The notes under the pieces are model-generated. The model did no database searches, was not told the origin of the DNA, and saw nothing but the letters and a program-made list of their open reading frames with translations. This document shows, one piece after another, positions 1-64,000 of a DNA stretch of 64,000 nt (positions within the stretch are counted from its first letter, which is position 1; every line of letters begins with the position of its first letter). A program made the translations under genes and the position numbers. The stretch is from a virus, in the IMG/VR virus record IMGVR_UViG_3300006735_000013, positions 62,001 through 126,000 of that record. One strand, 5' to 3'.

Positions 1-3000
1 AAGTCACCTTCTGGTTCGTACTTGTCTATATTTTCTAGCAGATTCTTTTCTTTCCTTGGTCTATCCACGCAAACCGCGGACCAAAAGTGCTTGAGGCCGG
101 TGAACCTTTCGTCGATCAACTCACTCAGTGCCTGGGCCCTGCATAGAGCATCCAAGGCTTTCTTGTTTAGTTTGGAATATCTAACTTCAGGATGAAATAA
201 AAATTCTTCAACGTTGTTGAACGGGCGGTGCTCGATGATCTGCTGAATTGCAACCTCGCCTAGTCCCTTGATCGAAGTTAGTGGCTGAACTAGGGTCTTA
301 CCTGCATCGCTAACTTCCCAGACTGTGCCACTAGTGTTGACGTTAAGTGGCTCTACCTTATAGCCCATTGACTTTGCAGTGGAAATGGCTCTTTCTTTTC
401 TCTTTTCTGGCTCTTTATCCAGAAATGCGGCCAGCCACTCAGCTGGATAGTAGTTGAGCAGCCAAGCACATTGAAAGGACAGAATGCAGTAAGATACCGC
501 ATGAGACTTGTTGAAGCCGTAACCTGAAAAGTATTCAAACTTGTTCCACAGCTCTCTTGCTTCGTGAGATGGTATACCCTTCTCTAGACAACCCTTATGA
601 AACTTGTCAAAGATCTTATCCTTCTCCTCCACTGCAGCGCCTGTTCCCTTCTTGGTCAAAAGCTTGCGGAGCTTGTTGCCCTCGTCAAGAGTCAAGTCCT
701 TACCCAGCTTGTGAGCGAGCATCGCGATTTGTTCTTGGAAGATTAGAAAGCCGTATGTCTCTTCCGTGACCTCTCTAACAATATCATTTAGATAGTCAAC
801 GTCGTCGGGGTTCTGCTTTGCCCCAATAAACATCTTATCCACACCAGCTGACAGTGGGCCCGGGCGATAGATACTTGTAATAGAAGCAAGGTCTGTAATG
901 TTATCAGGTTGTGCATTCTTACAGAATGATTGGGCGCCGCCTTCTGTGAACTGAAAGATGCCGGCCCACTTGCCTTTGTGGAAGACATTCTCCCATACTT
1001 GCGTATCTTCTAGGTCAATCTTGTCTGGGTGAAGATGTTCGTTGTAAAATGCTCTAACGTCTTCGAAGCTTGGGTTCTCCACATTATGGTGCCTTTTCAG
1101 GATTCTTTCCACGGCGCCTTCCATCATGCGCAAGGAAGCTAGGCCGAGGATATCAAACTTGATAAAACCCATAGGTTCAAGATGGCGTACGTTTTGGCCT
1201 TCGCTCCAAGGTGTCTGCCTTACGCCGCCGCTATTAATTAGCGGCATCCACTTATCTAGTTGCTCACCAACAACCACACCTCCAGCATGTCGACTAGCTG
1301 ACCTGGTTTGGCCATATAGAGTTTCTACGTGTGTTTTGATGTGTGGGTATTTTTGCAAAAACTTCTGCAGTGTTTCCGAATACTGCATCAGCTCTTCAAA
1401 TGTTGGTGCATAAACCCCAGCAGTGATCCCGTGTGCTTTCTTGGCAAGAGGTGTCGCCTCGTGGACCATCTTACTGGTTACGTTGTTAACTTCGGTAAAC
1501 TCGATACCATAAAACTTTGAGATATCTTTGATCAGAGATCTTAGCTGCAACGTGTTCCAATTGGTGATCGGCACCACAACATTATCCCCCCATTCATCAA
1601 TGAGGTGTTCTTTCAGCAACATAGGGTCAGAAACATCATAATCGATATCTGGGTATCCAGATCCTCCTTTTGTCAAGAATCTCTCGAATTGCAAACCATA
1701 CTTGATTGGATCAACTTGGGTAATGCCTAACACGTAGGACACTAGAGATCCGGCCGCTGAGCCGCGGCCAGGACCAACAAGTTGTCTGTTGACGGCCATA
1801 TCCGCGATGGCCTTCATAGTCAAGAAGTATTTGGAGAAGCCTCGCTTCTCAATAACATCGACTTCGTACCTTAGTCGATTAACATAGTCCTGCCTTTCAT
1901 GTAGATCTAGAGACCTAAGACCCTCGACAGACAATGCAGCCAAGGTTTGGCCGGCTGTACTTCCTTCAGGAACCACAAACTCTGGCAGGCGTACTGTGTT
2001 GTCAGGTATAAATTTGTCTATTCTTTTGTGTGCTATCTCATGAGTCCTTGTGATGGATTTCATGACGAGGTCATCGTCATATTCTACACCAGCTAATTTA
2101 GAATACTTCTTATACGACTCCCACATCTGAGATCCATTCTTTGGGTATAGCTCGTACCCTATTTCCTCTACCGAAGTTGGCAACTCTTCACTCAGATAAT
2201 CTGGGCGGCCTTTGCCTAGCCATCCTAGTCTTTTGTATAGTTCTCTGTCCTTCCAGACATCCGCATTGTAATAGTGACTATCTGCTGTTGAAATCAACTC
2301 AATGCCAAATTCATGGTGCATCTGTATAATATACTGGTTTAGATCATGCTGCTCAGGCACATTGTTCCACTGTAATTCGCCATACCACCTATCTCCGAAA
2401 ACGGATTGCATTTTTTGCGTTGTAGTGCGCATTGCATCAAGAATTGCATCGGGGCCATCGTCTCTGTTTTCCCAGTAGTTGCCTGCATAGACGCCGCCCA
2501 AACATGCTGAGGCTGCGATTACACCCTTGTTGTGCCTCTTTAGGAGAGCATAATCAACGCGTGGGTACCTATAGAAGTTATCACCAATGTAACTTGTAGA
2601 TATCATCTTGAAGATATTTTGGAGACCTTCTTGGTTTTGCGCCAAAAGTATCAGATGTCTTCTGCGGTTCAGGGCAGATTTCATCTTCTTTTTCGACTCT
2701 TCATTCTCTACGGTGGTACCGGAGTTTACAGCTTCGTACTCGGACTTCTTCTTGGCGGCAGCACGGACACTTTCATACTCTTCTTTCCAGTTCGCAACAG
2801 AGGGGATAAAATAGGCCTCGATGCCAAAAATTGGTTTGAAATCTTTTCCTTGAGACTTCATTTTATTTGCATGAAGGACCTGCCACGCTAGACCATTCAT
2901 GTTGCCATGATCTGTCAGTGCGAGTGCGTCCATACCATTGTTATAGGCGAAGTCCATGTGTTCAGGTGGGTACCCTAGTGCGTCGAAGGGCGACCCAGCA

Positions 3001-3059
3001 ACAGAATGGGCGTGAAGGCCCACAAAGGGAATATCTGTTTTAATTTTTGACTCTTGCAA
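1..3059 (-). CDS. dnaE: DNA polymerase III alpha-like (family C, DnaE type), 3' end missing
   Basis: Replicative polymerase of the bacterial DnaE family; 1019 codons are present and the C-terminus lies beyond the left edge. Seen: an N-terminal PHP domain with HAHS at residues 16-19 and a later DHGN motif; GPGRGS near residue 430; catalytic aspartates in PDIDYD near 467-473; and a third in IKFDILGL near 635. These match the three-aspartate site of E. coli DnaE, so the enzyme should be active. No ATG fits; a TTG at 3059 is chosen because GGAGG lies 6 bases upstream and the PHP motif starts 15 residues later. It overlaps the preceding 72-residue gene by 20 bases. No T4 gp43-type polymerase is seen in the window, so this is probably the main replicase (inference). 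Confidence 0.93.
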   Translation of the reverse strand, partial: MQESKIKTDIPFVGLHAHSVAGSPFDALGYPPEHMDFAYNNGMDALALTDHGNMNGLAWQVLHANKMKSQGKDFKPIFGIEAYFIPSVANWKEEYESVRAAAKKKSEYEAVNSGTTVENEESKKKMKSALNRRRHLILLAQNQEGLQNIFKMISTSYIGDNFYRYPRVDYALLKRHNKGVIAASACLGGVYAGNYWENRDDGPDAILDAMRTTTQKMQSVFGDRWYGELQWNNVPEQHDLNQYIIQMHHEFGIELISTADSHYYNADVWKDRELYKRLGWLGKGRPDYLSEELPTSVEEIGYELYPKNGSQMWESYKKYSKLAGVEYDDDLVMKSITRTHEIAHKRIDKFIPDNTVRLPEFVVPEGSTAGQTLAALSVEGLRSLDLHERQDYVNRLRYEVDVIEKRGFSKYFLTMKAIADMAVNRQLVGPGRGSAAGSLVSYVLGITQVDPIKYGLQFERFLTKGGSGYPDIDYDVSDPMLLKEHLIDEWGDNVVVPITNWNTLQLRSLIKDISKFYGIEFTEVNNVTSKMVHEATPLAKKAHGITAGVYAPTFEELMQYSETLQKFLQKYPHIKTHVETLYGQTRSASRHAGGVVVGEQLDKWMPLINSGGVRQTPWSEGQNVRHLEPMGFIKFDILGLASLRMMEGAVERILKRHHNVENPSFEDVRAFYNEHLHPDKIDLEDTQVWENVFHKGKWAGIFQFTEGGAQSFCKNAQPDNITDLASITSIYRPGPLSAGVDKMFIGAKQNPDDVDYLNDIVREVTEETYGFLIFQEQIAMLAHKLGKDLTLDEGNKLRKLLTKKGTGAAVEEKDKIFDKFHKGCLEKGIPSHEARELWNKFEYFSGYGFNKSHAVSYCILSFQCAWLLNYYPAEWLAAFLDKEPEKRKERAISTAKSMGYKVEPLNVNTSGTVWEVSDAGKTLVQPLTSIKGLGEVAIQQIIEHRPFNNVEEFLFHPEVRYSKLNKKALDALCRAQALSELIDERFTGLKHFWSAVCVDRPRKEKNLLENIDKYEPEGD

Positions 3060-3258
3060 TTACTGCCTCCAAATCATCTTTTATAATTTCCAAGTCCTCT
3101 AGCAGGGCTTGCTTCTGTTTAGTATTATGCACCACTTCCTCAAAAAAGTCACGAAAAAAACACTGCTGATCTGTAGAAAGATTATAAAAATTATATGGCA
3201 TCTTTGCAGCCTCCTTTCTGTGATATGGTACATTATCGTATACGGTTTCTAGTTTCAT
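3040..3258 (-). CDS. small protein of unknown function, 72 residues
   Basis: I do not recognise this protein. It is 72 residues, with an aromatic, polar first half (YHRK, YNFYNL, FFRDFFEE) and a probably helical acidic/basic C-terminal half (LEDLEIIKDDLEAVIARVK). Its ATG overlaps the stop of the upstream nucleotidyltransferase-like gene as ATGA, and its own end overlaps the TTG start of dnaE by 20 bases. This suggests translational coupling of the three genes. No signal peptide or membrane segment is seen. The gene context suggests only a possible link with replication. Confidence 0.6.
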   Translation of the reverse strand: MKLETVYDNVPYHRKEAAKMPYNFYNLSTDQQCFFRDFFEEVVHNTKQKQALLEDLEIIKDDLEAVIARVKN

Positions 3259-4106
3259 TCAATTTGTTCCTTTCTTATGAAAAATGGCTTTGACATTCCA
3301 CTGGGAATTTTTCTTATGTCTAAGTCAGATGTAAAATACTTCTGATACTCTTCCCAGGTAGCCGTAGTGTAGTATTTATCAAATTCTATCTTTTCACTTA
3401 CTTCTATATTATCATGAAAAAATATTTTGTCAAGTGTAAAATTTCTTGCAGACCATCTTTCCGCCAAGGGCAATCTCTTGTCGCCTCCTGTATTCGATTC
3501 GTTTATCTGCCTTCTAAATAAGAGCCACTCATCTGGGGAAAAAGAAAAAGGCAGGTAGGCGCCGTCCCTCACAGTCTTTCCCTGAAAGCTTCCGTACACA
3601 CTTTTTCCTGCTCTTATCTTGGCTCGAGCCTCTCTTATCTTTCTCGGGTCGACGATTCCGTATGGAAACGAAACAAAATAGTTTTTTGGTGTCGACCATT
3701 TGGATACCTTTCTAGATACTATAAAAGACGTCAGAGCCCCATGAAGAATCGACCAACCAAGCGAATCTCTTCTACTCCTGTCTTTTTGCAAAACCGGTGA
3801 GTAAAATATTGGTATATATTTTTTTGAAAGATCTGGTATTTTTTTATATTTCCAGCTCTCATAGATTACTGGATCTAAGACGTAGTCTCCTATTGTCTTT
3901 TTGATAATTGGTGCGGTGTCATCGTTACATATAATCCAGATAGATGAGCAGCCAACATAGGAGCATTCCAAAATAGACCTCTGTAGGCAGTTTACTCCCT
4001 CTCCAAGTGGGAGCAAGCAATCTGCCACGATCCCTCCGAGGTTATTCTCGTAACCATGAAGCGGTATGATGCCGACCGTATTTATGCCCTTTTTTGAATT
4101 TTCCAT
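3255..4106 (-). CDS. putative nucleotidyltransferase-like protein (sugar-NTP transferase fold)
   Basis: 283 residues. The N-terminal half follows the order of a sugar-phosphate nucleotidyltransferase. It has a beta strand (VGIIPL) and then a loop and LLPLGEG at the place of the KPLLPV motif. A segment of the type SILECSYVGCSSIWIICND follows, which in the family is the helix and strand leading to the nucleotide pocket. A later FVSFPYGIVDP resembles the metal-binding strand. The signature GGxGTRL loop is not intact (GYENNLGG), so activity is uncertain. Known family members activate sugars; here the substrate cannot be inferred. The start overlaps the upstream gene by 65 bases, unusually long for this genome, but the first strand begins at residue 11 and leaves little room for a later start. 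Confidence 0.5.
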   Translation of the reverse strand: MENSKKGINTVGIIPLHGYENNLGGIVADCLLPLGEGVNCLQRSILECSYVGCSSIWIICNDDTAPIIKKTIGDYVLDPVIYESWKYKKIPDLSKKYIPIFYSPVLQKDRSRRDSLGWSILHGALTSFIVSRKVSKWSTPKNYFVSFPYGIVDPRKIREARAKIRAGKSVYGSFQGKTVRDGAYLPFSFSPDEWLLFRRQINESNTGGDKRLPLAERWSARNFTLDKIFFHDNIEVSEKIEFDKYYTTATWEEYQKYFTSDLDIRKIPSGMSKPFFIRKEQIE

Positions 4107-4875
4107 CTATTATCTTCTTTAGCGGTATTTTAGATATTATAACATTCTTATTGGAATGATACAAGTTGTTATCTTCTCTAAAGACAAATCTATTTATGTG
4201 TTTTATTTCCAGCTTTTTATAGATTCTCTGCCCGTTTTTGTACTTGCCTTTTTCATACCTGCCCTTGTATCCGTTATTAGCTAAGACGCTCGCAAGTTTG
4301 AATTTGGCCATTGTATCAGAAAAATCAAACTGATATATTTGTTCTTTAGTTAGTTTAGATATCGATACGATATCTGTAGGGTGTTTGCTGCCCTCTACTC
4401 TTCCCGAATTGTAGAAGTATGCCTTCCTGATGAAGTCGTCCTCTGTGCTAAAGATCGTGTCTTGGACATGGCGCGGGCTGATTCGAGACAAAGTAAAATC
4501 ATCGAGCACCATATAGGTCTCTAGCTTTTGTTTTCTTATTTTGTTCTCGTGGGCTACTTTATGGGTGTCGAATACTACACACTGATCAAAAGTGTACTGA
4601 TCTAGCAAACTTGAATCAAAAAATTTTATGCTGTTGTCCTTAATCCTTATTGATTCAAGATCCTTGTAATCTAGGTTCTTGGCCAAGAGGCCGTTATAGT
4701 ATTTAAATCTAAGCCACAGCTCTTTTTTACTGCTTGTCCCAAACATTCGAAAATCCTCATATTCCTCAAAAAAAAACGGTCTGAGGTTGCAAGTCTGGGT
4801 GTGATAACAGTCGTTTGTGAATGCATAGAAGACCGATTCAAAACAGTTTCCGATAACTATCCTGTCTAGATGCAT
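4042..4875 (-). CDS. protein of unknown function, 277 residues
   Basis: I do not recognise a family. The protein is soluble in appearance, rich in Tyr/Phe/Lys/Asp, with no signal peptide or membrane segment. The C-terminal third is strongly basic (GRYEKGKYKNGQRIYKK, KFKKGHKYGRHH), which could suit nucleic acid binding (inference). Its start overlaps the end of the VWA lipoprotein gene by 10 bases, and its end overlaps the nucleotidyltransferase-like gene by 65 bases. The overlap is open in both frames, so the last 20 or so residues of this protein share DNA with the start of the next one. Upstream of the ATG only a weak GGA is visible, consistent with coupling to the preceding gene. Confidence 0.6.
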   Translation of the reverse strand: MHLDRIVIGNCFESVFYAFTNDCYHTQTCNLRPFFFEEYEDFRMFGTSSKKELWLRFKYYNGLLAKNLDYKDLESIRIKDNSIKFFDSSLLDQYTFDQCVVFDTHKVAHENKIRKQKLETYMVLDDFTLSRISPRHVQDTIFSTEDDFIRKAYFYNSGRVEGSKHPTDIVSISKLTKEQIYQFDFSDTMAKFKLASVLANNGYKGRYEKGKYKNGQRIYKKLEIKHINRFVFREDNNLYHSNKNVIISKIPLKKIIDGKFKKGHKYGRHHTASWLRE

Positions 4876-7058
4876 ATGTCCAGGCTATAAGAATACTCGT
4901 AACTAACTTTGACAAAATCGCCTGGCAGGGACATGAATGCGCCGGCTTGCTGTTCGCGCGGCAGACAAATCTCATCAATAATAGACATGAGATTGTCATA
5001 CATCTCATTTGCGCGCGGGGACAAATTGAAATTTTGGCCGCCGGAGGCGATAGCTAACTCATCCCAGCCATAGAAGGCTAATGCAAATGTGTACATCTTT
5101 GTGTTTGGGGCGGCCTGAAGGGCGGCGCCAAGATCATTTCTGTGGAACTCTGGATTCATGTATGATTGTTCATCTTCGTCTGTAAAAACGATAATAATCC
5201 TATCAGTATTTTGCCTCCAGTTTATAATAAAGGCGTCCTTCTCTGGTACTGAGGCTACGCCTCTCACCCAATCACGGTTGGCGAGGTCCACCTGAAGTGG
5301 GGCCAAGTTTCGCAAAGCAAGCATCACCGCGTCAATGTGCATCTCCAATCCACCGTCAAATGCGCCTGGGTCGAGAGCAACAAAGTCTGCGAAAAATTGC
5401 TGAAACGGTGAGATGTTTGACACCAAAGACAGCACTTCTAACTGGGAGGCTTCATTTTCAGGATTGGGTAGTCGAGTTGGCCCGATGATGACACCCCAAT
5501 GGATTGCATCTTCAGCTGCAAAATGCTGGCCGAACCGGGACAGTGCTTGAGTAACTGCCCGGATTTCACCGGTCATCGACCCGCTTGTGTCCAGAACTAA
5601 AAGAATATCAGTGTCTCTGGCTTCCTCGCCATAATCAATCTCTCCGTCGCAATCATCGTCTGCTCCATTACAAACCTCGTCTGTTGGTACCACCTCGCCT
5701 TCGCACACATCTTGAGTCCACCGGTCAGCATTGTCGGCTCCGCCCCAGCGGCCTTCTCGGCAACTTTGCTCTCCTGGTGTGCAGATACCTATATTTAGGG
5801 TGTCTCTTGGTCCAGTGTAGCAGGCCCTGGTGAGATCTTCGTCGATAGCGTCATCGCAGTCTTCATCAAAATTATTGCAAACTTCCACATCCAGTGGTCG
5901 GCCTAGGCCTGGGTGGCACTCGTCTCCTTCATCCAGTGGTAAGAATGCACACAGGGCCATACAGGGGCTCATGAATATAACATTACAGTCAATATCCTGG
6001 CACATGCAGGATTTAAAACCCTGGCCGCACAGCAATGGCTCCTCAGTGCAAGGAAAGAGGGCTCCGACTTGGTCGAGGGTGCACACACAGTTTATTCCCT
6101 CATCTGGAATACCATCGCAGTCGTTGTCCAGGCCGTCGCACTCCTCATCAGATGGGGCGCGGGCTGTACAGGATGCCCATTGGCCACCCAAACAAGTCTC
6201 CAGGCCGCGTTCGCAGGGTGTCTCACACTCTCTAATCAAACCTTCGTCAACTAATTCATCGCAATCGTTGTCAATGCCATCGCAATCTTCCGAAGGGACT
6301 TCTCCGCACTCATCACACGCATTTCTTTGTCCTTCATCAACCTCACCGTCGCAGTCATCATCAACAAAATTGCAAACGTCTTCGGATGGTTCGCGGTTGA
6401 CGCAGTCCACCAATTCTCCGTCGCGACAGATTCCAACTCCTGGTCCACATTCATCAACACAAGCTATGGGATCCTCATCAATCCTGTTATCACAATCGTC
6501 GTCTATGCCGTTGCATGTTTCAGGTTCGCAAAGCGCGCAGGGCCCATGAATAATTTGCCCTTTGTCGCAAAGCACTCTCTGGCGGCCTGTTCGGCCATCG
6601 TCCAACTGGCACTCGAACCAGCGCAAAAAATCCCGCGAGGATCCGGGTGGGCATTCATGCGCAACCTCACAAGGACTCTGGTGTATAATTTGAGGAGGAG
6701 GGCACTCTGGGTCTTCACCAAACTCACAATCATCGCCATTCTCATTGCAGGTCTCTATTGTAACTCTCATTGACTGAATAGTATTGTCTGGTCGTGGCGG
6801 ACAGAACCATTCCTGCACCTGACAGCATTGTGGATAGCACATGCAAAACTCTTCATGATCCTCAACTGTTACTTGGTTACAGCGATTTATAGCTGGTTCG
6901 GCGTCTCGGATGTCCGGCTGGGCATCAATGATCTTATAGTCAGGGGGAGCCTGGTCTTGTTCTATTTGTATGCCCAAAGCATCCAGTGCAGGCTGAGTGG
7001 GTACTTCATCTGAACAAGAAAAAATCATGACTGTGCATAGCGCTAGTAGCTTTTTCAA
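4866..7058 (-). CDS. lipoprotein with six MopE-type DxDxD repeats and a VWA domain
   Basis: 730 residues, probably exported and lipid-anchored. The start is a TTG inside the stop of thyX (TTGA), with GGAG 7 bases upstream. It begins with a basic, then hydrophobic stretch (KKLLALCTVMIFSC), giving a plausible lipobox Cys at 15. Six Cys/Asp-rich repeats of the form CNGxDDDCDxxxDE lie near residues 180, 226, 258, 306, 393 and 461; this pattern is the MopE-type putative metal-binding motif. A C-terminal von Willebrand A domain starts near 482, with the MIDAS motif DTSGS at 490-494 and a later FTDEDEQ. The longer open frame up to 7286 is only a shadow of thyX. Such proteins are common in Myxococcota and related bacteria, so the gene was probably taken from a host (inference). 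Ligand unknown. Confidence 0.85.
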   Translation of the reverse strand: MKKLLALCTVMIFSCSDEVPTQPALDALGIQIEQDQAPPDYKIIDAQPDIRDAEPAINRCNQVTVEDHEEFCMCYPQCCQVQEWFCPPRPDNTIQSMRVTIETCNENGDDCEFGEDPECPPPQIIHQSPCEVAHECPPGSSRDFLRWFECQLDDGRTGRQRVLCDKGQIIHGPCALCEPETCNGIDDDCDNRIDEDPIACVDECGPGVGICRDGELVDCVNREPSEDVCNFVDDDCDGEVDEGQRNACDECGEVPSEDCDGIDNDCDELVDEGLIRECETPCERGLETCLGGQWASCTARAPSDEECDGLDNDCDGIPDEGINCVCTLDQVGALFPCTEEPLLCGQGFKSCMCQDIDCNVIFMSPCMALCAFLPLDEGDECHPGLGRPLDVEVCNNFDEDCDDAIDEDLTRACYTGPRDTLNIGICTPGEQSCREGRWGGADNADRWTQDVCEGEVVPTDEVCNGADDDCDGEIDYGEEARDTDILLVLDTSGSMTGEIRAVTQALSRFGQHFAAEDAIHWGVIIGPTRLPNPENEASQLEVLSLVSNISPFQQFFADFVALDPGAFDGGLEMHIDAVMLALRNLAPLQVDLANRDWVRGVASVPEKDAFIINWRQNTDRIIIVFTDEDEQSYMNPEFHRNDLGAALQAAPNTKMYTFALAFYGWDELAIASGGQNFNLSPRANEMYDNLMSIIDEICLPREQQAGAFMSLPGDFVKVSYEYSYSLDICI

Positions 7059-7780
7059 CTTATTTCTCCAATTTCGATGTTGTGTTTTTGAATATATGAT
7101 CTCGTCGCTTCCGGAAAATACTGAAAGGCAACAGACAAACAGGCCTTTGCGACTTCCTGTATCTCCCATTGGGCTCCTTCGTGGAGACGTAAGTTGACGA
7201 ACTTTAGGAGATTGTGCAGATTTGTTGTCCCATAATACTCCGTATACAGATTCTGAGGGAGCACCCCTCTTGCCTGTTCCCTGCACACGCCTGAGTCTAC
7301 CAAAGTATTATAAAGAGCCAGACTCTTCTGATTGTGCGCTTTTACTGCATCTGAGGCATAATATGGAGTGATCGGGACAAGCGAGTGATATTCACCATTT
7401 AGATCGGGATTAACCATCTCGGAGGTGCTAGCCTGTCTGTTTGATCTATGCTGAGATCTAAACCCAGAGGGTTCATAGAATTTCATATCGACAGAAGTAT
7501 ATCTGCGACTAATTTCGTTATACGACCAAGTACGATGACGATGATGCTGACTCCTAATAAACAGAGGAACAGTAAAGCGCAATGTGATGGCACAATGCTC
7601 AAATGGGCTAGTGTGGTTGTGCTGCATGAGGTAGTTAATAAGTTTCTTATCTTTTTCATCTACTTCCTTTTTCTCGACCCCAAAGCTTACACGGGCGGCG
7701 TTGACGATACTTAAATCGTTTCCCATGTGCGAGATGTATTCTACCGAACCTACACCGTCGTCGAAGAGGTCATACTTCAT
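7055..7780 (-). CDS. thyX: flavin-dependent thymidylate synthase ThyX
   Basis: 241 residues, the usual length. ThyX makes dTMP from dUMP using methylenetetrahydrofolate and reduced FAD, without ThyA. The signature RHRxxSxNExSxRY is complete at residues 81-94 (RHRTWSYNEISRRY). Upstream, a His-rich stretch (HNHTSPFEH) corresponds to the conserved FAD-contacting region. It starts with ATG 9 bases after a GAGGG-like site inside the end of the GroES-like gene, which it overlaps by 11 bases, and its TGA overlaps the TTG of the lipoprotein gene. With the class II ribonucleotide reductase a few genes away, it gives the phage its own route to DNA precursors. Confidence 0.97.
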   Translation of the reverse strand: MKYDLFDDGVGSVEYISHMGNDLSIVNAARVSFGVEKKEVDEKDKKLINYLMQHNHTSPFEHCAITLRFTVPLFIRSQHHRHRTWSYNEISRRYTSVDMKFYEPSGFRSQHRSNRQASTSEMVNPDLNGEYHSLVPITPYYASDAVKAHNQKSLALYNTLVDSGVCREQARGVLPQNLYTEYYGTTNLHNLLKFVNLRLHEGAQWEIQEVAKACLSVAFQYFPEATRSYIQKHNIEIGEIS

Positions 7781-8096
7781 TTATCCCTCGCAAAATACCT
7801 ACAACATAATTCTCAAGCACAGTATAGTATGACTTGTTCTTTACGGTGATCTCCTCTACCATGGAGCGCTCAATGACGATTGTCCTACTCTTGGCTCCGG
7901 AGCCTCTAAGTTCTCTCAAGGTAGGGGAACAGTCTGATGCAATGTCCAAAACAGTTGCGGTAATATACCGGTCCTCATCTGGCTTGTAGTCATCTGGCAG
8001 GAGAACTCCGGTTGTAGATTCAGACGATGAGGGGTGAGGAACAATTGTTATGTGACGATTTACTGGTTTCAATACTGGGGCCATATGCTTAGACAT
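7770..8096 (-). CDS. GroES-like co-chaperonin (T4 gp31-type function)
   Basis: 108 residues, close to the length of GroES. The order of elements follows Cpn10. A first strand PVNRHITIVPHP stands at the place of KPLNDRVLVKP. TGVLLPDDYKPDED follows, as GGIVLPxxAKEKP does, and then strands ending in SYYTVLENYVVGIL, matching the C-terminal EYLILREDDILAVL of GroES. The part between is longer and divergent, as in phage co-chaperonins. T4 gp31 replaces GroES during folding of the capsid protein gp23, and this protein may do the same here (inference). It overlaps its upstream neighbour by 8 bases and thyX by 11 bases, in an operon headed by a sigma70 promoter. Confidence 0.75.
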   Translation of the reverse strand: MSKHMAPVLKPVNRHITIVPHPSSSESTTGVLLPDDYKPDEDRYITATVLDIASDCSPTLRELRGSGAKSRTIVIERSMVEEITVKNKSYYTVLENYVVGILRGINEV

Positions 8097-8361
8097 AACT
8101 AATAGACCTCACTGTTCTTTTCAGTTTATTGAAATATTCGGTAAGTTGTTCCATGTCTGTGTCAGACTTCACCAGCCTATATGCTTTTACGGCTAGACGC
8201 ATCTCTTCTTTTGAGAGGCGCCCGCTTTCATTATAAGACTCTCGGAGATCTCTACGTTGCTCCTTGAAGGGTTCCATGGCGTCCTCAATTGCTGCGAATT
8301 CTTTTACAAAATTCGAAAGGTGCTCTTCTGTCGTTAGTAGTTTGTCATCATTAGAACTCAT
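8089..8361 (-). CDS. small helical protein of unknown function, 90 residues
   Basis: Not firmly recognised. The sequence is almost entirely predicted helix, highly charged, with a heptad-like run from about residue 15 to 85 (FVKEFAAIEDAMEPFKEQRRDLRESY, then LSKEEMRLAVKAYRLVKS). The pattern of a charged helix, a short Asn/Ser linker and a basic helix recalls GapR/DUF2312 DNA-binding proteins, but the similarity is loose and I do not assign it. It is the first gene of the operon that continues through the GroES-like gene, thyX and the lipoprotein. ATG is preceded by AAGGAG, and a TTGACA/TATTGT promoter lies 34-62 bases upstream. Confidence 0.7.
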   Translation of the reverse strand: MSSNDDKLLTTEEHLSNFVKEFAAIEDAMEPFKEQRRDLRESYNESGRLSKEEMRLAVKAYRLVKSDTDMEQLTEYFNKLKRTVRSISYV

Positions 8362-8394
8362 ATTTTCTCCTTCTTATGTCAAGTTCGTGCTATA

Positions 8395-8423
8395 ACAATA
8401 GCTTATTTTATCACATTTGTCAA
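8395..8423 (-). promoter_or_regulatory. sigma70-type promoter of the chaperonin-thyX operon
   Basis: On the minus strand TTGACA (8423-8418) is followed by 17 bases and TATTGT (8400-8395). Transcription would start near 8388, giving a leader of about 27 bases that contains the AAGGAG of the first gene. The -35 is perfect and the spacing ideal, so host RNA polymerase could use it early in infection. A second TTGACA nearer the start codon overlaps the ribosome site and is not in a useful position. Confidence 0.7.
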
Positions 8424-8429
8424 TCATTT

Positions 8430-10292
8430 TTAGACAAATTTTATTTCGCAGGCGCCTCCGGCACAGGCGGCTTCGCTTTTGAGGTCTGTGTTATCCTCTT
8501 CTTCGTTGATTTGTGTGAGGTCAATACTTGTTAGGGACCCCATCAAGACCTCATATGTCTCCTTTGAACAATCTTCAAAGGGGGCCTGTTTGTAGGTATG
8601 GTCAGAAAACGGTAAAACCGACAAGCCGTTATAGCTACTGCGGTTTTCCCACATCCACTCACCAACATCCACCCACTCAGCATCTTTGATTGAAATAGTG
8701 GCAGAGATGTTGTGGGTGTTCTGGCCTTTTCGGAAGCCTGGACGTACCCACTCATCGGTCACATTCTTTACTCTTTTCAAAAGTTGCAGGGCGGATTCTA
8801 CTCTTAGGATAGACCCTTCTGGTGCCTTCTGTGGAATGGAAATGACAGCGGTGGTGTGAGGGCTAAAGTACTCATCTTCAACTAGTTCTGGGTGATTTTG
8901 TGCTAGATAGGAATAGATCGGCTCGTTCTTGCCCACGCGTAGGCGGCGGATATAGAAATCATTATGCCAGGCGTGTATACCTGAACTAGTGCCAAGAGTC
9001 AGTGATGTAGTGCCTGCAGGCTTTACACATGTTGTCCTGGCTGCAGGCTTAACATCAATCATTTCTGCTACTCTGGCGTTCTCTTCTTTTACGCAATTCG
9101 CAGCCTCTTTCATATCCAGCTTCAATACAGCACCGGAAGCGATACCAGTCATAGACACGCCGATGAGAGCATCTCTTTCGGTAGTCCTACGCCAGACATC
9201 ACGTAGGTAGTGAAAGTCCGTGTAACTGGCCTGTAACGTGCCAATGAAGGATGCTGCTCGCACCCTATCGTTTAGGTCCTCTTGTGTTTCTACATTTGAT
9301 ACATTTACTTCTGTCAGATTGCAAAACTGATATGGTCTGAGTCCTATTTCGCAACATGGATTGGTTCCCCAATCCTTATCGTTAGAGAAATAAAAGCCAG
9401 GCTCTCCTGCGCCTGAAGCCTTTACTCTATCCCAAAGATTCATGAAATATTCTTTGTCAATCTTATGTCGCAATAAGACCACAGAGTTGTTTGCGCGGCC
9501 GCGCTGAGGATTAGTTTCCCACCAGTTGCCGGTCTTGGCAGCAATCATATCCTCATCATCTGCTGAGAATAGAGAGATGAGAGCAGCCCTACGGATACCG
9601 CCTGCCAGCACAGCGTCAGCTATATGACAGATCATATCGTGTACTTCGATTGGCGTTAGTTTATCTCCATTTTCCTTCTGCGAGAGCATTCCCTCTAGTT
9701 TGACCAGGCACTCGCGAAGCGGTTGTGGTCCTGGGGCTTTACCTCCGGAAGTAATGAGAGCGGCGCCTTTCGGGCGTATATCTGAGTAATCAAAGCGCAG
9801 GCGTGAGCCTCCACTGAAGTATGAGCGGGCCAGTGCCTTGACCGCATCGGCCCACCCTTCTATGGAATCGTTGACTAGGAATCTACGTGTCCTCTTAGGG
9901 TTTGGCTTAGTGATCTCGGGCAACTTTTCTACGTGGTGTTTCTGTACTGAATAACCGACTCCGGTTCCGCCAAGAAGTAAAAACATAGATTCACCGAAGC
10001 ACCTCCAATCATCTGCCGGCATAAACGCACAATTGAAAATGCGATTCGGCGCGACCTCAATTGGCTTGCCACCAAACTGCATAGATCTCATAGATGGAAG
10101 AACCTTCTTATCATATACCAGCTTGTATGCTTTTCTTATCTGCAGCTCAAGTTCAGGAAATTTTTTAAGGTGCATGGCCATGTTTCGTGTGACTAGTTCG
10201 TCCCATGTCTCTCTACGTTGCTTATCTTCTAAGTAACGTGCATACTTCATGTGTACTGTTATTTCTGATAAGATTTGATTTGATAATTCCAT
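8430..10292 (-). CDS. nrdJ: ribonucleotide reductase, class II (adenosylcobalamin-dependent)
   Basis: 620 residues; reduces ribonucleotides to deoxyribonucleotides using coenzyme B12. Seen: the N-terminal PSMRSMQFGG and RIFNCAFMP segment with a redox Cys near 88; the GGTGVGYSVQ nucleotide/specificity region; the central NPCCEI...FCNLTE block, which holds the thiyl-radical Cys, the catalytic Glu and the second redox Cys near 313-324; and a C-terminal CxxxxC tail that re-reduces the site. Layout and length fit the monomeric class II enzymes rather than NrdA, and no NrdB subunit is visible. The open frame extends 13 codons upstream, but the ATG at 10292 with AGGAG 9 bases before it is the likely start. 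It lies 1 base after the helicase stop. Confidence 0.93.
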   Translation of the reverse strand: MELSNQILSEITVHMKYARYLEDKQRRETWDELVTRNMAMHLKKFPELELQIRKAYKLVYDKKVLPSMRSMQFGGKPIEVAPNRIFNCAFMPADDWRCFGESMFLLLGGTGVGYSVQKHHVEKLPEITKPNPKRTRRFLVNDSIEGWADAVKALARSYFSGGSRLRFDYSDIRPKGAALITSGGKAPGPQPLRECLVKLEGMLSQKENGDKLTPIEVHDMICHIADAVLAGGIRRAALISLFSADDEDMIAAKTGNWWETNPQRGRANNSVVLLRHKIDKEYFMNLWDRVKASGAGEPGFYFSNDKDWGTNPCCEIGLRPYQFCNLTEVNVSNVETQEDLNDRVRAASFIGTLQASYTDFHYLRDVWRRTTERDALIGVSMTGIASGAVLKLDMKEAANCVKEENARVAEMIDVKPAARTTCVKPAGTTSLTLGTSSGIHAWHNDFYIRRLRVGKNEPIYSYLAQNHPELVEDEYFSPHTTAVISIPQKAPEGSILRVESALQLLKRVKNVTDEWVRPGFRKGQNTHNISATISIKDAEWVDVGEWMWENRSSYNGLSVLPFSDHTYKQAPFEDCSKETYEVLMGSLTSIDLTQINEEEDNTDLKSEAACAGGACEIKFV

Positions 10293-10293
10293 T

Positions 10294-11673
10294 CTAGTTT
10301 TCTCCTTTTTGCTCCTTCTTGAAGCTGGCATACTTCTGTTTCAAATTCTCTAGTCTTGCTGCGGAGGACTTCTCAATAATCTCACCGACTGATTCGTTCG
10401 ACTTTGGCAGTACTTTTATCTTTACGTTACTAGTATCCATGAAAATTGGATACACTAATCCATCGGGCCCGTTTCTGTTTTTCGCAACAAAAATACGACC
10501 TTGGTTGTTGTTTTTGTCCTCGATGGTCCGAGAAACAGTAAAAATAAAATCTGCGACAAAGCACTTATTGAATGCTTCGGATATAGACTCCATAGTAATC
10601 ACCTCAGCATTCAGGCCTGACCTGTTTGTCTGAGATGCTGTCCATACCGGGCACTCGGCTTGCTGGGCCAATCCTCGCAGCTCTTCGTAAATAGTCTCTA
10701 GCTGGTGTCTTTTCTCATCTCTCTTCGAAGATTCCGGTTTTATCAAGTCTCCATAATCAACAATGATCACATCTGGAACAAAATCGCGACGGCGCAATTT
10801 GTCAATATGGTTCTTGATTGTTTGGATGCTTGCTGAGCGCGTTGGATACTCCTTGACAATGAGCCTACCTGTCATATCCTTTATTTCATCATAAATCTTC
10901 TCTTTGAAGACTGCAAGGTTCTTTAGTTCAACACCTGTTATTGCGGAATCATATCGGCCGGCCACAATCGTATCTGCTAATTCCAAAGTGTAGTGGAGGA
11001 CGTTTAGACCCTCTTTTAGAGCTTGGGCGCCAAGGTGGACAAGTACCATAGATTTACCTGCACCAGTTGGGGCTACGACGACGCCCAGTTCCCCCTTACC
11101 TAGACCCCCTTTGGCAATTTCATCTATTTGTTGCCAGCCAGTAGTAACCGGGTTTCTTGACTTCTTTAGGAATCTTTTCTCAAAATCTGCGAGGTACTCA
11201 TATCCAAATGAGTTGTCCGAACCCAATTTGAGTGCTCCATCGATAACTTTTGATACTTCATCAAAAGAAGAAGACTTGATAAGATCAACAGACTTAATAA
11301 GCGCTTCCTTAAGCTTCTGCTTTTTGCAGAAGTCAAGTGCCGTGTCTTTGATATATTCTGCAGACTGAGGAATCTCCCCCTTAGCCAAGACACGGGCGTA
11401 ATATTCTCGTATTCTGACTTTGACTGATTCTGGCTCGCCATCCAAACCTGTTCGTATGATGGAATGCATAATATTAGATGTGGGGTGGACTCCATATTTT
11501 TTTCTGTATTCCTTTATTTTACTGATAAATACCCTAAGATGCTTAAGTTCTAGGAAGCTCAAGTCTAGTACCTCAAACATCTGGTCGGCAAATGGCCTAT
11601 CGTTCAAGACCAAGTGGCACATGTCTTCTTGAAAAGACTTTCCAAATTTTGAAAAACTTACTTGCTGATCCAT
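10294..11673 (-). CDS. replicative DNA helicase, DnaB/T4 gp41 type
   Basis: 459 residues. A hexameric 5'-3' helicase that unwinds the fork and supports the primase. An all-helical N-terminal domain (about 1-150) precedes a RecA-like ATPase domain. Walker A is APTGAGKS at 201-208 and Walker B is VIIVDYGD near 300. A later SQTNRSG block corresponds to the DnaB arginine-finger/motif H4 region, and a C-terminal RIFVAKNRNGPDG ends the domain as in DnaB. It is upstream of the ribonucleotide reductase, and its promoter is probably the extended -10 site at 11706. The primase is at 52.5-53.4 kb, so helicase and primase are separate proteins as in T4. Confidence 0.94.
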   Translation of the reverse strand: MDQQVSFSKFGKSFQEDMCHLVLNDRPFADQMFEVLDLSFLELKHLRVFISKIKEYRKKYGVHPTSNIMHSIIRTGLDGEPESVKVRIREYYARVLAKGEIPQSAEYIKDTALDFCKKQKLKEALIKSVDLIKSSSFDEVSKVIDGALKLGSDNSFGYEYLADFEKRFLKKSRNPVTTGWQQIDEIAKGGLGKGELGVVVAPTGAGKSMVLVHLGAQALKEGLNVLHYTLELADTIVAGRYDSAITGVELKNLAVFKEKIYDEIKDMTGRLIVKEYPTRSASIQTIKNHIDKLRRRDFVPDVIIVDYGDLIKPESSKRDEKRHQLETIYEELRGLAQQAECPVWTASQTNRSGLNAEVITMESISEAFNKCFVADFIFTVSRTIEDKNNNQGRIFVAKNRNGPDGLVYPIFMDTSNVKIKVLPKSNESVGEIIEKSSAARLENLKQKYASFKKEQKGEN

Positions 11674-11705
11674 GTTATCTCTTTATTGTGTTATTTATGT
11701 AGTAC

Positions 11706-11714
11706 AGTATATCA
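11706..11714 (-). promoter_or_regulatory. extended -10 promoter upstream of the helicase gene
   Basis: Minus strand reads TGATATACT, that is TGn followed by TATACT, with no good -35 element. Position is 33-41 bases before the helicase ATG, in a 45-base gap. A TATAAATA-like octamer with one mismatch (CATAAATA) lies closer to the gene. Which of the two is used cannot be told from the sequence. Confidence 0.4.
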
Positions 11715-11718
11715 GGTT

Positions 11719-12681
11719 TTATTCTGAAAAGGAAGTTATAATGTCATTAAACTTCTGTTCTAAATCCTGCATATTGACAGTGAGGACCCCATCCTTGATC
11801 ATCAGTTTTCTCATCTCTGTCTGGTTGTAGTGGGGCGAGAAGCCCTCAAACGTTTCATCAATCCTGGTCTTGCATTGTGGGGACATCTGAGGCGAAGAAA
11901 GTTGCATAATATTGTAATTCTCTTCTATCAAGCATTCTCCGTCTGAGACAGATCTGTAGACTTTCTGCCTGTTCTCCTCTTTCGAACATTCGTGTAAAAT
12001 GTCACTGATGAAATAGTCCCTATCTTCTGAAAGGAATGAAAACCTTTTTGCAATCGTACCTAAGCCAACGCGGGGTATGCCCGGTAGATTATCACTAGGG
12101 TCGCCGGCCATGGCCCTCGCAAGTGCAAAGTTTCTAGGGTGAATCCCGAACTTATCGATGACAGAATTCGTGTTCAGAATCTCCTTCTGAATCGGGCGGA
12201 AGAGTAAGGTCTTCTCGTCCAAGAGTTGAATAAAATCCTTGTCCGCGGAGACTATCACCTTCTGCCACTCCATGAAGGTGGATGTGGACTTGATATAGGA
12301 AATGACATCGTCGGCCTCCACTTCTGGTTCCATGAATTGGACAATTGGTGTTTGATTCAAATACTCAATAACTCTTAGCTGTTGCCACAGTCTGTTATTG
12401 TCTGTGTCCTGCGGTGTAAGTTCATCCGTCGACCAATTGACTCTCAGTGGCTTGCGGCCGGCTTTATAATTCTTGTTCATTGATCTTCGTTTGCGGGAAC
12501 CACCTTTACCATCCCAAACAACTGCAATCATATCAGGTTTGATCTCTCTCGTAATCTTGTTTAGAATGTTAATAAACGTGCGCATACCACCAATAGGGTG
12601 TCCATTGGGGTTCTTGCTAGGGTCTACGATATATCCTCTAATAAATTGATTGGATGCATCTACGATCATCAGTCTCTTCAT
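11719..12681 (-). CDS. 5'-3' exonuclease / flap nuclease (T4 RNase H type)
   Basis: 320 residues. PIN/FEN-superfamily nuclease that removes RNA primers and flaps. Seen: LMIVDASNQFIRG at the N-terminus (first metal Asp); VVWDGKGGSRKRR; the acidic block EVEADDVISY and SADKDFIQLL; and the helix-hairpin-helix type segment GDPSDNLPGIPRVGLGT. All are in the order of the T4 rnh/T5 exonuclease family. The frame opens 4 codons earlier at a TTG, but ATG at 12681 has GGAG 6 bases upstream and is preferred. A terminator lies just upstream, and I see no promoter in the remaining space, so expression may depend on readthrough or a promoter inside uvsX. Confidence 0.93.
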   Translation of the reverse strand: MKRLMIVDASNQFIRGYIVDPSKNPNGHPIGGMRTFINILNKITREIKPDMIAVVWDGKGGSRKRRSMNKNYKAGRKPLRVNWSTDELTPQDTDNNRLWQQLRVIEYLNQTPIVQFMEPEVEADDVISYIKSTSTFMEWQKVIVSADKDFIQLLDEKTLLFRPIQKEILNTNSVIDKFGIHPRNFALARAMAGDPSDNLPGIPRVGLGTIAKRFSFLSEDRDYFISDILHECSKEENRQKVYRSVSDGECLIEENYNIMQLSSPQMSPQCKTRIDETFEGFSPHYNQTEMRKLMIKDGVLTVNMQDLEQKFNDIITSFSE

Positions 12682-12690
12682 CTTACTCTC

Positions 12691-12722
12691 CAAATAAAAA
12701 GCCCGGCTTAGAGCCGGGCTTT
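12691..12722 (-). terminator. intrinsic terminator after uvsX
   Basis: A 9-bp GC-rich stem (AGCCCGGCT/AGCCGGGCT, 12700-12720) with a 3-base loop, followed on the minus strand by TTTTATTT. It sits 7 bases past the uvsX stop and directly before the exonuclease ribosome site. Confidence 0.88.
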
Positions 12723-12728
12723 GGTAGT

Positions 12729-13853
12729 TTAGGATTCCTCCGGAGTCTCCTCCGTATCATAGAAATCCTGTGCATTGCCTTCTCTATTCTTGAACTTCAT
12801 AATAACATCATCGTCCATGATTGTCAAGACACTTTCTCTGAAATCGTCCTTAGCTAACTTAGATGTCCAGGTCTTTCTCTGGAACTTTTCTTCCGAGCCA
12901 TCGTTCTTGACAAGAGTGAACCATGCTCCAGATTGTTTAAGTCGGTGCGATACTTGGATAGCATCAAACCAACTCTCCTCGTCCTGCACGCCAATAGACT
13001 CATCGCCCCAAAGAATTTTGAAGTTGCAGTGGCGGCCAGCAGTACCAAAACGAGATTTTTCAAGTTTCGCCTTGACTTCTGAGCCTATTCTGAACCCGTT
13101 ATCGTCTTGTACGAAAGAGGCCTTCGCTTTTCGTCCAGTGAGCCAAATACGCAGAGAATAAGCATAGTGCATTGCTTTTCCACCTGGAGTCACATAAGGA
13201 GTGGTCATTGCCTCAGATGGAGAGCGCGTAATATTCGTCTTTAGTTGATTGAGTACTAAGAATGTTGCCTTGTTATTGGCAATTGGTACTGTTAGCTTCG
13301 ACATACCCTTGGACAAGATCCTTGGCTTTACCGCCATCGATGATTGAGGGTTGAAATCTCCCTCAACATCTGAGATAGACGGGGTTAAAGCCAAAGAATC
13401 CCATATGAACAGCCACCTGTTCCCTGTTCCTAGCAACTCTTCAATAGTTTCCAAAACAAACTCTACTGATTCCGCTTGAACGTACATTAAGCGTTCTAGG
13501 TCGCAGCCGGCTCTCTCAAGGAAGCTTGGGTCAAGGGCCGACTCAGAATCGAAATAAACTACGTCAATACCCATTTTTTGAGCATTGCCGGCCACCTGCG
13601 CGGCCATGAAAGATTTGCCTGTTGCTTCCAGGCCGGCGATCTCTGAGATTTTGCCGACTGGAATACCTGCAAGCTTTCCCTTGCAGATAATTGAGTCCAG
13701 CCACCTGGAACCTGTTGGGATCCATTCGTTAACCTCCGTTGGGTTACTGTCTTGCAGGGAATGGGCTACCTCCCTGCCGGCCTTCTTGTTTATAATCCCT
13801 CTGATCGCGGATATATCCAAGGCTCCCTTTTTTAATTTTGTTACTTTGGGCAT
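12729..13853 (-). CDS. uvsX: RecA/UvsX-like recombinase
   Basis: 374 residues. Strand-exchange ATPase that forms filaments on single-stranded DNA in recombination-dependent replication. Walker A is GLEATGKS at 74-81, followed by the RecA-typical YFDSESALD (catalytic Glu region). WLFIWDSLALTP serves as Walker B, and LNQLKTNI ends the core strand. The TPGGKAMHYAYSLRIWL block matches the RecA/UvsX L2 and following strand. The acidic C-terminus resembles UvsX. It lies 7 bases downstream of the gp32-like gene and is ended by an intrinsic terminator, so gp32 and uvsX probably form one transcript, which fits their cooperation in T4. Confidence 0.95.
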   Translation of the reverse strand: MPKVTKLKKGALDISAIRGIINKKAGREVAHSLQDSNPTEVNEWIPTGSRWLDSIICKGKLAGIPVGKISEIAGLEATGKSFMAAQVAGNAQKMGIDVVYFDSESALDPSFLERAGCDLERLMYVQAESVEFVLETIEELLGTGNRWLFIWDSLALTPSISDVEGDFNPQSSMAVKPRILSKGMSKLTVPIANNKATFLVLNQLKTNITRSPSEAMTTPYVTPGGKAMHYAYSLRIWLTGRKAKASFVQDDNGFRIGSEVKAKLEKSRFGTAGRHCNFKILWGDESIGVQDEESWFDAIQVSHRLKQSGAWFTLVKNDGSEEKFQRKTWTSKLAKDDFRESVLTIMDDDVIMKFKNREGNAQDFYDTEETPEES

Positions 13854-13860
13854 GTTTATC

Positions 13861-14622
13861 CTATGAATTTAGAAGATCGTTAAAAGCTGCCTCGACAGCG
13901 TTAGATTCTCCACTGGTGTTTGTGTTATTGTTTCCATACCTTTCAACTTCTGGCTTACCGGTGTCTGCGCTAAGAAACTGGTCAAGTACGCTTTGGACCT
14001 CCTCTGTTGTCTTTCTATCAAAGAGGTCCTCAAAATTTGGAATTGTTTCGAGCAACTCCGCACAGCGGTCGTCGCCGCCTACAGCGTCATCACAGAGTAC
14101 CGTTTTACGAGGTCGAGGTCGAATGTCAGTCCGTGGGAAACTAGCTCCGGGTAACTTACCATACATCAGCTTTAGATCGTTGCCGCTTTCGGGATCCGTA
14201 ATATCTCCATAATCTGGGTCTAGAACGATCGTTAGTAGTTTCTCGTAAGCCATCTTGCCGTACCCCCACACTCGAATCCCTTCTTGCTCTTCGCCGCGTA
14301 CTAAGACAGGGGAAAAGAATCGCTGTTTTGCAAATAGATCCTTTGCCTGTTTCTTACTTTCTTCTGTTCCTTCGTTCCAAAGCTTATTTGCGAAGTTGCA
14401 AACTGGACAATCGTCCCCGAAGTTCCTCTTTGGACAAAGAAACCCTGATGTCCCTACATTGTAGTGGAAGTGTCTCTCTTTAAAGGGATCACCGTCTGAT
14501 GTTGATACGATTCGAATGTTGCTCTCTCCGTCATCAGGGCGCCAGAATAAATTCTTCTTTCCGTCTCCCTTGCCGTTTAGTTTATCGAGTTTAGCTTTCA
14601 TTGCGTCTAAATTGAGTGCCAT
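13861..14622 (-). CDS. single-stranded DNA-binding protein, T4 gp32-like
   Basis: 253 residues. Coats single-stranded DNA in replication, repair and recombination. Evidence: a basic N-terminus (KAKLDKLNGKGDGKK) in the place of the gp32 LAST/cooperativity motif, then an OB-type strand FWRPDDGESNIRIV. A zinc site is built from H51/H53 and C63, C72, C75 (CxxC at 72-75), as in the gp32 core. An aromatic, basic middle follows. The tail is Ser/Asn/Glu-rich, the part that binds partner proteins in T4. A very strong AGGAGGT site precedes ATG, and an ideal sigma70 promoter plus a 5'-terminal hairpin lie upstream, so high and possibly regulated expression is likely. Confidence 0.9.
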   Translation of the reverse strand: MALNLDAMKAKLDKLNGKGDGKKNLFWRPDDGESNIRIVSTSDGDPFKERHFHYNVGTSGFLCPKRNFGDDCPVCNFANKLWNEGTEESKKQAKDLFAKQRFFSPVLVRGEEQEGIRVWGYGKMAYEKLLTIVLDPDYGDITDPESGNDLKLMYGKLPGASFPRTDIRPRPRKTVLCDDAVGGDDRCAELLETIPNFEDLFDRKTTEEVQSVLDQFLSADTGKPEVERYGNNNTNTSGESNAVEAAFNDLLNS

Positions 14623-14673
14623 GTTTAATTACCTCCTATGGTATATTGCTTTTTTGCACGTTTGGCTATAGCA

Positions 14674-14693
14674 GGTCGGCGAATATCCCGACC
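14674..14693 (-). promoter_or_regulatory. hairpin at the 5' end of the gp32 leader
   Basis: GGTCGG and CCGACC form a perfect 6-bp stem around an 8-base A/T-rich loop. It would begin about 4 bases after the predicted transcription start and about 45 bases before the ribosome site. T4 gene 32 has an upstream RNA pseudoknot that nucleates autogenous repression; this hairpin has a comparable place, or may simply protect the 5' end. I did not find a convincing pseudoknot partner. Confidence 0.5.
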
Positions 14694-14703
14694 AACTGTT
14701 TAT

Positions 14704-14732
14704 ATATTATCAGGTTGTTTCTTCTGTGTCAA
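14704..14732 (-). promoter_or_regulatory. sigma70-type promoter of gp32
   Basis: TTGACA (14732-14727), 17-base spacer, TAATAT (14709-14704) on the minus strand. It overlaps the last codons of the tubulin-like gene. The leader from about 14697 to the ATG at 14622 would be about 75 bases long and carries the hairpin at 14674-14693 and an AGGAGGT ribosome site. Confidence 0.8.
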
Positions 14733-15573
14733 CAGTTATTTGTTGAATTTTTGGCGAATAATATTCTACATAAATGTAGTCATGTTCGTATTGAGTTGGA
14801 TAGATTCCAAAATACGCTTTCTTTTCTTCGGTTATTTTAGATTTAATATTGGTGGTCAAATCTCTAAACAAGCTTCCCTGCTCTTTTAGCTTTTCTTCGT
14901 TGATACCATAATAGTATACCATTTCCACTTCCTGATTGAAAGGAAAAAATAGTGTATCTTCACAAGAAAACGTGCTACCTCCAATAGTTTTGATTCTGCA
15001 GGATTCCCTAAGTCTTGAAAATGTAGACATAATCGGTTTTGTCTTTTTGAAGGTTTCTATCATGTGAAAAGTATCACAAAATGCTTTATTTATCTGATTG
15101 TAATAGTCGAAAACGTTGGTCTCCCCTAACAAATCTTCTATAACCTTATTTGAGACAAGCGTGATGTCCTCAAACAAGCCTGACCTGGCGTATTCTTGCA
15201 ATATGTTTCTGGTGGCTTTTTCCTGTAAGGTTTGCTCTGTTGATAGGAACTCAACTTCAGGATAGAAATATATTATCTTTATTTTTACCTGTTTTTTGTG
15301 CAGAGATTCTAGTATTTTTAGAGAGAGTGCAGAAGTCTTAGATGCTCCGCAGACAAAAAATATCACCTCGTCTTTAATTTTCTTCAAGAAGGGAATTTTG
15401 CTAACTACTCTCAAGTCTTCATATTCTTCTGCTGTTTCAAACTCCGGTACGGTGTATGTGCTCTTAGATTTGACCGGGTTATTATTGATCTTATATATAT
15501 TGTATATTTTGTGTGCGGCCAAGGGATCCACAATAGATGAGGCCGCATTTCCAATTGCTAAAATGTTTCTCAA
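14710..15573 (-). CDS. degenerate tubulin/FtsZ-fold protein (putative)
   Basis: 287 residues. The order of elements follows the GTPase half of FtsZ/tubulin. A first strand and loop ILAIGNAASS (residues 4-13) stands at the place of IxVIGVGGAGxN. The strand VIFFVCGASKTSALSLKILESL (70-91) lies where FtsZ has its GGGTGTG signature and helix. Then comes a strand with E and a Q/E/R-rich helix, and FEDITLVSNKVIEDLLG (135-150), matching the DTLIVIPNDRLLE region. A helix DYYNQINKAFCDTFHMIE resembles the DAFxxADxVL helix. The glycine signature is replaced by CGASKTSA, so GTP binding is doubtful. It overlaps the polymerase gene upstream by 4 bases. The assignment rests on pattern only; function unknown. 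Confidence 0.5.
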   Translation of the reverse strand: MRNILAIGNAASSIVDPLAAHKIYNIYKINNNPVKSKSTYTVPEFETAEEYEDLRVVSKIPFLKKIKDEVIFFVCGASKTSALSLKILESLHKKQVKIKIIYFYPEVEFLSTEQTLQEKATRNILQEYARSGLFEDITLVSNKVIEDLLGETNVFDYYNQINKAFCDTFHMIETFKKTKPIMSTFSRLRESCRIKTIGGSTFSCEDTLFFPFNQEVEMVYYYGINEEKLKEQGSLFRDLTTNIKSKITEEKKAYFGIYPTQYEHDYIYVEYYSPKIQQITVDTEETT

Positions 15574-16709
15574 GTTTCGATTTTCCTCAGATTTCCAAAG
15601 TCTTTCCCAATGCTTACAGTAGACAGAAACTTGCCAAACATGTTTGTTTCAAACGTGTCTTTGATCGATCTGACTAGGCCGCTGTCTTCTTTGGCAAAAT
15701 CAAGTACTACAGAATCATGCATAGTGAAAGCCACATAGCTTCTCTTGTTCTTCAAAAGCTTCATAATTTCATATGACCTATCAAGTACTATATCACTAGT
15801 AGTTGACTGAAGCAAGTAATTTAAAGCCCTTCTCTCATCTACCGGTAATCTCCTACCAAAGGGAGTAGCAATGCAGCCAGCATTGTAGTGCTCTAAGTAG
15901 GCTTTTTTATTATAGAATTTTTCATATTCTTTATTTTCTGACTTTGGGTTATAAAGCCAGGCGAAGAATTTCTCTTTTGCTTCTGCCCTGGTTACCCATG
16001 GGGCCATACTTTTCATATTCCACTCATGGATATCCACTTCGGGCTGAGGTGCACCAGAGAAAGCCAGCAAAGTTCTTATCTCTGCTCCATTGACGTCAAG
16101 CTCAAGGAAAAGGTCATTTTTTGGCTGTATTTTGTTTCTTTCTTCTTTACTTATACTCAATATGGGAAAGGAGTGTTTAGCTGTAGCCAAACGGCCAGTT
16201 GCGCTAGAGAATATATCATATGCCACCCTCTCCTCCGTACCGGCAGAAGTTATAGTCTTTTTTGAGATCTCCGTTGTAACAACATGTATTTTATGTAAAA
16301 TATCATAATCCTCTGGCTTTTGTACCATCAGCTGAACCCTAGACATCGCTTCGTCCCTGGCTGAAAACCACTTATATAATAGATGGTCGGGAAGTATATC
16401 AAAGAAACAGAGTTCTGAAAAGTCTATCTTAGCCGTTGTTGATGCGTCTTTCTGTGCTTTTATCAATTGCTCAAGTGACCTGTATGATCCGGGATCCGAA
16501 GAGTATTCGGACAAACATACACCTTTCGCAAAGATTTTTAAAAATCTATAGGCCTCATCTTCTCCAAGGATGTGTGAATAATTCCAAGAAGTATTTGATT
16601 TTAGTAGTATTTCCGGGTGGCGTTCGAAATAAAATGTGTCTTTGTAAAAGACACCTAGGCAGTTATCTTCGATTTCTAAAGGTTGTATTATTGCTTCTTT
16701 CTCTCTCAT
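15570..16709 (-). CDS. reduced family A DNA polymerase
   Basis: 379 residues holding only a polymerase domain; the 3'-5' and 5'-3' exonuclease domains of Pol I are absent. Seen: TGRLAT at 171-176; motif A LELDVNGAEIR with the metal Asp at 205 and Glu at 210; and motif B R241, K245, F249, Y253 in the exact RxxxKxxxFxxxY spacing. The NYLLQSTTSDIV helix matches Pol I NAPMQGTAADII. Motif C is MHDSV at 330-334, so the second carboxylate of HDE is Ser. The essential residues remain, so it could be active in gap filling or repair alongside the DnaE enzyme (inference). It overlaps its upstream neighbour by 47 bases. Confidence 0.85.
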   Translation of the reverse strand: MREKEAIIQPLEIEDNCLGVFYKDTFYFERHPEILLKSNTSWNYSHILGEDEAYRFLKIFAKGVCLSEYSSDPGSYRSLEQLIKAQKDASTTAKIDFSELCFFDILPDHLLYKWFSARDEAMSRVQLMVQKPEDYDILHKIHVVTTEISKKTITSAGTEERVAYDIFSSATGRLATAKHSFPILSISKEERNKIQPKNDLFLELDVNGAEIRTLLAFSGAPQPEVDIHEWNMKSMAPWVTRAEAKEKFFAWLYNPKSENKEYEKFYNKKAYLEHYNAGCIATPFGRRLPVDERRALNYLLQSTTSDIVLDRSYEIMKLLKNKRSYVAFTMHDSVVLDFAKEDSGLVRSIKDTFETNMFGKFLSTVSIGKDFGNLRKIET

Positions 16710-17832
16710 ATTTTACTCTTATGTAATTGGCACATATGGCGCCGATGCGCTCAATAGCAGATTGTAATCCGTAAAGTTTATTTGTCATCATAACAGACTC
16801 TCTATGAAAAGTCAAGTCGTTTTCATTATAAACTCCAATTTCATACATCCTAACCTCTAAAAGTAATTCGAGCCACTCTTCAGATGATAGGAAATCAACA
16901 TCGGGGCGAATCACAACATTTCTCTCTGTTTTGTTTGTCAGCGGATTATATTTGGTTTCCACGTAAAAAGGGACATTGCTTTTTATCTCATTGTAGACCT
17001 TTATCATAAAATCTTGCAGGTCATAAAGGTCGTCTCTATGTGATTTTAGGCGATAAATCGAATCCATTATTTCGCTCGCTGAGTCTAGCTTTGTACTCCC
17101 TCTCTTGATTCTCTCCTTCATTGTTGCATGTTGCAAATTGGCATAAAGTCTCCAGGGACTGTACTTATCTACATAGAATCCAAAATTCTTTGCAAATTGC
17201 GAATAACACTCAAAATCTTCACTTTGTATAATCTGCCCTTTCGAAAGATCTTGGTTATAATCTAATTCAGCCAATTCAACGGCAAGGCCGGAAGTTTTTG
17301 GTGTATTCTTGTTTGACAGTATGAATCCGCTCCTAGTGATAGGAAACTTATGTAAATTTTTTCGAAGGAGTGACTTTATAGCTGTCAAGAAACAGTTGTA
17401 ATCATTTATGGTTTTATCATCTTGTAATATCGTAGAGTATTTTACGCCGGTGAAAACCATATATCTCGAATAAACATCCTCCAATGAGATATATCCTGAA
17501 ACTGGTATTATCTCTCCCAGAAATTTTGGCGTGCGCCTGTTAGTGCTTGAGACTTGATTTAAATAAGCCTCTCGAAAGTCCTTGAACGCCTCTGTTACAA
17601 ATTTTATATTTTCGACGCTTGAAGCCATTGGTGAATAATTTTGCAAGATAAGAGAGTTAGGAACTAAATAAACCGGTTCATAGTTATCGTTTATTAAACC
17701 ATAGGATATCTTATCATATATAACATCTATCATTCCAGGAAAATCTACATAATTTCTATATTTCTCTCTTTCGGCAAACTCCAAATGGAGATCTCCGGTA
17801 GATCCGCCAAAAAAGCTAATCCTTCTTGTCAT
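16663..17832 (-). CDS. protein of unknown function, 389 residues, probably virion-associated
   Basis: No family recognised. A soluble mixed alpha/beta protein rich in Tyr, Asn and Arg, with no signal peptide or membrane segment. Its ATG overlaps the stop of the hub-like tail gene by 4 bases, and its last 47 bases overlap the family A polymerase gene. It is therefore the last gene of the tail/baseplate block, which suggests a structural or assembly role, but it could equally belong to the replication group that follows. The sequence around FFGGSTGDLHLEF at the N-terminus has an Asp/His pair but no recognised motif. Confidence 0.65.
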   Translation of the reverse strand: MTRRISFFGGSTGDLHLEFAEREKYRNYVDFPGMIDVIYDKISYGLINDNYEPVYLVPNSLILQNYSPMASSVENIKFVTEAFKDFREAYLNQVSSTNRRTPKFLGEIIPVSGYISLEDVYSRYMVFTGVKYSTILQDDKTINDYNCFLTAIKSLLRKNLHKFPITRSGFILSNKNTPKTSGLAVELAELDYNQDLSKGQIIQSEDFECYSQFAKNFGFYVDKYSPWRLYANLQHATMKERIKRGSTKLDSASEIMDSIYRLKSHRDDLYDLQDFMIKVYNEIKSNVPFYVETKYNPLTNKTERNVVIRPDVDFLSSEEWLELLLEVRMYEIGVYNENDLTFHRESVMMTNKLYGLQSAIERIGAICANYIRVKYERERSNNTTFRNRR

Positions 17833-20606
17833 GTTCCGCCGCTCCTGTATTTGCTGTGGCCTTCCGAAACTACTAGTTTTACAGACTCCTCTACACCCCT
17901 TGCAGCATCAATTTCGATCACATACCCAGTTACAAGGCTGTATCTTACGGCACCAGTAGTCGTGTTCACCTTCTTGTCTAGAACTCCTGGAATTTTATTA
18001 GTAATTTTGTTTCTATGTAGTATGTAATCGTTTGATATTGCGCGTGCGAGTGGTGCATCGGTGACTCTCTTGCCTTGGCCTGGTGTCCTAAGAGCCTGTA
18101 TTTTTGTCTCTACTGCGATCTCTGATCCCTGTGGTGATACGACATCTTTCGGTGTGGGAAACGACTTCGAATCGTTACTGGCTTGAGTTTGCCCTATGTT
18201 GTCAAGCTTTCTTGTTACCTTCTGCTCCTGCGTTGTTTCTTTTTCTATTTCCGCATGAGAACCAAAAGAGCAGCCAAGGGTTGTAGACATAGCTCCGTTG
18301 GAGTAAGCAGTCGAAACACTGATAACAGTATAGTAACCTCCTAAGCCAAGTTTGTAGGCTGGAGAGATTGGGTCTCTTGGATTTCCAAAGCCTATATTAC
18401 TGGGGTCTATAAAAATCTGGCTGCCTGGCATGAACAGGTTGTTTCCAAACATTTCGATGTCAGCTTTGTAGGGCATTTTTAATTCGTCGTACTGGCCAAC
18501 CTGATTAGTCATGAGCTGCTCTTGTGCGTACGGTACATCAAATCGGCTAAATGATATATTCTTTATCAGACCTCTGTTCTTGCCTACCTGAAAATGATAT
18601 ATCCCATTTTTAGAGTCTTCGTCTAGATCTCCCTTTTTATCTGATGTTAGATTCTTCTCCACGGCTTGGTAGATGACAAAGTAATCAGATGCATCATCAA
18701 TCTTGATTGGTCGCGAGCTGGTGTTGATTCCTGCTACATCTTTTGAAGGCTCTAGATCTGAATTTTTTCTTATGTCTGACCTTATTTTAGGGCCGGAAAA
18801 AGTGACAGAAGTAAGAGATGGTATCTCATCTATTATTGCTGGTGCGATGCCGGTCTGTGACCAAGTTGTGCCGAACGCCATTGGCAACAGAGAGTGGACA
18901 CAATCGTTCAAAAAAGAAGGTATCGTATATGTATTTCTATAGGAGTTTGCTATTTTCAAATACATAAAAGTTTGATACGCCTCCAAAGAAATTGGTATGT
19001 CTGCTAAGTTGACTTCTTTCACTTCGACTGGGTCGTTTTCTCTTTCTGAGCCATTTTTAACATATTTATACCTAATTTTTGGCAGCAAAACCTTAAAATT
19101 GGACAGTTTCTGCTTGGCGCCCTCAAGGACTCTTACAATCTTTGCTTTCTCTTTTGCTTTCTTAGAGCCAATCTTCAAAATATATTGTTTGTCTAGGCGG
19201 GTTATCTTTCCTTGGCGAATCATCTCGTCTAACATTGCAGACGTACTGTTATTTACAAGATTTATGGTTAAATCTAGATTTCTCTTGGTCTTTTCAAAAA
19301 AAGCCTGTATCAAGTCACCGAAAAGAATATAGTGTACGGTCCGAGTTGAGACGTCTAGCCTATTTATCCTTTCAAACAATTGCTCACCAGGGGTACTAGA
19401 TTCTATCTTTTCTTGAGGTGGCTTCTTTGCAGGTGGCGTACCGGAAAGAATTTTGTCAGTCGCTGCAATGGCGCGGGCGCCGGCCTCTTTGATTGCAGAA
19501 TTTCTCTGCTTCTCACTCAGGCCAAGCGCATTGTACTCTGATATGGTTGCTGGATCTGTGACCTTTTCAAAAATCCTATTTTTTTCTTCTAGGATTTCCA
19601 TTATTTCTCTTATTTGGGATAGTTTCTGCGTCTGATCCTCATACCCGGTGCCGGGTTTCTGTTTTTTGCCGTTTATCTTACTTAGATCTTCACCACCCTC
19701 CTCAAGTAACTGTCTCATGTCTGCCCTCTTGAGAATGTTGACTGGTGAATCTGTCGCGCTGAAGACCTTATCACTCAAAGCATTATCTATTCTTGCAGTA
19801 TATTTTATAGAAATTGTCGCGGTCCCGTCCTGTTCCACGTTTATTTGATGGTGGACAACATTCATCCTGAGTGTGATATTTGCTTCTTTTATTTCTTCTA
19901 TTTCCTCTTCTAAGAGAAAATTCGTGTTCATGCCAGTATACCCTAGGGTAGCGACGACCTCAATAGGTCTGGAGAGATCACCAGGAGTGATAGTGCCCGA
20001 ACCTTTAGATGAGCTGTTTGAACCCTTTGCTATCGATATAGTGAACATATCTGCCAGAGGAGCAAAGCCTACCCTAGTGTCAAATATGTTTGCCAAATTG
20101 TCGACAAAAATTGTCAAGTCGGCCGTCAGGTACCTAGGTGCGGTAAATGGATCAGTTCCTTGATAGTTTACAGTGAAATTCCTAACACCTGATGCTTTTA
20201 AGCGGCTATGGCCTGTGGGTGTTGCTGCCTCATCTGCTAAGGCACTAACAGGAAAAAAGAACGGTGTCAAAAGGTCTTCTGTTGTCTTCGCCCCTGTTCT
20301 GCTGTCAATTTTGTAGAATCTTAATTCAGGCACCAAGGAGCTGATCTTGTGTGTCTCAAGGTTAAAGAAGTGAGCCTTTATTAGCTTCTTACCTGTGGAA
20401 TCTCTGGCGCTGTACAGCTTGGACATAACATCTTGTGGCTTATAGGCGCCACTAAGACGGTGCACCGAGGCATTATCAGGCTGGCCTGGCTGTAGTTTAC
20501 TTTTGGACTCCGCTTTGCTATCTTGAAGTTTATCAAAACTAAGTAAATACATCAAATAGGCTTGCGGGTGAAACGAATTTAGCTTTGCCTCATTCTCTAC
20601 TGACAT
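17829..20606 (-). CDS. large tail protein, probable baseplate hub component
   Basis: 925 residues, the last clearly structural gene of the tail block. The first 300 residues alternate beta-rich segments and read like a phage tail beta-sandwich. A charged, probably helical region lies around 320-420 (QKLSQIREIMEILEEKNR). The C-terminal third has FGNNLFMPGSQIFIDPSNIG followed by GLGGYYTVISVSTAY, a pattern seen in phage hub or tail-tip proteins where a domain ends with a coating/needle strand. It follows the gp53/LysM-like gene by 5 bases. No lysozyme motif is visible, unlike T4 gp5. Assignment as hub is inference from position and style. Confidence 0.65.
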   Translation of the reverse strand: MSVENEAKLNSFHPQAYLMYLLSFDKLQDSKAESKSKLQPGQPDNASVHRLSGAYKPQDVMSKLYSARDSTGKKLIKAHFFNLETHKISSLVPELRFYKIDSRTGAKTTEDLLTPFFFPVSALADEAATPTGHSRLKASGVRNFTVNYQGTDPFTAPRYLTADLTIFVDNLANIFDTRVGFAPLADMFTISIAKGSNSSSKGSGTITPGDLSRPIEVVATLGYTGMNTNFLLEEEIEEIKEANITLRMNVVHHQINVEQDGTATISIKYTARIDNALSDKVFSATDSPVNILKRADMRQLLEEGGEDLSKINGKKQKPGTGYEDQTQKLSQIREIMEILEEKNRIFEKVTDPATISEYNALGLSEKQRNSAIKEAGARAIAATDKILSGTPPAKKPPQEKIESSTPGEQLFERINRLDVSTRTVHYILFGDLIQAFFEKTKRNLDLTINLVNNSTSAMLDEMIRQGKITRLDKQYILKIGSKKAKEKAKIVRVLEGAKQKLSNFKVLLPKIRYKYVKNGSERENDPVEVKEVNLADIPISLEAYQTFMYLKIANSYRNTYTIPSFLNDCVHSLLPMAFGTTWSQTGIAPAIIDEIPSLTSVTFSGPKIRSDIRKNSDLEPSKDVAGINTSSRPIKIDDASDYFVIYQAVEKNLTSDKKGDLDEDSKNGIYHFQVGKNRGLIKNISFSRFDVPYAQEQLMTNQVGQYDELKMPYKADIEMFGNNLFMPGSQIFIDPSNIGFGNPRDPISPAYKLGLGGYYTVISVSTAYSNGAMSTTLGCSFGSHAEIEKETTQEQKVTRKLDNIGQTQASNDSKSFPTPKDVVSPQGSEIAVETKIQALRTPGQGKRVTDAPLARAISNDYILHRNKITNKIPGVLDKKVNTTTGAVRYSLVTGYVIEIDAARGVEESVKLVVSEGHSKYRSGGT

Positions 20607-20611
20607 TTCTT

Positions 20612-20959
20612 CTATCTCTCTTCCTTGTTTGCAAGCCTTATAGCCAAATCTAAATCTTTCGGTATGTAAATAGAATCACCTATCTTGAAATGCGCGTCAG
20701 TTGGCTTATTGTTATACCAGGCAATAACCCACCAATAGCTGGTGCTGCCATAGTGCTTAAAGGCGAATTTGTACATCTTGTCGCCCATTTTAAATATCTC
20801 TTTGTAGTGATCAAGCGTAACCAGTTCGTCTTCACTTGGTATGCCCGGTGGCATCCTAGATAGTACCTCTACTGTTTCAACATATTTTCTGTCGTGTATG
20901 TTTTCTCTTAGTGCCTTAGTCACATCGAAAGCTGTTCTATAAAGGTTTCTATTTGGCAT
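20612..20959 (-). CDS. baseplate wedge protein, T4 gp53-like / LysM-like
   Basis: 115 residues. The core reads GDKMYKFAFKHYGSTSYWWVIAWYNN followed by GDSIYIPKD, the repeat-like GDxLxxIAxxxYGdxxxWxxIaxxN...GxxLxIP arrangement of LysM-type baseplate proteins, T4 gp53 among them. In T4 gp53 joins wedges around the hub. The gene sits between the tube-initiator-like gene and the large hub-like gene, a normal place for such a protein. It is preceded by a GGAGGT site and ends 5 bases before the next start. Confidence 0.8.
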   Translation of the reverse strand: MPNRNLYRTAFDVTKALRENIHDRKYVETVEVLSRMPPGIPSEDELVTLDHYKEIFKMGDKMYKFAFKHYGSTSYWWVIAWYNNKPTDAHFKIGDSIYIPKDLDLAIRLANKEER

Positions 20960-20968
20960 CTTGACCTC

Positions 20969-21658
20969 CTAACCTAAAGTCCTATCGTTGTTTGCAGACT
21001 CAAGCGAGCTATTGCCTTCGGAAGATTCTGCAGATACAGTACCGCCTATAGGCTTCTTGCTGTTATACGGAAAAGTATCAGTTATGAAACTATTTGTCGC
21101 TCCAATCTCCCACCCTAAAGGTGATTCGTGCTGAGGGTTAAATCTAAAGTCTATGGCGAACTCTTTTGGAAATATCTCTCCTGATTGGGCAACAAAAAAG
21201 CCGGGTTCAAAATCAGGGGCGAAATTGACGCCCTCGATGCAACCAAGAAGCTGGCCCATACCGTCTGCACTTTGGATAAAGTTTACAAAACTTAGCCTTA
21301 AAAGCGGTGGCGCCTTTATAGTACGGCCGACACTACCGCCTGAACCATCTAACGGTGCGCTATAGGCTGGGTATACCATTTTTGTCAATAGTGAAAACTT
21401 TTCCATATTTTGTTGTGCAGAATTCATGTCGGGCGATAGAACAGTAAAAGCTATATTTATTGTTCTGGAGGTGCCTTGGTATGGTTTCACCGGGTCGTTT
21501 CTTCCAAAGATGTTCTCACTACCCCAGGAAACACTGTAGTTATCCTCAAACCTTGTTACGAATCCAGGAAATTCCACCTTGTTGCCCGTTGCGACATGGT
21601 GTATCTTGACCATCTGATTTTTGGATTTTGCAATGTCGTTAAAATTAGTAAAACTCAT
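20969..21658 (-). CDS. baseplate tail-tube junction protein (gp48/gp54-like)
   Basis: 229 residues. Beta-rich, with NYSVSWGSENIFGRNDPVKPYQGTSRTI followed by INIAFTVLSPDMNSAQQNMEKFSLLTKMVYP. I know this pattern from phage baseplate proteins that cap the hub and start the tail tube. It follows the tape measure gene by 15 bases, the same relative order as T4 genes 29, 48 and 54. The tail (SAESSEGNSSLESANN) is low-complexity Ser/Glu/Asn. Only one gene of this type is seen where T4 has two. Function by analogy; moderately sure. Confidence 0.6.
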   Translation of the reverse strand: MSFTNFNDIAKSKNQMVKIHHVATGNKVEFPGFVTRFEDNYSVSWGSENIFGRNDPVKPYQGTSRTINIAFTVLSPDMNSAQQNMEKFSLLTKMVYPAYSAPLDGSGGSVGRTIKAPPLLRLSFVNFIQSADGMGQLLGCIEGVNFAPDFEPGFFVAQSGEIFPKEFAIDFRFNPQHESPLGWEIGATNSFITDTFPYNSKKPIGGTVSAESSEGNSSLESANNDRTLG

Positions 21659-21673
21659 GAATTCGTTCTCCTA

Positions 21674-23266
21674 CTATTTGCCGCCGGCTTGAGCGTTTGG
21701 TACTATAGCTGATGAAGGGTTTGTTTTGGAGACGGGCGTGAGGCCCAATAGTCTACCCAGTACCTCTGCTGCTTCCTTGCCAAAGAACATGGCCATCTTC
21801 CCGGCAAGGTCCTTGTCCATACCTGGTATCTTTCCTGCAAAGAACTTCATCATTTCAATATTCGCTAGCTGTATCGTAACTAGGTCCCCAATGCCCTTTG
21901 CTTTCTCAGCTGCAGATATAGTCTTTGCAAGGAATCTGCTTGTCTTCTGAAGATTAGTGATATCTACGCCAGCAACTAGTGATTTGTCAAAATCACCTTT
22001 GGCTCCGAGGGCTCGCGCGAGCATATGCGGTACAAATTGTTCGGAAACCATTTTGTCCTGGAGGCCTTTGTGTGTGGGTCCAAATATACCTATTCTTTTC
22101 GCGTTATCTCTTATGGAATTGTTCAGTTCTATCATCGCCCTAGTCATTGGCCCTTGTTGGTTCTTTATTCCTTTTGAGAGGCCGGCTATGGCATTGCCCA
22201 GGTCTTTTCCTCTTTTGTTTATTATCTTGTCCGGAGAAGTCTCTTGCATCTTTTTGAACTCTCCGGTCTTGTCCATTTTAAGGTCGCCTCTTAGAAACTT
22301 TCTTGTCTCAGCGACTGAACCCAGACCTAGAGTGTCCTTGAGGGCTAGGAGCTCAAATTTGCCCATCTCTTCAACATTGCGACCACTCTTTGTTATTTCG
22401 TTTCTTATTGTCTCTGCTCTTTCTGCCTCAGTCTTATTTAGTAAGTCGATACTGTTGAAAACAGACGTGCCTAAGATTTGATTTAACTGACCTGCTTTCT
22501 GTGCTGAACCCTGAAAGGTGTCCATGGAAGATCCGAAAGCGCCTGCTAAAGATTGGAAGTCCACACCTGTTGTTCTTGCCATTTTCTGAAGTTTAACAAA
22601 GTTGTCCATAAATTTGTCTGAGGTATAGGCAAAGTCCTTTTGAGCTATCCTGAAGTTATCTGTTAGAATATCTGGTGCGATGGCAAATTCTTTTGTAGTA
22701 TGTACCAACTGTGCAGTCATCTTATTTAGACTGTCCTCCGACATATTAAACGCCATAACTCCTTCTTGCATTATCTGAGCAAAAGAGTTCATCTCGAAGC
22801 CGGCTCCAGAAAGGACTACAGAGTTTTTCATTAGGGATTCGCTAAACTTTTCTGATACAAAAGGCATCGCTGTAAACTGATCCCTGAAAGCTTTAGTTAC
22901 CGCTATTCCTTCCTTAAAGTTGCCAAATAGTTTATAACTGGCATCGTTGGCGCTTGAAATGGAGTTTGCAAACTTGTCCATCTGGTCGGTGTAACCAGAC
23001 TTAAAGAATTCACTCATCTCATTTCTGAATACGGATACTCCGTCAAATAATGATTTAAACCCTCCTATAAGTTCTTTGGTCGAACCAAGTGCTTCGTTTA
23101 TTGATGTTTGAAGATCGCCGGCGCCGAGGCCTTTAACTGCCTGCTTGACGTCTGTCGCGACTTTAGCGGCGCCGCTGTCACGAATCTGCTGGGCGGTCTG
23201 CTGAGCTTTACCCGCGGCCTTTCTTCCTGCTTCGCCTGCATTTTTTGAGTCGTCGCCTCCTGCCAT
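21674..23266 (-). CDS. tail tape measure protein
   Basis: 530 residues, almost wholly helical, Ala/Lys/Ser/Phe-rich, with repeated KFxxxFxxxM-like spacings and no cysteine. It begins with a low-complexity acidic/basic head (GGDDSKNAGEAGRKAAGKAQQ). The position directly after the tail assembly chaperone pair and before the tube-junction protein is diagnostic. The length is close to T4 gp29 (590 residues), so the tail should be of similar length. The region near 320-470 resembles the more globular C-terminus of tape measure proteins. A GAGGAGG site precedes ATG, and the CTATTTA motif lies just upstream. Confidence 0.85.
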   Translation of the reverse strand: MAGGDDSKNAGEAGRKAAGKAQQTAQQIRDSGAAKVATDVKQAVKGLGAGDLQTSINEALGSTKELIGGFKSLFDGVSVFRNEMSEFFKSGYTDQMDKFANSISSANDASYKLFGNFKEGIAVTKAFRDQFTAMPFVSEKFSESLMKNSVVLSGAGFEMNSFAQIMQEGVMAFNMSEDSLNKMTAQLVHTTKEFAIAPDILTDNFRIAQKDFAYTSDKFMDNFVKLQKMARTTGVDFQSLAGAFGSSMDTFQGSAQKAGQLNQILGTSVFNSIDLLNKTEAERAETIRNEITKSGRNVEEMGKFELLALKDTLGLGSVAETRKFLRGDLKMDKTGEFKKMQETSPDKIINKRGKDLGNAIAGLSKGIKNQQGPMTRAMIELNNSIRDNAKRIGIFGPTHKGLQDKMVSEQFVPHMLARALGAKGDFDKSLVAGVDITNLQKTSRFLAKTISAAEKAKGIGDLVTIQLANIEMMKFFAGKIPGMDKDLAGKMAMFFGKEAAEVLGRLLGLTPVSKTNPSSAIVPNAQAGGK

Positions 23267-23289
23267 GATCTTGTAACCTCCTCTTCTCT

Positions 23290-23299
23290 AGTAAATAGG
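23290..23299 (-). promoter_or_regulatory. CTATTTA motif upstream of the tape measure gene
   Basis: Minus strand CCTATTTACT, 24 bases before the ATG. It is one member of a family of similar motifs before structural genes. The short distance would leave a very short leader, so its role here is less sure than at the sheath, scaffold and 57.9-kb sites. Confidence 0.25.
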
Positions 23300-23307
23300 G
23301 CCTACAA

Positions 23308-23493
23308 CTAATTGTTTTCGCTTGAGGACTCATAGTATTTGTGAAGTCGGTCAAAAAACCAACTTCTCAGGCCAATAGGTAGGGAGTAGGCCTCAGAAAA
23401 AGAAAAATTTCCATGTTTTACAAGTGAGAAGATTTGTTCGTAAACAACTGCTTCAAGATACTCTTCACTCAGACCAAAACCAGCCCAAAGAGA
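23308..23493 (-). CDS. second reading frame of the tail assembly chaperone (+1 frame)
   Basis: About 61 codons, overlapping the end of the gp26-like gene by 29 bases in the +1 frame. It encodes SLWAGFGLSEEYLEAVVYEQ and then SFSEAYSLPIGLRSWFFDRL, a sensible helical protein with the SxxEaYxLPixxRxW pattern of short proteins encoded just before phage tape measure genes. No in-frame ATG, GTG or TTG follows the ribosome-binding-like AAAGGAGG at 23507-23500. An upstream TTG at 23511 is the only formal start and has no ribosome site. I therefore infer that it is made mainly as a C-terminal extension of the preceding protein by frameshifting. Confidence 0.65.
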   Translation of the reverse strand, partial: SLWAGFGLSEEYLEAVVYEQIFSLVKHGNFSFSEAYSLPIGLRSWFFDRLHKYYESSSENN

Positions 23494-24337
23494 AGGGCAC
23501 CTCCTTTGCAAGGTCTGCGTTACAGGAAGGGCAAGTAATGTTTGTTGCCATATCCATGGATGGTGTGCAGCTGTTATGTGCTTTTGTAATTTTTCGAATA
23601 TCAGATGTAGGTATAACCTCGCAAAGCTGATTTATCATAACTTCATCCACAATATCATTAGCTGAGATGATAACCTTTCTGAGAAATTCAACTGTTTCAC
23701 TACACTCTATGTTTAGCTGTTTCTTCTTTTTTATTGTTAGTCTGAGGTGTTCTCGATCTTCTGGTGTTAGAACTCTTATCTTTACTTTTATATCAGTCAT
23801 TGGCAAAGTCATGCAAACCAGCCCTGAACCTTCCTCTATTGTCCAGTCTCCCTCTTCATTGCTAGCTGTTGATTGCTCCAGGATCTTAGAAATGCTGGCT
23901 GCAGTTTCAAATTTGTGGCCACAATGATCGCATGCTACCGACAAATCTATGCCATCGCCATATCCAGTCTTTCTGGCATGCAAGAGGATGGCCATCTTGT
24001 CGCAGTCTTGCATATCTTTTGCAAGAACGCCAGGAGTAGTAACAATTGAATCAATTAGTCGGTTAAAGACCGTCCCTTCATTCACAAAGCTTTCATTCAT
24101 TATGATGTCTTCTTCTTTGGCAGTCATCGCTTTTATTTCGACCGATTCCAAACCAAAAAGGGGGCTGTTTTCAGAATAGAATTTGCCTGCACTTGGAAGC
24201 TTCACAATCTCTTTATTAACTACAAAAGAAAGCCCAAATGGATTTGAACTTTCTTTAGTTTTTGGCATATCTGGTATTGGTGGTCTCGTGGTGGGTGCAG
24301 CTTGGTTAGCTGCGATTCTCTTTTGATTTCTTGACAT
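23465..24337 (-). CDS. T4 gp26-like baseplate/tail assembly protein (chaperone position)
   Basis: 290 residues. After a variable N-terminus it has VKLPSAGKFYSENSP and VEIKAMTAKEEDIIM, the start of the T4-type baseplate family (gp26/gp51 group). Two zinc-binding pairs are present, CDHCGH and CPSCNA, and a helical middle. It lies between the tube gene and the tape measure gene, where contractile phages carry the tail assembly chaperone. A +1 frameshift near its end would add 61 residues and give a 342-residue product. Known chaperones of this kind in other phages are also made in short and frameshifted forms; that this one is so made is inference. Confidence 0.8.
   Translation of the reverse strand: MSRNQKRIAANQAAPTTRPPIPDMPKTKESSNPFGLSFVVNKEIVKLPSAGKFYSENSPLFGLESVEIKAMTAKEEDIIMNESFVNEGTVFNRLIDSIVTTPGVLAKDMQDCDKMAILLHARKTGYGDGIDLSVACDHCGHKFETAASISKILEQSTASNEEGDWTIEEGSGLVCMTLPMTDIKVKIRVLTPEDREHLRLTIKKKKQLNIECSETVEFLRKVIISANDIVDEVMINQLCEVIPTSDIRKITKAHNSCTPSMDMATNITCPSCNADLAKEVPFSLGWFWSE
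23492..23507 (-). other. probable programmed +1 frameshift site
   Basis: On the minus strand AAAGGAGG (23507-23500) is followed after 2 bases by CCC T (codon CCC at 23497-23495). This copies the prfB arrangement, in which a Shine-Dalgarno-like sequence 3 bases before the slip codon drives a +1 shift. A CCC-to-CCT slip would move the ribosome into the frame of 23308-23493, 28 bases before the zero-frame TGA. Confidence 0.55.
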
Positions 24338-24378
24338 ATTTCCTCTTTATAACAAACAAAATAAAAAACTAGATAACG

Positions 24379-25002
24379 CTATATCAGTCGGCCGCCGCCA
24401 GTGTCGTCGGCCTGAAACTGTCGGGCGCCTGTTGTGCCGGTCTTGTTGAAAGACCATATTCCACCACCTTCTACAGCATCCTTGCCTGTTGGCAAACCTT
24501 CAATCACTGCATAATCGTACTTCATGGTGATCGTAATATTTACTAACTCATCTTGACTATAGTCAAGTGTATCAAATTCCACGCCAGTTATCAAGGGGTT
24601 TTTTATTCGCCATGTTTCGATTGGGGTGCCATTATCGGCATCCAGTTGAGATAACTTTATCTCAGTACCCAGAGACTCAACCATAGCTTTCTTAGATATA
24701 GTAGTGGCGCCGGATTGACTATAGTCATGCGGAATTACATAGCCAGAATTTTCTAGCATCTTATATAGACTCTTTGTAGAGTCAGGCTGGACTGGGTCCA
24801 CAAGAGTAATCGTTATATCTTGCCAAGTAACACGACCTGGATAATAAAATTCATAATTCAAGAATTGATGTGGCGTGGTGGCCACCTGAAAAGAGGGTTT
24901 CTTTACGCTCTTCACAATAAACTGAGGCACTCCTGTCCAATAAAGAAGCCATCTAAACTTCCTCTTTGGCTCAACGCTCTTTTCTGTCCAAAATCTTGCC
25001 AT
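24379..25002 (-). CDS. tail tube protein, T4 gp19-like
   Basis: 207 residues. Major tube subunit, forming the inner channel of the contractile tail. The N-terminal RFWTEKSVEPKRKFRWLLY, the VKKPSFQVATTPHQFLNYEFYYPGRVTWQDITITLVDP block and the C-terminal VNITITMKYDYAVIE are the successive strands of the T4 gp19-type tube fold. The gene follows the sheath gene directly, as in T4 (18, 19). The last 30 residues are Gly/Thr-rich and probably flexible. GGAG stands just before ATG. Confidence 0.9.
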   Translation of the reverse strand: MARFWTEKSVEPKRKFRWLLYWTGVPQFIVKSVKKPSFQVATTPHQFLNYEFYYPGRVTWQDITITLVDPVQPDSTKSLYKMLENSGYVIPHDYSQSGATTISKKAMVESLGTEIKLSQLDADNGTPIETWRIKNPLITGVEFDTLDYSQDELVNITITMKYDYAVIEGLPTGKDAVEGGGIWSFNKTGTTGARQFQADDTGGGRLI

Positions 25003-25053
25003 TGTTATGATCTCCTATTAATATATATTAGCTTCTCTTATTTTTTACTATGT

Positions 25054-27981
25054 TTAGTCATCAAAAGAAGCACCAGTTCGGGTAATAACAAAATCAACTG
25101 CGATAAACTCAATGGCTCTTGCTGGCTTCAAGAAAATCTTTGCATACATAATATTTCTATCGATCAAGTCTGGAGTAGTAGTCGAACTATCCAAGATGAC
25201 CTTGAAATCTGTAAGGCCAAGTCTGGTCTTGACGCTCTCCAAGAATGGCACAACCTGTCCTGTAAAGCGATTCCAGGTTGCTTGAACGTTTTGGTCAAAA
25301 AGTAGCGTATTTGCAATTCGTGAAACTTCTCTCTTTACAAAGATCAAAAGTCGTCGTACGTTGATCCTGTCAAGCGCAGAAGGAGTCATTTGAAGCGTCT
25401 TTTGACCAAAGACCACAAGGCCTTCAGAAACAAAAGAAGCTATTGGGTTTATGTTTGCTTCATACAGTCTGTCTCTATCGGCTGATAGAAGCTGCTCAGA
25501 TGCCTGAAGGACTGGCATGCCCGCGTTGCCCTCGTTGAGGCCGCCGCGGTTGAAGCCTGCAGGTGCAAACCACACCTCGTCTCTCTGCTCTGTATAGCCC
25601 ATAACACCCAAAGCTATAACTGATGGTGGTACCCACACGTCTCGGGCACTCAGGTTGTCTCTGACCTTGACCCAGGGATAGTATGCAGCACCATAACTTG
25701 AATTTATCTGCCTAGCTGTGAGAGCCTTAGCACTCTTTGCTGGGTTTGTCTGGTTCACTCTTTGTTCAAAAGTTGCGCAAATCTTTTCAGATGGCGGAAC
25801 GTAAACATCCGGTAAATCGATAACGGCCAATGCATCCCCTCTTGCTTCGCAAGTTTGGACTAATTTAGTAGTTAGTGATGCATTTGATACGCCGGGTATG
25901 GTCGCAAGGTTCATCTCTAAGAATTCTGGATCCTTGATCAGCTCAATTGCGCGATCAATACTAGCGTGCGGTGAGCTGTTTCTAGAATTGCTGTCACTGT
26001 TCACAATTCTCATATTGAACGGGTCAGCCTCTAGTATGTTAACTCCGTCGAAGCCTGCAACCATTGGCATGGTAAAACCATCTACAACATCCAAGAGTGC
26101 TGAGGCTGAAAGTGCCTGGGCCTGAGCACCTCCACCTGCAGTAAAGGAGTCTCCCGAGTTAAAAGACCCTGATTCGAAGCAAACCTTTGTAGGGTTGAAT
26201 CCGGACATTTCATTTGAGAGCATGACGGCGCCGGTAACGACAACGTCATCCAATGAAAACACATATGCGTGTTTGCCAGCTGACGCGATTCCAGATACCT
26301 GCTCACCCACCAAAGCTGCGGAGGATACTGTCCCAAATCTTCTTAGGTAATCCTTTACTCCAATGTTGACAGAAGAGTAATTTAGCTTTCCAGCACTAGC
26401 AGATCCAGCTAATTTATTGTATTCTGCGTGACCCAAAATATATTGGGCGCCTAGGCCATTAGCTAACGTTCCAGATACTACATGTGGAACCTGTGGCCAC
26501 CTGACAGAAATCGCAGTGTCGAACTCATCGACCATGATCGATCCTGTTACCCAAGTGCTGCCAAACGGCAGAATTCTTGCTTGACCACTACGAGGACTTG
26601 CCTCAAGAAATTTTGCTGTTGTATTATCTTCGTTCTTTGGAACGATTGGGCCCAAGAATCCAAAAGGCACTGATGCTGGGTTATTTGGTCCTGATTCTAA
26701 AACATCTAAATTCATCTCTATTCTAATGAAGTTAGATTGATTCGGGTGACTTCCATAGACCCTATTTCTCTTTTGTGTTGAATCCCACTTGAGATACTGA
26801 TCTCCTATTCTTCTTGCAATGAAGTCCGTTGAGTTCGGATTCAGGTTTAGGTTCTCAAAAGAGTCAACAACAACAATACGGCGGCCGGCGCGCTGACGGA
26901 CAACGACATCAAATCTTCCGTACTGGTCAACACTTCCGGGGGCTGCAATCTTTATATTCTCTATTCTAACACTCAGGTTCATACCTTCTTCGCCTTCCTG
27001 AAGTGCGTGAAACCTGAAAAGCCTTTCTTGTGACTGTCCGACGAAGCCTGCGTCGCGGCCGCCGCCGAATTGAGGAAATATCCAGCCCGAGGATGCTGCA
27101 GAAAGCTCGTGGTTTTTGCTCTTGAAGTCCTCCATGTTTTCTGCTAATTTTGCAGCGAAAACGCAAATGCCGGTTGAACTACTTGCGTAAAGCCTTTCGT
27201 ACTCTTCTTCAAATGTCTCACCTAGCCAGTAGTTCGCAGCAAGAGATGCACCTGGAGGCGTCATAACTAGGCTGTTTGTAGCTACAGGGTTAGTGTTCAA
27301 GCGATCTCTTATGTATTTAGAGCCTTCTCTCATTGTGACTTTTCTTTCTAGTTTTGCGCCGCTGCTAGCTGACAAGACCACAGTAAATTCATGGCCGCTA
27401 AGCTTGACTGGTTGTGTTGGGTCTGCGCCGGCCGTTGCAACAGAAGTCTTTGTTGTTCCTGATCCGCTGATCAGCTCCTCTCCTTTTACACCGACAGAAA
27501 AGTTTGCCTCGTCGGTGTACACAATAGCGCCTAAGTGCGCCGTAAGGCTGTGGGTGTTTACACCGGAGCCACTATGCATAAAGAATAGCCCGTAAGCATT
27601 ACCTGTAGAGAGTGTCCAACCTGCTTCACCATTGGCGTCTGACGCATCGTCGCCCTGGACGCCTAGTAGTCTTATATATGTGACTGGTGAGTTTATGTCT
27701 GCATTCAAATAGGCCTGTGCCGCATATGTGCCATACGCTGGTGCTAAGAGGCCGTTGCCTTCTCTCCATGGATCACCCCCTTCGTTTCCTGGAAGTGGTT
27801 CACCGAAGACCTCCACAAATTCTTGAAAAGAGCTGACCTTTACAGCTTTCATTGCTGGGCCTCTTCTTGCTCGACCAATAATCACGGGTCCTACGCCACC
27901 TGGAGCTTTTGGCAACTGACTGTTGTCAATCTCGTTTAGGAAAACACCAGGTGATATAAATTTAAATTTCTTAGCTGACAT
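25054..27981 (-). CDS. tail sheath protein, T4 gp18-like
   Basis: 975 residues, larger than T4 gp18 (659). It starts with FISPGVFLNEIDNSQLP and GPVIIGRARRGP, the conserved sheath N-terminus. It then has VTYIRLLGVQGDDASD, the surface domains, and a C-terminal domain with FVSEGLVVFGQKTL, INVRRLLIFVKREV and a final FIAVDFVI strand of the sheath core. The extra length lies in the middle, about residues 120-600, and forms surface-exposed domains (inference). The gene comes after an intrinsic terminator and a CTATTTA motif 60 bases upstream, so it probably begins a new transcript that continues through the tube gene. Confidence 0.95.
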   Translation of the reverse strand: MSAKKFKFISPGVFLNEIDNSQLPKAPGGVGPVIIGRARRGPAMKAVKVSSFQEFVEVFGEPLPGNEGGDPWREGNGLLAPAYGTYAAQAYLNADINSPVTYIRLLGVQGDDASDANGEAGWTLSTGNAYGLFFMHSGSGVNTHSLTAHLGAIVYTDEANFSVGVKGEELISGSGTTKTSVATAGADPTQPVKLSGHEFTVVLSASSGAKLERKVTMREGSKYIRDRLNTNPVATNSLVMTPPGASLAANYWLGETFEEEYERLYASSSTGICVFAAKLAENMEDFKSKNHELSAASSGWIFPQFGGGRDAGFVGQSQERLFRFHALQEGEEGMNLSVRIENIKIAAPGSVDQYGRFDVVVRQRAGRRIVVVDSFENLNLNPNSTDFIARRIGDQYLKWDSTQKRNRVYGSHPNQSNFIRIEMNLDVLESGPNNPASVPFGFLGPIVPKNEDNTTAKFLEASPRSGQARILPFGSTWVTGSIMVDEFDTAISVRWPQVPHVVSGTLANGLGAQYILGHAEYNKLAGSASAGKLNYSSVNIGVKDYLRRFGTVSSAALVGEQVSGIASAGKHAYVFSLDDVVVTGAVMLSNEMSGFNPTKVCFESGSFNSGDSFTAGGGAQAQALSASALLDVVDGFTMPMVAGFDGVNILEADPFNMRIVNSDSNSRNSSPHASIDRAIELIKDPEFLEMNLATIPGVSNASLTTKLVQTCEARGDALAVIDLPDVYVPPSEKICATFEQRVNQTNPAKSAKALTARQINSSYGAAYYPWVKVRDNLSARDVWVPPSVIALGVMGYTEQRDEVWFAPAGFNRGGLNEGNAGMPVLQASEQLLSADRDRLYEANINPIASFVSEGLVVFGQKTLQMTPSALDRINVRRLLIFVKREVSRIANTLLFDQNVQATWNRFTGQVVPFLESVKTRLGLTDFKVILDSSTTTPDLIDRNIMYAKIFLKPARAIEFIAVDFVITRTGASFDD

Positions 27982-28040
27982 ATGAATAAATCTCCTCGAT
28001 ACGGGCTTTCTTTTGCAAAAACAAAATAAATTATTACTCT

Positions 28041-28050
28041 AGTAAATAGT
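28041..28050 (-). promoter_or_regulatory. CTATTTA motif upstream of the sheath gene
   Basis: Minus strand AACTATTTACT, 60 bases before the sheath ATG and 38 bases after the intrinsic terminator at 28088-28109. A promoter is expected here because the terminator separates the sheath gene from the fibre gene. No sigma70 -35/-10 pair is visible. Confidence 0.4.
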
Positions 28051-28074
28051 TAGAGATTTTTTCAAAAGTATAAA

Positions 28075-28110
28075 AGAAAAAAAAGAAAGCCCCGGGCTGA
28101 GCCGGGGCTG
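28075..28110 (-). terminator. intrinsic terminator after the tail fibre gene
   Basis: AGCCCCGG (28088-28095) pairs with CCGGGGCT (28102-28109) around a 6-base loop. On the minus strand it is followed by TTTCTTTTTTTTCTTTT. It lies 29 bases beyond the fibre stop codon. Strong stem and long T run. Confidence 0.92.
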
Positions 28111-28138
28111 TAAAGGCAAGATATTTTAGGTAGGGTTT

Positions 28139-31100
28139 TTAGCTAGCGACATACTTGATAACGATTTCGTCACCAACGTTGATGTCAGTGCCTGCACTGA
28201 ATACCAGTCTTGATGAGTCAATCTTGTAATCCCAGTGGTCAGTAATGCCTGTGGCAGAACTTGAGAGGGACAAGTGAAGACCGTTGATATATACGGAAAC
28301 ACAGTTATCAGATGATGGTGTACCGGATAGTGGCAAATAATCGTACTTCGCTGACCCATCACTGTCGAAGGATGCAGTTGCAACTGCACGATCGATGACA
28401 TGCGAAAGACTGAAGACACCATTTGTAGCCTGAAGTCCGGCGCCTGCTTGGGCGGTTACAAGATCCTTGATGGATTCCTTCTTTACGTCTCCGTCATAGT
28501 CGCCATCCATGAACATGAAGTAATCGCTACCGACTGCGACGGCTGCTATCTCGGCGTCGACCTTTGATCCACTAAGAGACAAAGTTGTGCCGACAGTAAC
28601 ATTATCCGCAGTCACACCATAGATGGTCGCGACGCCAGAACCGGAAAAGATGCCATTCGCCATTGACAGGCCGCCCTCAGCAGTGAGAGAGCCGAATGAA
28701 CTCGTACCAGTTGAGGTAATAACACCACAACCAATAGTTCCGATTGTTGCAATATTCTTACTTGCATCCAGGACTACAGCCTTGTTACCGGCGGCTGTAC
28801 CATCGGTAATTCCGTCAAGCTTTTCAAGATCTGTCTCATTAAGGTCAGCTGAGCCAATGACAAAGCTAGATCCAGCGGTGATTGAACCTGAAGAAGCGAT
28901 AGCTCCTGTAGACTTCATCGTACCGACCATTTCTAGATTTCCTGAACCAGATATGAGGCCATTGACTGTAATTCCTGCGGCGCCATTGACAGTCAAAGCA
29001 TCAGTTGTCATCTTGTAGATAGTCGAAGTTCCAGAACCTGAAACTACGCCATTGACAGTCAGACCATCAGATGTAACCTTGTGGATAGTCGCGACACCAG
29101 AACCGGATATGATACCTGTGACATCGACACCTGCTGGCTTGACTGCTGCAATAGTTGATCCTGCGATCGCGTGAAGCATCTTTGTGCCAGTGTGCTCATA
29201 AAGCACAGAAGCAACAGTGTCGCTGCCCTGCTTGCCACCAACCTGGAGACCACCACCATCAGCTTGTGCTGAAGATGCAGAAAGAGCCGAGACAAGCAAT
29301 TTATCCTGGATCTGCAATGTGTTCACGGTTTCTGTAACACTGTTGATAGTAACAACATCTAGCTCATCGATTCTAGCGTAAGAAGCACTAAGTGTGGTAA
29401 TTCCACCAATGTTCTTATTTGCATCGAGAACTAGAGCCTTGCTAGCAGCTGCAGTACCATTTGTGATACCGTCGAGTTTTTCAAGGTCTGTCTCATTTAG
29501 ATCAGCTGATCCTATGATAAAGCTAGTTCCAGCCGTGATAGAGCCAGATGAGGCCATGTTGCCAGTTGACTCAATTGTGCCAACAACCTCCATTCCAGCA
29601 GAGCTTGAAAGCTTGCCAGTAGTGGTGATCGCTCCACAAGCAACGGTTCCAAGAGTGCCGATGTTCTTGCTGGCATCGAGAACGACGGCTTTATTTGCCG
29701 CGGCGGTACCATTGGTGATTCCGTCAAGTTTCTCAAGGTCTGTTTCGTTCAGATCAGCGCTGCCAATGATAATACTTGTACCAGCTTCAACAGCGCCGTC
29801 ACATTTAAATGATGCAGCAGAGATCTCTCCGGAGCCGGACAGGGTTGAGCCGCCGCTGATAGCGCCAGAAACAAACAATGCATTGCTGCTCTTGTAGTAT
29901 GTCAGGCCTGCGTCGCCGCCTAGTGCGTTACTATCGTTAAACTGAACTTGGGTATCAGTACCGCCTGCAAGTGATGCAATAAGCTCTGAAACCTTAATCT
30001 TCTTTGGCACCAATTCGCCGTCGACGTGAATTGCTAATAAGTCATCATCAGCTGCAGAGCCTTGTGTTGCAAGCCCAGTAAGTGAAAGCATTAGTGCTGG
30101 TTTATTGTCTCCAGAACTTGCTATACCACCTGATGATGAGACAGCAATCTGTTCTGCTGAAATTGTTAATCGTTTTGCCATGGATCCTCCTCCCGAGGCG
30201 GAACCACCTGACATACCTGAAATGGATGCATTTGTGGTTCCGAGTGTTGTTATTGTGACATTACCTGCTGTACCTTCAACATCATTTTCTAAACTAACTT
30301 CTGTTCCGCTGACTGTTGCCGTGATTCCAATCGGCAAGGTATTGATTGTTGATGCAAAATATGCTGCGAACTCGGTACCATCTAGACTGCCACCGGAGCT
30401 CGGGGCATGCCTTACAGAGTAGACTGGTTCATCTGGTGCATAAAGGTTTGCAATCCTATGTCCCGTTGATGAGTGATCATCTTTTGAGATGTGGGCTGCA
30501 GCCTTGGCAGTCGTCGTCCAACTACCTGAAGCTCTCTTGATTCTGAACTTCAAGGGGCCGTTTTCAACACCGTTTGCATCTGTCCTAAAGTTCAAGTAAT
30601 AAGTACTGTCCCTTGAGGCTGTGGTGATATTGATCTCTCCTGCTGTTTTTGCAGCGTTCAAGATATCTTTCAGCTCTTCTGCAATGTTATCGCCATCAAC
30701 ACCAGCATTGTTAGTATTAATGCTATAGTTACCTGCTGAGTCCTTACGAGCATAAGATGCTCCTGAAACGTCTGCGGTAAAAGTTCCAGTATTTATCAAA
30801 GTTACGTTGACAGTGTTACCATCGGCATCCGTAAACTCATATATCAGAGGCGTACTGCCGCCCGTTGACATGTCCTTAAAATCAGCATTAGTTTGGCTGT
30901 CAGCAACAAAACTAATGTACATGAAGTTTTTGTTTGTGGACGAGTTCTGATATAAAGTCAGAGCTTTTGACGCATTTCCGTTGAATGCGTTATTCGAACT
31001 ACCTAATGCTGATGAGCCAGACAAAGCATCTGTGCCGGCACCAGTTGTATTGGTAACTGCAAAGGTTACCTGCCCAAATCCGTCGCCTGTACCATCACTT

Positions 31101-31165
31101 AGCGTAATCTTAGCATACTGCGCTGGAGCCGATGAAAAATCAATCGTTCCTGTAGCTTTTGCCAT
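28139..31165 (-). CDS. tail fibre-like structural protein with internal repeats
   Basis: 1008 residues, rich in Ala, Gly, Ser, Thr and Asn, nearly without Cys, as in beta-helical fibres. Three copies of a block with SADLNETDLEKLDGIT and then KAVVLDASKNI occur near residues 461-505, 545-587 and 763-807. Smaller repeats (TVNGVVSGSG, ISGSGVATI) fill the rest. A DTQVQFNDSNALGGDAGL segment near 415 is of the kind seen in marine phage fibres. The last 55 residues (VYINGLHL...DINVGDEIVIKYV) form a domain also found at the end of the gp15-like protein. The gene stands alone between an AGGAGG start and its own terminator. Likely role: host contact (inference). Confidence 0.8.
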   Translation of the reverse strand: MAKATGTIDFSSAPAQYAKITLSDGTGDGFGQVTFAVTNTTGAGTDALSGSSALGSSNNAFNGNASKALTLYQNSSTNKNFMYISFVADSQTNADFKDMSTGGSTPLIYEFTDADGNTVNVTLINTGTFTADVSGASYARKDSAGNYSINTNNAGVDGDNIAEELKDILNAAKTAGEINITTASRDSTYYLNFRTDANGVENGPLKFRIKRASGSWTTTAKAAAHISKDDHSSTGHRIANLYAPDEPVYSVRHAPSSGGSLDGTEFAAYFASTINTLPIGITATVSGTEVSLENDVEGTAGNVTITTLGTTNASISGMSGGSASGGGSMAKRLTISAEQIAVSSSGGIASSGDNKPALMLSLTGLATQGSAADDDLLAIHVDGELVPKKIKVSELIASLAGGTDTQVQFNDSNALGGDAGLTYYKSSNALFVSGAISGGSTLSGSGEISAASFKCDGAVEAGTSIIIGSADLNETDLEKLDGITNGTAAANKAVVLDASKNIGTLGTVACGAITTTGKLSSSAGMEVVGTIESTGNMASSGSITAGTSFIIGSADLNETDLEKLDGITNGTAAASKALVLDANKNIGGITTLSASYARIDELDVVTINSVTETVNTLQIQDKLLVSALSASSAQADGGGLQVGGKQGSDTVASVLYEHTGTKMLHAIAGSTIAAVKPAGVDVTGIISGSGVATIHKVTSDGLTVNGVVSGSGTSTIYKMTTDALTVNGAAGITVNGLISGSGNLEMVGTMKSTGAIASSGSITAGSSFVIGSADLNETDLEKLDGITDGTAAGNKAVVLDASKNIATIGTIGCGVITSTGTSSFGSLTAEGGLSMANGIFSGSGVATIYGVTADNVTVGTTLSLSGSKVDAEIAAVAVGSDYFMFMDGDYDGDVKKESIKDLVTAQAGAGLQATNGVFSLSHVIDRAVATASFDSDGSAKYDYLPLSGTPSSDNCVSVYINGLHLSLSSSATGITDHWDYKIDSSRLVFSAGTDINVGDEIVIKYVAS
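28745..29783 (-). repeat. three diverged copies of a ~130-bp fibre repeat
   Basis: Copies lie at about 28745-28875, 29403-29532 and 29650-29783. Each encodes the NETDLEKLDGI...VVLDASKNI block. They differ mostly at third positions, which points to selection on the protein rather than recent duplication. Unequal exchange between copies could change the fibre length. Confidence 0.85.
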
Positions 31166-31253
31166 TATAATTCCTCCTGTTTGTTGTTCTCTTAACAGGT
31201 TCTCTAAATTACAAAATAACTAAAATGTATTGGGAATAAAGCTAATGAAACTT

Positions 31254-31658
31254 TTAACTTTTTATGAATATAACGCGATCTTCTGGACTGGACGGAAACT
31301 GAATACCATAACCTTGTTCTGGGACTCCATACTCTAATCTGAGAGAGTTGAGGTCCTCTAAAGCTTGCTGATTTAAAGAGTTGATCGCCGCGAGGTGCTC
31401 TTTCTTCTTTCTATCGTACTCTATAACTAGTTCGGCGAGGCGGCTTTTGTGTATCTTTACCGAAAGTAATTTTTCATACACACCTCTTGACTCTTCTTTT
31501 CCACATTCTACATAATCTGGAAACTCCTCATCAGATGGTTCGGGCTCTTCTTGTGGTGCCTCTTCCTGTTCTTGGGGTATTTCCTGTTCTGGTGCTGGTG
31601 CGATTATCTCTTCTTCTATGGTGGCCACCAATTCTTTTAGCTTATCTAGGATGCTCAT
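31254..31658 (-). CDS. acidic small protein of unknown function, 134 residues
   Basis: Not recognised. The likely ATG at 31658 (GGAG 9 bases upstream) gives MSILDKLKELVATIEEEII. A Pro/Glu/Gln-rich linker follows (residues about 20-45), and then a helical half with KIHKSRLAELVIEYDRKKKEHLAAINSL. The open frame extends 20 codons further up, but that part overlaps the preceding DUF5659 gene. It lies between the neck genes and the fibre gene. A coiled-coil accessory or assembly protein is possible; no further claim. Confidence 0.6.
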   Translation of the reverse strand: MSILDKLKELVATIEEEIIAPAPEQEIPQEQEEAPQEEPEPSDEEFPDYVECGKEESRGVYEKLLSVKIHKSRLAELVIEYDRKKKEHLAAINSLNQQALEDLNSLRLEYGVPEQGYGIQFPSSPEDRVIFIKS

Positions 31659-31674
31659 CTTGCTACCGCTCCGT

Positions 31675-31917
31675 TTATGAAAAAAGTATTTTTTTAAGAT
31701 TTCTAACATTGTTGTCAAATTTGCAAAAATCAGACTCTAAAAATTCTATTGATCGGGATCTACACAGCTCTTCCTTATCTTCGAATTCAAAATGAAACTT
31801 TCCCGTGCTTTGTCGAAAGCACTTCAATAACTTATGACCTCGAAGCTGCAAGTATGCTGCAATTCCTATATCGCTCGTAGAAAAGCTATTTTGTAAATCG
31901 TTATCTTGTTCTGACAT
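31675..31917 (-). CDS. DUF5659-like small protein
   Basis: 80 residues. The sequence SFSTSDIGIAAYLQLRGHKLLKC followed by GKFHFEFEDKEEL matches the short DUF5659 pattern (FsTsDlyLAAyLklrGh...FxFxd), a family found in phages and bacteria without known function. ATG is preceded by CGGAG, and an extended -10 promoter lies 38 bases upstream. The following gene starts inside its end. Confidence 0.7.
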   Translation of the reverse strand: MSEQDNDLQNSFSTSDIGIAAYLQLRGHKLLKCFRQSTGKFHFEFEDKEELCRSRSIEFLESDFCKFDNNVRNLKKILFS

Positions 31918-31954
31918 CTTTCTCTCCGTTAAATTAGCCGGCTATGAATTTGTT

Positions 31955-31963
31955 ATTATAACA
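31955..31963 (-). promoter_or_regulatory. extended -10 promoter before the DUF5659-like gene
   Basis: Minus strand TGTTATAAT, a perfect TGn plus TATAAT, with no -35. It lies in a 70-base gap, 38 bases before the start codon. Confidence 0.45.
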
Positions 31964-31987
31964 TAATTAGACGGGGAGTTGAGGTTT

Positions 31988-32344
31988 CTACTGGTAGGTT
32001 TCTTCTTTTCTCACAAAATACCCTTTTTCTCCTGGGTTAGTGGGAAGTTTAAGCTCGTATGTAAGACTTTCGTCAATGTTGAGATCTTTCTGGACCGCTT
32101 GTGCCATGGTATATAAATCAGCTTGGCCATACATAATCTGATTCATCATATTTGCTTTATTTTTTTCAAACTGAAGGCAGGAATTTGCAAAATAGTTTTC
32201 CAAATTTAGGAGCTTCTCGCGAAACTCAAAAACATGACTAACTTTATCCCAGTCGACCTCAATAATTTCTTGGCCATTCTTGATTGTGGCTTCTGTGTTT
32301 TTCTTATTTTCAGTAGTTTTTCTTTTGGCAGATGCTTTTGACAT
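31988..32344 (-). CDS. small protein of unknown function, 118 residues
   Basis: Not recognised. A basic, Lys/Thr-rich N-terminus (SKASAKRKTTENKKNTEATIK) precedes a mostly helical body (VFEFREKLLNLENYFANSCLQFEKNKANMMNQI). It then ends in a short beta-like segment (YELKLPTNPGEKGYFVRK). It lies between the gp15-like gene and the DUF5659-like gene with its own extended -10 promoter and an AAGGAG site, so it may be expressed separately from the structural genes. Confidence 0.65.
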   Translation of the reverse strand: MSKASAKRKTTENKKNTEATIKNGQEIIEVDWDKVSHVFEFREKLLNLENYFANSCLQFEKNKANMMNQIMYGQADLYTMAQAVQKDLNIDESLTYELKLPTNPGEKGYFVRKEETYQ

Positions 32345-32370
32345 TCTTTCTCCTTTTGTACCTATGTGAA

Positions 32371-32379
32371 TTATACCAC
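32371..32379 (-). promoter_or_regulatory. extended -10 promoter before the 118-residue gene
   Basis: Minus strand TGGTATAAT, 27 bases before ATG, again without a -35. It is very similar in form to the sites at 31955 and 11706. Confidence 0.45.
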
Positions 32380-32394
32380 AAGAAAAAATGTTTT

Positions 32395-33612
32395 TTAGCC
32401 TTTTATATAAGTTATCTGAACTGTATCTTCCGGGTCTAGGTCTTCGGTGAATACTATAGTATTTCCACTAACTGTGTAATCTTTATCCGCCCCCACGGCC
32501 TGTATCAAACCATTAAGCATAACAAGTTCGGTATTATCCCTTATGGTGAACTGAGTTGTGAAAGTTCTCTTATCGTCTGGTAGTGCGGCTGCTTCTGTTT
32601 TTAGGACTTCGCCGATTTGCATACTATTTGACATATTCTCTGCAAGAGTCTCTGTTGTGACCACATTAGATGAGACACTAGCTCCAGAGCCGCCAAGAGA
32701 GGAAAAGAAGCTTGACGCGGGGGTATTACCTATAACAACTGGGCCTGAGAAGAACCTGTCTAGCTGATCTTGTGATATTCCTGAAAGGCCAAAATATGCA
32801 CCGTTTTCGTGTTCCGGAATTTCCGCTAAAGTTATTCTCTCTCTCGGTATCTTTACTTCTACAATGTTCTCCCTGATGGAATAGTGAGGCTTTTCTCTAT
32901 TTGGACCTTCGCCGACAATATATCCAATAACTTTGATGTTTATCTTTGTTTCAAACTTTCTCTCATCTGATGAAAAATCAGATAGGTTGTCTGTTGAACT
33001 ATATTCTGGCTGAATGAATCCTTCGTATTTGTGGTCTTTTTCTGTAAGCCTAATAAAGTTTACTGTTCCCGGTTTTGTCGCAAAAGGCGTCATAAGATCG
33101 TTCATTTGCTGTTGGTACTCGGTTCTCAGAGTTACTTCGTACATTACCTCTACGTTGACTGGCATAGGAACAGTTACGGTTCTATAAACGACCTTTGGAT
33201 TTGCTCCTGGGAAGTTTTTCTGGCCATGGAGCCTATATGCGTCTGCATTTGCAAATTTCATGGTCTTTTCTTGGTATAGCACCCTACTAACATCTAGAGA
33301 CCCACCCTTATCATCAGGTATTTCCGGCACATTACCCTGAAACACGCCCTGACTCTGTCTTGTCTTAGTGAATCCTGACCTTCTTATAGAAATAATTGGT
33401 AAAACAAGTAATCCCTGACTGTCTCTTACTTCTTTGTTGCCTTTTGCTTGAAAAGATCGTTCAGCAGTGCCCCAGATAACCGGAACGGGCTTGAAACCCT
33501 TATTTGTCATAGTTGAAAGACTGAGCGATTCTACAAAGTTCAGAACAGACTGGTCGATAGTCTCTATTGTTGAGACTTCAAAGTGAAGTTTCCCGTTAAT
33601 TATCTCTGACAT
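32395..33612 (-). CDS. tail completion / sheath stabiliser protein, T4 gp15-like, with added C-terminal domain
   Basis: 405 residues against 272 for T4 gp15. The core carries the T4 gp15 pattern. It has a region VPVIWGTAERSFQAKGNKEVRDSQGLLVLPIISI; then VNVEVMYEVTLRTEYQQQMNDLMTPF, which parallels IYELSIFTRYEDDM; then KFETKINIKVIGYIV, which parallels RRIEWSLTFEVNGWM. In T4 gp15 caps the tube and joins tail to neck. The final 50 residues (VMLNGLIQAVGADKDYTV...EDTVQITYI) are an extra domain shared with the tail fibre C-terminus. It overlaps the next upstream neck gene by 17 bases. Confidence 0.75.
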   Translation of the reverse strand: MSEIINGKLHFEVSTIETIDQSVLNFVESLSLSTMTNKGFKPVPVIWGTAERSFQAKGNKEVRDSQGLLVLPIISIRRSGFTKTRQSQGVFQGNVPEIPDDKGGSLDVSRVLYQEKTMKFANADAYRLHGQKNFPGANPKVVYRTVTVPMPVNVEVMYEVTLRTEYQQQMNDLMTPFATKPGTVNFIRLTEKDHKYEGFIQPEYSSTDNLSDFSSDERKFETKINIKVIGYIVGEGPNREKPHYSIRENIVEVKIPRERITLAEIPEHENGAYFGLSGISQDQLDRFFSGPVVIGNTPASSFFSSLGGSGASVSSNVVTTETLAENMSNSMQIGEVLKTEAAALPDDKRTFTTQFTIRDNTELVMLNGLIQAVGADKDYTVSGNTIVFTEDLDPEDTVQITYIKG

Positions 33613-34093
33613 TGAATAAGCCCTCCCTTGCTCTCACACATGAAGCAGCAATCTCAAAACTTGACTCAACTTGACCAAATAACCACTTTGGCTCTTGCAA
33701 AGACAGTATTTCGTACATGTTTTCACCGTACTGAACAAAATCTCCTTCTCTTACAAACAAATCTTGATCCTCTGTTAGCCTTCTCTTATGGAAAGCAACT
33801 GAGATCTTCTCTACTCTGTCAACACCAAGTGGCGTTGTTGTTGTGTTTTGTGATTCCCACTTCACCATTGCGTATACGCGGATTGGATCAAGGAAGCTTT
33901 TATCTAATGCTTCACCATATAAGCTATGAAAATTGGTGTGTTCAAGACTTATAGGGTAATATATGATGGTTTGACCAATGACTCGCTCAATAACCTCATC
34001 ATTTATCTGCTTTACAAAGTCCTTTTCCTTTTTTCCCGTAAATAGCGGTGGAGGTGGGCTATCCGGCTGTGACCATTTATTATCATCAGACAT
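33596..34093 (-). CDS. neck protein, T4 gp14-like position
   Basis: 165 residues. A Pro-rich head (SQPDSPPPPLFTGKKEKDF) leads into FVKQINDEVIERVIGQTIIYYPI and FVREGDFVQYGENMYEIL, a beta-barrel pattern common in head-closure proteins. It lies between the gp13-like and gp15-like genes, overlapping the latter by 17 bases, exactly the gp14 place. Sequence identity with T4 gp14 is not evident, so the call rests on order and fold style. Confidence 0.65.
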   Translation of the reverse strand: MSDDNKWSQPDSPPPPLFTGKKEKDFVKQINDEVIERVIGQTIIYYPISLEHTNFHSLYGEALDKSFLDPIRVYAMVKWESQNTTTTPLGVDRVEKISVAFHKRRLTEDQDLFVREGDFVQYGENMYEILSLQEPKWLFGQVESSFEIAASCVRAREGLFNVRDN

Positions 34094-34098
34094 TTATG

Positions 34099-35358
34099 TT
34101 ACCCCACGTATATATGATACGGAATCTTTTGCATTGTTTTCTCTGCGTTCTCTAGTTTCTGAGCATCCTGCTCTGCTAACTTAACATATGTTAGCTCTGC
34201 AAGTGTTTCTTTTAGTTCTGTTCTCAGTTTTTCCTGCTCGTCTTTGCCCTCAGACAATAGCGCAGGACCGTTGAGAGTTACGCTCTCGCCCGGTATTGGT
34301 ACGGTTCCGAACTTAGACCTTACTTGACCCAAAGTCTCCTTACAGAGAGCCAATGCGAACCTTCTAATCCACTGCTTGCCTATTGCGTTGATGCTAGTAA
34401 ATGGTATGTTACCAATTGGCAGTGTGTTCATGTTGTTGACACCATCTCTCTTTGGATCTGTTCCAGACCAAGAGTCTTCTGGTATCGAAAACTCTATCGA
34501 CATTTGGCTTGGGCCGCCAGTATAGGGTATCGGGAAAATTCTTAGTTTATTTCCTTTTATCTCATAAGAATAATGTGACATCCTTGTGTATATTGCATCT
34601 TCAAACGCCATAGCTTGTGCTTTGTTGTGCCAAGCAGGTACTAGCTGGAATGTAGAATCATCTGAAAACTGCCCATAATTATGCAGGTTTCCAACAACGT
34701 TGAGTCCACCATAGTAACCAAAGAATCTCCACATTGCATGCGGCGTTTTATAGTATACCTTTTTGATTAATATCTTCTTGTTGCCAATAGATGCAGAGAA
34801 TGCTGCATTCGTCGATAAGATGCTTTGCAAGTCATAGTCTTGGACACCTTCGGTGACGTTGAAGCTGGCAGAATATTGAACCGAATCTTTCAGGCCAACT
34901 TCTGCGCCAACACCTTCGGAAACTTGTCTTCCGATCCCATAATCAAATTTAGGATACTTTAGAGCAACATGAGTTCCCTCAAGCGATGAGCTAAGTGGGC
35001 TAGTTTGAATATTTCCTTTAGAATCAAAGCTTCCTGTTGTGTTTCCAAGTGTATTCGATAAGATATTGGTAGCTTGATGAACGTTGACTAAGTAACAATA
35101 TTCCAACACTGCTTCTTCATAGGCTGCATAAACATTTCCCTCTGTTAGCTCTATGTCTAGGACATCACCTCCAAGTTTCTTGTAGACATATGACACCTGG
35201 TCGACAGCGCCATTCAAAAACTCTGATGAATACAGGGCTACTGATGTATCGGAGTAGATCTTGTATGGTAAGGCTGCATTAACATTTCCGGCCGTCCCAG
35301 TGATAGGCAAGATAACCGCTGATAACGTACTGGCCGGTGTAAGGGTAGGTAAAGACAT
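34099..35358 (-). CDS. neck protein, T4 gp13-like head-tail connector
   Basis: 419 residues. The N-terminus has YSSEFLNGAVDQVSYVYKKLGGDVLDIELTEGNVYAAYEEAVLEY, the helical connector part. The middle has a beta domain, HAMWRFFGYYGG and LRIFPIPYTGGPSQMSIEFSIPEDSW. The C-terminus has WIRRFALALCKETLGQVRSKFGTVPIPGESVTLNGPALL, which is well kept among T4-like neck proteins. In T4 gp13 binds below the portal and with gp14 closes the filled head. A GAGGG site precedes ATG, and the next gene starts 5 bases after its stop. Confidence 0.8.
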   Translation of the reverse strand: MSLPTLTPASTLSAVILPITGTAGNVNAALPYKIYSDTSVALYSSEFLNGAVDQVSYVYKKLGGDVLDIELTEGNVYAAYEEAVLEYCYLVNVHQATNILSNTLGNTTGSFDSKGNIQTSPLSSSLEGTHVALKYPKFDYGIGRQVSEGVGAEVGLKDSVQYSASFNVTEGVQDYDLQSILSTNAAFSASIGNKKILIKKVYYKTPHAMWRFFGYYGGLNVVGNLHNYGQFSDDSTFQLVPAWHNKAQAMAFEDAIYTRMSHYSYEIKGNKLRIFPIPYTGGPSQMSIEFSIPEDSWSGTDPKRDGVNNMNTLPIGNIPFTSINAIGKQWIRRFALALCKETLGQVRSKFGTVPIPGESVTLNGPALLSEGKDEQEKLRTELKETLAELTYVKLAEQDAQKLENAEKTMQKIPYHIYVG

Positions 35359-35370
35359 TTAGTGTCCCTC

Positions 35371-35380
35371 GCTAAATAGA
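35371..35380 (-). promoter_or_regulatory. CTATTTA motif next to the gp13-like start
   Basis: Minus strand TCTATTTAGC, only 13 bases before ATG. It resembles the other sites but is too close to be a normal promoter -10, so it may be chance. Confidence 0.15.
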
Positions 35381-35410
35381 GTTATTCAATATAACTAGTA
35401 TTTGAGGGAA

Positions 35411-35776
35411 CTAATCGGCGGAAGTCGTTTTTTTAGTTGCTCGCTTTCTGCGAGTTGTCGTCTTCTTTGTTGTGGCCTTTTTCGATGTTGTCTTTTTAGT
35501 AGTTCTAGTTTTAGTTGTTTTTGGTGTTTCAACTGTTGGCTCTTCAATCTGAATTGTTTGAAGTTGTGGTTCTGGTGCTGGCACTACAACCTCTTCGGCA
35601 GCTTCTGGTTCCGGTTCTTTGTTTGTGATAACTTCAACTGTTTCGTCTTCGGTTATCTCTTCCCCGGTATTCATATCGATCTCGATGACGCCGCGTTTTC
35701 TTGCTAATGCTTCACGCTTGGTTGCGTATTTGCTAGCATATTTAGACATTGTCATTCTTTTCTTTCTTTTTCCCAT
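35411..35776 (-). CDS. small protein with histone H1-like basic tail
   Basis: 121 residues in three parts. The head is basic (MGKRKKRMTMSKYASKYATKREALARKRG). The acidic middle has EVITNKEPEPEAAEEVVVPAPEPQ. The tail from about residue 82 consists almost only of Lys, Arg, Thr and Ala (TRTTKKTTSKKATTKKTTTRRKR). Such tails bind nucleic acid without sequence preference in H1-like proteins. It stands downstream of an intrinsic terminator with only 14 bases of free space, in the capsid/neck gene block. A DNA-condensing or packaged internal head protein is possible (inference); T4 also packages basic internal proteins. Confidence 0.7.
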   Translation of the reverse strand: MGKRKKRMTMSKYASKYATKREALARKRGVIEIDMNTGEEITEDETVEVITNKEPEPEAAEEVVVPAPEPQLQTIQIEEPTVETPKTTKTRTTKKTTSKKATTKKTTTRRKRATKKTTSAD

Positions 35777-35790
35777 TGTTTTTCCTTTTC

Positions 35791-35821
35791 AAAATAAAAA
35801 GCCCCCCTTTGCAGGGGGGCA
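35791..35821 (-). terminator. intrinsic terminator between two basic-protein genes
   Basis: GCCCCCC (35801-35807) pairs with GGGGGGC (35814-35820) around TTTGCA. The minus strand continues with TTTTTATTTTG. It lies 9 bases after the stop of the 38-residue gene. Confidence 0.9.
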
Positions 35822-35829
35822 TGAAGATT

Positions 35830-35946
35830 TTACTCTTCTTTGGCTTCTTTAGCCTTTGGTTTTTCAGCCTTTGGTTTTTCAGCCTTCTTGGGGGCTGCCT
35901 TTTTAGGGGCAGCTTTTGCTTTTGCTCTTCTTGCTCTAGATGACAT
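35830..35946 (-). CDS. 38-residue Lys/Ala-rich protein
   Basis: A short gene of 39 codons: ATG at 35946 with TAAGGAG 9 bases upstream, TAA at 35830, followed at once by a strong terminator. The product is almost all Ala, Lys, Pro and Glu (MSSRARRAKAKAAPKK, then AEKPKAEKPKAKEAKEE), like the C-terminal domain of histone H1. It is flanked by the capsid-associated protein gene and the other basic protein gene. Because it has a ribosome site, clean ends and the same composition as its neighbour, I think it is real. It may bind DNA in the head (inference). Confidence 0.7.
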   Translation of the reverse strand: MSSRARRAKAKAAPKKAAPKKAEKPKAEKPKAKEAKEE

Positions 35947-35959
35947 GGTTCATTTCTCC

Positions 35960-36550
35960 TTACAGATCTGCAGGAACCGCAGCTCCATATATGGTAATAA
36001 GTAATTTTCCAGCTGTTAAAGTAGCAGCGGTATCATTTTCACCCTGACAAACATAAAGAAATTTATCAGCTACTGCATTGTTATCATACAAAACTGATGT
36101 GTCTACACCTACGGTGTTTGCGATGCCTGTGATGGCTGCAGTTTGAGTGTCGGCTTGAGTTCCGCCAGCGGCGGTAGGCTTGCCTACACCATCAACACCA
36201 AACTCAAGGTCAATTGTGGTTGTGCCGCCGACGAGAGCTTCTAAAACTTGAACTCTCAGTTCATTGACCACTCCAACTTTTGCTACTGTTAATTGCCCTA
36301 TACTAGAGACTGTATCAATAACTCCCATCGCAGCCGTATCACCGTTGCCGCCGCCGTTACCTGATGTGCTAATTGCCGCCTTAGATGTGCCAAGGTCTAA
36401 TGCAATTTCTGTGATTATCTGATGACCTTCTCTTTTTTGTGTTGTTGACACAATAGCGTCCTTAATTCCTGCGCCGGCACCCAGATCAACCGATTGTCCT
36501 TTCTTGTCCAAAGAGAACAGTCTCTTTCTACCTAATCTTCTGCTACCCAT
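35960..36550 (-). CDS. capsid-associated structural protein, unknown type
   Basis: 196 residues. N-terminal GSRRLGRKRLFSLDKKGQSVDLGAGAGIKDAIVSTTQKREGHQIITEIALDLG is of a kind I associate with structural proteins of marine T4-like phages encoded near the capsid gene. The rest is Gly/Ala/Thr-rich beta, without Cys except one near the end. It follows the capsid gene after a terminator and a CTATTTA motif, with a strong GGAGG site 8 bases before ATG. A decoration or head-vertex protein is plausible; not proven. Confidence 0.65.
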   Translation of the reverse strand: MGSRRLGRKRLFSLDKKGQSVDLGAGAGIKDAIVSTTQKREGHQIITEIALDLGTSKAAISTSGNGGGNGDTAAMGVIDTVSSIGQLTVAKVGVVNELRVQVLEALVGGTTTIDLEFGVDGVGKPTAAGGTQADTQTAAITGIANTVGVDTSVLYDNNAVADKFLYVCQGENDTAATLTAGKLLITIYGAAVPADL

Positions 36551-36674
36551 AATTATTTCCTCCTTATTATGTGGTTAACGTTAACGCTTATCATCCACGA
36601 AACATAGCCAGCCACCTCGGCTATATCTCTTCAAGGGCCAGTGGCGTTACGACCCAGGAGGAATCAAAGTCACT

Positions 36675-36684
36675 AATAAATAGC
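36675..36684 (-). promoter_or_regulatory. CTATTTA motif after the capsid terminator
   Basis: Minus strand GCTATTTATT, 7 bases beyond the T run of the capsid-gene terminator and about 125 bases before the next ATG. The 5' leader between them has a 12-base palindrome (GTTAACGTTAAC, 36583-36594) and several short inverted repeats, but no ORF or RNA gene that I can recognise. Confidence 0.4.
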
Positions 36685-36690
36685 TTTCAG

Positions 36691-36727
36691 AAAAAAGAAA
36701 AGCCCCACCAAGTTAATGATGGGGCTG
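36691..36727 (-). terminator. intrinsic terminator after the major capsid gene
   Basis: AGCCCCA and TGGGGCT (36701-36707 and 36720-36726) enclose a 12-base loop. The minus strand continues with TTTCTTTTTT. It is 28 bases after the capsid stop codon. Confidence 0.85.
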
Positions 36728-36754
36728 AATCTTTTTGTTATCGGACTTTAGCTA

Positions 36755-38566
36755 CTAGCTAGAGCCTTCCTCACCTAAGAGGCCGCGGACGACAACAAGA
36801 CCGTACATATCAGGTCGTACCATCTTCTTAGCGTAACGGGTCATGACACCCTTACGTGGCACGAAGTCTTCCGTACCAAAGATGGTTGGTGTTACCTGCA
36901 ATGGTACGTAAGGAGCGTAGACAAATCCGCTTTCGAGGAATGAACTACCCTTACGGCCAACGAGGAGTACGTTACGCAAGAAATATGGATCAACGTAAAC
37001 GTCGAACTTCTTGCTCAAGCTACCAGCCTTGACAGCACCGATGGTGCCGCGGTCCGTATCAGCAGTTACGCTTGCGCGGAAACCGCTTGTGAACTCAAGG
37101 ATGTTGGCAACTTCTGGTGAACAAACAACAAAGTTTGCACCACCGCGAAGTGTCTTTCTGTGGATCTGAGCGCTAACGTCATTGATAGTCTCGATGAGTG
37201 TCTCATACCACTCACTGACTGTACCAGTGAAATCAGGAGCTGCGGCTGAAGCGCCAAGCTCATTACCGTTGCTGTCAACAAAAAGACCAGGAGCACGACT
37301 CCAGTAACGAGTACCAGCGGTTGCACCGTCGATCAATTCGTGAAGAAGTTCACGGTCAATTTCAAGAGCGATCTGCTCAGAAAGAATACCAGTCAACTCA
37401 ACCTCAGCGTCAAGGTTGTGATAAGCATTGAGGTCTTGACCCAATTCTGGGGACCACTTTGCCTTCAACTTCTTGGTCTGAGCTGTAACAGCGATACTGT
37501 CAACCTTGATGTCGATCTCAGCGATAGTGTTCTTAGCTACACCAGAACCTTGATTTCCGGTACCTGTATCCGGCTCTTCAAGGGCCCATGCGTCTCCACC
37601 AACAACAGAACCAAGTCCGTTCCCAGCTTGTAATTGATCCTTAAGTGGCACAGTCATGACTGAAGCCTGTGCTGCGATCGTCGCGGCGCCGGCGTCATGA
37701 ATAACAACAACAAGGTGATTTACACCACTAACGGTTTCAACTCTTGTAAGTCTCCTGACAAGTGAGCCATTATCAGTTGGCAAGGTGCTGAAGTCGATTG
37801 CTGCCAATCGACCCAAATCAACTTGAGTATTTGCGCCGCCGGCTGGACCGCCAAAGGCCACGTCCGAGGTCGCTGGGCCGCCAATTGAACCAGTTGACAT
37901 AATAACAGAAACTGTACCGCCTGCTGCGAGAATATCCGGGTCGAATCTGATCGCCTTCTTCTGTGCCTGAGTCAATGATGAAACTGTTGCACTAGTAACT
38001 GCTTCTCCACCTAGTCGGTTGAGCACAGTACCGGAAAGGGCGACGAAGCCGCCGGCCGCGCCAATTGTAGTCGAACCAGTTGCAGATGTCTGAGAGATAC
38101 CTGCTTCATAGTGTCCACCAGGGCCTGAAGCGTCTGGTGAGCCGGCAAGATCAACACCGCCAGTCAACTGGCGAGCGACAACGTTGCCACCATATATTGA
38201 AGCGCCTTTTGCTGCCCCTCCGCGGGCTGATTCGTGTGTAAAGTCAAGGAAGAAGATGAGGCCAGATGGCAAGCTCATCGGCTGAACCGAGACAAGATCG
38301 TTTGCAATCAATCCACCGAATACACGGCGAACGATTGGGAATGCAACTGCTGCGAAGCCTTCGACATCGCCAGCAGCCATAGAAGAAGCCTCACGCAGAA
38401 GCTCCTTGGCCTGGTTTTCAAGTAGGACGGCCATCCCCTGCTTTTGTTGTCCTTCGTTGAGTCCGTCGAGAAGACCTGTCTGCTGCCACTTGTTAAGTAG
38501 AGCTTCGCCTTCCTTCTGAACATTACGCTGAACAACACCTTCAGTTAGTCTTTGTAATACAGACAT
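36755..38566 (-). CDS. major capsid protein, T4 gp23-like
   Basis: 603 residues. Conserved gp23 blocks: FPIVRRVFGGLIANDLVSVQPMSLPSGLIFFL near residues 75-110 (T4: VRRAIPNLIAFDICGVQPMNSPTGQVF), KLKAKWSPELGQDLNAYHNLDAEVELTGILSEQIALEIDRELL in the middle, and PYVPLQVTPTIF...KGVMTRYAKKMVRPDMYG at the end. Residues about 110-330 hold a Gly/Ala-rich insertion not in T4 gp23 as far as I can align. The N-terminal 65 residues are helical and probably removed by the gp21-like protease (known for T4). Own terminator downstream; follows the scaffold gene by 24 bases. Confidence 0.95.
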   Translation of the reverse strand: MSVLQRLTEGVVQRNVQKEGEALLNKWQQTGLLDGLNEGQQKQGMAVLLENQAKELLREASSMAAGDVEGFAAVAFPIVRRVFGGLIANDLVSVQPMSLPSGLIFFLDFTHESARGGAAKGASIYGGNVVARQLTGGVDLAGSPDASGPGGHYEAGISQTSATGSTTIGAAGGFVALSGTVLNRLGGEAVTSATVSSLTQAQKKAIRFDPDILAAGGTVSVIMSTGSIGGPATSDVAFGGPAGGANTQVDLGRLAAIDFSTLPTDNGSLVRRLTRVETVSGVNHLVVVIHDAGAATIAAQASVMTVPLKDQLQAGNGLGSVVGGDAWALEEPDTGTGNQGSGVAKNTIAEIDIKVDSIAVTAQTKKLKAKWSPELGQDLNAYHNLDAEVELTGILSEQIALEIDRELLHELIDGATAGTRYWSRAPGLFVDSNGNELGASAAAPDFTGTVSEWYETLIETINDVSAQIHRKTLRGGANFVVCSPEVANILEFTSGFRASVTADTDRGTIGAVKAGSLSKKFDVYVDPYFLRNVLLVGRKGSSFLESGFVYAPYVPLQVTPTIFGTEDFVPRKGVMTRYAKKMVRPDMYGLVVVRGLLGEEGSS

Positions 38567-38590
38567 TGTATTATTCCTCCAAAAATGTTT

Positions 38591-39904
38591 TTATTTCTTT
38601 ATTCCTGCTAATTTTTGCATTCTACTATACAAAGGATTAGCGGCCTTCTGTTTTTGCTCATTACGAGCGCCTACAAGTAGTGTTGAACGTCTCGAAACTG
38701 CTTCGCTAAGAGTTCCCGACTTCTTCTCTGCAGGTGAAGATGTCACTGTCTCTTGGAGCGTCTCAAAGACTATCCTTGCTTCTTGTACAGTCGTGGCTTT
38801 TGAAATAGACTCGACAATTTTCTCTTTTTGTCGCTCATTCAGGGAGGTATTCTCTAAAGCACGGTTAATATACAGCAGCTTTGCGTTAGAAACATTTGTG
38901 GTTTCCAACTTTTCTTGCAAAGTTTCAAATGCTGTAATATATTTATCGTTCTGCGCCTCTAATTTAGTGGCAGCAGAAGCTAAAGTCTTGTTTTCTTTCT
39001 GTAAAGCTGCTACTGTTTTACGCAGCTCTTCGTTTTCTTCTTTTACTTCGCTATCTTGTTCACGCGCAAGGAGCATTTGCTCATACTCGCGCATAATAGA
39101 TTCTGGTGTTCCGGCCCATCCGGACTTTTGTGGCTCAAAGTCGACTCTTACAGCCTCATCTATGGCCCAGTCCTCGTCTAACTCCATCTCTTCAAACATC
39201 TCATCCTCTTCGAGGTAGTTTTCACCAATACCAGTATACTCATCCTCTTCTGCTACTTCCATCTCTTCAAGCGCATCGTCTTCGTCTTCATAGAGAAAGT
39301 CGCGAATCGCTTCTGCAAGCTGGTCTTGTGTAATATCGACGTCTACATCTGCGTCAAAATCAGGAGTATCTTGTATATCTATGCCAATATCGTCGTCAAA
39401 ATCGAAGTCGTCTTCAAAATCATCTTCGAAATCATCTTCGAAATCATCCTCAAAATCGTCTTCATCAGTTATATCAATACCTATTTCATCATCAGAAAAT
39501 TCATCATCGCCGGCAAATACCCCGCCTTGTTCACTTGGAAGCTCCTGTCTTATGCTGTCAAGCTTAATATCCACAATCTCGTCGTCTGGATCATCTAAGT
39601 CAGGGTCGAAGCCGTCTGGTATAGACCCTATCAAACTATCTGCAAACTCTTGTGTTGCGTCTCCCTCTTCAGCAGTTGGGTCGCCAGCCATGGGATCTGC
39701 ACCCATACCAGGATCCATTGCCATCGGGTCTTCTTCCATACCCATTCCTAGATCAGCAAAGGGATCCTCTTGCTCTAAGAGCTTGCCGACCGCTTCCTTT
39801 ACTTCGTTTGAGTACTTCTCTATCACGAGGTTTTCCGCGTTCTTTAGGGCAGCTTCCTTGAGAGCCTTAGCATCGATAATTGCTTTCTCTAGTAGACTTG
39901 ACAT
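38591..39904 (-). CDS. prohead scaffold protein, T4 gp22-like
   Basis: 437 residues, extremely acidic. It starts with a helical SSLLEKAIIDAKALKEAALKNAENLVIEKY. The middle (about 45-240) is a long Asp/Glu stretch with a run of EDDF repeats near 147-165. From 270 on there is a long coiled coil (EQDSEVKEENEELRKTVAALQKENKTLASAATKLE), and the end NPLYSRMQKLAGIKK is a typical scaffold tail. The place just before the capsid gene and after the protease agrees with T4 order 21-22-23. The scaffold is degraded by the protease during head maturation in T4. A strong motif lies 56 bases before ATG. Confidence 0.88.
   Translation of the reverse strand: MSSLLEKAIIDAKALKEAALKNAENLVIEKYSNEVKEAVGKLLEQEDPFADLGMGMEEDPMAMDPGMGADPMAGDPTAEEGDATQEFADSLIGSIPDGFDPDLDDPDDEIVDIKLDSIRQELPSEQGGVFAGDDEFSDDEIGIDITDEDDFEDDFEDDFEDDFEDDFDFDDDIGIDIQDTPDFDADVDVDITQDQLAEAIRDFLYEDEDDALEEMEVAEEDEYTGIGENYLEEDEMFEEMELDEDWAIDEAVRVDFEPQKSGWAGTPESIMREYEQMLLAREQDSEVKEENEELRKTVAALQKENKTLASAATKLEAQNDKYITAFETLQEKLETTNVSNAKLLYINRALENTSLNERQKEKIVESISKATTVQEARIVFETLQETVTSSPAEKKSGTLSEAVSRRSTLLVGARNEQKQKAANPLYSRMQKLAGIKK
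39410..39463 (-). repeat. 12-bp tandem repeat in the scaffold gene
   Basis: About four and a half copies of a 12-base unit (TCTTCGAAATCA on the plus strand, with one or two changes per copy), encoding EDDF repeats. Adjacent copies near 39422-39446 are identical over 12 bases, so the array may be length-variable through slippage. Confidence 0.85.
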
Positions 39905-39959
39905 TCTTTTAAACTCCTAAAATAATTTGTTCTCTTGCAAATAAGAAAACTTTCTCTAG

Positions 39960-39973
39960 ATAAATAGTATTTT
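39960..39973 (-). promoter_or_regulatory. 14-base A/T motif upstream of the scaffold gene
   Basis: Minus strand AAAATACTATTTAT, identical over 14 bases to the site at 57972-57985. It is 56 bases before the scaffold ATG, in a 104-base gap that holds no gene. Probable late promoter for the scaffold-capsid unit (inference). Confidence 0.5.
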
Positions 39974-40008
39974 ATTTTGGTAAAGGGATGGAAAAAATTT
40001 TGAGGTGG

Positions 40009-40389
40009 TTAGAAGGTGGAAAGTAGGAGCCAAACCTTTTCGGTATCATCTGCGTTGGTACCATTATGAGTAACCCTAACTTTGTCTGCTCCGGCCACTT
40101 CGAAAATTCTTGTATGACCATCTGCAACTACAATTGTTGACTCGTCTGATACCTCAACAAGCTCTGACCATATGCCGGCGCCGTGATAATATACTTCGAC
40201 CTTGGTTACCGAGGCAGCGGTACCGCAAACAATATGCAAGAACCTTTGGTTTTCTGTAAAATATGCAGTTGTACTTATAGCGTGTGCAGTGCTGCTTGCA
40301 CCGTTAACATTCTTTGGTCTTCTGGTTCTACCCCAGCTGCTATGTCTGTGAAATTCTGATGCTGGTGGTGTGTTGCTAAATCCTGCCAT
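40009..40389 (-). CDS. small beta-rich protein of unknown function, 126 residues
   Basis: Not recognised. Starts with MAGFSNTPPASEFHRHSSWGRTRRPKNVNG, a flexible basic head. Then come alternating strands (FLHIVCGTAASVTKVEVYYHG, TIVVADGHTRIFEVAGADKVRVTHNG) that look like an immunoglobulin-type sandwich. It is placed between the ribosomal protein S21 gene and the scaffold gene, in the head module. A minor capsid or head decoration protein is possible (inference). Weak ribosome site (CGGAG). Confidence 0.6.
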   Translation of the reverse strand: MAGFSNTPPASEFHRHSSWGRTRRPKNVNGASSTAHAISTTAYFTENQRFLHIVCGTAASVTKVEVYYHGAGIWSELVEVSDESTIVVADGHTRIFEVAGADKVRVTHNGTNADDTEKVWLLLSTF

Positions 40390-40401
40390 TATAATGCTCC
40401 G

Positions 40402-40641
40402 TCACTTATATTCGTTTTCTAAACGCTTTTTTTCTTTTGCGTTTGCTATTTTAATTAGTCTCATCTTTTCTAATTTCTTTTTTCTTCTCTTCACTGAACG
40501 CTTGGTGTAGTGTCTGCGTTCGCGAACCTCTTCCAGAATGCCACATTTCTTTACTTTTCTAGTAAACTTTTTTATCATTCTTTCGACCTGGCTTTGGTCT
40601 GTAATTTTTATTTCTGCATGAACTGGTGTTCTACGTCCCAT
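40402..40641 (-). CDS. rpsU: ribosomal protein bS21 homologue
   Basis: 79 residues. After a short head it has AEIKITDQSQVERMIKKFTRKVKKCGILEEVRERRHYTKRSVKRRKKKLEKMRL. This is the bS21 pattern: an N-terminal strand, a helix with RFKRKVEKAGI, LxExRrRxxYEKPSxKRKRKK, and a basic helical tail. bS21 sits on the small subunit near the anti-Shine-Dalgarno end of 16S rRNA and acts in initiation. Phage-encoded bS21 genes are known from large environmental phages; they are thought to bias host ribosomes towards phage messages. Its place inside the head gene block is odd. Confidence 0.9.
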   Translation of the reverse strand: MGRRTPVHAEIKITDQSQVERMIKKFTRKVKKCGILEEVRERRHYTKRSVKRRKKKLEKMRLIKIANAKEKKRLENEYK

Positions 40642-40651
40642 TTTACTTCCT

Positions 40652-41074
40652 TTATTTTAGTTGATCCCATCTCTGTCCTGCTAAACTAAACAAACCGCTG
40701 ATATCCACCCCTGCGTCGCTAGGAGCTCTACCAGCAAGTGGCCCTTGGGGCGAGGCGGCGCTACCTGGTTTCCCGGCTGAAGTCAGAGGCTCAGTGCCTT
40801 CAAAAATCTTTGCCATTTTATCATTACCAATTGCATCGAGCATCTTTCTTTTGGTTTCAAGCATGCGCTTCCGTTGCTCTTCTTGCTTTTCTTCTTTTAT
40901 TTGTTGTTGTATTTCTGGTCTTGGCTGGTGAGGTGTTGCAGTTTCAACCATCAAATTTTGAGCCTTAGTTATTCCAAAGGCGACTTCTGCTATAATTTCG
41001 GACAAGACACCTTCTTCAAATAATGTTTCTTTGACGCACTCTTTTATTAGGGCTTTTAGTTCTGATTTCTTCAT
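40652..41074 (-). CDS. small head-module protein of unknown function, 140 residues
   Basis: Not recognised by family. Helical acidic N-terminus (KKSELKALIKECVKETLFEEGVLSEIIAEVAFGI), then a Gln/Glu/Lys-rich helix (QQQIKEEKQEEQRKRMLETKRKMLDAIG) and a Gly/Ala/Pro linker, ending in SGLFSLAGQRWDQLK. It follows the prohead protease with no gap. T4 has small core proteins (gp67, gp68) near gp21, and the composition would fit, but I see no direct similarity. Confidence 0.6.
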   Translation of the reverse strand: MKKSELKALIKECVKETLFEEGVLSEIIAEVAFGITKAQNLMVETATPHQPRPEIQQQIKEEKQEEQRKRMLETKRKMLDAIGNDKMAKIFEGTEPLTSAGKPGSAASPQGPLAGRAPSDAGVDISGLFSLAGQRWDQLK

Positions 41075-41680
41075 TTATTCCTCAAACTTATATAGGATAT
41101 TGTTCAAAGAGCGATTGATCTTGTCACCCCGAGTAAATATATTTGGCCTCTCTCTTGCTTCTTTCAATTTCATGAAGGCGCCTGGAGTGGAAGGGTCAGA
41201 AACCATATCAAAACATATAAGCTGAAAATCGTCTTGGACTTCCGATATTCCGTCCTTCTCTTTCAAGGAGCCTAGGCCGCGTGAAGAAATGCCAAGCTGT
41301 ACTCCAGAGTCGACAAGCGACCTAAGTATAAGTCCAGAGGGCGTGTTTAGTACTTTAATTTTTCCATAACATTTTGGGCCATCCATCCAGATTGCTGTAA
41401 CAAGGTGAGATGCGTTAACAAGATTTATAATTGAAGATTCTGGGTGGTCTAGTTCTCCCAGGGCCCTGTTTTCTGCCACCAGCTTGTTATAGGTTCTTAT
41501 CTCTCTTTCCAGTATTCTTCTTGGATAAGAGCGCCCATTTCCATTCTTTACCTCTGCTTCCTGCATTAGTCCAGAGAGAATGCAGCCACCTTCCGCAACA
41601 AACTTCTTTTCAGCCTCTGTTAGAAGGTCTTGGCAGATTCCTCCATCGCAGAGTTCATAATACTCTCTTATAAGCTTCAT
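41075..41680 (-). CDS. prohead maturation protease, T4 gp21-like
   Basis: 201 residues. Serine protease of the herpesvirus assemblin-like fold that cuts scaffold and capsid proteins in the prohead. Seen: GGCILSGLMQEAEVKNGNGRSYP near residue 31; ALGELDHPESSIINLVNASHLV with the catalytic His; and QLGISSRGLGSL with the catalytic Ser, then DFQLICFDMVSDPSTPGA. All match T4 gp21 and the related marine phage proteases. It starts after a GAGG site and a small hairpin, and is followed by the small head protein gene with no space. Confidence 0.93.
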   Translation of the reverse strand: MKLIREYYELCDGGICQDLLTEAEKKFVAEGGCILSGLMQEAEVKNGNGRSYPRRILEREIRTYNKLVAENRALGELDHPESSIINLVNASHLVTAIWMDGPKCYGKIKVLNTPSGLILRSLVDSGVQLGISSRGLGSLKEKDGISEVQDDFQLICFDMVSDPSTPGAFMKLKEARERPNIFTRGDKINRSLNNILYKFEE

Positions 41681-41697
41681 ATTTACCTCTACTATAA

Positions 41698-41712
41698 GCG
41701 GGGGTCACCCGC
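41698..41712 (-). other. small GC-rich hairpin before the prohead protease gene
   Basis: GCGGG and CCCGC enclose a 5-base loop. No T run follows on the minus strand, so it is not a terminator. It lies 18 bases before the protease ATG and just after the 21-codon ORF, and may affect translation or mRNA stability. Confidence 0.4.
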
Positions 41713-41717
41713 GTCAG

Positions 41718-41783
41718 CTAAGCTCCCTTACAGCAATTTGCAACAGGGCGTAAGAACCATCTAATATTGTTTATGTTATTCAT
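41718..41783 (-). CDS. possible 21-residue peptide gene
   Basis: ATG at 41783 with GAGGAG 5 bases upstream, 21 codons, TAG at 41718. Product MNNINNIRWFLRPVANCCKGA, with a central aromatic/basic core and a Cys pair. The ribosome site overlaps the stop of the membrane protein gene 10 bases upstream, as for coupled genes. The 112-base gap to the protease gene holds nothing else apart from the hairpin. Without homologues I cannot tell a real peptide from a leader ORF controlling the protease. Confidence 0.45.
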   Translation of the reverse strand: MNNINNIRWFLRPVANCCKGA

Positions 41784-41792
41784 TGTAACTCC

Positions 41793-42089
41793 TCAGTTAT
41801 AATCTATCTTGATTCCATGGTCATCAAAAACGGCGTCAAAGACGTAACTAACTAACGAGCCAAGACAACCAAGAAATAACCCTGTAACAAAAGAATAATC
41901 AAAAGTAAATAGTGTGGTAAAAGCGTTTACAGACCACAAAAATAATCCAACCCAAAAGCCGGTGCACATAGAACAAGAGAAGAGTTGCCCAAACCATCCG
42001 GATGTGGGCCTTATCTTTTCGAATATTTTACCGTAGACTAAAATTTGTGTCATACCAGCAGCAATAAGACTAAAATAGAGTAAGTGCAC
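41793..42089 (-). CDS. small membrane protein, DUF1360-like
   Basis: 98 residues with three likely membrane segments (LLYFSLIAAGMTQILVYG, FWVGLFLWSVNAFTTLF, FVTGLFLGCLGSLVSYVF). The motif GQLFSCSMCTGFWVG in the loop before the second segment matches the short Cys motif (SCxxCxGFwvG) of DUF1360 proteins in bacteria and T4-like phages. Role unknown. It starts on the last base of the upstream gene and may be translated with it. T4-type heads are built on the membrane at the portal, so a membrane protein next to portal and protease is worth noting, though no direct role is shown. Confidence 0.75.
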   Translation of the reverse strand: MHLLYFSLIAAGMTQILVYGKIFEKIRPTSGWFGQLFSCSMCTGFWVGLFLWSVNAFTTLFTFDYSFVTGLFLGCLGSLVSYVFDAVFDDHGIKIDYN

Positions 42090-42634
42090 TATTCCCCTTT
42101 TTCTTTTCGCTCTCTTACGAGAGAGTAATTGTACATAAACCCATATGGGCCGCGGGTGAAACCGTGTGATCCTTTCCGATCGGAATGAGGCACGTCACCT
42201 AATTCTGTGGAATCTTCCGCGGAAGGGGTAAGTAGTGCTGTCAGCCTATCATCTTCAATTTTGCCTGTCTTCTTGAAAAATGGCTTTTCTTGGTTTAGAT
42301 ATTCACTAATGACATATAAGCATGCTTGGATAGAGTCCACACCTGGAACCTTTGATTCTGGGATTTTGCCCTCTAGGGATCCGTGCACATTTCCCCCCCT
42401 AACAGATGAAACGTCAATGACGCCATGGCGCGAAAGGTACTGAAACATCCTATCTTGAGATTGATATGCTTTATCGCTCATGCCTTCTTTTGGGAACGAC
42501 ACGCACTTTTTCGCTTCGACTGAAAGGAATATGTCTATATCTTCGTGGTCGAAGATCAAGATATTTCCGTCCAACGTTCTTCTAGCTTTTAGGGAGATTC
42601 TGGGATCTCTTTCAATATCAACTGTTATTGTCAT
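42089..42634 (-). CDS. head-module protein of unknown function, 181 residues
   Basis: Not recognised. Mixed protein starting TITVDIERDPRISLKARRTLDGNILIFDHEDIDIFL, a strand-rich part, with an Arg/Gly-rich end (SHGFTRGPYGFMYNYSLVRERK). No signal or membrane segment. It overlaps the preceding gene by 17 bases and meets the DUF1360-like gene at one base. Position between portal and protease suggests a part in head assembly. Confidence 0.6.
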   Translation of the reverse strand: MTITVDIERDPRISLKARRTLDGNILIFDHEDIDIFLSVEAKKCVSFPKEGMSDKAYQSQDRMFQYLSRHGVIDVSSVRGGNVHGSLEGKIPESKVPGVDSIQACLYVISEYLNQEKPFFKKTGKIEDDRLTALLTPSAEDSTELGDVPHSDRKGSHGFTRGPYGFMYNYSLVRERKEKGE

Positions 42635-43457
42635 CTTCTGATATCTCTTCTAGTAGGTCTTGCGTTTTAAGTACAACCTCAATCAGATCGAGATCCACTT
42701 CCTTTTCTTTGTACGATTCAAGTATAGAGTATACCTTATCTATTTTGATTTTTAAATCATTATCGCTTATAATATCTTCATCACTTTTACACTCTAAAAG
42801 TTGATCTTTGAGTGTGCTAACTTCTTCATTTAGGTAATACTTTAGCTCTATGCCATTGTCAGAAAAAGAAGATATATATTTTTGCAGAAGGCTTCTCTGG
42901 TTTTCGCTCAGTTTGCTTGAATATTCTTCGTTAAATTTACTTACAAACGTACCATAAATAATATTATCCATGGGCTGTTGCTCTTCTTTGATTGCTTCAC
43001 AAGACTCAGACATTTGCTCTATGATATTCTCTTCTAATAGGACTCTGTCTTTTACTGGAAGTGTTTCTTGAAATATAGAATAAACAGTGGCTATATTCTT
43101 ATAGTTTGGCACAAAGGTGTTATAGAGATCTTTAGAGAGCGTTTTGTTTATCTTGTTTATAAGTGCTGACTGTTCTCGGAAGATGTTCTTCTTATCTAGG
43201 ACTTGATAATTTTTCTTTGCCTCAACAACAATCTTTTCTGCTAGACGCTTCTCTATATCCCTTGTTTCGTAAACGCTTTTGTACAAGCCAAGCTCTTTGT
43301 TCAACTCGGTTCCTTTTGCAAAGTGCTCCTTCATAATTGATACAATCTTCATTTGTTTGTTTTTATTGTTCTTTACAATACATTTAGTCAACTCTCGGAC
43401 GAGGGCTTCATAAACAAATGCTGTATTTCTCTTTTTATTGTGTTTTAGTCTCATCAC
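42618..43457 (-). CDS. head-module protein of unknown function, 279 residues
   Basis: Not recognised. Nearly all helical, Lys/Glu/Asn-rich. It starts MMRLKHNKKRNTAFVYEALVRELTKCIVKNN and ends with a very acidic tail (LLEEISEDDNNS). It begins inside the end of the portal gene (23-base overlap). Proteins with the KRNTAFVYEALVREL type of start follow the portal gene in several T4-like marine phages as I recall; a core/scaffold role is possible but unproven. Confidence 0.6.
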   Translation of the reverse strand: MMRLKHNKKRNTAFVYEALVRELTKCIVKNNKNKQMKIVSIMKEHFAKGTELNKELGLYKSVYETRDIEKRLAEKIVVEAKKNYQVLDKKNIFREQSALINKINKTLSKDLYNTFVPNYKNIATVYSIFQETLPVKDRVLLEENIIEQMSESCEAIKEEQQPMDNIIYGTFVSKFNEEYSSKLSENQRSLLQKYISSFSDNGIELKYYLNEEVSTLKDQLLECKSDEDIISDNDLKIKIDKVYSILESYKEKEVDLDLIEVVLKTQDLLEEISEDDNNS

Positions 43458-45492
43458 TATCTTTCCTTGAATCTTTGTCTAGGTTTTCAAACAAAACTTT
43501 TAACTCTTCTTGGTTTTTTAGAAGCTTCTCTTCCTCCTCCCTAGAATAAATAGTCAACTTACTCTCATAAACGCCAGTACCTCTAACTAAGCTAGATAAT
43601 TCTGAGGCGCCTGGAAAGTTTTTTCTCTTTGTTCCAAACTCTGGATTTGCCGCTCTGGCCATATTCTTCCTTCTAGGGCCAGAGGATTCTCTTCTGTCTC
43701 CCCCGGACCAATTCATTCGGGGCTCGTACCATCCATGAGATTTCTCAGTGGTTGTTTTTACTTTACCACCATCCCTTTTCATTCTGTGGCCTTTGTCATC
43801 TCTCTTGCCAGGGGGCGCCGCCAATAAGTCCCCTTCCTCTGGGCCGGCTGGTGTGTCGCCGCCGGCTGCGTCAGCTGCGGCGCCTACGTCACCTCCTCCG
43901 AGATCACCCAAACCACCTCCTTCGTCCGGAGCGGCGCCTATTTCTGGCTCTTGGCCAACGGTACCTGTGCCACCTGCATCAGCGGCGCCGCCTAGATCGC
44001 CGCCTGGAGCAGTGGCTGCAGCTTGTTCTGCTTCTGCTGCAGTCTCTAGTGCTGCCTCAAACCTCCGATCATAGAACATCTCTCGACGGTTCCTGATAAA
44101 CTCTTCTTCCGATAAACCAAAAAGAGTCTTCGCGAGCCACTGTTTGGAGAAGAAGCCTTCCGTTGCAGAAGATGCTATATCAAATTTTGTTTTCCAGTGT
44201 TCAAGTTCTTGCATTTCTGCTATCTTCGAAGGGTTGTTGAGCTTCAGCTTGAAGCTAACCAAATCTTCCTCTCTGTAGCCTAGCGTGTACAAGTGTATTA
44301 TTCCAATTTTTTCCAATTCAGATAAGACAGATCTTTGTAACCTTTGTACTGTTCTCGCAAACCTAATATCTTTTTGAGCCAAGGTCGTCTTATCCTCGGC
44401 GGCTTTTTCCGCGTCGGAAGTTAGATAAGATGCTGGAATCTTGAGTGCAGAGAACAGCTTGTCTCTCAAGTACTTTACATCGTCAATGTCGCCAGTATAC
44501 TTTCCGCCGGCCAATGGTTCTATCTTTGTGCCACTCTGACCACCACGAACAGGAATAAAATAATCTTCTTCAACTGAAAGTGGGTTGTACCTCAAATCTA
44601 CGCGTCCAGTGTCTGGGTCGACTACTTGATTCCTTTTCATCTGCGTCATCGCTTTCTGCATGTACTGTTCTATATCTTGTGGCGGTATGGCCCCGACGTC
44701 GATATAAAACACCCTTCTTTCTGGTGATCTGACTATTCTATATGCCATCATCGCATCTTCGATCAATGTCAGTTGGCGCCAGATGCGGCGTGAGGGTTCT
44801 AGGACCGATGTTCCATATGGGCTATACTTGTCGTTGCCAAGAACACGGAAGTGCCCTATTTGCCAATTTTCAAATGTCAAGCCGGCTGAGTTCCACTGAT
44901 ATTGTATGTAATTAGGGTTCTTCTTGTCTTCGCCTTCCAATCTTTCGACCTCTGCCGTAGGCAATCCGATGACACTAGTGATGCCAATAGACTGGTCTAT
45001 ATCTAGATATAGGAAATAATCCCCATACTTGCACATCGCGCGACACCAGGAGAAGAGGTTGTATTCTACGTTTATAACGTCATAATATAGCGACTCAAGT
45101 AACAGCTTTATCTCTTCATTCTCACACTTTACGGAAAGTACCTTTTGGAGATCACTGTGTGTGGTCATTTCATCTGCATAGATATCAAGGGCTGAGGCTA
45201 TTTCTGGTGTGTACTCCATTTGGTCGAAGTCTACATACCTCTCAGCTCTTGCTTGGCTGGCCATGGCCTGGGCTTGTAAATTATCATAAGGGTTGTATGC
45301 TGTCTTTTTAAAATCTTTTCCCGAAGCTGACGTGAATTTACCAGAGTACTTGTCTAAGTCTATCCTTCGAAGTCTATGGTTTGTTTGAGTCCTATAATTG
45401 ACGAGTGGGCCTGATAATAGCCTTGTTAACCTTCGAAACAATAAACTTTGGGAGTTACGAGGGTTATTTTTTATCTTCTTTTCTTTAGCCAT
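43435..45492 (-). CDS. portal vertex protein, T4 gp20-like
   Basis: 685 residues. Dodecameric portal through which DNA enters the head. Conserved segments: MEYTPEIASALDIYADEMTTHS near 90, LFSWCRAMCKYGDYFLYLDI, GHFRVLGNDKYSPYGTSVLEPSRRIWRQLTLIEDAMMAYRIVRSPERRVFYIDVGAIPP in the middle, and the stem/crown part FIPVRGGQSGTKIEPLAGGKYTGDIDDVKYLRDKLFSALKIP. Residues about 480-560 are a Gly/Ala/Asp-rich low-complexity insertion (GDLGGAADAGGTG, GGLGDLGGGDVGAAADAAGG), absent from T4 gp20 to my knowledge, followed by a basic stretch. It is followed by overlapping head genes. Confidence 0.95.
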   Translation of the reverse strand: MAKEKKIKNNPRNSQSLLFRRLTRLLSGPLVNYRTQTNHRLRRIDLDKYSGKFTSASGKDFKKTAYNPYDNLQAQAMASQARAERYVDFDQMEYTPEIASALDIYADEMTTHSDLQKVLSVKCENEEIKLLLESLYYDVINVEYNLFSWCRAMCKYGDYFLYLDIDQSIGITSVIGLPTAEVERLEGEDKKNPNYIQYQWNSAGLTFENWQIGHFRVLGNDKYSPYGTSVLEPSRRIWRQLTLIEDAMMAYRIVRSPERRVFYIDVGAIPPQDIEQYMQKAMTQMKRNQVVDPDTGRVDLRYNPLSVEEDYFIPVRGGQSGTKIEPLAGGKYTGDIDDVKYLRDKLFSALKIPASYLTSDAEKAAEDKTTLAQKDIRFARTVQRLQRSVLSELEKIGIIHLYTLGYREEDLVSFKLKLNNPSKIAEMQELEHWKTKFDIASSATEGFFSKQWLAKTLFGLSEEEFIRNRREMFYDRRFEAALETAAEAEQAAATAPGGDLGGAADAGGTGTVGQEPEIGAAPDEGGGLGDLGGGDVGAAADAAGGDTPAGPEEGDLLAAPPGKRDDKGHRMKRDGGKVKTTTEKSHGWYEPRMNWSGGDRRESSGPRRKNMARAANPEFGTKRKNFPGASELSSLVRGTGVYESKLTIYSREEEEKLLKNQEELKVLFENLDKDSRKDSDETKTQ

Positions 45493-45495
45493 TTT

Positions 45496-47082
45496 CTATC
45501 CCTTGAACAGCCATGGAAACTGCTCTAATGCACTGGAGTGCTTTTTCATGCTTTCTTGAAATTTCTTGTTATTTGTGCCTATCATTCCATTTATCCTAGT
45601 GTCTATATGGTTAGCCTTTCTTGTTATAGCGCCTAGAAAGGCCTTATTATATTCCATATCTTTTTTGTTAGTATCCAACACCGTGTCCAGAACCCAGCAC
45701 CCAACGGCGCAGGCCATTATTAAATCATCGTTGTAAGATCTCATAGCTTCGGCGCGACCGTGATTCCAAACAAAAGTTTTCATCTCGCTCAATAGTCGAG
45801 AAGAATATATCTTAATTAGATTGTTTCTTATAAATTCTTCCATCTTTGCTATAATCAACGGCCTAGTCTTAGAGGTCATAGAGAAACCAGCTACAGCATT
45901 GCTCATATTTTCCGCTCGGTATTCTTCTACAAATTCGTGAGTTGATTTTATAGAAAAATAAAGATTGGGATATTGGCTTTCTCTCAACTTGTCTAGCACT
46001 GCGAAACCCACTGCATTATTTTCTACGACCAATAATGCGTTTCCATATTCTAACCCAATATCATATAAAATTTTAGAAAAAACATCTGGAGTGCATTTTC
46101 CTTTATATTCTGCTACAATCTCCATATTACTTGCCTTGAATACTAGGGCAGAAGAGTAGTCTTTTCCATCTCCGCGCGCGACATCAGCTGATATGAAGTA
46201 TTCCTCGCCCTCTTCTCTACCCTGCCATATCCACAAGTTCCTATCAAAGCCTGTTTTGTACTTTGGTTCCGTACACATATTAAGATATGTCTCTAGGTCT
46301 TCCGGCGAGAATACAGTCTCTCCAGACATATTAAAGTTACACTCAAGCTCTTGAGCTATTTCGCGGCGCGACATGTTTCGAGTTTCTTTTTCAAACCATT
46401 CTTGGTCGCGGTCGGGATGTACGCCCCAAGGTAGAACCACTGGGTGGAAATCATTCGTACCCGAGTCGGCCTCAGTGTATATCTTGTGAAACCAGTTACC
46501 GACGCCATTTGGAGTAGATAGTGCGATGCAGCGGCCGCCAGTAGATAATGTAGGGTACAGACCCATCCACAGCTCATCAAGACCTTCGACGTGTGCTGCT
46601 TCGTCAATAACAAGAAGAGATAGCGCCTCGGAGCGGCCGGCATCTCCGGAAGTGGAGCTTGCTTTTATTTGCGATCCATTTGAGAGTACAAAGCTTGTTC
46701 TATTGTCTATGTCTACGTTAGATATTCTCAGCCACTCTGGTAAGTTTCTTATAATTGCTTTCACTTTCTTTACTAAATTTGCCGCTGTATTGAATTTGGT
46801 GGCAATAACCAGGACATTCTTTTCTCTATGAAACATCATCAGCCAAGCTACATAAGCGGCTGTAATTGTAGATATTCCCAACTGTCGAGCCTTGAGAATC
46901 ACATTGAAGCGATAGTCTTCAAAGTCTTCTAGTAAGTCTTTTTGAAAATTGTAAAGATGAAAAGGTATTAGACCGCGTTGAGGATGTGTTATTTTTGCAT
47001 AGGTATTGATGAAATAATCGGGCGTCTTTCCACACTTGACTATCTCTTTCATTATTTCCTTCTTAGATAAGGAAAAAGACAT
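45496..47082 (-). CDS. terminase large subunit, T4 gp17-like
   Basis: 528 residues. DNA-packaging ATPase and nuclease. Seen: adenine-binding YNFQKDLLEDF; Walker A-like KARQLGIST at 64-72; Walker B LLVIDEAAH near 160; and coupling motif ALSTPNG. A C-terminal RNase H-like nuclease has SADVARGDGKDYS and LLVVENNAVG with the acidic residues, ending at NDDLIMACA. The overall order equals gp17. It starts 1 base after the preceding gene stop and is followed by the portal gene. Confidence 0.96.
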   Translation of the reverse strand: MSFSLSKKEIMKEIVKCGKTPDYFINTYAKITHPQRGLIPFHLYNFQKDLLEDFEDYRFNVILKARQLGISTITAAYVAWLMMFHREKNVLVIATKFNTAANLVKKVKAIIRNLPEWLRISNVDIDNRTSFVLSNGSQIKASSTSGDAGRSEALSLLVIDEAAHVEGLDELWMGLYPTLSTGGRCIALSTPNGVGNWFHKIYTEADSGTNDFHPVVLPWGVHPDRDQEWFEKETRNMSRREIAQELECNFNMSGETVFSPEDLETYLNMCTEPKYKTGFDRNLWIWQGREEGEEYFISADVARGDGKDYSSALVFKASNMEIVAEYKGKCTPDVFSKILYDIGLEYGNALLVVENNAVGFAVLDKLRESQYPNLYFSIKSTHEFVEEYRAENMSNAVAGFSMTSKTRPLIIAKMEEFIRNNLIKIYSSRLLSEMKTFVWNHGRAEAMRSYNDDLIMACAVGCWVLDTVLDTNKKDMEYNKAFLGAITRKANHIDTRINGMIGTNNKKFQESMKKHSSALEQFPWLFKG

Positions 47083-47083
47083 A

Positions 47084-47599
47084 CTAGCTCTTTATTTTTT
47101 CGTTTGATGGACGTTTGCCGCCAAGCCCACTCAGTGCCACCATCTTTTCATATGCCGGATCTATTTCCCTTTCAGGCTCAACCGGGATTCCTCCGATCTT
47201 ATAACATTTATGAACCTTAACGCTGCAGCGGATTCTAGAAATATATTCCACTAAGACATCCACTTCACTTGGGTCAGAAAGAGATAGGGATCCTTTTGTC
47301 ACTTTTCCAAATTCTTTTTGTATAAAAGATTTTACCTTTTCCACCATTGACTCCATTTCAGATTCAAAGCCATTTGAGTGGACCTCTTTTAGTGGAATCT
47401 CGCTGTGATATTTGATATGTAGGCGATTGCCCGATACGTATGCACCGAAACCATCCATGATTCGATGATCCAAAAGGGGATTCCCCTCCTCCCTTCTTAG
47501 ACCGATTTTTACTGGTTCACCTTTTTCGTCTTGGGCACCATCATAAGAATTAGCAATTACTTGCGAGATTCCATTAATAATTTCTAAAGTTGTAGCCAT
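47084..47599 (-). CDS. protein of unknown function upstream of terminase, 171 residues
   Basis: Not recognised. Starts MATTLEIINGISQVIANSYDGAQDEKGEPVKIGLRREEGNPLLDHRIMDGFGAYVSGNRLHIKYHSEIPL, a mixed fold, with a C-terminal IRCSVKVHKCYKIGG strand pair. The gene is next to the large terminase, where T4 has gp16 (small terminase), but there is no helix-turn-helix or coiled coil of the gp16 type. In my reading it is of a kind that accompanies marine T4-like phages. A packaging role is only inferred. Confidence 0.6.
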   Translation of the reverse strand: MATTLEIINGISQVIANSYDGAQDEKGEPVKIGLRREEGNPLLDHRIMDGFGAYVSGNRLHIKYHSEIPLKEVHSNGFESEMESMVEKVKSFIQKEFGKVTKGSLSLSDPSEVDVLVEYISRIRCSVKVHKCYKIGGIPVEPEREIDPAYEKMVALSGLGGKRPSNEKIKS

Positions 47600-47617
47600 T
47601 TGTTTTTTACCTCAAAT

Positions 47618-47627
47618 ATAAATAGTC
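47618..47627 (-). promoter_or_regulatory. CTATTTA motif before the packaging gene cluster
   Basis: Minus strand GACTATTTAT, 19 bases before the ATG of the gene preceding terminase, in a 42-base gap. Same family as the sites at 39960 and 57972 but close to the gene. Confidence 0.3.
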
Positions 47628-47641
47628 TATAATATAAGTAG

Positions 47642-48016
47642 TTACTTATTTGGTCTCCATCCAGTTTTCCACCTATCCTCGCGATCTTCGACATACTGTA
47701 TATAACAATCAAAACAGCACCCAAACTTAAACATATAGATATCGTCGTCTGACCTGAATGAATACTTATCGCAAACTGGGCAGGAGCGATCTTGGTTAGT
47801 CTTGTTCTTTTTTTGTTTTATGGTAAATCCGGAAGCGGACAGCAATTGCTCTTTCTCTTGGCCGTCGGTTTTTGAATAAAATTTCTTTAGGTCTTCAAGG
47901 TACTTCTCTTCCTTTTCTGTAGACCAAGAACTCTTGGGGTTCTTTATAGCATCTAAGCCATATTTATCTTTTATGGCTTTCTCGTATTTTGCAATCTTGT
48001 CATAGTCTTTGTTCAT
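47642..48016 (-). CDS. zinc-ribbon-like small protein, 124 residues
   Basis: The start is ATG at 48016, overlapping the TGA of the preceding gene (ATGA); the longer open frame is a shadow. Helical, charged N-terminal two thirds (DYDKIAKYEKAIKDKYGLDAIKNPKSSWSTEKEEKYLEDLKKFY) precede a C-terminal part with CPVCDKYSF and CCFDCYIQYVEDREDRWKTGWRPNK. Two CxxC-type pairs make a likely zinc ribbon. No known function. It is conserved in layout near terminase genes of related phages as far as I recall, so it may serve packaging or transcription. Confidence 0.65.
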   Translation of the reverse strand: MNKDYDKIAKYEKAIKDKYGLDAIKNPKSSWSTEKEEKYLEDLKKFYSKTDGQEKEQLLSASGFTIKQKKNKTNQDRSCPVCDKYSFRSDDDIYMFKFGCCFDCYIQYVEDREDRWKTGWRPNK

Positions 48017-48498
48017 TTTATTGCAAAAAAGATAGCCACAACAGTCAGGGCGCCAGAGACAAAGCCGCCGGTGGCCCACCAAACGCTGTAATCGTTTGGT
48101 CTTTTGAGGGCCGTGGACGTCAACCTCTCTATTTCGTGGTCTTTTATAATATTTATCTCTTTGTGTTTTTGTCGAAGTGAATCGATACTCGCAGTGAGGC
48201 GCCCAATGTCAAATTCATATTTTGCCTTCTGCTTTTCGAGCCGGTACATGATGTCTAATTCACACTCAGCTTTGGCTCGAGCTGGGGCTGTAATCAAGAT
48301 TGCATTTGCGTCAATATCGTAACAAAACGCTGGTCCTGGATCCAAACCCAGCCTTCTCAACAGATCTACGTCTCCGTCATCTACATAAGTAAATGAAGCT
48401 GGTGGCAGGATTAGGTCTCCTATTTGTGGATCGGCCGCTGCAGCCTGGGGATTTACCATGCAAAAGGCCAACAAAAGTGATAAAAACTTACTTAACAT
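48013..48498 (-). CDS. exported coiled-coil protein with C-terminal membrane segment (spanin-like?)
   Basis: 161 residues. An N-terminal signal peptide (LSKFLSLLLAFCMVNPQAAAADP, likely cut after AAAA), then a globular piece with two Cys. A coiled coil follows from about 80 to 130 (ECELDIMYRLEKQKAKYEFDIGRLTASIDSLRQKHKE), and then a C-terminal membrane segment (WWATGGFVSGALTVVAIFFAI). This layout, outer part then coiled coil then inner-membrane anchor, recalls unimolecular spanins that fuse the membranes at lysis. However, there is no clean lipobox (the Cys at 13 follows Phe). It overlaps the next upstream membrane protein gene by 11 bases. Confidence 0.6.
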   Translation of the reverse strand: MLSKFLSLLLAFCMVNPQAAAADPQIGDLILPPASFTYVDDGDVDLLRRLGLDPGPAFCYDIDANAILITAPARAKAECELDIMYRLEKQKAKYEFDIGRLTASIDSLRQKHKEINIIKDHEIERLTSTALKRPNDYSVWWATGGFVSGALTVVAIFFAIK

Positions 48499-48913
48499 AT
48501 TTTATACCAAATTCCTCTTCTATTCTTTTTATAATTTCATCCGGCTTTTTTCTTGTCTTTATTATAACATCTTTTACTTTTTCTTTTTGCAATTCTGTTA
48601 GTTTTTTTTGCTTTTCTTTGAAGGCCTCATCTAGTGCAGATACTGTACTCTCATATTCTCTAATAAGGTCCTCCCTTTTTAGGATCTCATCTTTGTGTAG
48701 TCTGTTTATAGTTTCAACTTGTTTTTTGTAGGAGTCTTTTTTCGTGCTTAGGACTTCTATAATCGCGTCTGTGTTTCTCCTCGAAAAGAGGTAAACAATT
48801 ATTGACCACAAAATTATTGCTGGAAAATACCAGTAGGTCTTTATCCAGGCCCAAAATTTAGAAAAAAGAGCCTTGACTGCTAGAATACTCACTGCTTTGG
48901 CCCGTGCCGCCAT
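48488..48913 (-). CDS. membrane-anchored coiled-coil protein (i-spanin-like?)
   Basis: About 141 residues. One N-terminal membrane segment (YWYFPAIILWSIIVYLF) is followed by Arg/Arg and a long charged coiled coil of roughly 90 residues (KKDSYKKQVETINRLHKDEILKREDLIREYESTVSALDEAF). This type II layout is that of Rz/i-spanins. The start is not certain: ATG at 48913, or GTG at 48892 overlapping the upstream TGA (GTGA), neither with a good ribosome site. The neighbours are a holin-like protein upstream and a second coiled-coil membrane protein downstream. No endolysin is seen nearby, so the lysis role remains inference. Confidence 0.6.
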   Translation of the reverse strand: MAARAKAVSILAVKALFSKFWAWIKTYWYFPAIILWSIIVYLFSRRNTDAIIEVLSTKKDSYKKQVETINRLHKDEILKREDLIREYESTVSALDEAFKEKQKKLTELQKEKVKDVIIKTRKKPDEIIKRIEEEFGIKYVK

Positions 48914-49089
48914 TGAGTCGCGAGATCTACGAGGGCTTGGGAACCAATATAAGCTAGTGTCACTGCGACCCAATCACTACTGGTAACCATCCCATACACA
49001 CAAAGTCCTGTCGCCGTCAACCAGGCTAAAAATTTACGAGATATAAATCTCTCTGTATATTTATCTGTAAATGCTTTTATTGCTGTCAT
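48889..49089 (-). CDS. small two-segment membrane protein, holin-like
   Basis: 66 residues from the ATG at 49089, which has AGGAGG 8 bases upstream; the longer frame to 49161 lies in the gp46 gene end. Two hydrophobic segments (FLAWLTATGLCVYGMV and WVAVTLAYIGSQALVDLA) with a basic N-terminus and a basic, short C-terminus. This is the layout of many small phage holins, and the pattern WVAVTLAYIGsQAxVD is familiar from phage holin-like proteins. If so it would make holes at the time of lysis. Followed by two coiled-coil membrane proteins that could be spanins. Confidence 0.65.
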   Translation of the reverse strand: MTAIKAFTDKYTERFISRKFLAWLTATGLCVYGMVTSSDWVAVTLAYIGSQALVDLATQWRHGPKQ

Positions 49090-49100
49090 TATCAATCCTC

Positions 49101-51596
49101 CTATATGCTCACATGAGCAAAACCTTCTTTTCTTTCGATGTTTATCTGCATGTCGACACAATCCTTTAGGCTGTCTAAGTGTGAAATGAGGATCACCGTC
49201 TTAAAATACCCCTTTATCATGTCGAGAATTCGAACAAACCCTTCCATATTCTCTTCATCTAGTGCCGTGCCCGGCTCGTCTAATATAAATAGATCAGACT
49301 TCGGTAAATTTGAAACAGTCAAGAATGCTAAGCGGATGGCCATTGAGGCTATAGTTTTTTCAGCTCCTGAACCCATTTCCAAAGGTCTTGGTTCATGCTT
49401 TGCATGTTTGATAAATATGTCCAGCTTGTCTTCACTGTTCTGAATGAAAACTTCAAAGTCTACAATATTTGTAAGTATCTTAGCTATTTCTTGATTTATA
49501 TGAGGTAACCTTCGCTTGATTACCTCATATGACACACCATTAGGATGGCAACAAGTCATCAGCAGGTGGTAGGCTGCAAAGTTTTGTTCTAGATCTTTCT
49601 TTTCTTTTAGCTGAGATTTGGTATGTTTTAGTTTTTGTTCTAGCGATCCGTGTCTCTGGTGTAGTTTCATGATCTTGTTTTCACACCCTTCTATTGAAAC
49701 CTCCTTCTCTCTAACTGCATTTTGCATCTGCTTTAGTTGAGAAAGTAATTGCTTCAAGTTTTCTATCGCTTCCTTATTCTGGTTGTATTCCTCGCTTTTA
49801 TTCTTCAAGTTTTCGAGCTCGACTTGTTCCCGGAACAGCAGGGCGTCAGCTCGTTCAACAACAATCTTGGACGTAGCTATTGCTGTAGCAATATCGCCCT
49901 TCTTTTGCACCAGCATATCGTATTTGTTTAAGTGATCTTCTACAATGCCGGGGTTCAAGTCTCTAATTTGTAGACCTATGTTGTTGGTGGATACAGCATT
50001 CTCCTTCATCCTACTATCATATATCTGAATCAATTCACCAGCTTTGTGAGCATCCTTAATAAATTTACAAGATGGGTATTTGCTACCACAGGGAACTTCA
50101 GACAACAGATCATGCCTCCTACTATACCTTGTTTTTTCATCTGAAAAGCCAGCCATCTCCTTTATCAGCTCACTCAATTCACTTTTTTTATTATCTAAAA
50201 TAATCTTCTTTTCCCTATAGGAAGATACCTCAAAACTATCCAAAAAGTCACTAATCTTTACAAATCTAACTTCATCTTCCTCTACTTGTCTCTGAGTTTT
50301 CAGCCTATTTGCATTGGCTTCTAGTATGATTCTTTCTTTTCTGTCAATTTCCTGCTGTGTCAACACCGGATCAATGATCTCGGCCGGTACAGAGTCTATC
50401 TTTTCCGATAGTTGTTTTAAGCTTGTTGACAAATCTTGCAAATCTTCTCTCATGCACTTACATTCTGCCTTGTGTGTTTCAATGCCTAGTTCGCTTTTTG
50501 TGATGTCTAACTTGATCGATTTGATCTCTTTTTCAAAATCAGTGCCTTCGAGTCGTTTCAAGGCAACTTTTGTTGCTGCCGACTCCTCTTTTGCTATTTT
50601 GAATTTTTTATCAAAAATTTCCAAATCTAAAAACTTAGCTAAGAATTCTTTTCTCTTTGTTGATCCCTCATTGATGAAAGATAGAGAATCTATTTGGCTT
50701 GCCATTGAGGTAGCTAAAAAATCACCAAGTGTGCCGAAATACTTTCTAACATTTCTATCCGTATCCTGCCTTGATGTTCCGTTCAATTCCACAACAGTAC
50801 CTGACATGTCTTTGCTATAAAATTCAAGATCAGTACTTGCTTCGAGTGTTTCTACACCTTTTAATCTTTTCTTATATTTTTCTGATGTTCTCTCTACCAC
50901 ATATTCTGTGTCATCTATTTTTATAGTTGCAGTGGCTTTACATAGAGGCATGTTCTGGTTTATGATATTTAGGTTTTTACGAATAGATTTACTAGTTGAG
51001 TTATACATAGAATACAGAAGTGTGTCCACAATTGATGACTTTCCGGAATAATTCTTTCCAAAAATCCCCACAATGCCTTCCAGTTTGGTAAAATCAATAG
51101 AGTTGCCCAAACCATAATTGAAAAGGCTATCCCACTCTAGACTCTGTAGGGACCAATGGACGTTCCTCATCACATCCTCGTCCTCTTCAATACGCGTGTT
51201 ATATTTCTTATTTAGATCGTATACCTTTTTCATTACCTCATCTGTAACGTCAAACTCCTTTAGGTATTCTGACATTAGATCTTCTTGGGTCTTGAGGTCT
51301 CTCAGGTCCTGTTTTTTGATTCCTTCTGGTGCTTCAACTGTTATTTGCTTGCCGGCGGCGCGGTTCAAGTAAGTTACCGACTCCGGGTTGTAGCGGTATT
51401 TTACTACATCGACGGCTTTTCTAACTTTATCAAGAGTAACATTCTCGTTCGAGACTATACGCAAACGTGCACCAGAGGGCGGTTTTGCTCTAGGTAAGTT
51501 TCCTGATTTTGTTAGCTCTAAAGTGACAAAGGGTTTGGGGTTCTCAAAAGTGATAAGTCTATTGGTAAACTTGTCCTTACTTTCAATATCCCACAA
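49101..51596 (-). CDS. recombination nuclease ATPase subunit, T4 gp46/Rad50-like, in frame with gp47
   Basis: 831 codons from a TTG. The SMC-type ATPase has Walker A GKNYSGKSS near 180, a long coiled coil with a zinc-hook-like CGSKYPSC near 510, signature MGSGAEKT near 755 and Walker B FILDEPGTALDEEN near 790. The first 140 residues are not gp46: they continue gp47 (DKGYLLWDIESKDK, then FVTLEL), being its C-terminal region. The frame is open without a break from the TGA at 51642 that ends gp47. The true gp46 start may be ATG 51170 (GAGG 5 bases upstream) or none, if the two are joined. With gp47 it resects DNA ends for recombination. Confidence 0.9.
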   Translation of the reverse strand: MWDIESKDKFTNRLITFENPKPFVTLELTKSGNLPRAKPPSGARLRIVSNENVTLDKVRKAVDVVKYRYNPESVTYLNRAAGKQITVEAPEGIKKQDLRDLKTQEDLMSEYLKEFDVTDEVMKKVYDLNKKYNTRIEEDEDVMRNVHWSLQSLEWDSLFNYGLGNSIDFTKLEGIVGIFGKNYSGKSSIVDTLLYSMYNSTSKSIRKNLNIINQNMPLCKATATIKIDDTEYVVERTSEKYKKRLKGVETLEASTDLEFYSKDMSGTVVELNGTSRQDTDRNVRKYFGTLGDFLATSMASQIDSLSFINEGSTKRKEFLAKFLDLEIFDKKFKIAKEESAATKVALKRLEGTDFEKEIKSIKLDITKSELGIETHKAECKCMREDLQDLSTSLKQLSEKIDSVPAEIIDPVLTQQEIDRKERIILEANANRLKTQRQVEEDEVRFVKISDFLDSFEVSSYREKKIILDNKKSELSELIKEMAGFSDEKTRYSRRHDLLSEVPCGSKYPSCKFIKDAHKAGELIQIYDSRMKENAVSTNNIGLQIRDLNPGIVEDHLNKYDMLVQKKGDIATAIATSKIVVERADALLFREQVELENLKNKSEEYNQNKEAIENLKQLLSQLKQMQNAVREKEVSIEGCENKIMKLHQRHGSLEQKLKHTKSQLKEKKDLEQNFAAYHLLMTCCHPNGVSYEVIKRRLPHINQEIAKILTNIVDFEVFIQNSEDKLDIFIKHAKHEPRPLEMGSGAEKTIASMAIRLAFLTVSNLPKSDLFILDEPGTALDEENMEGFVRILDMIKGYFKTVILISHLDSLKDCVDMQINIERKEGFAHVSI

Positions 51597-51641
51597 TAAG
51601 TAACCCTTATCTAATGATTCGCCGAAGTTTTGCTGGACTGT

Positions 51642-52238
51642 TCAACCTGCATACCAAACTCTGCCTTCGGCGTCAAGTTGCTGGGTCTTGTGTATATCGC
51701 CAAGGAAAGCGAAGTCAAAACTATCAAAAATGCTAATATCATGATCCCCTCCGAGGGTCCAATTTTGGTCAGTCTTAGACTTGTCTATGGACCCGTGATA
51801 TAGTGCTATATTAATTATATCCTTATTTGTAGGTTTTACCCAGTTTTCTTCGTCAAATACTGACAGGACATTTAGACAGAAATTCTTATCTATGTTAGTC
51901 TCGCCAGCATTTCTAAGCAGTATAAGGTTAGGATTACTAATCGCCCTAACAATTGGCGATATTGCATCCTGTCTGCTATCATTCCTCAAATTGCCGTCAT
52001 GGTTTCCCAAGATAATATATGTGGGTGCAATAGCCGCCAGATTCACAAAGAATTCGCGACAAAGGTCAACAAATTCTGGTGAAATTTGAGTTTTAGTGTG
52101 GGCGATATCGCCGCAATGAATGATATAGTCTACTTTCTCTTCTTTTATTGATTTGTATAGTTGCTTGAATACTTCTCTATATTCAAAGTGATATTTTAGA
52201 TTCCGGATATGGGTGTCCGCAATATGAGCAAATCTCAT
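51642..52238 (-). CDS. recombination nuclease subunit, T4 gp47/Mre11-like, ended early by TGA
   Basis: 198 residues, shorter than T4 gp47 (339). All phosphoesterase motifs are present: DTH at 8-10, CGDIAH with Asp 44, GNHD at 78-81, ALYHGSI, and GDIHKTQ near 180. It stops with VWYAG and TGA, where relatives continue with YxGSxxQQNFGE. In the same frame after the TGA the sequence goes on as TVQQNFGESLDKGYLLWDI. So the core enzyme is whole but its C-terminal partner-binding region is beyond the stop. It may be a nonsense mutation, a sequencing error or a recoding site. A sigma70 promoter and a GGAGG site precede ATG. Confidence 0.9.
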   Translation of the reverse strand: MRFAHIADTHIRNLKYHFEYREVFKQLYKSIKEEKVDYIIHCGDIAHTKTQISPEFVDLCREFFVNLAAIAPTYIILGNHDGNLRNDSRQDAISPIVRAISNPNLILLRNAGETNIDKNFCLNVLSVFDEENWVKPTNKDIINIALYHGSIDKSKTDQNWTLGGDHDISIFDSFDFAFLGDIHKTQQLDAEGRVWYAG

Positions 52239-52267
52239 TTATCCTCCGATAATTATGTTCTGGATAT

Positions 52268-52296
52268 AGTATAGCAGTGATTGCTGAGGGTGTCAA
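52268..52296 (-). promoter_or_regulatory. sigma70-type promoter of gp47
   Basis: TTGACA (52296-52291), 17 bases, TATACT (52273-52268) on the minus strand, adjacent to the stop codon of the 56-residue gene. The leader would be about 22 bases long. Nearly consensus, so early host-driven expression of the recombination genes is likely. Confidence 0.8.
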
Positions 52297-52467
52297 CTAA
52301 ATTCTTTTTAGTCCTAACTCTTCCAGTTCTACCGGTGAGAGTTTTTCTAGAATGATTTCAAACGCCATCTTTTCTGATTCGGTAAGAGCTTCGAGGTCAC
52401 CTGTTTCTGCAAGGTGGTCCATCTCTTCTTTGATGATTTCTTTTAGTCTTCTTTTTGTAATTTGCAT
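52297..52467 (-). CDS. 56-residue helical protein of unknown function
   Basis: ATG at 52467 with AGGAG 6 bases upstream, TAG at 52297. The product (MQITKRRLKEIIKEEM, then MAFEIILEKLSPVELEELGLKRI) has the look of a two-helix protein, basic at the start and acidic in the middle. Small proteins with an MxITKxxLKxIIKEEx start are common in marine T4-like phages, without known function. It lies between primase and gp47 and directly touches the gp47 promoter. Confidence 0.75.
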   Translation of the reverse strand: MQITKRRLKEIIKEEMDHLAETGDLEALTESEKMAFEIILEKLSPVELEELGLKRI

Positions 52468-52476
52468 TTTAGGCTC

Positions 52477-53394
52477 CTAAAAATCAAGTTTATAATGTAA
52501 ATAGTCTAAATCTGTTATAAAGTCTGCATTTTGTTTTCGAGATAAGAACTCAGTTCTCGGCATCTCAGCCAGGTCAGCATATGGCTTTACCGGGATGCTC
52601 TTACTAGCTATCCCGTATTCTCTGAGCTTCTTTGCTATCCCAAGCTCTTTTACTTTTGCATCTTCGTCTAAAGCAAGGTACACTTCGCTTTTGTTGCGAC
52701 AAATTTTTTGAAACAATTTATGGTTCTCTCGCAGGCTAGATCCAAGAATCGGAATACAATTCTTATGTCGTATTGCATCAAATGCGCCTTCGACAATTAT
52801 TATATCATCTTCCCAATCAATATTTATATCATTAAAAACGAGATCTTTGCTTGCTCTTGGGTTTTTGTATTTCATCCAGTCATCTGTATACGAGCGAGCT
52901 ACAAAATAATTCAGTTGGCCTTTTCTATTGAAAGACGGTATTATAATACGACCTTCGTATTCGCCAAAATCACAAAAGCCAATTTTCCACCTGAGAATAT
53001 CCAAGTCTGTAATGTCTCTGGAATATAAGTACTTCAAAGCTTTCTGCTTTTCACCAGTCTTAGGTCCGGTTAGCGTCTTGAACTCATCTGGTAGAGAAAC
53101 TATCTGATCTGGTGAGGTTTCCTGCTCATTGAATATAAATTCGTATTGTGCAAGGTCGATATCCTCTGCCAGGGAGGACCACTGAGCATAATAATCTGGT
53201 GCATATTTGCTTATAAGATACGATATTTTGTTGCCGGAAAAGCCACAAACCCAGCACTTAAAGGCATTTTTCTCAATATTTACAGACAGTTTTAGCTTTT
53301 CGTGCTCACACTTTGGGCATCGAAACAGCATCTCGCCGCCGGAAAGCCAATGCCGACCTAGAGCCCTACTAAGAATTTCCCTCTTCTCTGACAA
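52477..53394 (-). CDS. DNA primase, zinc finger plus TOPRIM
   Basis: 305 residues. Makes RNA primers for lagging-strand synthesis. N-terminal zinc finger C26, C29, C47, C50 (CPKC...CWVC). The TOPRIM domain has IIIVEGAFDA (Glu 202) and LALDEDAK (Asp 243 and 245), the DnaG-type metal site. It overlaps the end of the RuvC-like gene by 26 bases and is followed 9 bases later by the 56-residue gene. It lacks a helicase domain; the DnaB-type helicase is encoded at 10.3-11.7 kb. Together with DnaE this gives a bacterial-style replisome. Confidence 0.93.
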   Translation of the reverse strand: MSEKREILSRALGRHWLSGGEMLFRCPKCEHEKLKLSVNIEKNAFKCWVCGFSGNKISYLISKYAPDYYAQWSSLAEDIDLAQYEFIFNEQETSPDQIVSLPDEFKTLTGPKTGEKQKALKYLYSRDITDLDILRWKIGFCDFGEYEGRIIIPSFNRKGQLNYFVARSYTDDWMKYKNPRASKDLVFNDINIDWEDDIIIVEGAFDAIRHKNCIPILGSSLRENHKLFQKICRNKSEVYLALDEDAKVKELGIAKKLREYGIASKSIPVKPYADLAEMPRTEFLSRKQNADFITDLDYLHYKLDF

Positions 53395-53923
53395 CGCTGT
53401 CTCCCGCTAAAGCTACAATAATACTATCGCACATATCTAAAACCCCTGGTTTTGGGTTTCCATGCTTTGTATATTGTATCTCAATGCTGGGGTACTTGTC
53501 AATAACAAATTCTAAAACTTTTTGCTTTGCGTTATCCCCTCGCTTGATTGACACTCCGGCGCGCTTACGTGCTGAGGTAGCAGCGATCATTTGTGGTTCT
53601 ATTTGAAAAATATCTGCACACAACCATGATACTATGCCATTAAATCGCGACAAAGTCGAGAGGGTCTGCGCAGAAGAGAAGCCTGATCTAAACGAATGCA
53701 GTGATTGTTCTATGAATATAGAGTCAAGATGGTGCCGGTCCTGAATATCTTGGAGTTTGTCACGTATGTGGCGCGCCTTATGGTATATCGATGAAAAGTG
53801 CCTCTTGTTTCTGGTGTCCCAGAAAGAAGTTTCCACTATTTTGCCATCCTGCAGCACTGTTGCGCCGGTGATAGATGTTGATATGTCAAGCCCTAGCGTT
53901 ACGCATTTCTTTGAGTTTTTCAA
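53369..53923 (-). CDS. RuvC-like Holliday junction resolvase
   Basis: 184 residues. RNase H-fold endonuclease that cuts four-way junctions. Acidic residues are in place: Asp 13 in LGLDIST, Glu 72 in IFIEQSL, and Asp 163 and 166 in VLDMCDSIIVALAG. T4 itself uses gp49 (endonuclease VII), so this is a different solution for clearing branched DNA before packaging. The gene lies between the J-domain gene (38-base overlap) and the primase (26-base overlap). Confidence 0.85.
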   Translation of the reverse strand: MKNSKKCVTLGLDISTSITGATVLQDGKIVETSFWDTRNKRHFSSIYHKARHIRDKLQDIQDRHHLDSIFIEQSLHSFRSGFSSAQTLSTLSRFNGIVSWLCADIFQIEPQMIAATSARKRAGVSIKRGDNAKQKVLEFVIDKYPSIEIQYTKHGNPKPGVLDMCDSIIVALAGDSVVREEGNS

Positions 53924-54536
53924 TATATTTATCCATTACTATTTCTCTAACCTCCTCATCTCCATGATACCAATTCCAAACAGCAGAGTTCTTTATCTCA
54001 TTTATCTTTTTCTCTAAAATGCTGTTTCTCTCTTTCATGAGCCCTATTTGCTTTTCGGTGGGCGGAGGTGGCTCAATTCCAAGCTCTTCTGCTACTTGCA
54101 CTATACCATAGTAATCATTTTTTTCAAAGCTATCTCTTGCTTTTTCAAATAAAGCCTCTTTGTACTTTCTTTCAAACTCCGAAGAGGATAGTAGCTTATC
54201 TGGGTGTGTTTTGAGTGCTATTTTCCTAAATACTTGTTTTAGATTTTGATCTTTTTCTTCTTTTTCTATCTCGATTCTCTCTCCGTCATCAGTGGGCGGT
54301 TTAATTTCAACAGGAGGGGGTGACGGTTCTTTTTTGTTTTCTTCTTGTTTGTCTTCTTTTTTTTCTTGCTTGTTTTCTTTCTTTTTTTCTGGAGCAGGAG
54401 ATGAATCTAATCGCGAACCTAGGGACTCACTAAATTCGGAAAAAGCATTTTGAAACATTGTTTCGGACTCTTCCAGAGTACTCTTCAGATATTTAGATCG
54501 TATAACGAGCAGCCTATATTTGCCCTGAGTGTCCAC
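53886..54536 (-). CDS. J-domain protein
   Basis: 216 residues. N-terminal helix (MDTQGKYRLLVIRSKYLKSTLEESETMFQNAFSEF), then a long Lys/Glu/Pro linker. A J-domain-like region begins near residue 98: LKQVFRKIALKTHPDKLLSSSEFERKYKEALFEKARDSFEKNDYYGI, with HPD at 111-113. J-domain proteins stimulate the ATPase of host DnaK and bring clients to it. Here it might help in virion assembly or take over DnaK for replication (inference). The C-terminus is helical and charged. Its start lies 9 bases after the upstream structural gene, and it overlaps the RuvC-like gene by 38 bases. Confidence 0.82.
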   Translation of the reverse strand: MDTQGKYRLLVIRSKYLKSTLEESETMFQNAFSEFSESLGSRLDSSPAPEKKKENKQEKKEDKQEENKKEPSPPPVEIKPPTDDGERIEIEKEEKDQNLKQVFRKIALKTHPDKLLSSSEFERKYKEALFEKARDSFEKNDYYGIVQVAEELGIEPPPPTEKQIGLMKERNSILEKKINEIKNSAVWNWYHGDEEVREIVMDKYIEKLKEMRNARA

Positions 54537-54545
54537 ATACTTCTC

Positions 54546-55745
54546 CTAAAAATCTATTCTCATCTTTATCATGAAGTCCCTGTTTGGCGTTTTCTTAATG
54601 GGGTTTGCAAGAGTGGCCACTGCAATCAAATTTTTGTTCTCGTCATATATACCAACCTTTGACACATAGGTTGTGCTAACATATGGTGCATCGAAGTTTT
54701 CAAAATCAGAATTTGTTATATTTGCAATGTTTATACTTGGCTCAATGTATGATCTAGAATTCGAAGTTGATGTGTTGTTGCTTTTTGAAAGAAAAGTTGG
54801 GTTAGACGAGAATGAATAGGCGCCCTTTTCAGCAAAAGTAAACATTGTTAGTGTGGGTATTTTGTTTGTTCCCTTGAAATTTATTTCATAACTGGAGGAT
54901 AGTACACTTTGGCTTGTAACGGAAGTCCCAACAGTTGGCAGGCCGGTGCCAAAATTTATCCAAGTAGGGTCAGTAGAGCCCACTGACGTAAAGTGATCCT
55001 TATATCCTGATCCTTGGGCCCAAGCACCAGTTAGCAGCATCATTCCCTGCTCGTAAATAACATAGCCAGCAGTGGATCCAGTTAGGGATCCTGTTGTTTC
55101 TATTAGTAGACCGTCTTTATTTGTGTCTTTTACTTGTGCCACGAGTGTGCCAGTTACATAGTAGTTTAGCTCAATCGACCCAGGGTCAAGCCTTGATCCA
55201 TAAAATATCCCGGGGACACAAATCATATTTACTTTCTTTGTCCCTAGGTCACTGTAATCAAAAGATTGTATAAACTTGTCTCTACTATTAATTACGTTCT
55301 TTAGTGCTCTAATATATTTCTTGTTATCTGCAGCAATGGTCATAGCACCAACGTCGGCAAAGCCAATACTGCTAAATTCAACCCCCTCATCAACAAAGAT
55401 TCTGCTCAAGCCGGCTTTCATTGGATAACTTTGGGTAACCTGTGCTCCAAGAGCGAACTGCGATTGATCGTCAAAGTTTCTAGTAGATATACTCCTGTTA
55501 GCATACCTAGTGGTATCCTTCTCTATAAATGAATAGACTAAGGAGTCGGCTGGTCTGTTTATATTTATCTCGTGAAGGCTTATCTCGCCATTTGAAATAT
55601 GCTTTTCTTTATTGGAAAAGTCGCCGTTTTGAAGGATTTCTAAATTTTTATAGACAGAACCGCTGTGCACAGTAAACTTATAGGCAGGCTTAGCCACCAG
55701 GGTACTGTAAATCAAATCCTGCGGGCCAAACCGTTTATAAGACAT
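54546..55745 (-). CDS. tail/baseplate structural protein, paralogue of the next upstream gene
   Basis: 399 residues, beta-rich, Ser/Thr/Asn-rich, with one or two Cys. The end, with VSKVGIYDENKNLIAVATLANPIKKTPNRDFMIKMRIDF, matches the end of the protein at 55747-56814 (VTTVGLYSADNELLAVAKLSEPLRKDPTNELTLRVRLDY). The middle GTLVAQVKDTNKDGLLI and GYVIYEQGMMLLTGAWAQG also parallel it. So the two genes come from a duplication. Such proteins are found in baseplates of large myophages; exact place unknown. Confidence 0.7.
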   Translation of the reverse strand: MSYKRFGPQDLIYSTLVAKPAYKFTVHSGSVYKNLEILQNGDFSNKEKHISNGEISLHEININRPADSLVYSFIEKDTTRYANRSISTRNFDDQSQFALGAQVTQSYPMKAGLSRIFVDEGVEFSSIGFADVGAMTIAADNKKYIRALKNVINSRDKFIQSFDYSDLGTKKVNMICVPGIFYGSRLDPGSIELNYYVTGTLVAQVKDTNKDGLLIETTGSLTGSTAGYVIYEQGMMLLTGAWAQGSGYKDHFTSVGSTDPTWINFGTGLPTVGTSVTSQSVLSSSYEINFKGTNKIPTLTMFTFAEKGAYSFSSNPTFLSKSNNTSTSNSRSYIEPSINIANITNSDFENFDAPYVSTTYVSKVGIYDENKNLIAVATLANPIKKTPNRDFMIKMRIDF

Positions 55746-55746
55746 T

Positions 55747-56814
55747 TTAGTAGTCCAGTCTGACCCTCAAGGTCAATTCGTTGGTTGGATCCTTTCTAAG
55801 TGGTTCTGATAATTTAGCCACTGCCAGTAACTCATTGTCTGCAGAGTAAAGGCCAACAGTTGTGACATATGATCTAGGGGGATTCATGTTGTCGTTATTC
55901 TTAACTCGGACCGTACTTGAACTTAGGTAAGTTGGATTAGAGCTATAGTTGAATTCATTATGATTTGCTCTACAAAAATAAATCGTAGAATTCAACTCTG
56001 TAGTGTTATTGAATGATATGTTGTGTATTCTTCTTGTCAGGCCAGTTGCAATCCTAGAAATGGTAGAGCCGGTTGCTAACGAGTGGATATCGCCGCGCAA
56101 AGAGCCAGTCATCAAGACAGAGCCGGCTGCGGAGCCGGCCGGGCCCTGCATGACTGAGGAAGTTAATACTGCAACGCCGGCCTGATAATATATGAGGCCC
56201 AGCTTCTTTCCACTTTCCTTATCAGAAAGTATACCATATTCACCTGCTGGTGAATTTGTATAATACGTTGTTAGCGATCCAGTATCGTTTATTGTAAGTC
56301 TAGATGCGTGACCCGATGATGCCGAGTAAGCTGAACCGGTTCCAAGTATCATAGAGAAGCTTCCCTTCTTTATCTCATCCTTTACAAGAAGTCTTGAAAA
56401 ATTTATGAAGAACGCGTCACTATGCTTCGTTCCGGATGACAAATCGCCATCAGCATCAAATTCCCTAACAGATCCGGATGCGTTGAATCCTGCCAATATT
56501 TGAGCCATCTGGGAATATATATTCAATTTCTTTGTGTGATCTGTATTTGTAGAAGCTGTAGAATAAACTGCATTTGATGAATATCCATATGATACATCAA
56601 AGATGTGATTAGCTGATGAGCTTAGATGTGGATAGTCATACACCGAATTGAACATTGCATGAGAAAACGTCTTTATGTTTTCTGTGCTAGCATTATCGGT
56701 CGCAGTATAGGTCGAATGAACCATTGACCCAGTTATTGGTATAACTTCGTGAAGCAAAGTTCTAGAAGATGTCCTATCTGCTTCTGAAAATGCTTTAAAA
56801 AATGTATTGGCCAT
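55747..56814 (-). CDS. tail/baseplate structural protein, first member of a tandem pair
   Basis: 355 residues. Beta-rich, with repeated SGSA/ASS segments. C-terminal domain (about 305-355) as in its neighbour, with VGLYSADNELLAVAKLSEPLRKDP and a final LRVRLDY strand. Middle segments SVMQGPAGSAAGSVLMTGSLRG and IYYQAGVAVLTSSVM resemble the neighbour's. It ends 1 base before the next start. The gene order, large tail proteins then this pair, suggests a place in baseplate or fibre attachment. Confidence 0.7.
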   Translation of the reverse strand: MANTFFKAFSEADRTSSRTLLHEVIPITGSMVHSTYTATDNASTENIKTFSHAMFNSVYDYPHLSSSANHIFDVSYGYSSNAVYSTASTNTDHTKKLNIYSQMAQILAGFNASGSVREFDADGDLSSGTKHSDAFFINFSRLLVKDEIKKGSFSMILGTGSAYSASSGHASRLTINDTGSLTTYYTNSPAGEYGILSDKESGKKLGLIYYQAGVAVLTSSVMQGPAGSAAGSVLMTGSLRGDIHSLATGSTISRIATGLTRRIHNISFNNTTELNSTIYFCRANHNEFNYSSNPTYLSSSTVRVKNNDNMNPPRSYVTTVGLYSADNELLAVAKLSEPLRKDPTNELTLRVRLDY

Positions 56815-56828
56815 TACTGTCTCCTAAG

Positions 56829-57938
56829 TTATGATTTCTTTACTATTCTGATTGGGATATCTATTGAGTATCCAGTTGTCACACCGACAATATTTATAAG
56901 CGTGTCAATATATTTGTAGCTAGATATTTCAGTACCTGTTTTGATTACAACTGCTGATGTTCCAGTGTTTCCCAGTTCGTCAAAAAGAGCTGTAGATTGC
57001 CTTACAAAGTCTGACGACCTAGGATAAAACCTCAATATCGATCCCAAAGGTCCAGGAAACGCCTCTCCTATTTCCGAAGGCGTTGATATGCTCTGATTTG
57101 AGTCTATAATACCAACGCGGCCAGGCGGTGGCGCGTTACCTTCGCCCGCGGGGCCGCGGCCGCCATTCTTCTCTACAAGCATCCGCGGATCGCCGGGGCG
57201 GCCCTCGACAAAAGTGGTGCCATCGTTCATGGCAACATAGTAGGAAGCTATACCATCATCATCAACAAACTGATTTGGCTGAGCCCTCGTAGAAGTTGGT
57301 ATTGCCCCGGGGTTTGGTGCATCATTTACTTGGTGTAATCTCAATAATCTATGATCCATTCTAATCAGAAATGCGGTTTCCATAAGGTCAGTATCTAGCA
57401 AGTGCTTGAATGACTGACCTCCTGCATCCGTGTTTATACCCTGGTCAATAGCTATATGATTTGTAGTATCTCCTGCCAGACCCGAATTGCTAACACCTCT
57501 GAGTATTCCTTGGTTAGCTTGGTCAAAAGGGGTTGCAGTTCCGTTTTGTTCAGTCCTAGTGTCAGCTAGTAATACATAGCCCGTATTAAAGCTCATCTTT
57601 CCGGCTGCGCCGTCGTGTTGTGCAGTGCCGTTGTTTAGTCTATTATTTGGTCTGAGAACCGGCATATATAGAATATTGTTTCTGCTGATTGTTATTAGCT
57701 TACTCTTCATCATAGAGGTATTGTTAGTGAATGCTTCAAGTACTGGAGTCTGCATTATCTCTAAATCATAAAATGCTGAGCCGCTAGTGTGGGCTCCGTT
57801 GAAAGAACCGTAATTTACTTCTTCATCTCCTAGGGCAAATTTTGTAATCTTAAAATTTCCTCTTGCCATTCGTTGCCGGCCGGCGTCTGTCAATACTGCG
57901 TCCAATATTATGTCGCCAGAATTGTCTAAAAATGCCAT
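56829..57938 (-). CDS. tail/baseplate structural protein, 369 residues
   Basis: The N-terminus AFLDNSGDIILDAVLTDAGRQRMARGNFKITKFALGDEEVNYG is a pattern I associate with conserved structural proteins of large marine phages (TDxGRxxlaxGxFxItkFalgDdexdY). The middle is a Gly/Pro/Asn-rich beta region (GGRGPAGEGNAPPPGRVGI), and the end has IVGVTTGYSIDIPIRI strands. The function in the baseplate is not known. It starts a group of three structural genes, with a 14-base motif 34 bases upstream and an AAGGAG site. Confidence 0.7.
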   Translation of the reverse strand: MAFLDNSGDIILDAVLTDAGRQRMARGNFKITKFALGDEEVNYGSFNGAHTSGSAFYDLEIMQTPVLEAFTNNTSMMKSKLITISRNNILYMPVLRPNNRLNNGTAQHDGAAGKMSFNTGYVLLADTRTEQNGTATPFDQANQGILRGVSNSGLAGDTTNHIAIDQGINTDAGGQSFKHLLDTDLMETAFLIRMDHRLLRLHQVNDAPNPGAIPTSTRAQPNQFVDDDGIASYYVAMNDGTTFVEGRPGDPRMLVEKNGGRGPAGEGNAPPPGRVGIIDSNQSISTPSEIGEAFPGPLGSILRFYPRSSDFVRQSTALFDELGNTGTSAVVIKTGTEISSYKYIDTLINIVGVTTGYSIDIPIRIVKKS

Positions 57939-57971
57939 AAAAGATACTCCTTTTTATATTGAAAATCAATA

Positions 57972-57985
57972 ATAAATAGTATTTT
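57972..57985 (-). promoter_or_regulatory. 14-base A/T motif upstream of a structural gene operon
   Basis: Minus strand AAAATACTATTTAT, identical to 39960-39973. It lies in a 70-base gap, 34 bases before ATG. With AAAAAGGAG between, it is well placed for a late promoter. Confidence 0.5.
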
Positions 57986-58008
57986 GGAAACAATAATTCT
58001 TTTTTATT

Positions 58009-61000
58009 TTAATAGCCACGGTCACCTCCATTGGGGCCCCTATTCGAGTTTCGATTCGGAGGGCGCGCCGGAACCAAGGACTCTACTTGCGATGGTGCAG
58101 AGGTACTTCTGTTAGGAAAATTTCTATCTTTTGCTGTTTTTTCAATCGGCGTGTCAATTATAACCTTACCTTGAACAAAAGATATGTTTATGTCTATCTT
58201 CTTTCCTGTTGTTTTTGAAGTACACCTAATTTTATATTTTTTGTTCCATATAGAGTCCTTCCCTTCTTTGGTGCCTAAAGAGAGCATCTCTTCCAATGGG
58301 GCAGATCTCTGAAAGTCTTTTTCTGATGTCTCATCTCTCAGACCAAGTTCTTTTCTAATCCTTTTTAGTTCAGAGATCTCCTCTGCTTCTTCTCTTTCTT
58401 TTATTTCTTCTAGTTTCTTTGAAAAATTTATAACGCGCTGGTCAAAACTTGGAGAAATCTTTAACATTTTCTCAAAAGACAATTTGTATTCCTTCTTTTT
58501 CTTTTTCATTTCATATTCTTCAACTTCCATAAATATTCCATTCTGATAGCTGACCATTCGAACTTTAAAAACCGATGTTGGATTCGAAAGACCACCATCA
58601 TCGTATGTCCTGAAACAATAATAATAATACTTGTTAGGCAAAATATCCAAATTTACATGAGCAGTTTTGCCTGTTGCTGGAACCTGCAAAACAATTGCGT
58701 CAGCGTCTGAAAAGTCAGAATATGCTTCCGGTTCAAAATCTATTCTTATTATTTCAAAGCCATTTGGCAATGAATCTGATTTGTATAAAATGTTGCCACC
58801 TGGTGGAATGGTCTGGCGTCGATACATGTCCCTTACGTAGGTCTCATCTTCCGGGAAGATTTTTACTGGTGGCACAAACATCTCTCCATAATTTGATTGC
58901 AAAAGCAGCGCGTGTACGTTGTCCATTCCTTGGTACGGCAAAAAATCAACTTGAGGAAAAATAGGGGGTTTATCAGCTAAAGACACAGTTTTTTCAAAAT
59001 ATGGTGCATAGATGATTGATGGTACCATCCCGGTGACTGCGCCGACGGTAAAGGCGCCGGGGTTTGGGGCCGGCCCTTGAGCGTTTAGCTCGTTTGTGGC
59101 GCGGTTTTTCCAAGAATACCTTGTCACATTTGGTTCGGATGTGTACTGATACACGGAACCTAATACTAGGTTTATTGTAAAAATCTTATACTTATACTTT
59201 CGATCGGGTATAACTTGTGAATCAATAAAATTAATATCTTGGATCTCGTCACTGTCCATCAGGAAAAATTGCTGAATCTTTCTGTCTATCTCTTGCCCTT
59301 GTTCATTTACGTCTACTCGGTACTTCTCAATTTTATATCCTAAGACTTCAGCATAAGCTTTAGATCCATGTATGATATCAGTATAGTGCCTATACAGCTG
59401 ATTTGTAGATATGTGTTGTTCCATTTTTCTTAGAAATATCTGACTTGTTATTGTCTCTTCAAGCTTTAATAAATCTTCCCTATCCCACCCGCTATAATAT
59501 AGTGGGTACGTCTGGAGATTCCTGGGCCAGGAAAAATCTCTTTCTGCAATATTTGCGACATTTTCCAATATTTCATCAAAATATAGTACAACTGGTTCTG
59601 TTATATTGGTAACAGCCTTATCATTTATCGTAGCCTGTAAAGACTGCTCAGCGTCTGCAGAAATAAACTCATCGTCCAGAACCTTTGTAAATTTCCTATA
59701 TCCGAGTCTGGAGCGTATTACGGCCGGTGCTTGCAAGGGGGCTGCTGCCCTTACAGCTACGGGATTATCCACCTCCACCGCTACATTTTCCAGCATCTCT
59801 AACAATATCAGATCCATCTTATTCTGCTGAAGGATAGAATTGATTGGTTGCCCTTGTCGAGTTTTTATCGAAATCTCAACAAAATTAGTAAGACTTCCTC
59901 TGATAACTTCGTTTATCTCTTCTAATTTTTCAACTTTGTCGCTTGGGAATTTATGGATGTTTACACTTGTAAATTCATTCACATTAGAAAGTTCGTCAAA
60001 GTTTCTTATTGTCCTTTGCGCGAAATCCACTTGGCCGGCCGGGAGAACTTCTGAAATTGCTTCATTTTCGTCTATTATTTTTTCTAACTGCTTTGATTGA
60101 TAAAAATCGTAAACACTGGGTATTTCCATCTCATCTTCTATATCTTGAAAGATTTCTTGACTTTGAACCATTACTGATATATTCGCGACATCTGTAGGCT
60201 TAACTATCAGTCTATCTGCCTCTGTTTCTAAAAATGCTGCGGGGGAATCAAAAACAAAATCATAATATTCTGTATTATACGAAATGTTTGGGACAGAATA
60301 TTGTAACCTCTTGAGAGGGTTCTGCGAAAAAAAGTCAGGACCAATGTGAGCAAAGCCTGGTGAAGATGAACCTTCTAGAAACATGTCTTGAAACGCATTG
60401 TATGTATTGTCTTGGGGCCAATTTGCAGACCTTAGTTCAGTATCTATTACATTTTTTCTAAACTTAAAAGGAAGTATTTCAAGTGAAAAGTATTTTCCAG
60501 AATTATAGGGCAGCTTTCTATAAGAGAAATTATATGCCGGGTCTATTATTTGACTTTGAAACTGTATCGCCCTGTAGGGGTCCAAGGGGGCCATGAAATC
60601 TACGGCCGGCTGTACTTCGGGGATCCTAGGGTTCGTGATCACTGGACTATACATAGATTCTGACTCTCCGTCAAATATCCAAAAGTTACCCATAGAAATT
60701 CTAAAATTATCCATCTGTGACTGATTTAGTTGAATGGTATTTTTTTGTTGAGACCATATGTAATAGTTGCTCATCTTGAACATTTCTTCAAAAATTGCTA
60801 AGGGAAACCTCATAAAATAGTTATTTTCGTCTATTGTTGTCAGATCTCTTGTTGCTGCAATATAATCAATCATCGCGGGAGGAACAACTACTTCTTCTGC
60901 ATTTTCAGCATCTGGTACCTCTTCTTGTTCTTCTGCTTCGTTTGCTCCAAAATCAAAATTTTGACCCGGGGGCGCTAGTAGGGCATCGACTGCAAATGGA

Positions 61001-61158
61001 TTTCGAGGTATTGGTGGAACTTCTGTAACTGCAGTCCTGACTTCTTCCTCCGGCACACAAACACCTTGCTCATTTCTGACATACCCCTCTTGACAAGGAT
61101 TCCTTCTTTCTTCTTGATCTGGTCTGACTTGATCTCTACATGGATTTCGAAGTGTCAT
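58009..61158 (-). CDS. large structural protein, 1049 residues
   Basis: Not recognised as a family. The N-terminal 60 residues have a Cys-rich piece (NPCRDQ, NPCQEGYV, VCVPEEE), then an acidic linker. The body is beta-rich with many Tyr/Phe/Asn. Near residues 800-880 a stretch NGFEIIRIDFEPEAYSDF...LPNKYYYYCFRTYDDGGLSNPT reads like a fibronectin type III domain. A charged coiled-coil-like segment (KKLEEIKEREEAEEISELKRIRKELG) and an Arg/Gly/Asn tail follow. It lies between two other large tail proteins, so a baseplate or tail-tip role is likely (inference). Confidence 0.7.
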   Translation of the reverse strand: MTLRNPCRDQVRPDQEERRNPCQEGYVRNEQGVCVPEEEVRTAVTEVPPIPRNPFAVDALLAPPGQNFDFGANEAEEQEEVPDAENAEEVVVPPAMIDYIAATRDLTTIDENNYFMRFPLAIFEEMFKMSNYYIWSQQKNTIQLNQSQMDNFRISMGNFWIFDGESESMYSPVITNPRIPEVQPAVDFMAPLDPYRAIQFQSQIIDPAYNFSYRKLPYNSGKYFSLEILPFKFRKNVIDTELRSANWPQDNTYNAFQDMFLEGSSSPGFAHIGPDFFSQNPLKRLQYSVPNISYNTEYYDFVFDSPAAFLETEADRLIVKPTDVANISVMVQSQEIFQDIEDEMEIPSVYDFYQSKQLEKIIDENEAISEVLPAGQVDFAQRTIRNFDELSNVNEFTSVNIHKFPSDKVEKLEEINEVIRGSLTNFVEISIKTRQGQPINSILQQNKMDLILLEMLENVAVEVDNPVAVRAAAPLQAPAVIRSRLGYRKFTKVLDDEFISADAEQSLQATINDKAVTNITEPVVLYFDEILENVANIAERDFSWPRNLQTYPLYYSGWDREDLLKLEETITSQIFLRKMEQHISTNQLYRHYTDIIHGSKAYAEVLGYKIEKYRVDVNEQGQEIDRKIQQFFLMDSDEIQDINFIDSQVIPDRKYKYKIFTINLVLGSVYQYTSEPNVTRYSWKNRATNELNAQGPAPNPGAFTVGAVTGMVPSIIYAPYFEKTVSLADKPPIFPQVDFLPYQGMDNVHALLLQSNYGEMFVPPVKIFPEDETYVRDMYRRQTIPPGGNILYKSDSLPNGFEIIRIDFEPEAYSDFSDADAIVLQVPATGKTAHVNLDILPNKYYYYCFRTYDDGGLSNPTSVFKVRMVSYQNGIFMEVEEYEMKKKKKEYKLSFEKMLKISPSFDQRVINFSKKLEEIKEREEAEEISELKRIRKELGLRDETSEKDFQRSAPLEEMLSLGTKEGKDSIWNKKYKIRCTSKTTGKKIDINISFVQGKVIIDTPIEKTAKDRNFPNRSTSAPSQVESLVPARPPNRNSNRGPNGGDRGY

Positions 61159-61173
61159 GGTGCTTCCTCATTA

Positions 61174-64000
61174 TTAGTATTTGCCTCTACCTGCAGGCTT
61201 GCCTGCTTCTTGTTTGTTTATTCCCGGTGACGGGGTAGCTTTTTGAGACTCTGGTGTCTGAGTTTGCGAATTATCATTGAATTGCACATTGTTTACCAAA
61301 ACCGCGTCTGCATACTGTGAATTACTTTTCTTATGTATGACTATTCCATAAGATACTTCTTCATCCAGAATTTCAAAGGAAGTAAAAGGGTCTACCTTTT
61401 CTTTCAGAGAGTCTTCGTAGGATTCTGATGAATTAGATCTTTCTGTTTTTGAATCCGTATTTGACATAACTTTGCTTTTGTAAGTTTCCTTTGTCTCTTC
61501 TCTTGAATTATTTAGTAGGTCATAGTTTGACATTGATTCTTTTACCACGCTATATAATCCTCCTAATGCTTTTTTTGAAAAAAACAAATCTTTATAATTT
61601 TTTTCAACTTCCTCCTCAAACATGGTCGAATTATCTGATTGAAGAATTGATGCTAAAATTGATTCCTGCACCTCTTTACCTATGAATTTCTGGGCGCGCC
61701 CTTCCTTATCTGACTCTTTTTCTACCGGTTCTGTTGCTTCTGATACCAGAGATCTAAATGTGGTGTTTTTATAACTTGATAACAAGTTATCTATTTTCTT
61801 GTATTCGTTTGAAATGTGCTCCTCCCCCTCAACACTAAGTGCTCCGCCAAACTTAGATTTATTTATAGCGGCTGATACTTCTGCAAATGACTCATTATTC
61901 TTTTTAGAAGATAAACTATTATTTATGGTTGCTATTTGAGAAAAAGAAAAATTGATTCCAGACCTTGTAGATCTTGAAATAGAATCTGCTCTATTGATCG
62001 CAAAGAAATGGGCGCCGGCGGTGATATTGCTGGCTAGGTTTGATGTTGGTAAATCAACAGACATGAAGACGGAATTTTTACTCACAGCTTTCGCAATTAC
62101 GTTTGTTGAGCCATTAAGGTGAATAATACTCTTAGGTGTGCGCGAAGAGCTTGAAACTGGTTTTAGGTTGCTTCCCAAAGAAGTAACTTGTGAAATATCT
62201 ATTCCGGTTTTTTTCAAAATACTTTCAAACCTGCTTTCAAGTTTTTTGCATAAAGATAAGAAAAATTCCAAAAATTGCAAGGTTGCATTTTGAGCTAATA
62301 GAGATTCTTTTATTTGCTGCTTTTGTGCCTCCGTAAAGGCAGGATTTGCAGTCAACAAAAAATAAGAATCAAAATAGGAGTTCACCACACTGTCGCTCCT
62401 ACTTCTCAAAGCTGTGGACCTTCTTATAAACTCCGCAGTGAATCGGTCAGTTGAGTGATTGTAGTTCCCTAATGTCCTGGTTGTTTCTTGTGAGTTATCT
62501 AGAGTGCTACCGTTATAGTAAGAAGATTGCGCTACATCCAGATAGGGCCTACTGGCTTCTTGTACATAAGACTCATATTCTTTTATGGACACCCTTAGTC
62601 TTTGCAGCGCGCGACGCATATATATAAGAATGCCGTCGCCAATTTTTAGATCTACTTTGTATTCATAGTTTCCAAAAGAATGCCTTTCAAATAAGTCATA
62701 ATCTTTAAAGAAAAAAACTTTCCTAAGCGTACTTGGTGATGGCGAGCGCTCTGATATTTCACAAAAGTTATTTTCAGATCTTAATATTACTGAGCCATCT
62801 CTAGTAGAACCTTGGTTCGGGCGCGCGGGACTAGTAGATGTTATCATTTTTTTTATAATCTCATCTTCTCCTAGAGACTCATAATCCGGAGTAGACACAA
62901 CGTTGTTACCTTTTGGTAGATTAGACACCCTTTCTCTAAGAATATCTATATTGTATATCTTGCTAAGATTTACAAACTCCCTTAGCAACTGCTGGCTTTT
63001 TTGTATCGTTGGGCGCGCTGAAGGGTTTGGGTTGTCTATGTTATTTACTGAGTGCCTTTCCGCTATATGGCCATATTCAGAATTATACCTCAAGAGGTTA
63101 TTTAGATCTAGTGCAAACAAGTTTCCATGATATGGGCGGCCGCCTTGAATATTTATCCAAGATAAATCTTTTGGAGATAAATTTGTAAAAGAGTGGACAA
63201 TATTTAGTTTACCCTTTCTTAGAGAAGCAACAGAAAGATCTTTTAGTCTTTTGTTTTTTTCTCTATTTGAAATATTCGGTGAGGTTGATATTATTGTTCC
63301 GTATTGAGATCTCAGTGCCGACAGTATATTATCCCCTAACGACAACATTCCATAGTCTTCTGCTTCGAAGCTAGAGTCATTCCCGAATCCATTATAAGAA
63401 TTATTTTGTGTTAGCAATTCACCATTTGCGTTGAGTGCAACATCCGTTAGGACTTTTGCTACAACTTTATTATTTGGTATCTCCCTAACCGACAAAGTTT
63501 CCCTATTCGACATGTCTCCTGCTGCAGGGCCGGCCATGTACCCAACATAACCATTTGGGCCGCGGCGGCCGTCTACATCTGGATGATAATGCACTGGGCC
63601 ACTGTACATGCGGCCGTCCGGCAAGGAAAACACTTTTCTCGTGCGGGGTACAACCATTCCGAAATTAGATTGGGCTGATTTTATTAAGCACTTCTCTAAA
63701 ACTAATTCGCCGCCGATCTGAGATAGGCCTGAATCCTTTGGGTGAATTCCGAAATCCTCTTGTAAGGCCTTGACATCAATTTGTGCGAAAGCCATTATAT
63801 TTACCTCATCTGGGCGTTGAGGACTTCTGCCAGGGCCGGATGGTGGTGGAAAAATATCTTCAGATAATTTTATTGATATTTCAAAATAAACGTTATGACT
63901 ATCAGATAAGGAACCCGGGGCGTCAATCACAGACTCTCGGTGCATTTGAGACAGCGGATCTTGGTTTGTAAAGTGTCCTTGCAAAATTTGATTTAGATTC
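61174..64000 (-). CDS. large structural protein, 5' end beyond the window
   Basis: At least 941 residues; the frame is open to the right edge (no stop before 64000), so the true start is outside. Not recognised. Ser/Asn/Lys/Glu-rich. It has pieces like NVYFEISIKLSEDIFPPPSGPGRSPQRPDEVNIMAFAQIDVKALQEDFGIHP, KVDLKIGDGILIYMRRALQRLRVSIKEY, and a long C-terminal region of low complexity (KESDKEGRAQKF to NSRE, then SPGINKQEAGKPAGRGKY). It ends 15 bases before the next structural gene. A baseplate/tail role is inferred from context. Confidence 0.75.
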   Translation of the reverse strand, partial: NLNQILQGHFTNQDPLSQMHRESVIDAPGSLSDSHNVYFEISIKLSEDIFPPPSGPGRSPQRPDEVNIMAFAQIDVKALQEDFGIHPKDSGLSQIGGELVLEKCLIKSAQSNFGMVVPRTRKVFSLPDGRMYSGPVHYHPDVDGRRGPNGYVGYMAGPAAGDMSNRETLSVREIPNNKVVAKVLTDVALNANGELLTQNNSYNGFGNDSSFEAEDYGMLSLGDNILSALRSQYGTIISTSPNISNREKNKRLKDLSVASLRKGKLNIVHSFTNLSPKDLSWINIQGGRPYHGNLFALDLNNLLRYNSEYGHIAERHSVNNIDNPNPSARPTIQKSQQLLREFVNLSKIYNIDILRERVSNLPKGNNVVSTPDYESLGEDEIIKKMITSTSPARPNQGSTRDGSVILRSENNFCEISERSPSPSTLRKVFFFKDYDLFERHSFGNYEYKVDLKIGDGILIYMRRALQRLRVSIKEYESYVQEASRPYLDVAQSSYYNGSTLDNSQETTRTLGNYNHSTDRFTAEFIRRSTALRSRSDSVVNSYFDSYFLLTANPAFTEAQKQQIKESLLAQNATLQFLEFFLSLCKKLESRFESILKKTGIDISQVTSLGSNLKPVSSSSRTPKSIIHLNGSTNVIAKAVSKNSVFMSVDLPTSNLASNITAGAHFFAINRADSISRSTRSGINFSFSQIATINNSLSSKKNNESFAEVSAAINKSKFGGALSVEGEEHISNEYKKIDNLLSSYKNTTFRSLVSEATEPVEKESDKEGRAQKFIGKEVQESILASILQSDNSTMFEEEVEKNYKDLFFSKKALGGLYSVVKESMSNYDLLNNSREETKETYKSKVMSNTDSKTERSNSSESYEDSLKEKVDPFTSFEILDEEVSYGIVIHKKSNSQYADAVLVNNVQFNDNSQTQTPESQKATPSPGINKQEAGKPAGRGKY

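What the first reader, a model, noticed from the sequence alone, without database searches (positions are those of the whole stretch)
49101..52238. gp47 and gp46 share one frame, broken by a single TGA
From the gp47 ATG (52238) to the gp46 stop (49101) one frame runs for 1046 codons with only one internal stop, TGA at 51644-51642. The sequence on both sides is continuous gp47: VWYAG, stop, TVQQNFGESLDKGYLLWDI. Relatives of Mre11 have Ser at this place (YxGSxxQQ), and TGA is one base from the Ser codon TCA. No stop separates the gp47 C-terminal region from the Rad50-like ATPase, so with the TGA removed this would be an Mre11-Rad50 fusion protein. Possibilities: sequencing error, recent nonsense mutation, suppressed or read-through stop, or restart at ATG 51170 for gp46.
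Basis: partly seen in the sequence, partly recalled or inferred. Interest (0 to 1): 0.75.

Follow-up and report, generated by a model that had tools for sequence, protein, structure and literature searches.

The report
Lone stop in phage repair-enzyme fusion
This marine phage lineage makes its DNA-end-processing nuclease and motor (Mre11 and Rad50) as one fused protein, a kind of fusion already known in viruses, and the single stop codon in this copy is seen in no relative, so it is most likely a sequence error or a one-off disabling mutation.

Summary
From ATG 52238 to TAG 49101 one frame has a single internal stop, TGA at 51644-51642. It lies inside the Mre11 nuclease domain, not between two genes. 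In 154 related IMG/VR loci (96 distinct full-length proteins, 1031-1059 aa) the frame is unbroken and this position is always Ser, by both TCN and AGY codons. So the fused gp47-gp46 (Mre11-Rad50) protein is the lineage's normal state and the TGA is private to this record. It is the only clean in-frame nonsense in about 30,700 homology-covered codons. The part after the stop keeps all 106 positions invariant in relatives, so the change is very recent or an error. No suppressor tRNA was found, TGA ends about a fifth of the genes, the downstream RNA folds no better than chance, and ATG 51170 is not conserved. Viral Mre11/Rad50 fusions were described in 2011 (PMC3175470). Verdict: a member of a known kind carrying a singleton stop; only reads can separate error from mutation.

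The parts
49101..52238 (-). Mre11-Rad50 (gp47-gp46, SbcD-SbcC) fusion frame, 1,045 codons plus TAG, interrupted once
51642..51644 (-). The internal TGA, codon 199; Ser in all 154 other loci
51543..52238 (-). Mre11-type metallophosphoesterase (nuclease) domain, about residues 1-232; invariant D8, H10, D44, N79, H80, H148, H183 in relatives
   Evidence: Pfam PF00149; invariant columns; limits from the model of L082
51309..51542 (-). Region in the place of the Mre11 capping domain, about residues 233-310
   Evidence: model of relative L082; assignment inferred
51183..51296 (-). Two helices (315-329, 333-352) in the place of the Mre11 Rad50-binding helix-loop-helix
   Evidence: model of relative L082; assignment inferred
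50550..51167 (-). Rad50 N-terminal ATPase lobe with Walker A GKNYSGKSS (residues 394-402)
   Evidence: Pfam AAA_23
49548..50537 (-). Coiled coil, about residues 568-897, with the apical cysteine turn at 50067-50090 (C717-x6-C724)
   Evidence: model; column counts
49104..49535 (-). Rad50 C-terminal ATPase lobe with signature GSGAEKT and Walker B LFILDEP
   Evidence: Pfam SMC_N
51168..51170 (-). ATG proposed as restart; SD-like GAGGACGAGG upstream, but Met not conserved in relatives (22 of 97)

Best explanation
The locus is one gene for an Mre11-Rad50 fusion protein of a marine T4-like phage lineage. By analogy with T4 gp46/gp47 the intact protein should resect DNA ends for recombination-dependent replication and repair: the ATP-driven Rad50 part clamps and bridges DNA, and the Mre11 part, linked in cis, cuts (function inferred, not shown). 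The TGA at codon 199 is a singleton without function: either a base-calling/assembly error (about 0.5) or a very recent nonsense mutation in the sequenced genome (about 0.4). If it is real and not read through, only a 198-residue nuclease stub is made and the ATPase is lost or made at trace level.
For: Fused unbroken frame with Ser (TCN 141, AGY 13) in all 154 other loci; 96 distinct full-length fused proteins. No stop at this motif elsewhere in viral contigs against at least 120 TCN matches. All frames complete in 80 further loci are fused. Post-stop part keeps 106 of 106 invariant positions. Only clean nonsense among about 30,665 homology-covered codons, no frameshifts. No suppressor tRNA; TGA is an ordinary terminator in 27 of 121 long ORFs. 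Domain calls, model and fold matches agree with Mre11-Rad50.
Against: Reads were not available, so neither error nor mutation is shown. Records very near the window may be hidden by the search tools, so sibling strains with the same TGA cannot be excluded. Ordinary leakiness of TGA could still yield some full-length protein.
Confidence: 0.9

Rival explanations
1. Base-calling, consensus or assembly error at one base: the sampled phage really carries a Ser codon and an intact fusion.
For: Singleton among 155 loci; no decay after the stop; no other broken gene in the record; the closest relative's codon differs by one base.
Against: The record shows no frameshift or other clean nonsense, so its general quality looks good.
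Confidence: 0.5
2. Real, very recent nonsense mutation: this genome, or the variant that dominated the assembly, is defective or impaired in end processing.
For: A single substitution suffices; an otherwise intact frame is what a recent mutation would leave; the record has no other sign of poor sequence.
Against: The gene is present and unbroken in every relative examined, so loss should be costly; not seen in any other record.
Confidence: 0.4
3. Functional stop: leaky, suppressed or programmed read-through gives a nuclease stub plus some fusion protein.
For: TGA is in general the leakiest stop (own knowledge); the frame on both sides is fully constrained.
Against: No relative has a stop there; no suppressor tRNA in the record; TGA used as an ordinary terminator; RNA from the stop onward not unusually folded, z -0.34.
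Confidence: 0.04
4. A new split: gp46 is made from its own start at ATG 51170 and the 198-aa piece is a stand-alone nuclease.
For: An SD-like GAGGACGAGG precedes ATG 51170, and translation from there would give a whole Rad50-like ATPase.
Against: By the model of a relative, the stub lacks the last strands of the nuclease fold, the capping region and the Rad50-binding helices. Met at 357 is not conserved, 22 of 97. Residues 200-356 show no loss of constraint.
Confidence: 0.04

Closest known systems
Viral Mre11/Rad50 (SbcD/SbcC) fusion proteins: Mimivirus R555 and its aquatic viral homologs (PMC3175470, 2011)
   Same: N-terminal Mre11 part, then a short linker, then a Rad50 part in one frame; Asp replaces the first His of the last metal motif (here GDIH), as reported for R555; abundant in aquatic viruses.
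   Different: R555 is 1,351 aa with a longer coiled coil; this lineage is 1,031-1,059 aa in T4-like tailed phages; this one copy carries a stop.
Microcystis phage Mel-JY01 WWT39521.1 ('AAA domain containing protein', 1,066 aa)
   Same: Same fused layout in a phage named with its host, as one CDS.
   Different: About 26-43% identical, and uninterrupted.
T4 gp47/gp46 and bacterial SbcD/SbcC
   Different: Two separate genes there; one fused gene in this lineage.

Membership tests
Viral Mre11/Rad50 fusion protein | Mre11-type nuclease and Rad50-type ATPase encoded in one uninterrupted frame | tested here: inconclusive
   Met in 154 relatives and in 96 full-length proteins; in the window itself one TGA interrupts it.
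Viral Mre11/Rad50 fusion protein | Nuclease metal-site residues (DxH, GD, GNHD, H, GxxH) | tested here: met
   D8, H10, D44, G78-N79-H80-D81, H148 and G180-D181-I182-H183 present in the window and invariant in relatives.
Viral Mre11/Rad50 fusion protein | Rad50 Walker A, signature, Walker B and coiled coil | tested here: met
   GKNYSGKSS, GSGAEKT, LFILDEP; helices 568-897 in the model of a relative.
Viral Mre11/Rad50 fusion protein | ATP-dependent nuclease activity on DNA ends | not testable with these tools
   Needs purified protein.
Programmed stop read-through or recoded TGA | Stop conserved at this place in relatives | tested here: not met
   0 of 154 relatives; 0 pattern matches in viral contigs.
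Programmed stop read-through or recoded TGA | Suppressor tRNA, or TGA no longer used as a terminator | tested here: not met
   Record's tRNAs are Pro, Gly, Lys, Arg, plus a tmRNA; TGA ends 27 of 121 long ORFs. Host tRNAs unknown.
Programmed stop read-through or recoded TGA | Unusually stable RNA structure just after the stop | tested here: not met
   z = -0.34 against shuffles.

The most novel reading that the evidence does not exclude
The TGA is a genuine, maintained stop in this strain, and low-level read-through makes two products from one gene: a nuclease stub and a small amount of the Mre11-Rad50 fusion.
Probability: 0.03. Interest if true: 0.5.

Novelty: new member of a known kind. Interest (0 to 1): 0.18.

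Why it matters
The stop itself matters little: it warns that automatic annotation would call two genes, gp47 and gp46, where the lineage has one. The useful point is that the fused Mre11-Rad50 gene is the rule in a large marine phage lineage (every complete frame examined). This supports on long contigs what PMC3175470 could confirm for only a few metagenomic scaffolds, and offers fused proteins with a fixed 1:1 ratio of the two parts for biochemistry.

Tried and rejected
Suppressor tRNA: none in the window or the rest of the record. Stop-codon reassignment: TGA is used as an ordinary terminator. Stop recurring elsewhere: none. Sibling records by an exact 36-base pattern with two codon bases left open: none, but the tool may hide very near records. 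RNA structure after the stop: ordinary. Restart at ATG 51170: Met not conserved. Pseudogene decay after the stop: 0 of 106 invariant positions changed. General poor sequence quality: no frameshift and no other clean nonsense; other apparent stops sit mostly in antisense or spurious ORFs with 10-14 of 24 matching flanks and one supporting relative. Intron or intein at the stop: the frame is continuous, nothing is inserted.

Full report
Observation. The frame from ATG 52238 to TAG 49101 on the minus strand has one internal stop, TGA at 51644-51642, codon 199. The gene starts after a strong Shine-Dalgarno. Residues 1-198 match SbcD/Mre11 (Pfam Metallophos; phrog_100). The part after the stop begins with the rest of the nuclease and continues into an SbcC/Rad50 ATPase (AAA_23, SMC_N, phrog_77). 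The stop therefore lies inside the nuclease domain, not at a gene boundary. The window is bases 62001-126000 of a 159,578-base IMG/VR virus record, with T4-type portal and terminase genes.

Relatives. Two scans of viral contigs brought about 160 related loci. With an X at codon 199 as query, 154 other loci align straight through. All have Ser there, 141 by TCN and 13 by AGY codons, and no stop occurs in any of those alignments. Some loci are the same contig fetched twice; they give 96 distinct full-length proteins of 1,031-1,059 aa. In the 80 of these that were fetched, every frame complete in the fetched DNA continues about 830-860 residues past the motif, so none is split before the ATPase. 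The pattern itself may favour the fused clade. The fused state is also present in Microcystis phage Mel-JY01 (1,066 aa, one CDS) and in a 735-kb uncultured phage (1,202 aa). So fusion is the normal, intact state of this lineage and the TGA is private to the window among the records I could see.

Age and quality. In a leave-one-out test over 97 aligned sequences, the window departs from positions invariant in all the others at codon 199 only; 0 of 106 invariant positions after the stop are changed. Over the whole record about 30,665 codons are covered by homology to four large relatives. The TGA at codon 199 is the only stop supported by all four relatives with 21-23 of 24 identical flanking residues, and there is no frameshift. 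The other apparent stops come mostly from antisense or overlapping spurious ORFs with poor flanks. The change is thus very recent or not in the genome at all. Reads were not available, so I cannot separate these two.

No sign of use. TGA terminates 27 of 121 long ORFs. The record's tRNAs are Pro, Gly, Lys and Arg, plus a tmRNA; there is no suppressor. The 85 bases from the stop onward fold no better than shuffles, z = -0.34. The proposed restart ATG 51170 has an SD-like stretch upstream, but only 22 of 97 sequences have Met there.

How the intact protein should work. The AlphaFold model of the closest relative (L082; mean pLDDT 81, pTM 0.47, so the relative placement of domains is uncertain) shows a nuclease domain to about residue 232, an alpha/beta region to about 310 in the place of the capping domain, two helices at 315-352 in the place of the Rad50-binding domain, a linker of about 8 residues, and then a Rad50 ATPase split by a coiled coil with a cysteine turn (C717-x6-C724). 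Mre11-Rad50 complexes are the best solved matches, and full-length DNA repair exonucleases of giant viruses are the best viral matches. [quoted passage not shown] By homology the fusion should process DNA ends for recombination-dependent replication; this is inferred. A 198-residue stub would keep the metal-site motifs but lose the last strands of the nuclease fold and everything that joins it to the ATPase.

Known or new. Mre11/Rad50 fusions were described in 2011 for Mimivirus R555, for some plasmids, bacteria and eukaryotes, and for a Bacillus phage, with abundant relatives in aquatic viral metagenomes (PMC3175470). This lineage shares their domain order, a short linker, and the Asp in place of P. 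furiosus Mre11 His206 (here G180-D181-I182-H183). It is a new member of that kind. The singleton stop deserves a read check and little more.

Noticed in passing
L187:508-815 (minus strand), i.e. G000:C1:508-815, outside the window: The virus record carries a complete tmRNA gene (tag ANDDVEIFEDYALAA; Rfam RF00023, 104.9 bits). None was found in the 190-kb relative G002 or in the fetched parts of G001, G003, G004. tmRNA in marine phages is known (PMC9004378).
   Followed up: partly
L194:4292-8517 (LR756508, 484-kb uncultured phage): Here the gp47-gp46 gene is interrupted shortly before the homologous Ser codon by a 305-aa ORF with a TnsA-like nuclease match (PF08722); perhaps a homing-endonuclease or intron insertion. 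No Rfam intron match.
   Followed up: partly
window 50067-50090: The coiled-coil apex has C-x6-C in most of the lineage, while a few relatives (L153, L156) have the usual Rad50 zinc-hook CxxC.
   Followed up: no
L198:3995-6052 (CP070664, MAG labelled candidate division WOR-3): A phage-type fusion gene, 55% identical, runs into a stretch of N followed by unrelated genes; it may be a chimeric join, a masked stretch or an integrated phage.
   Followed up: no
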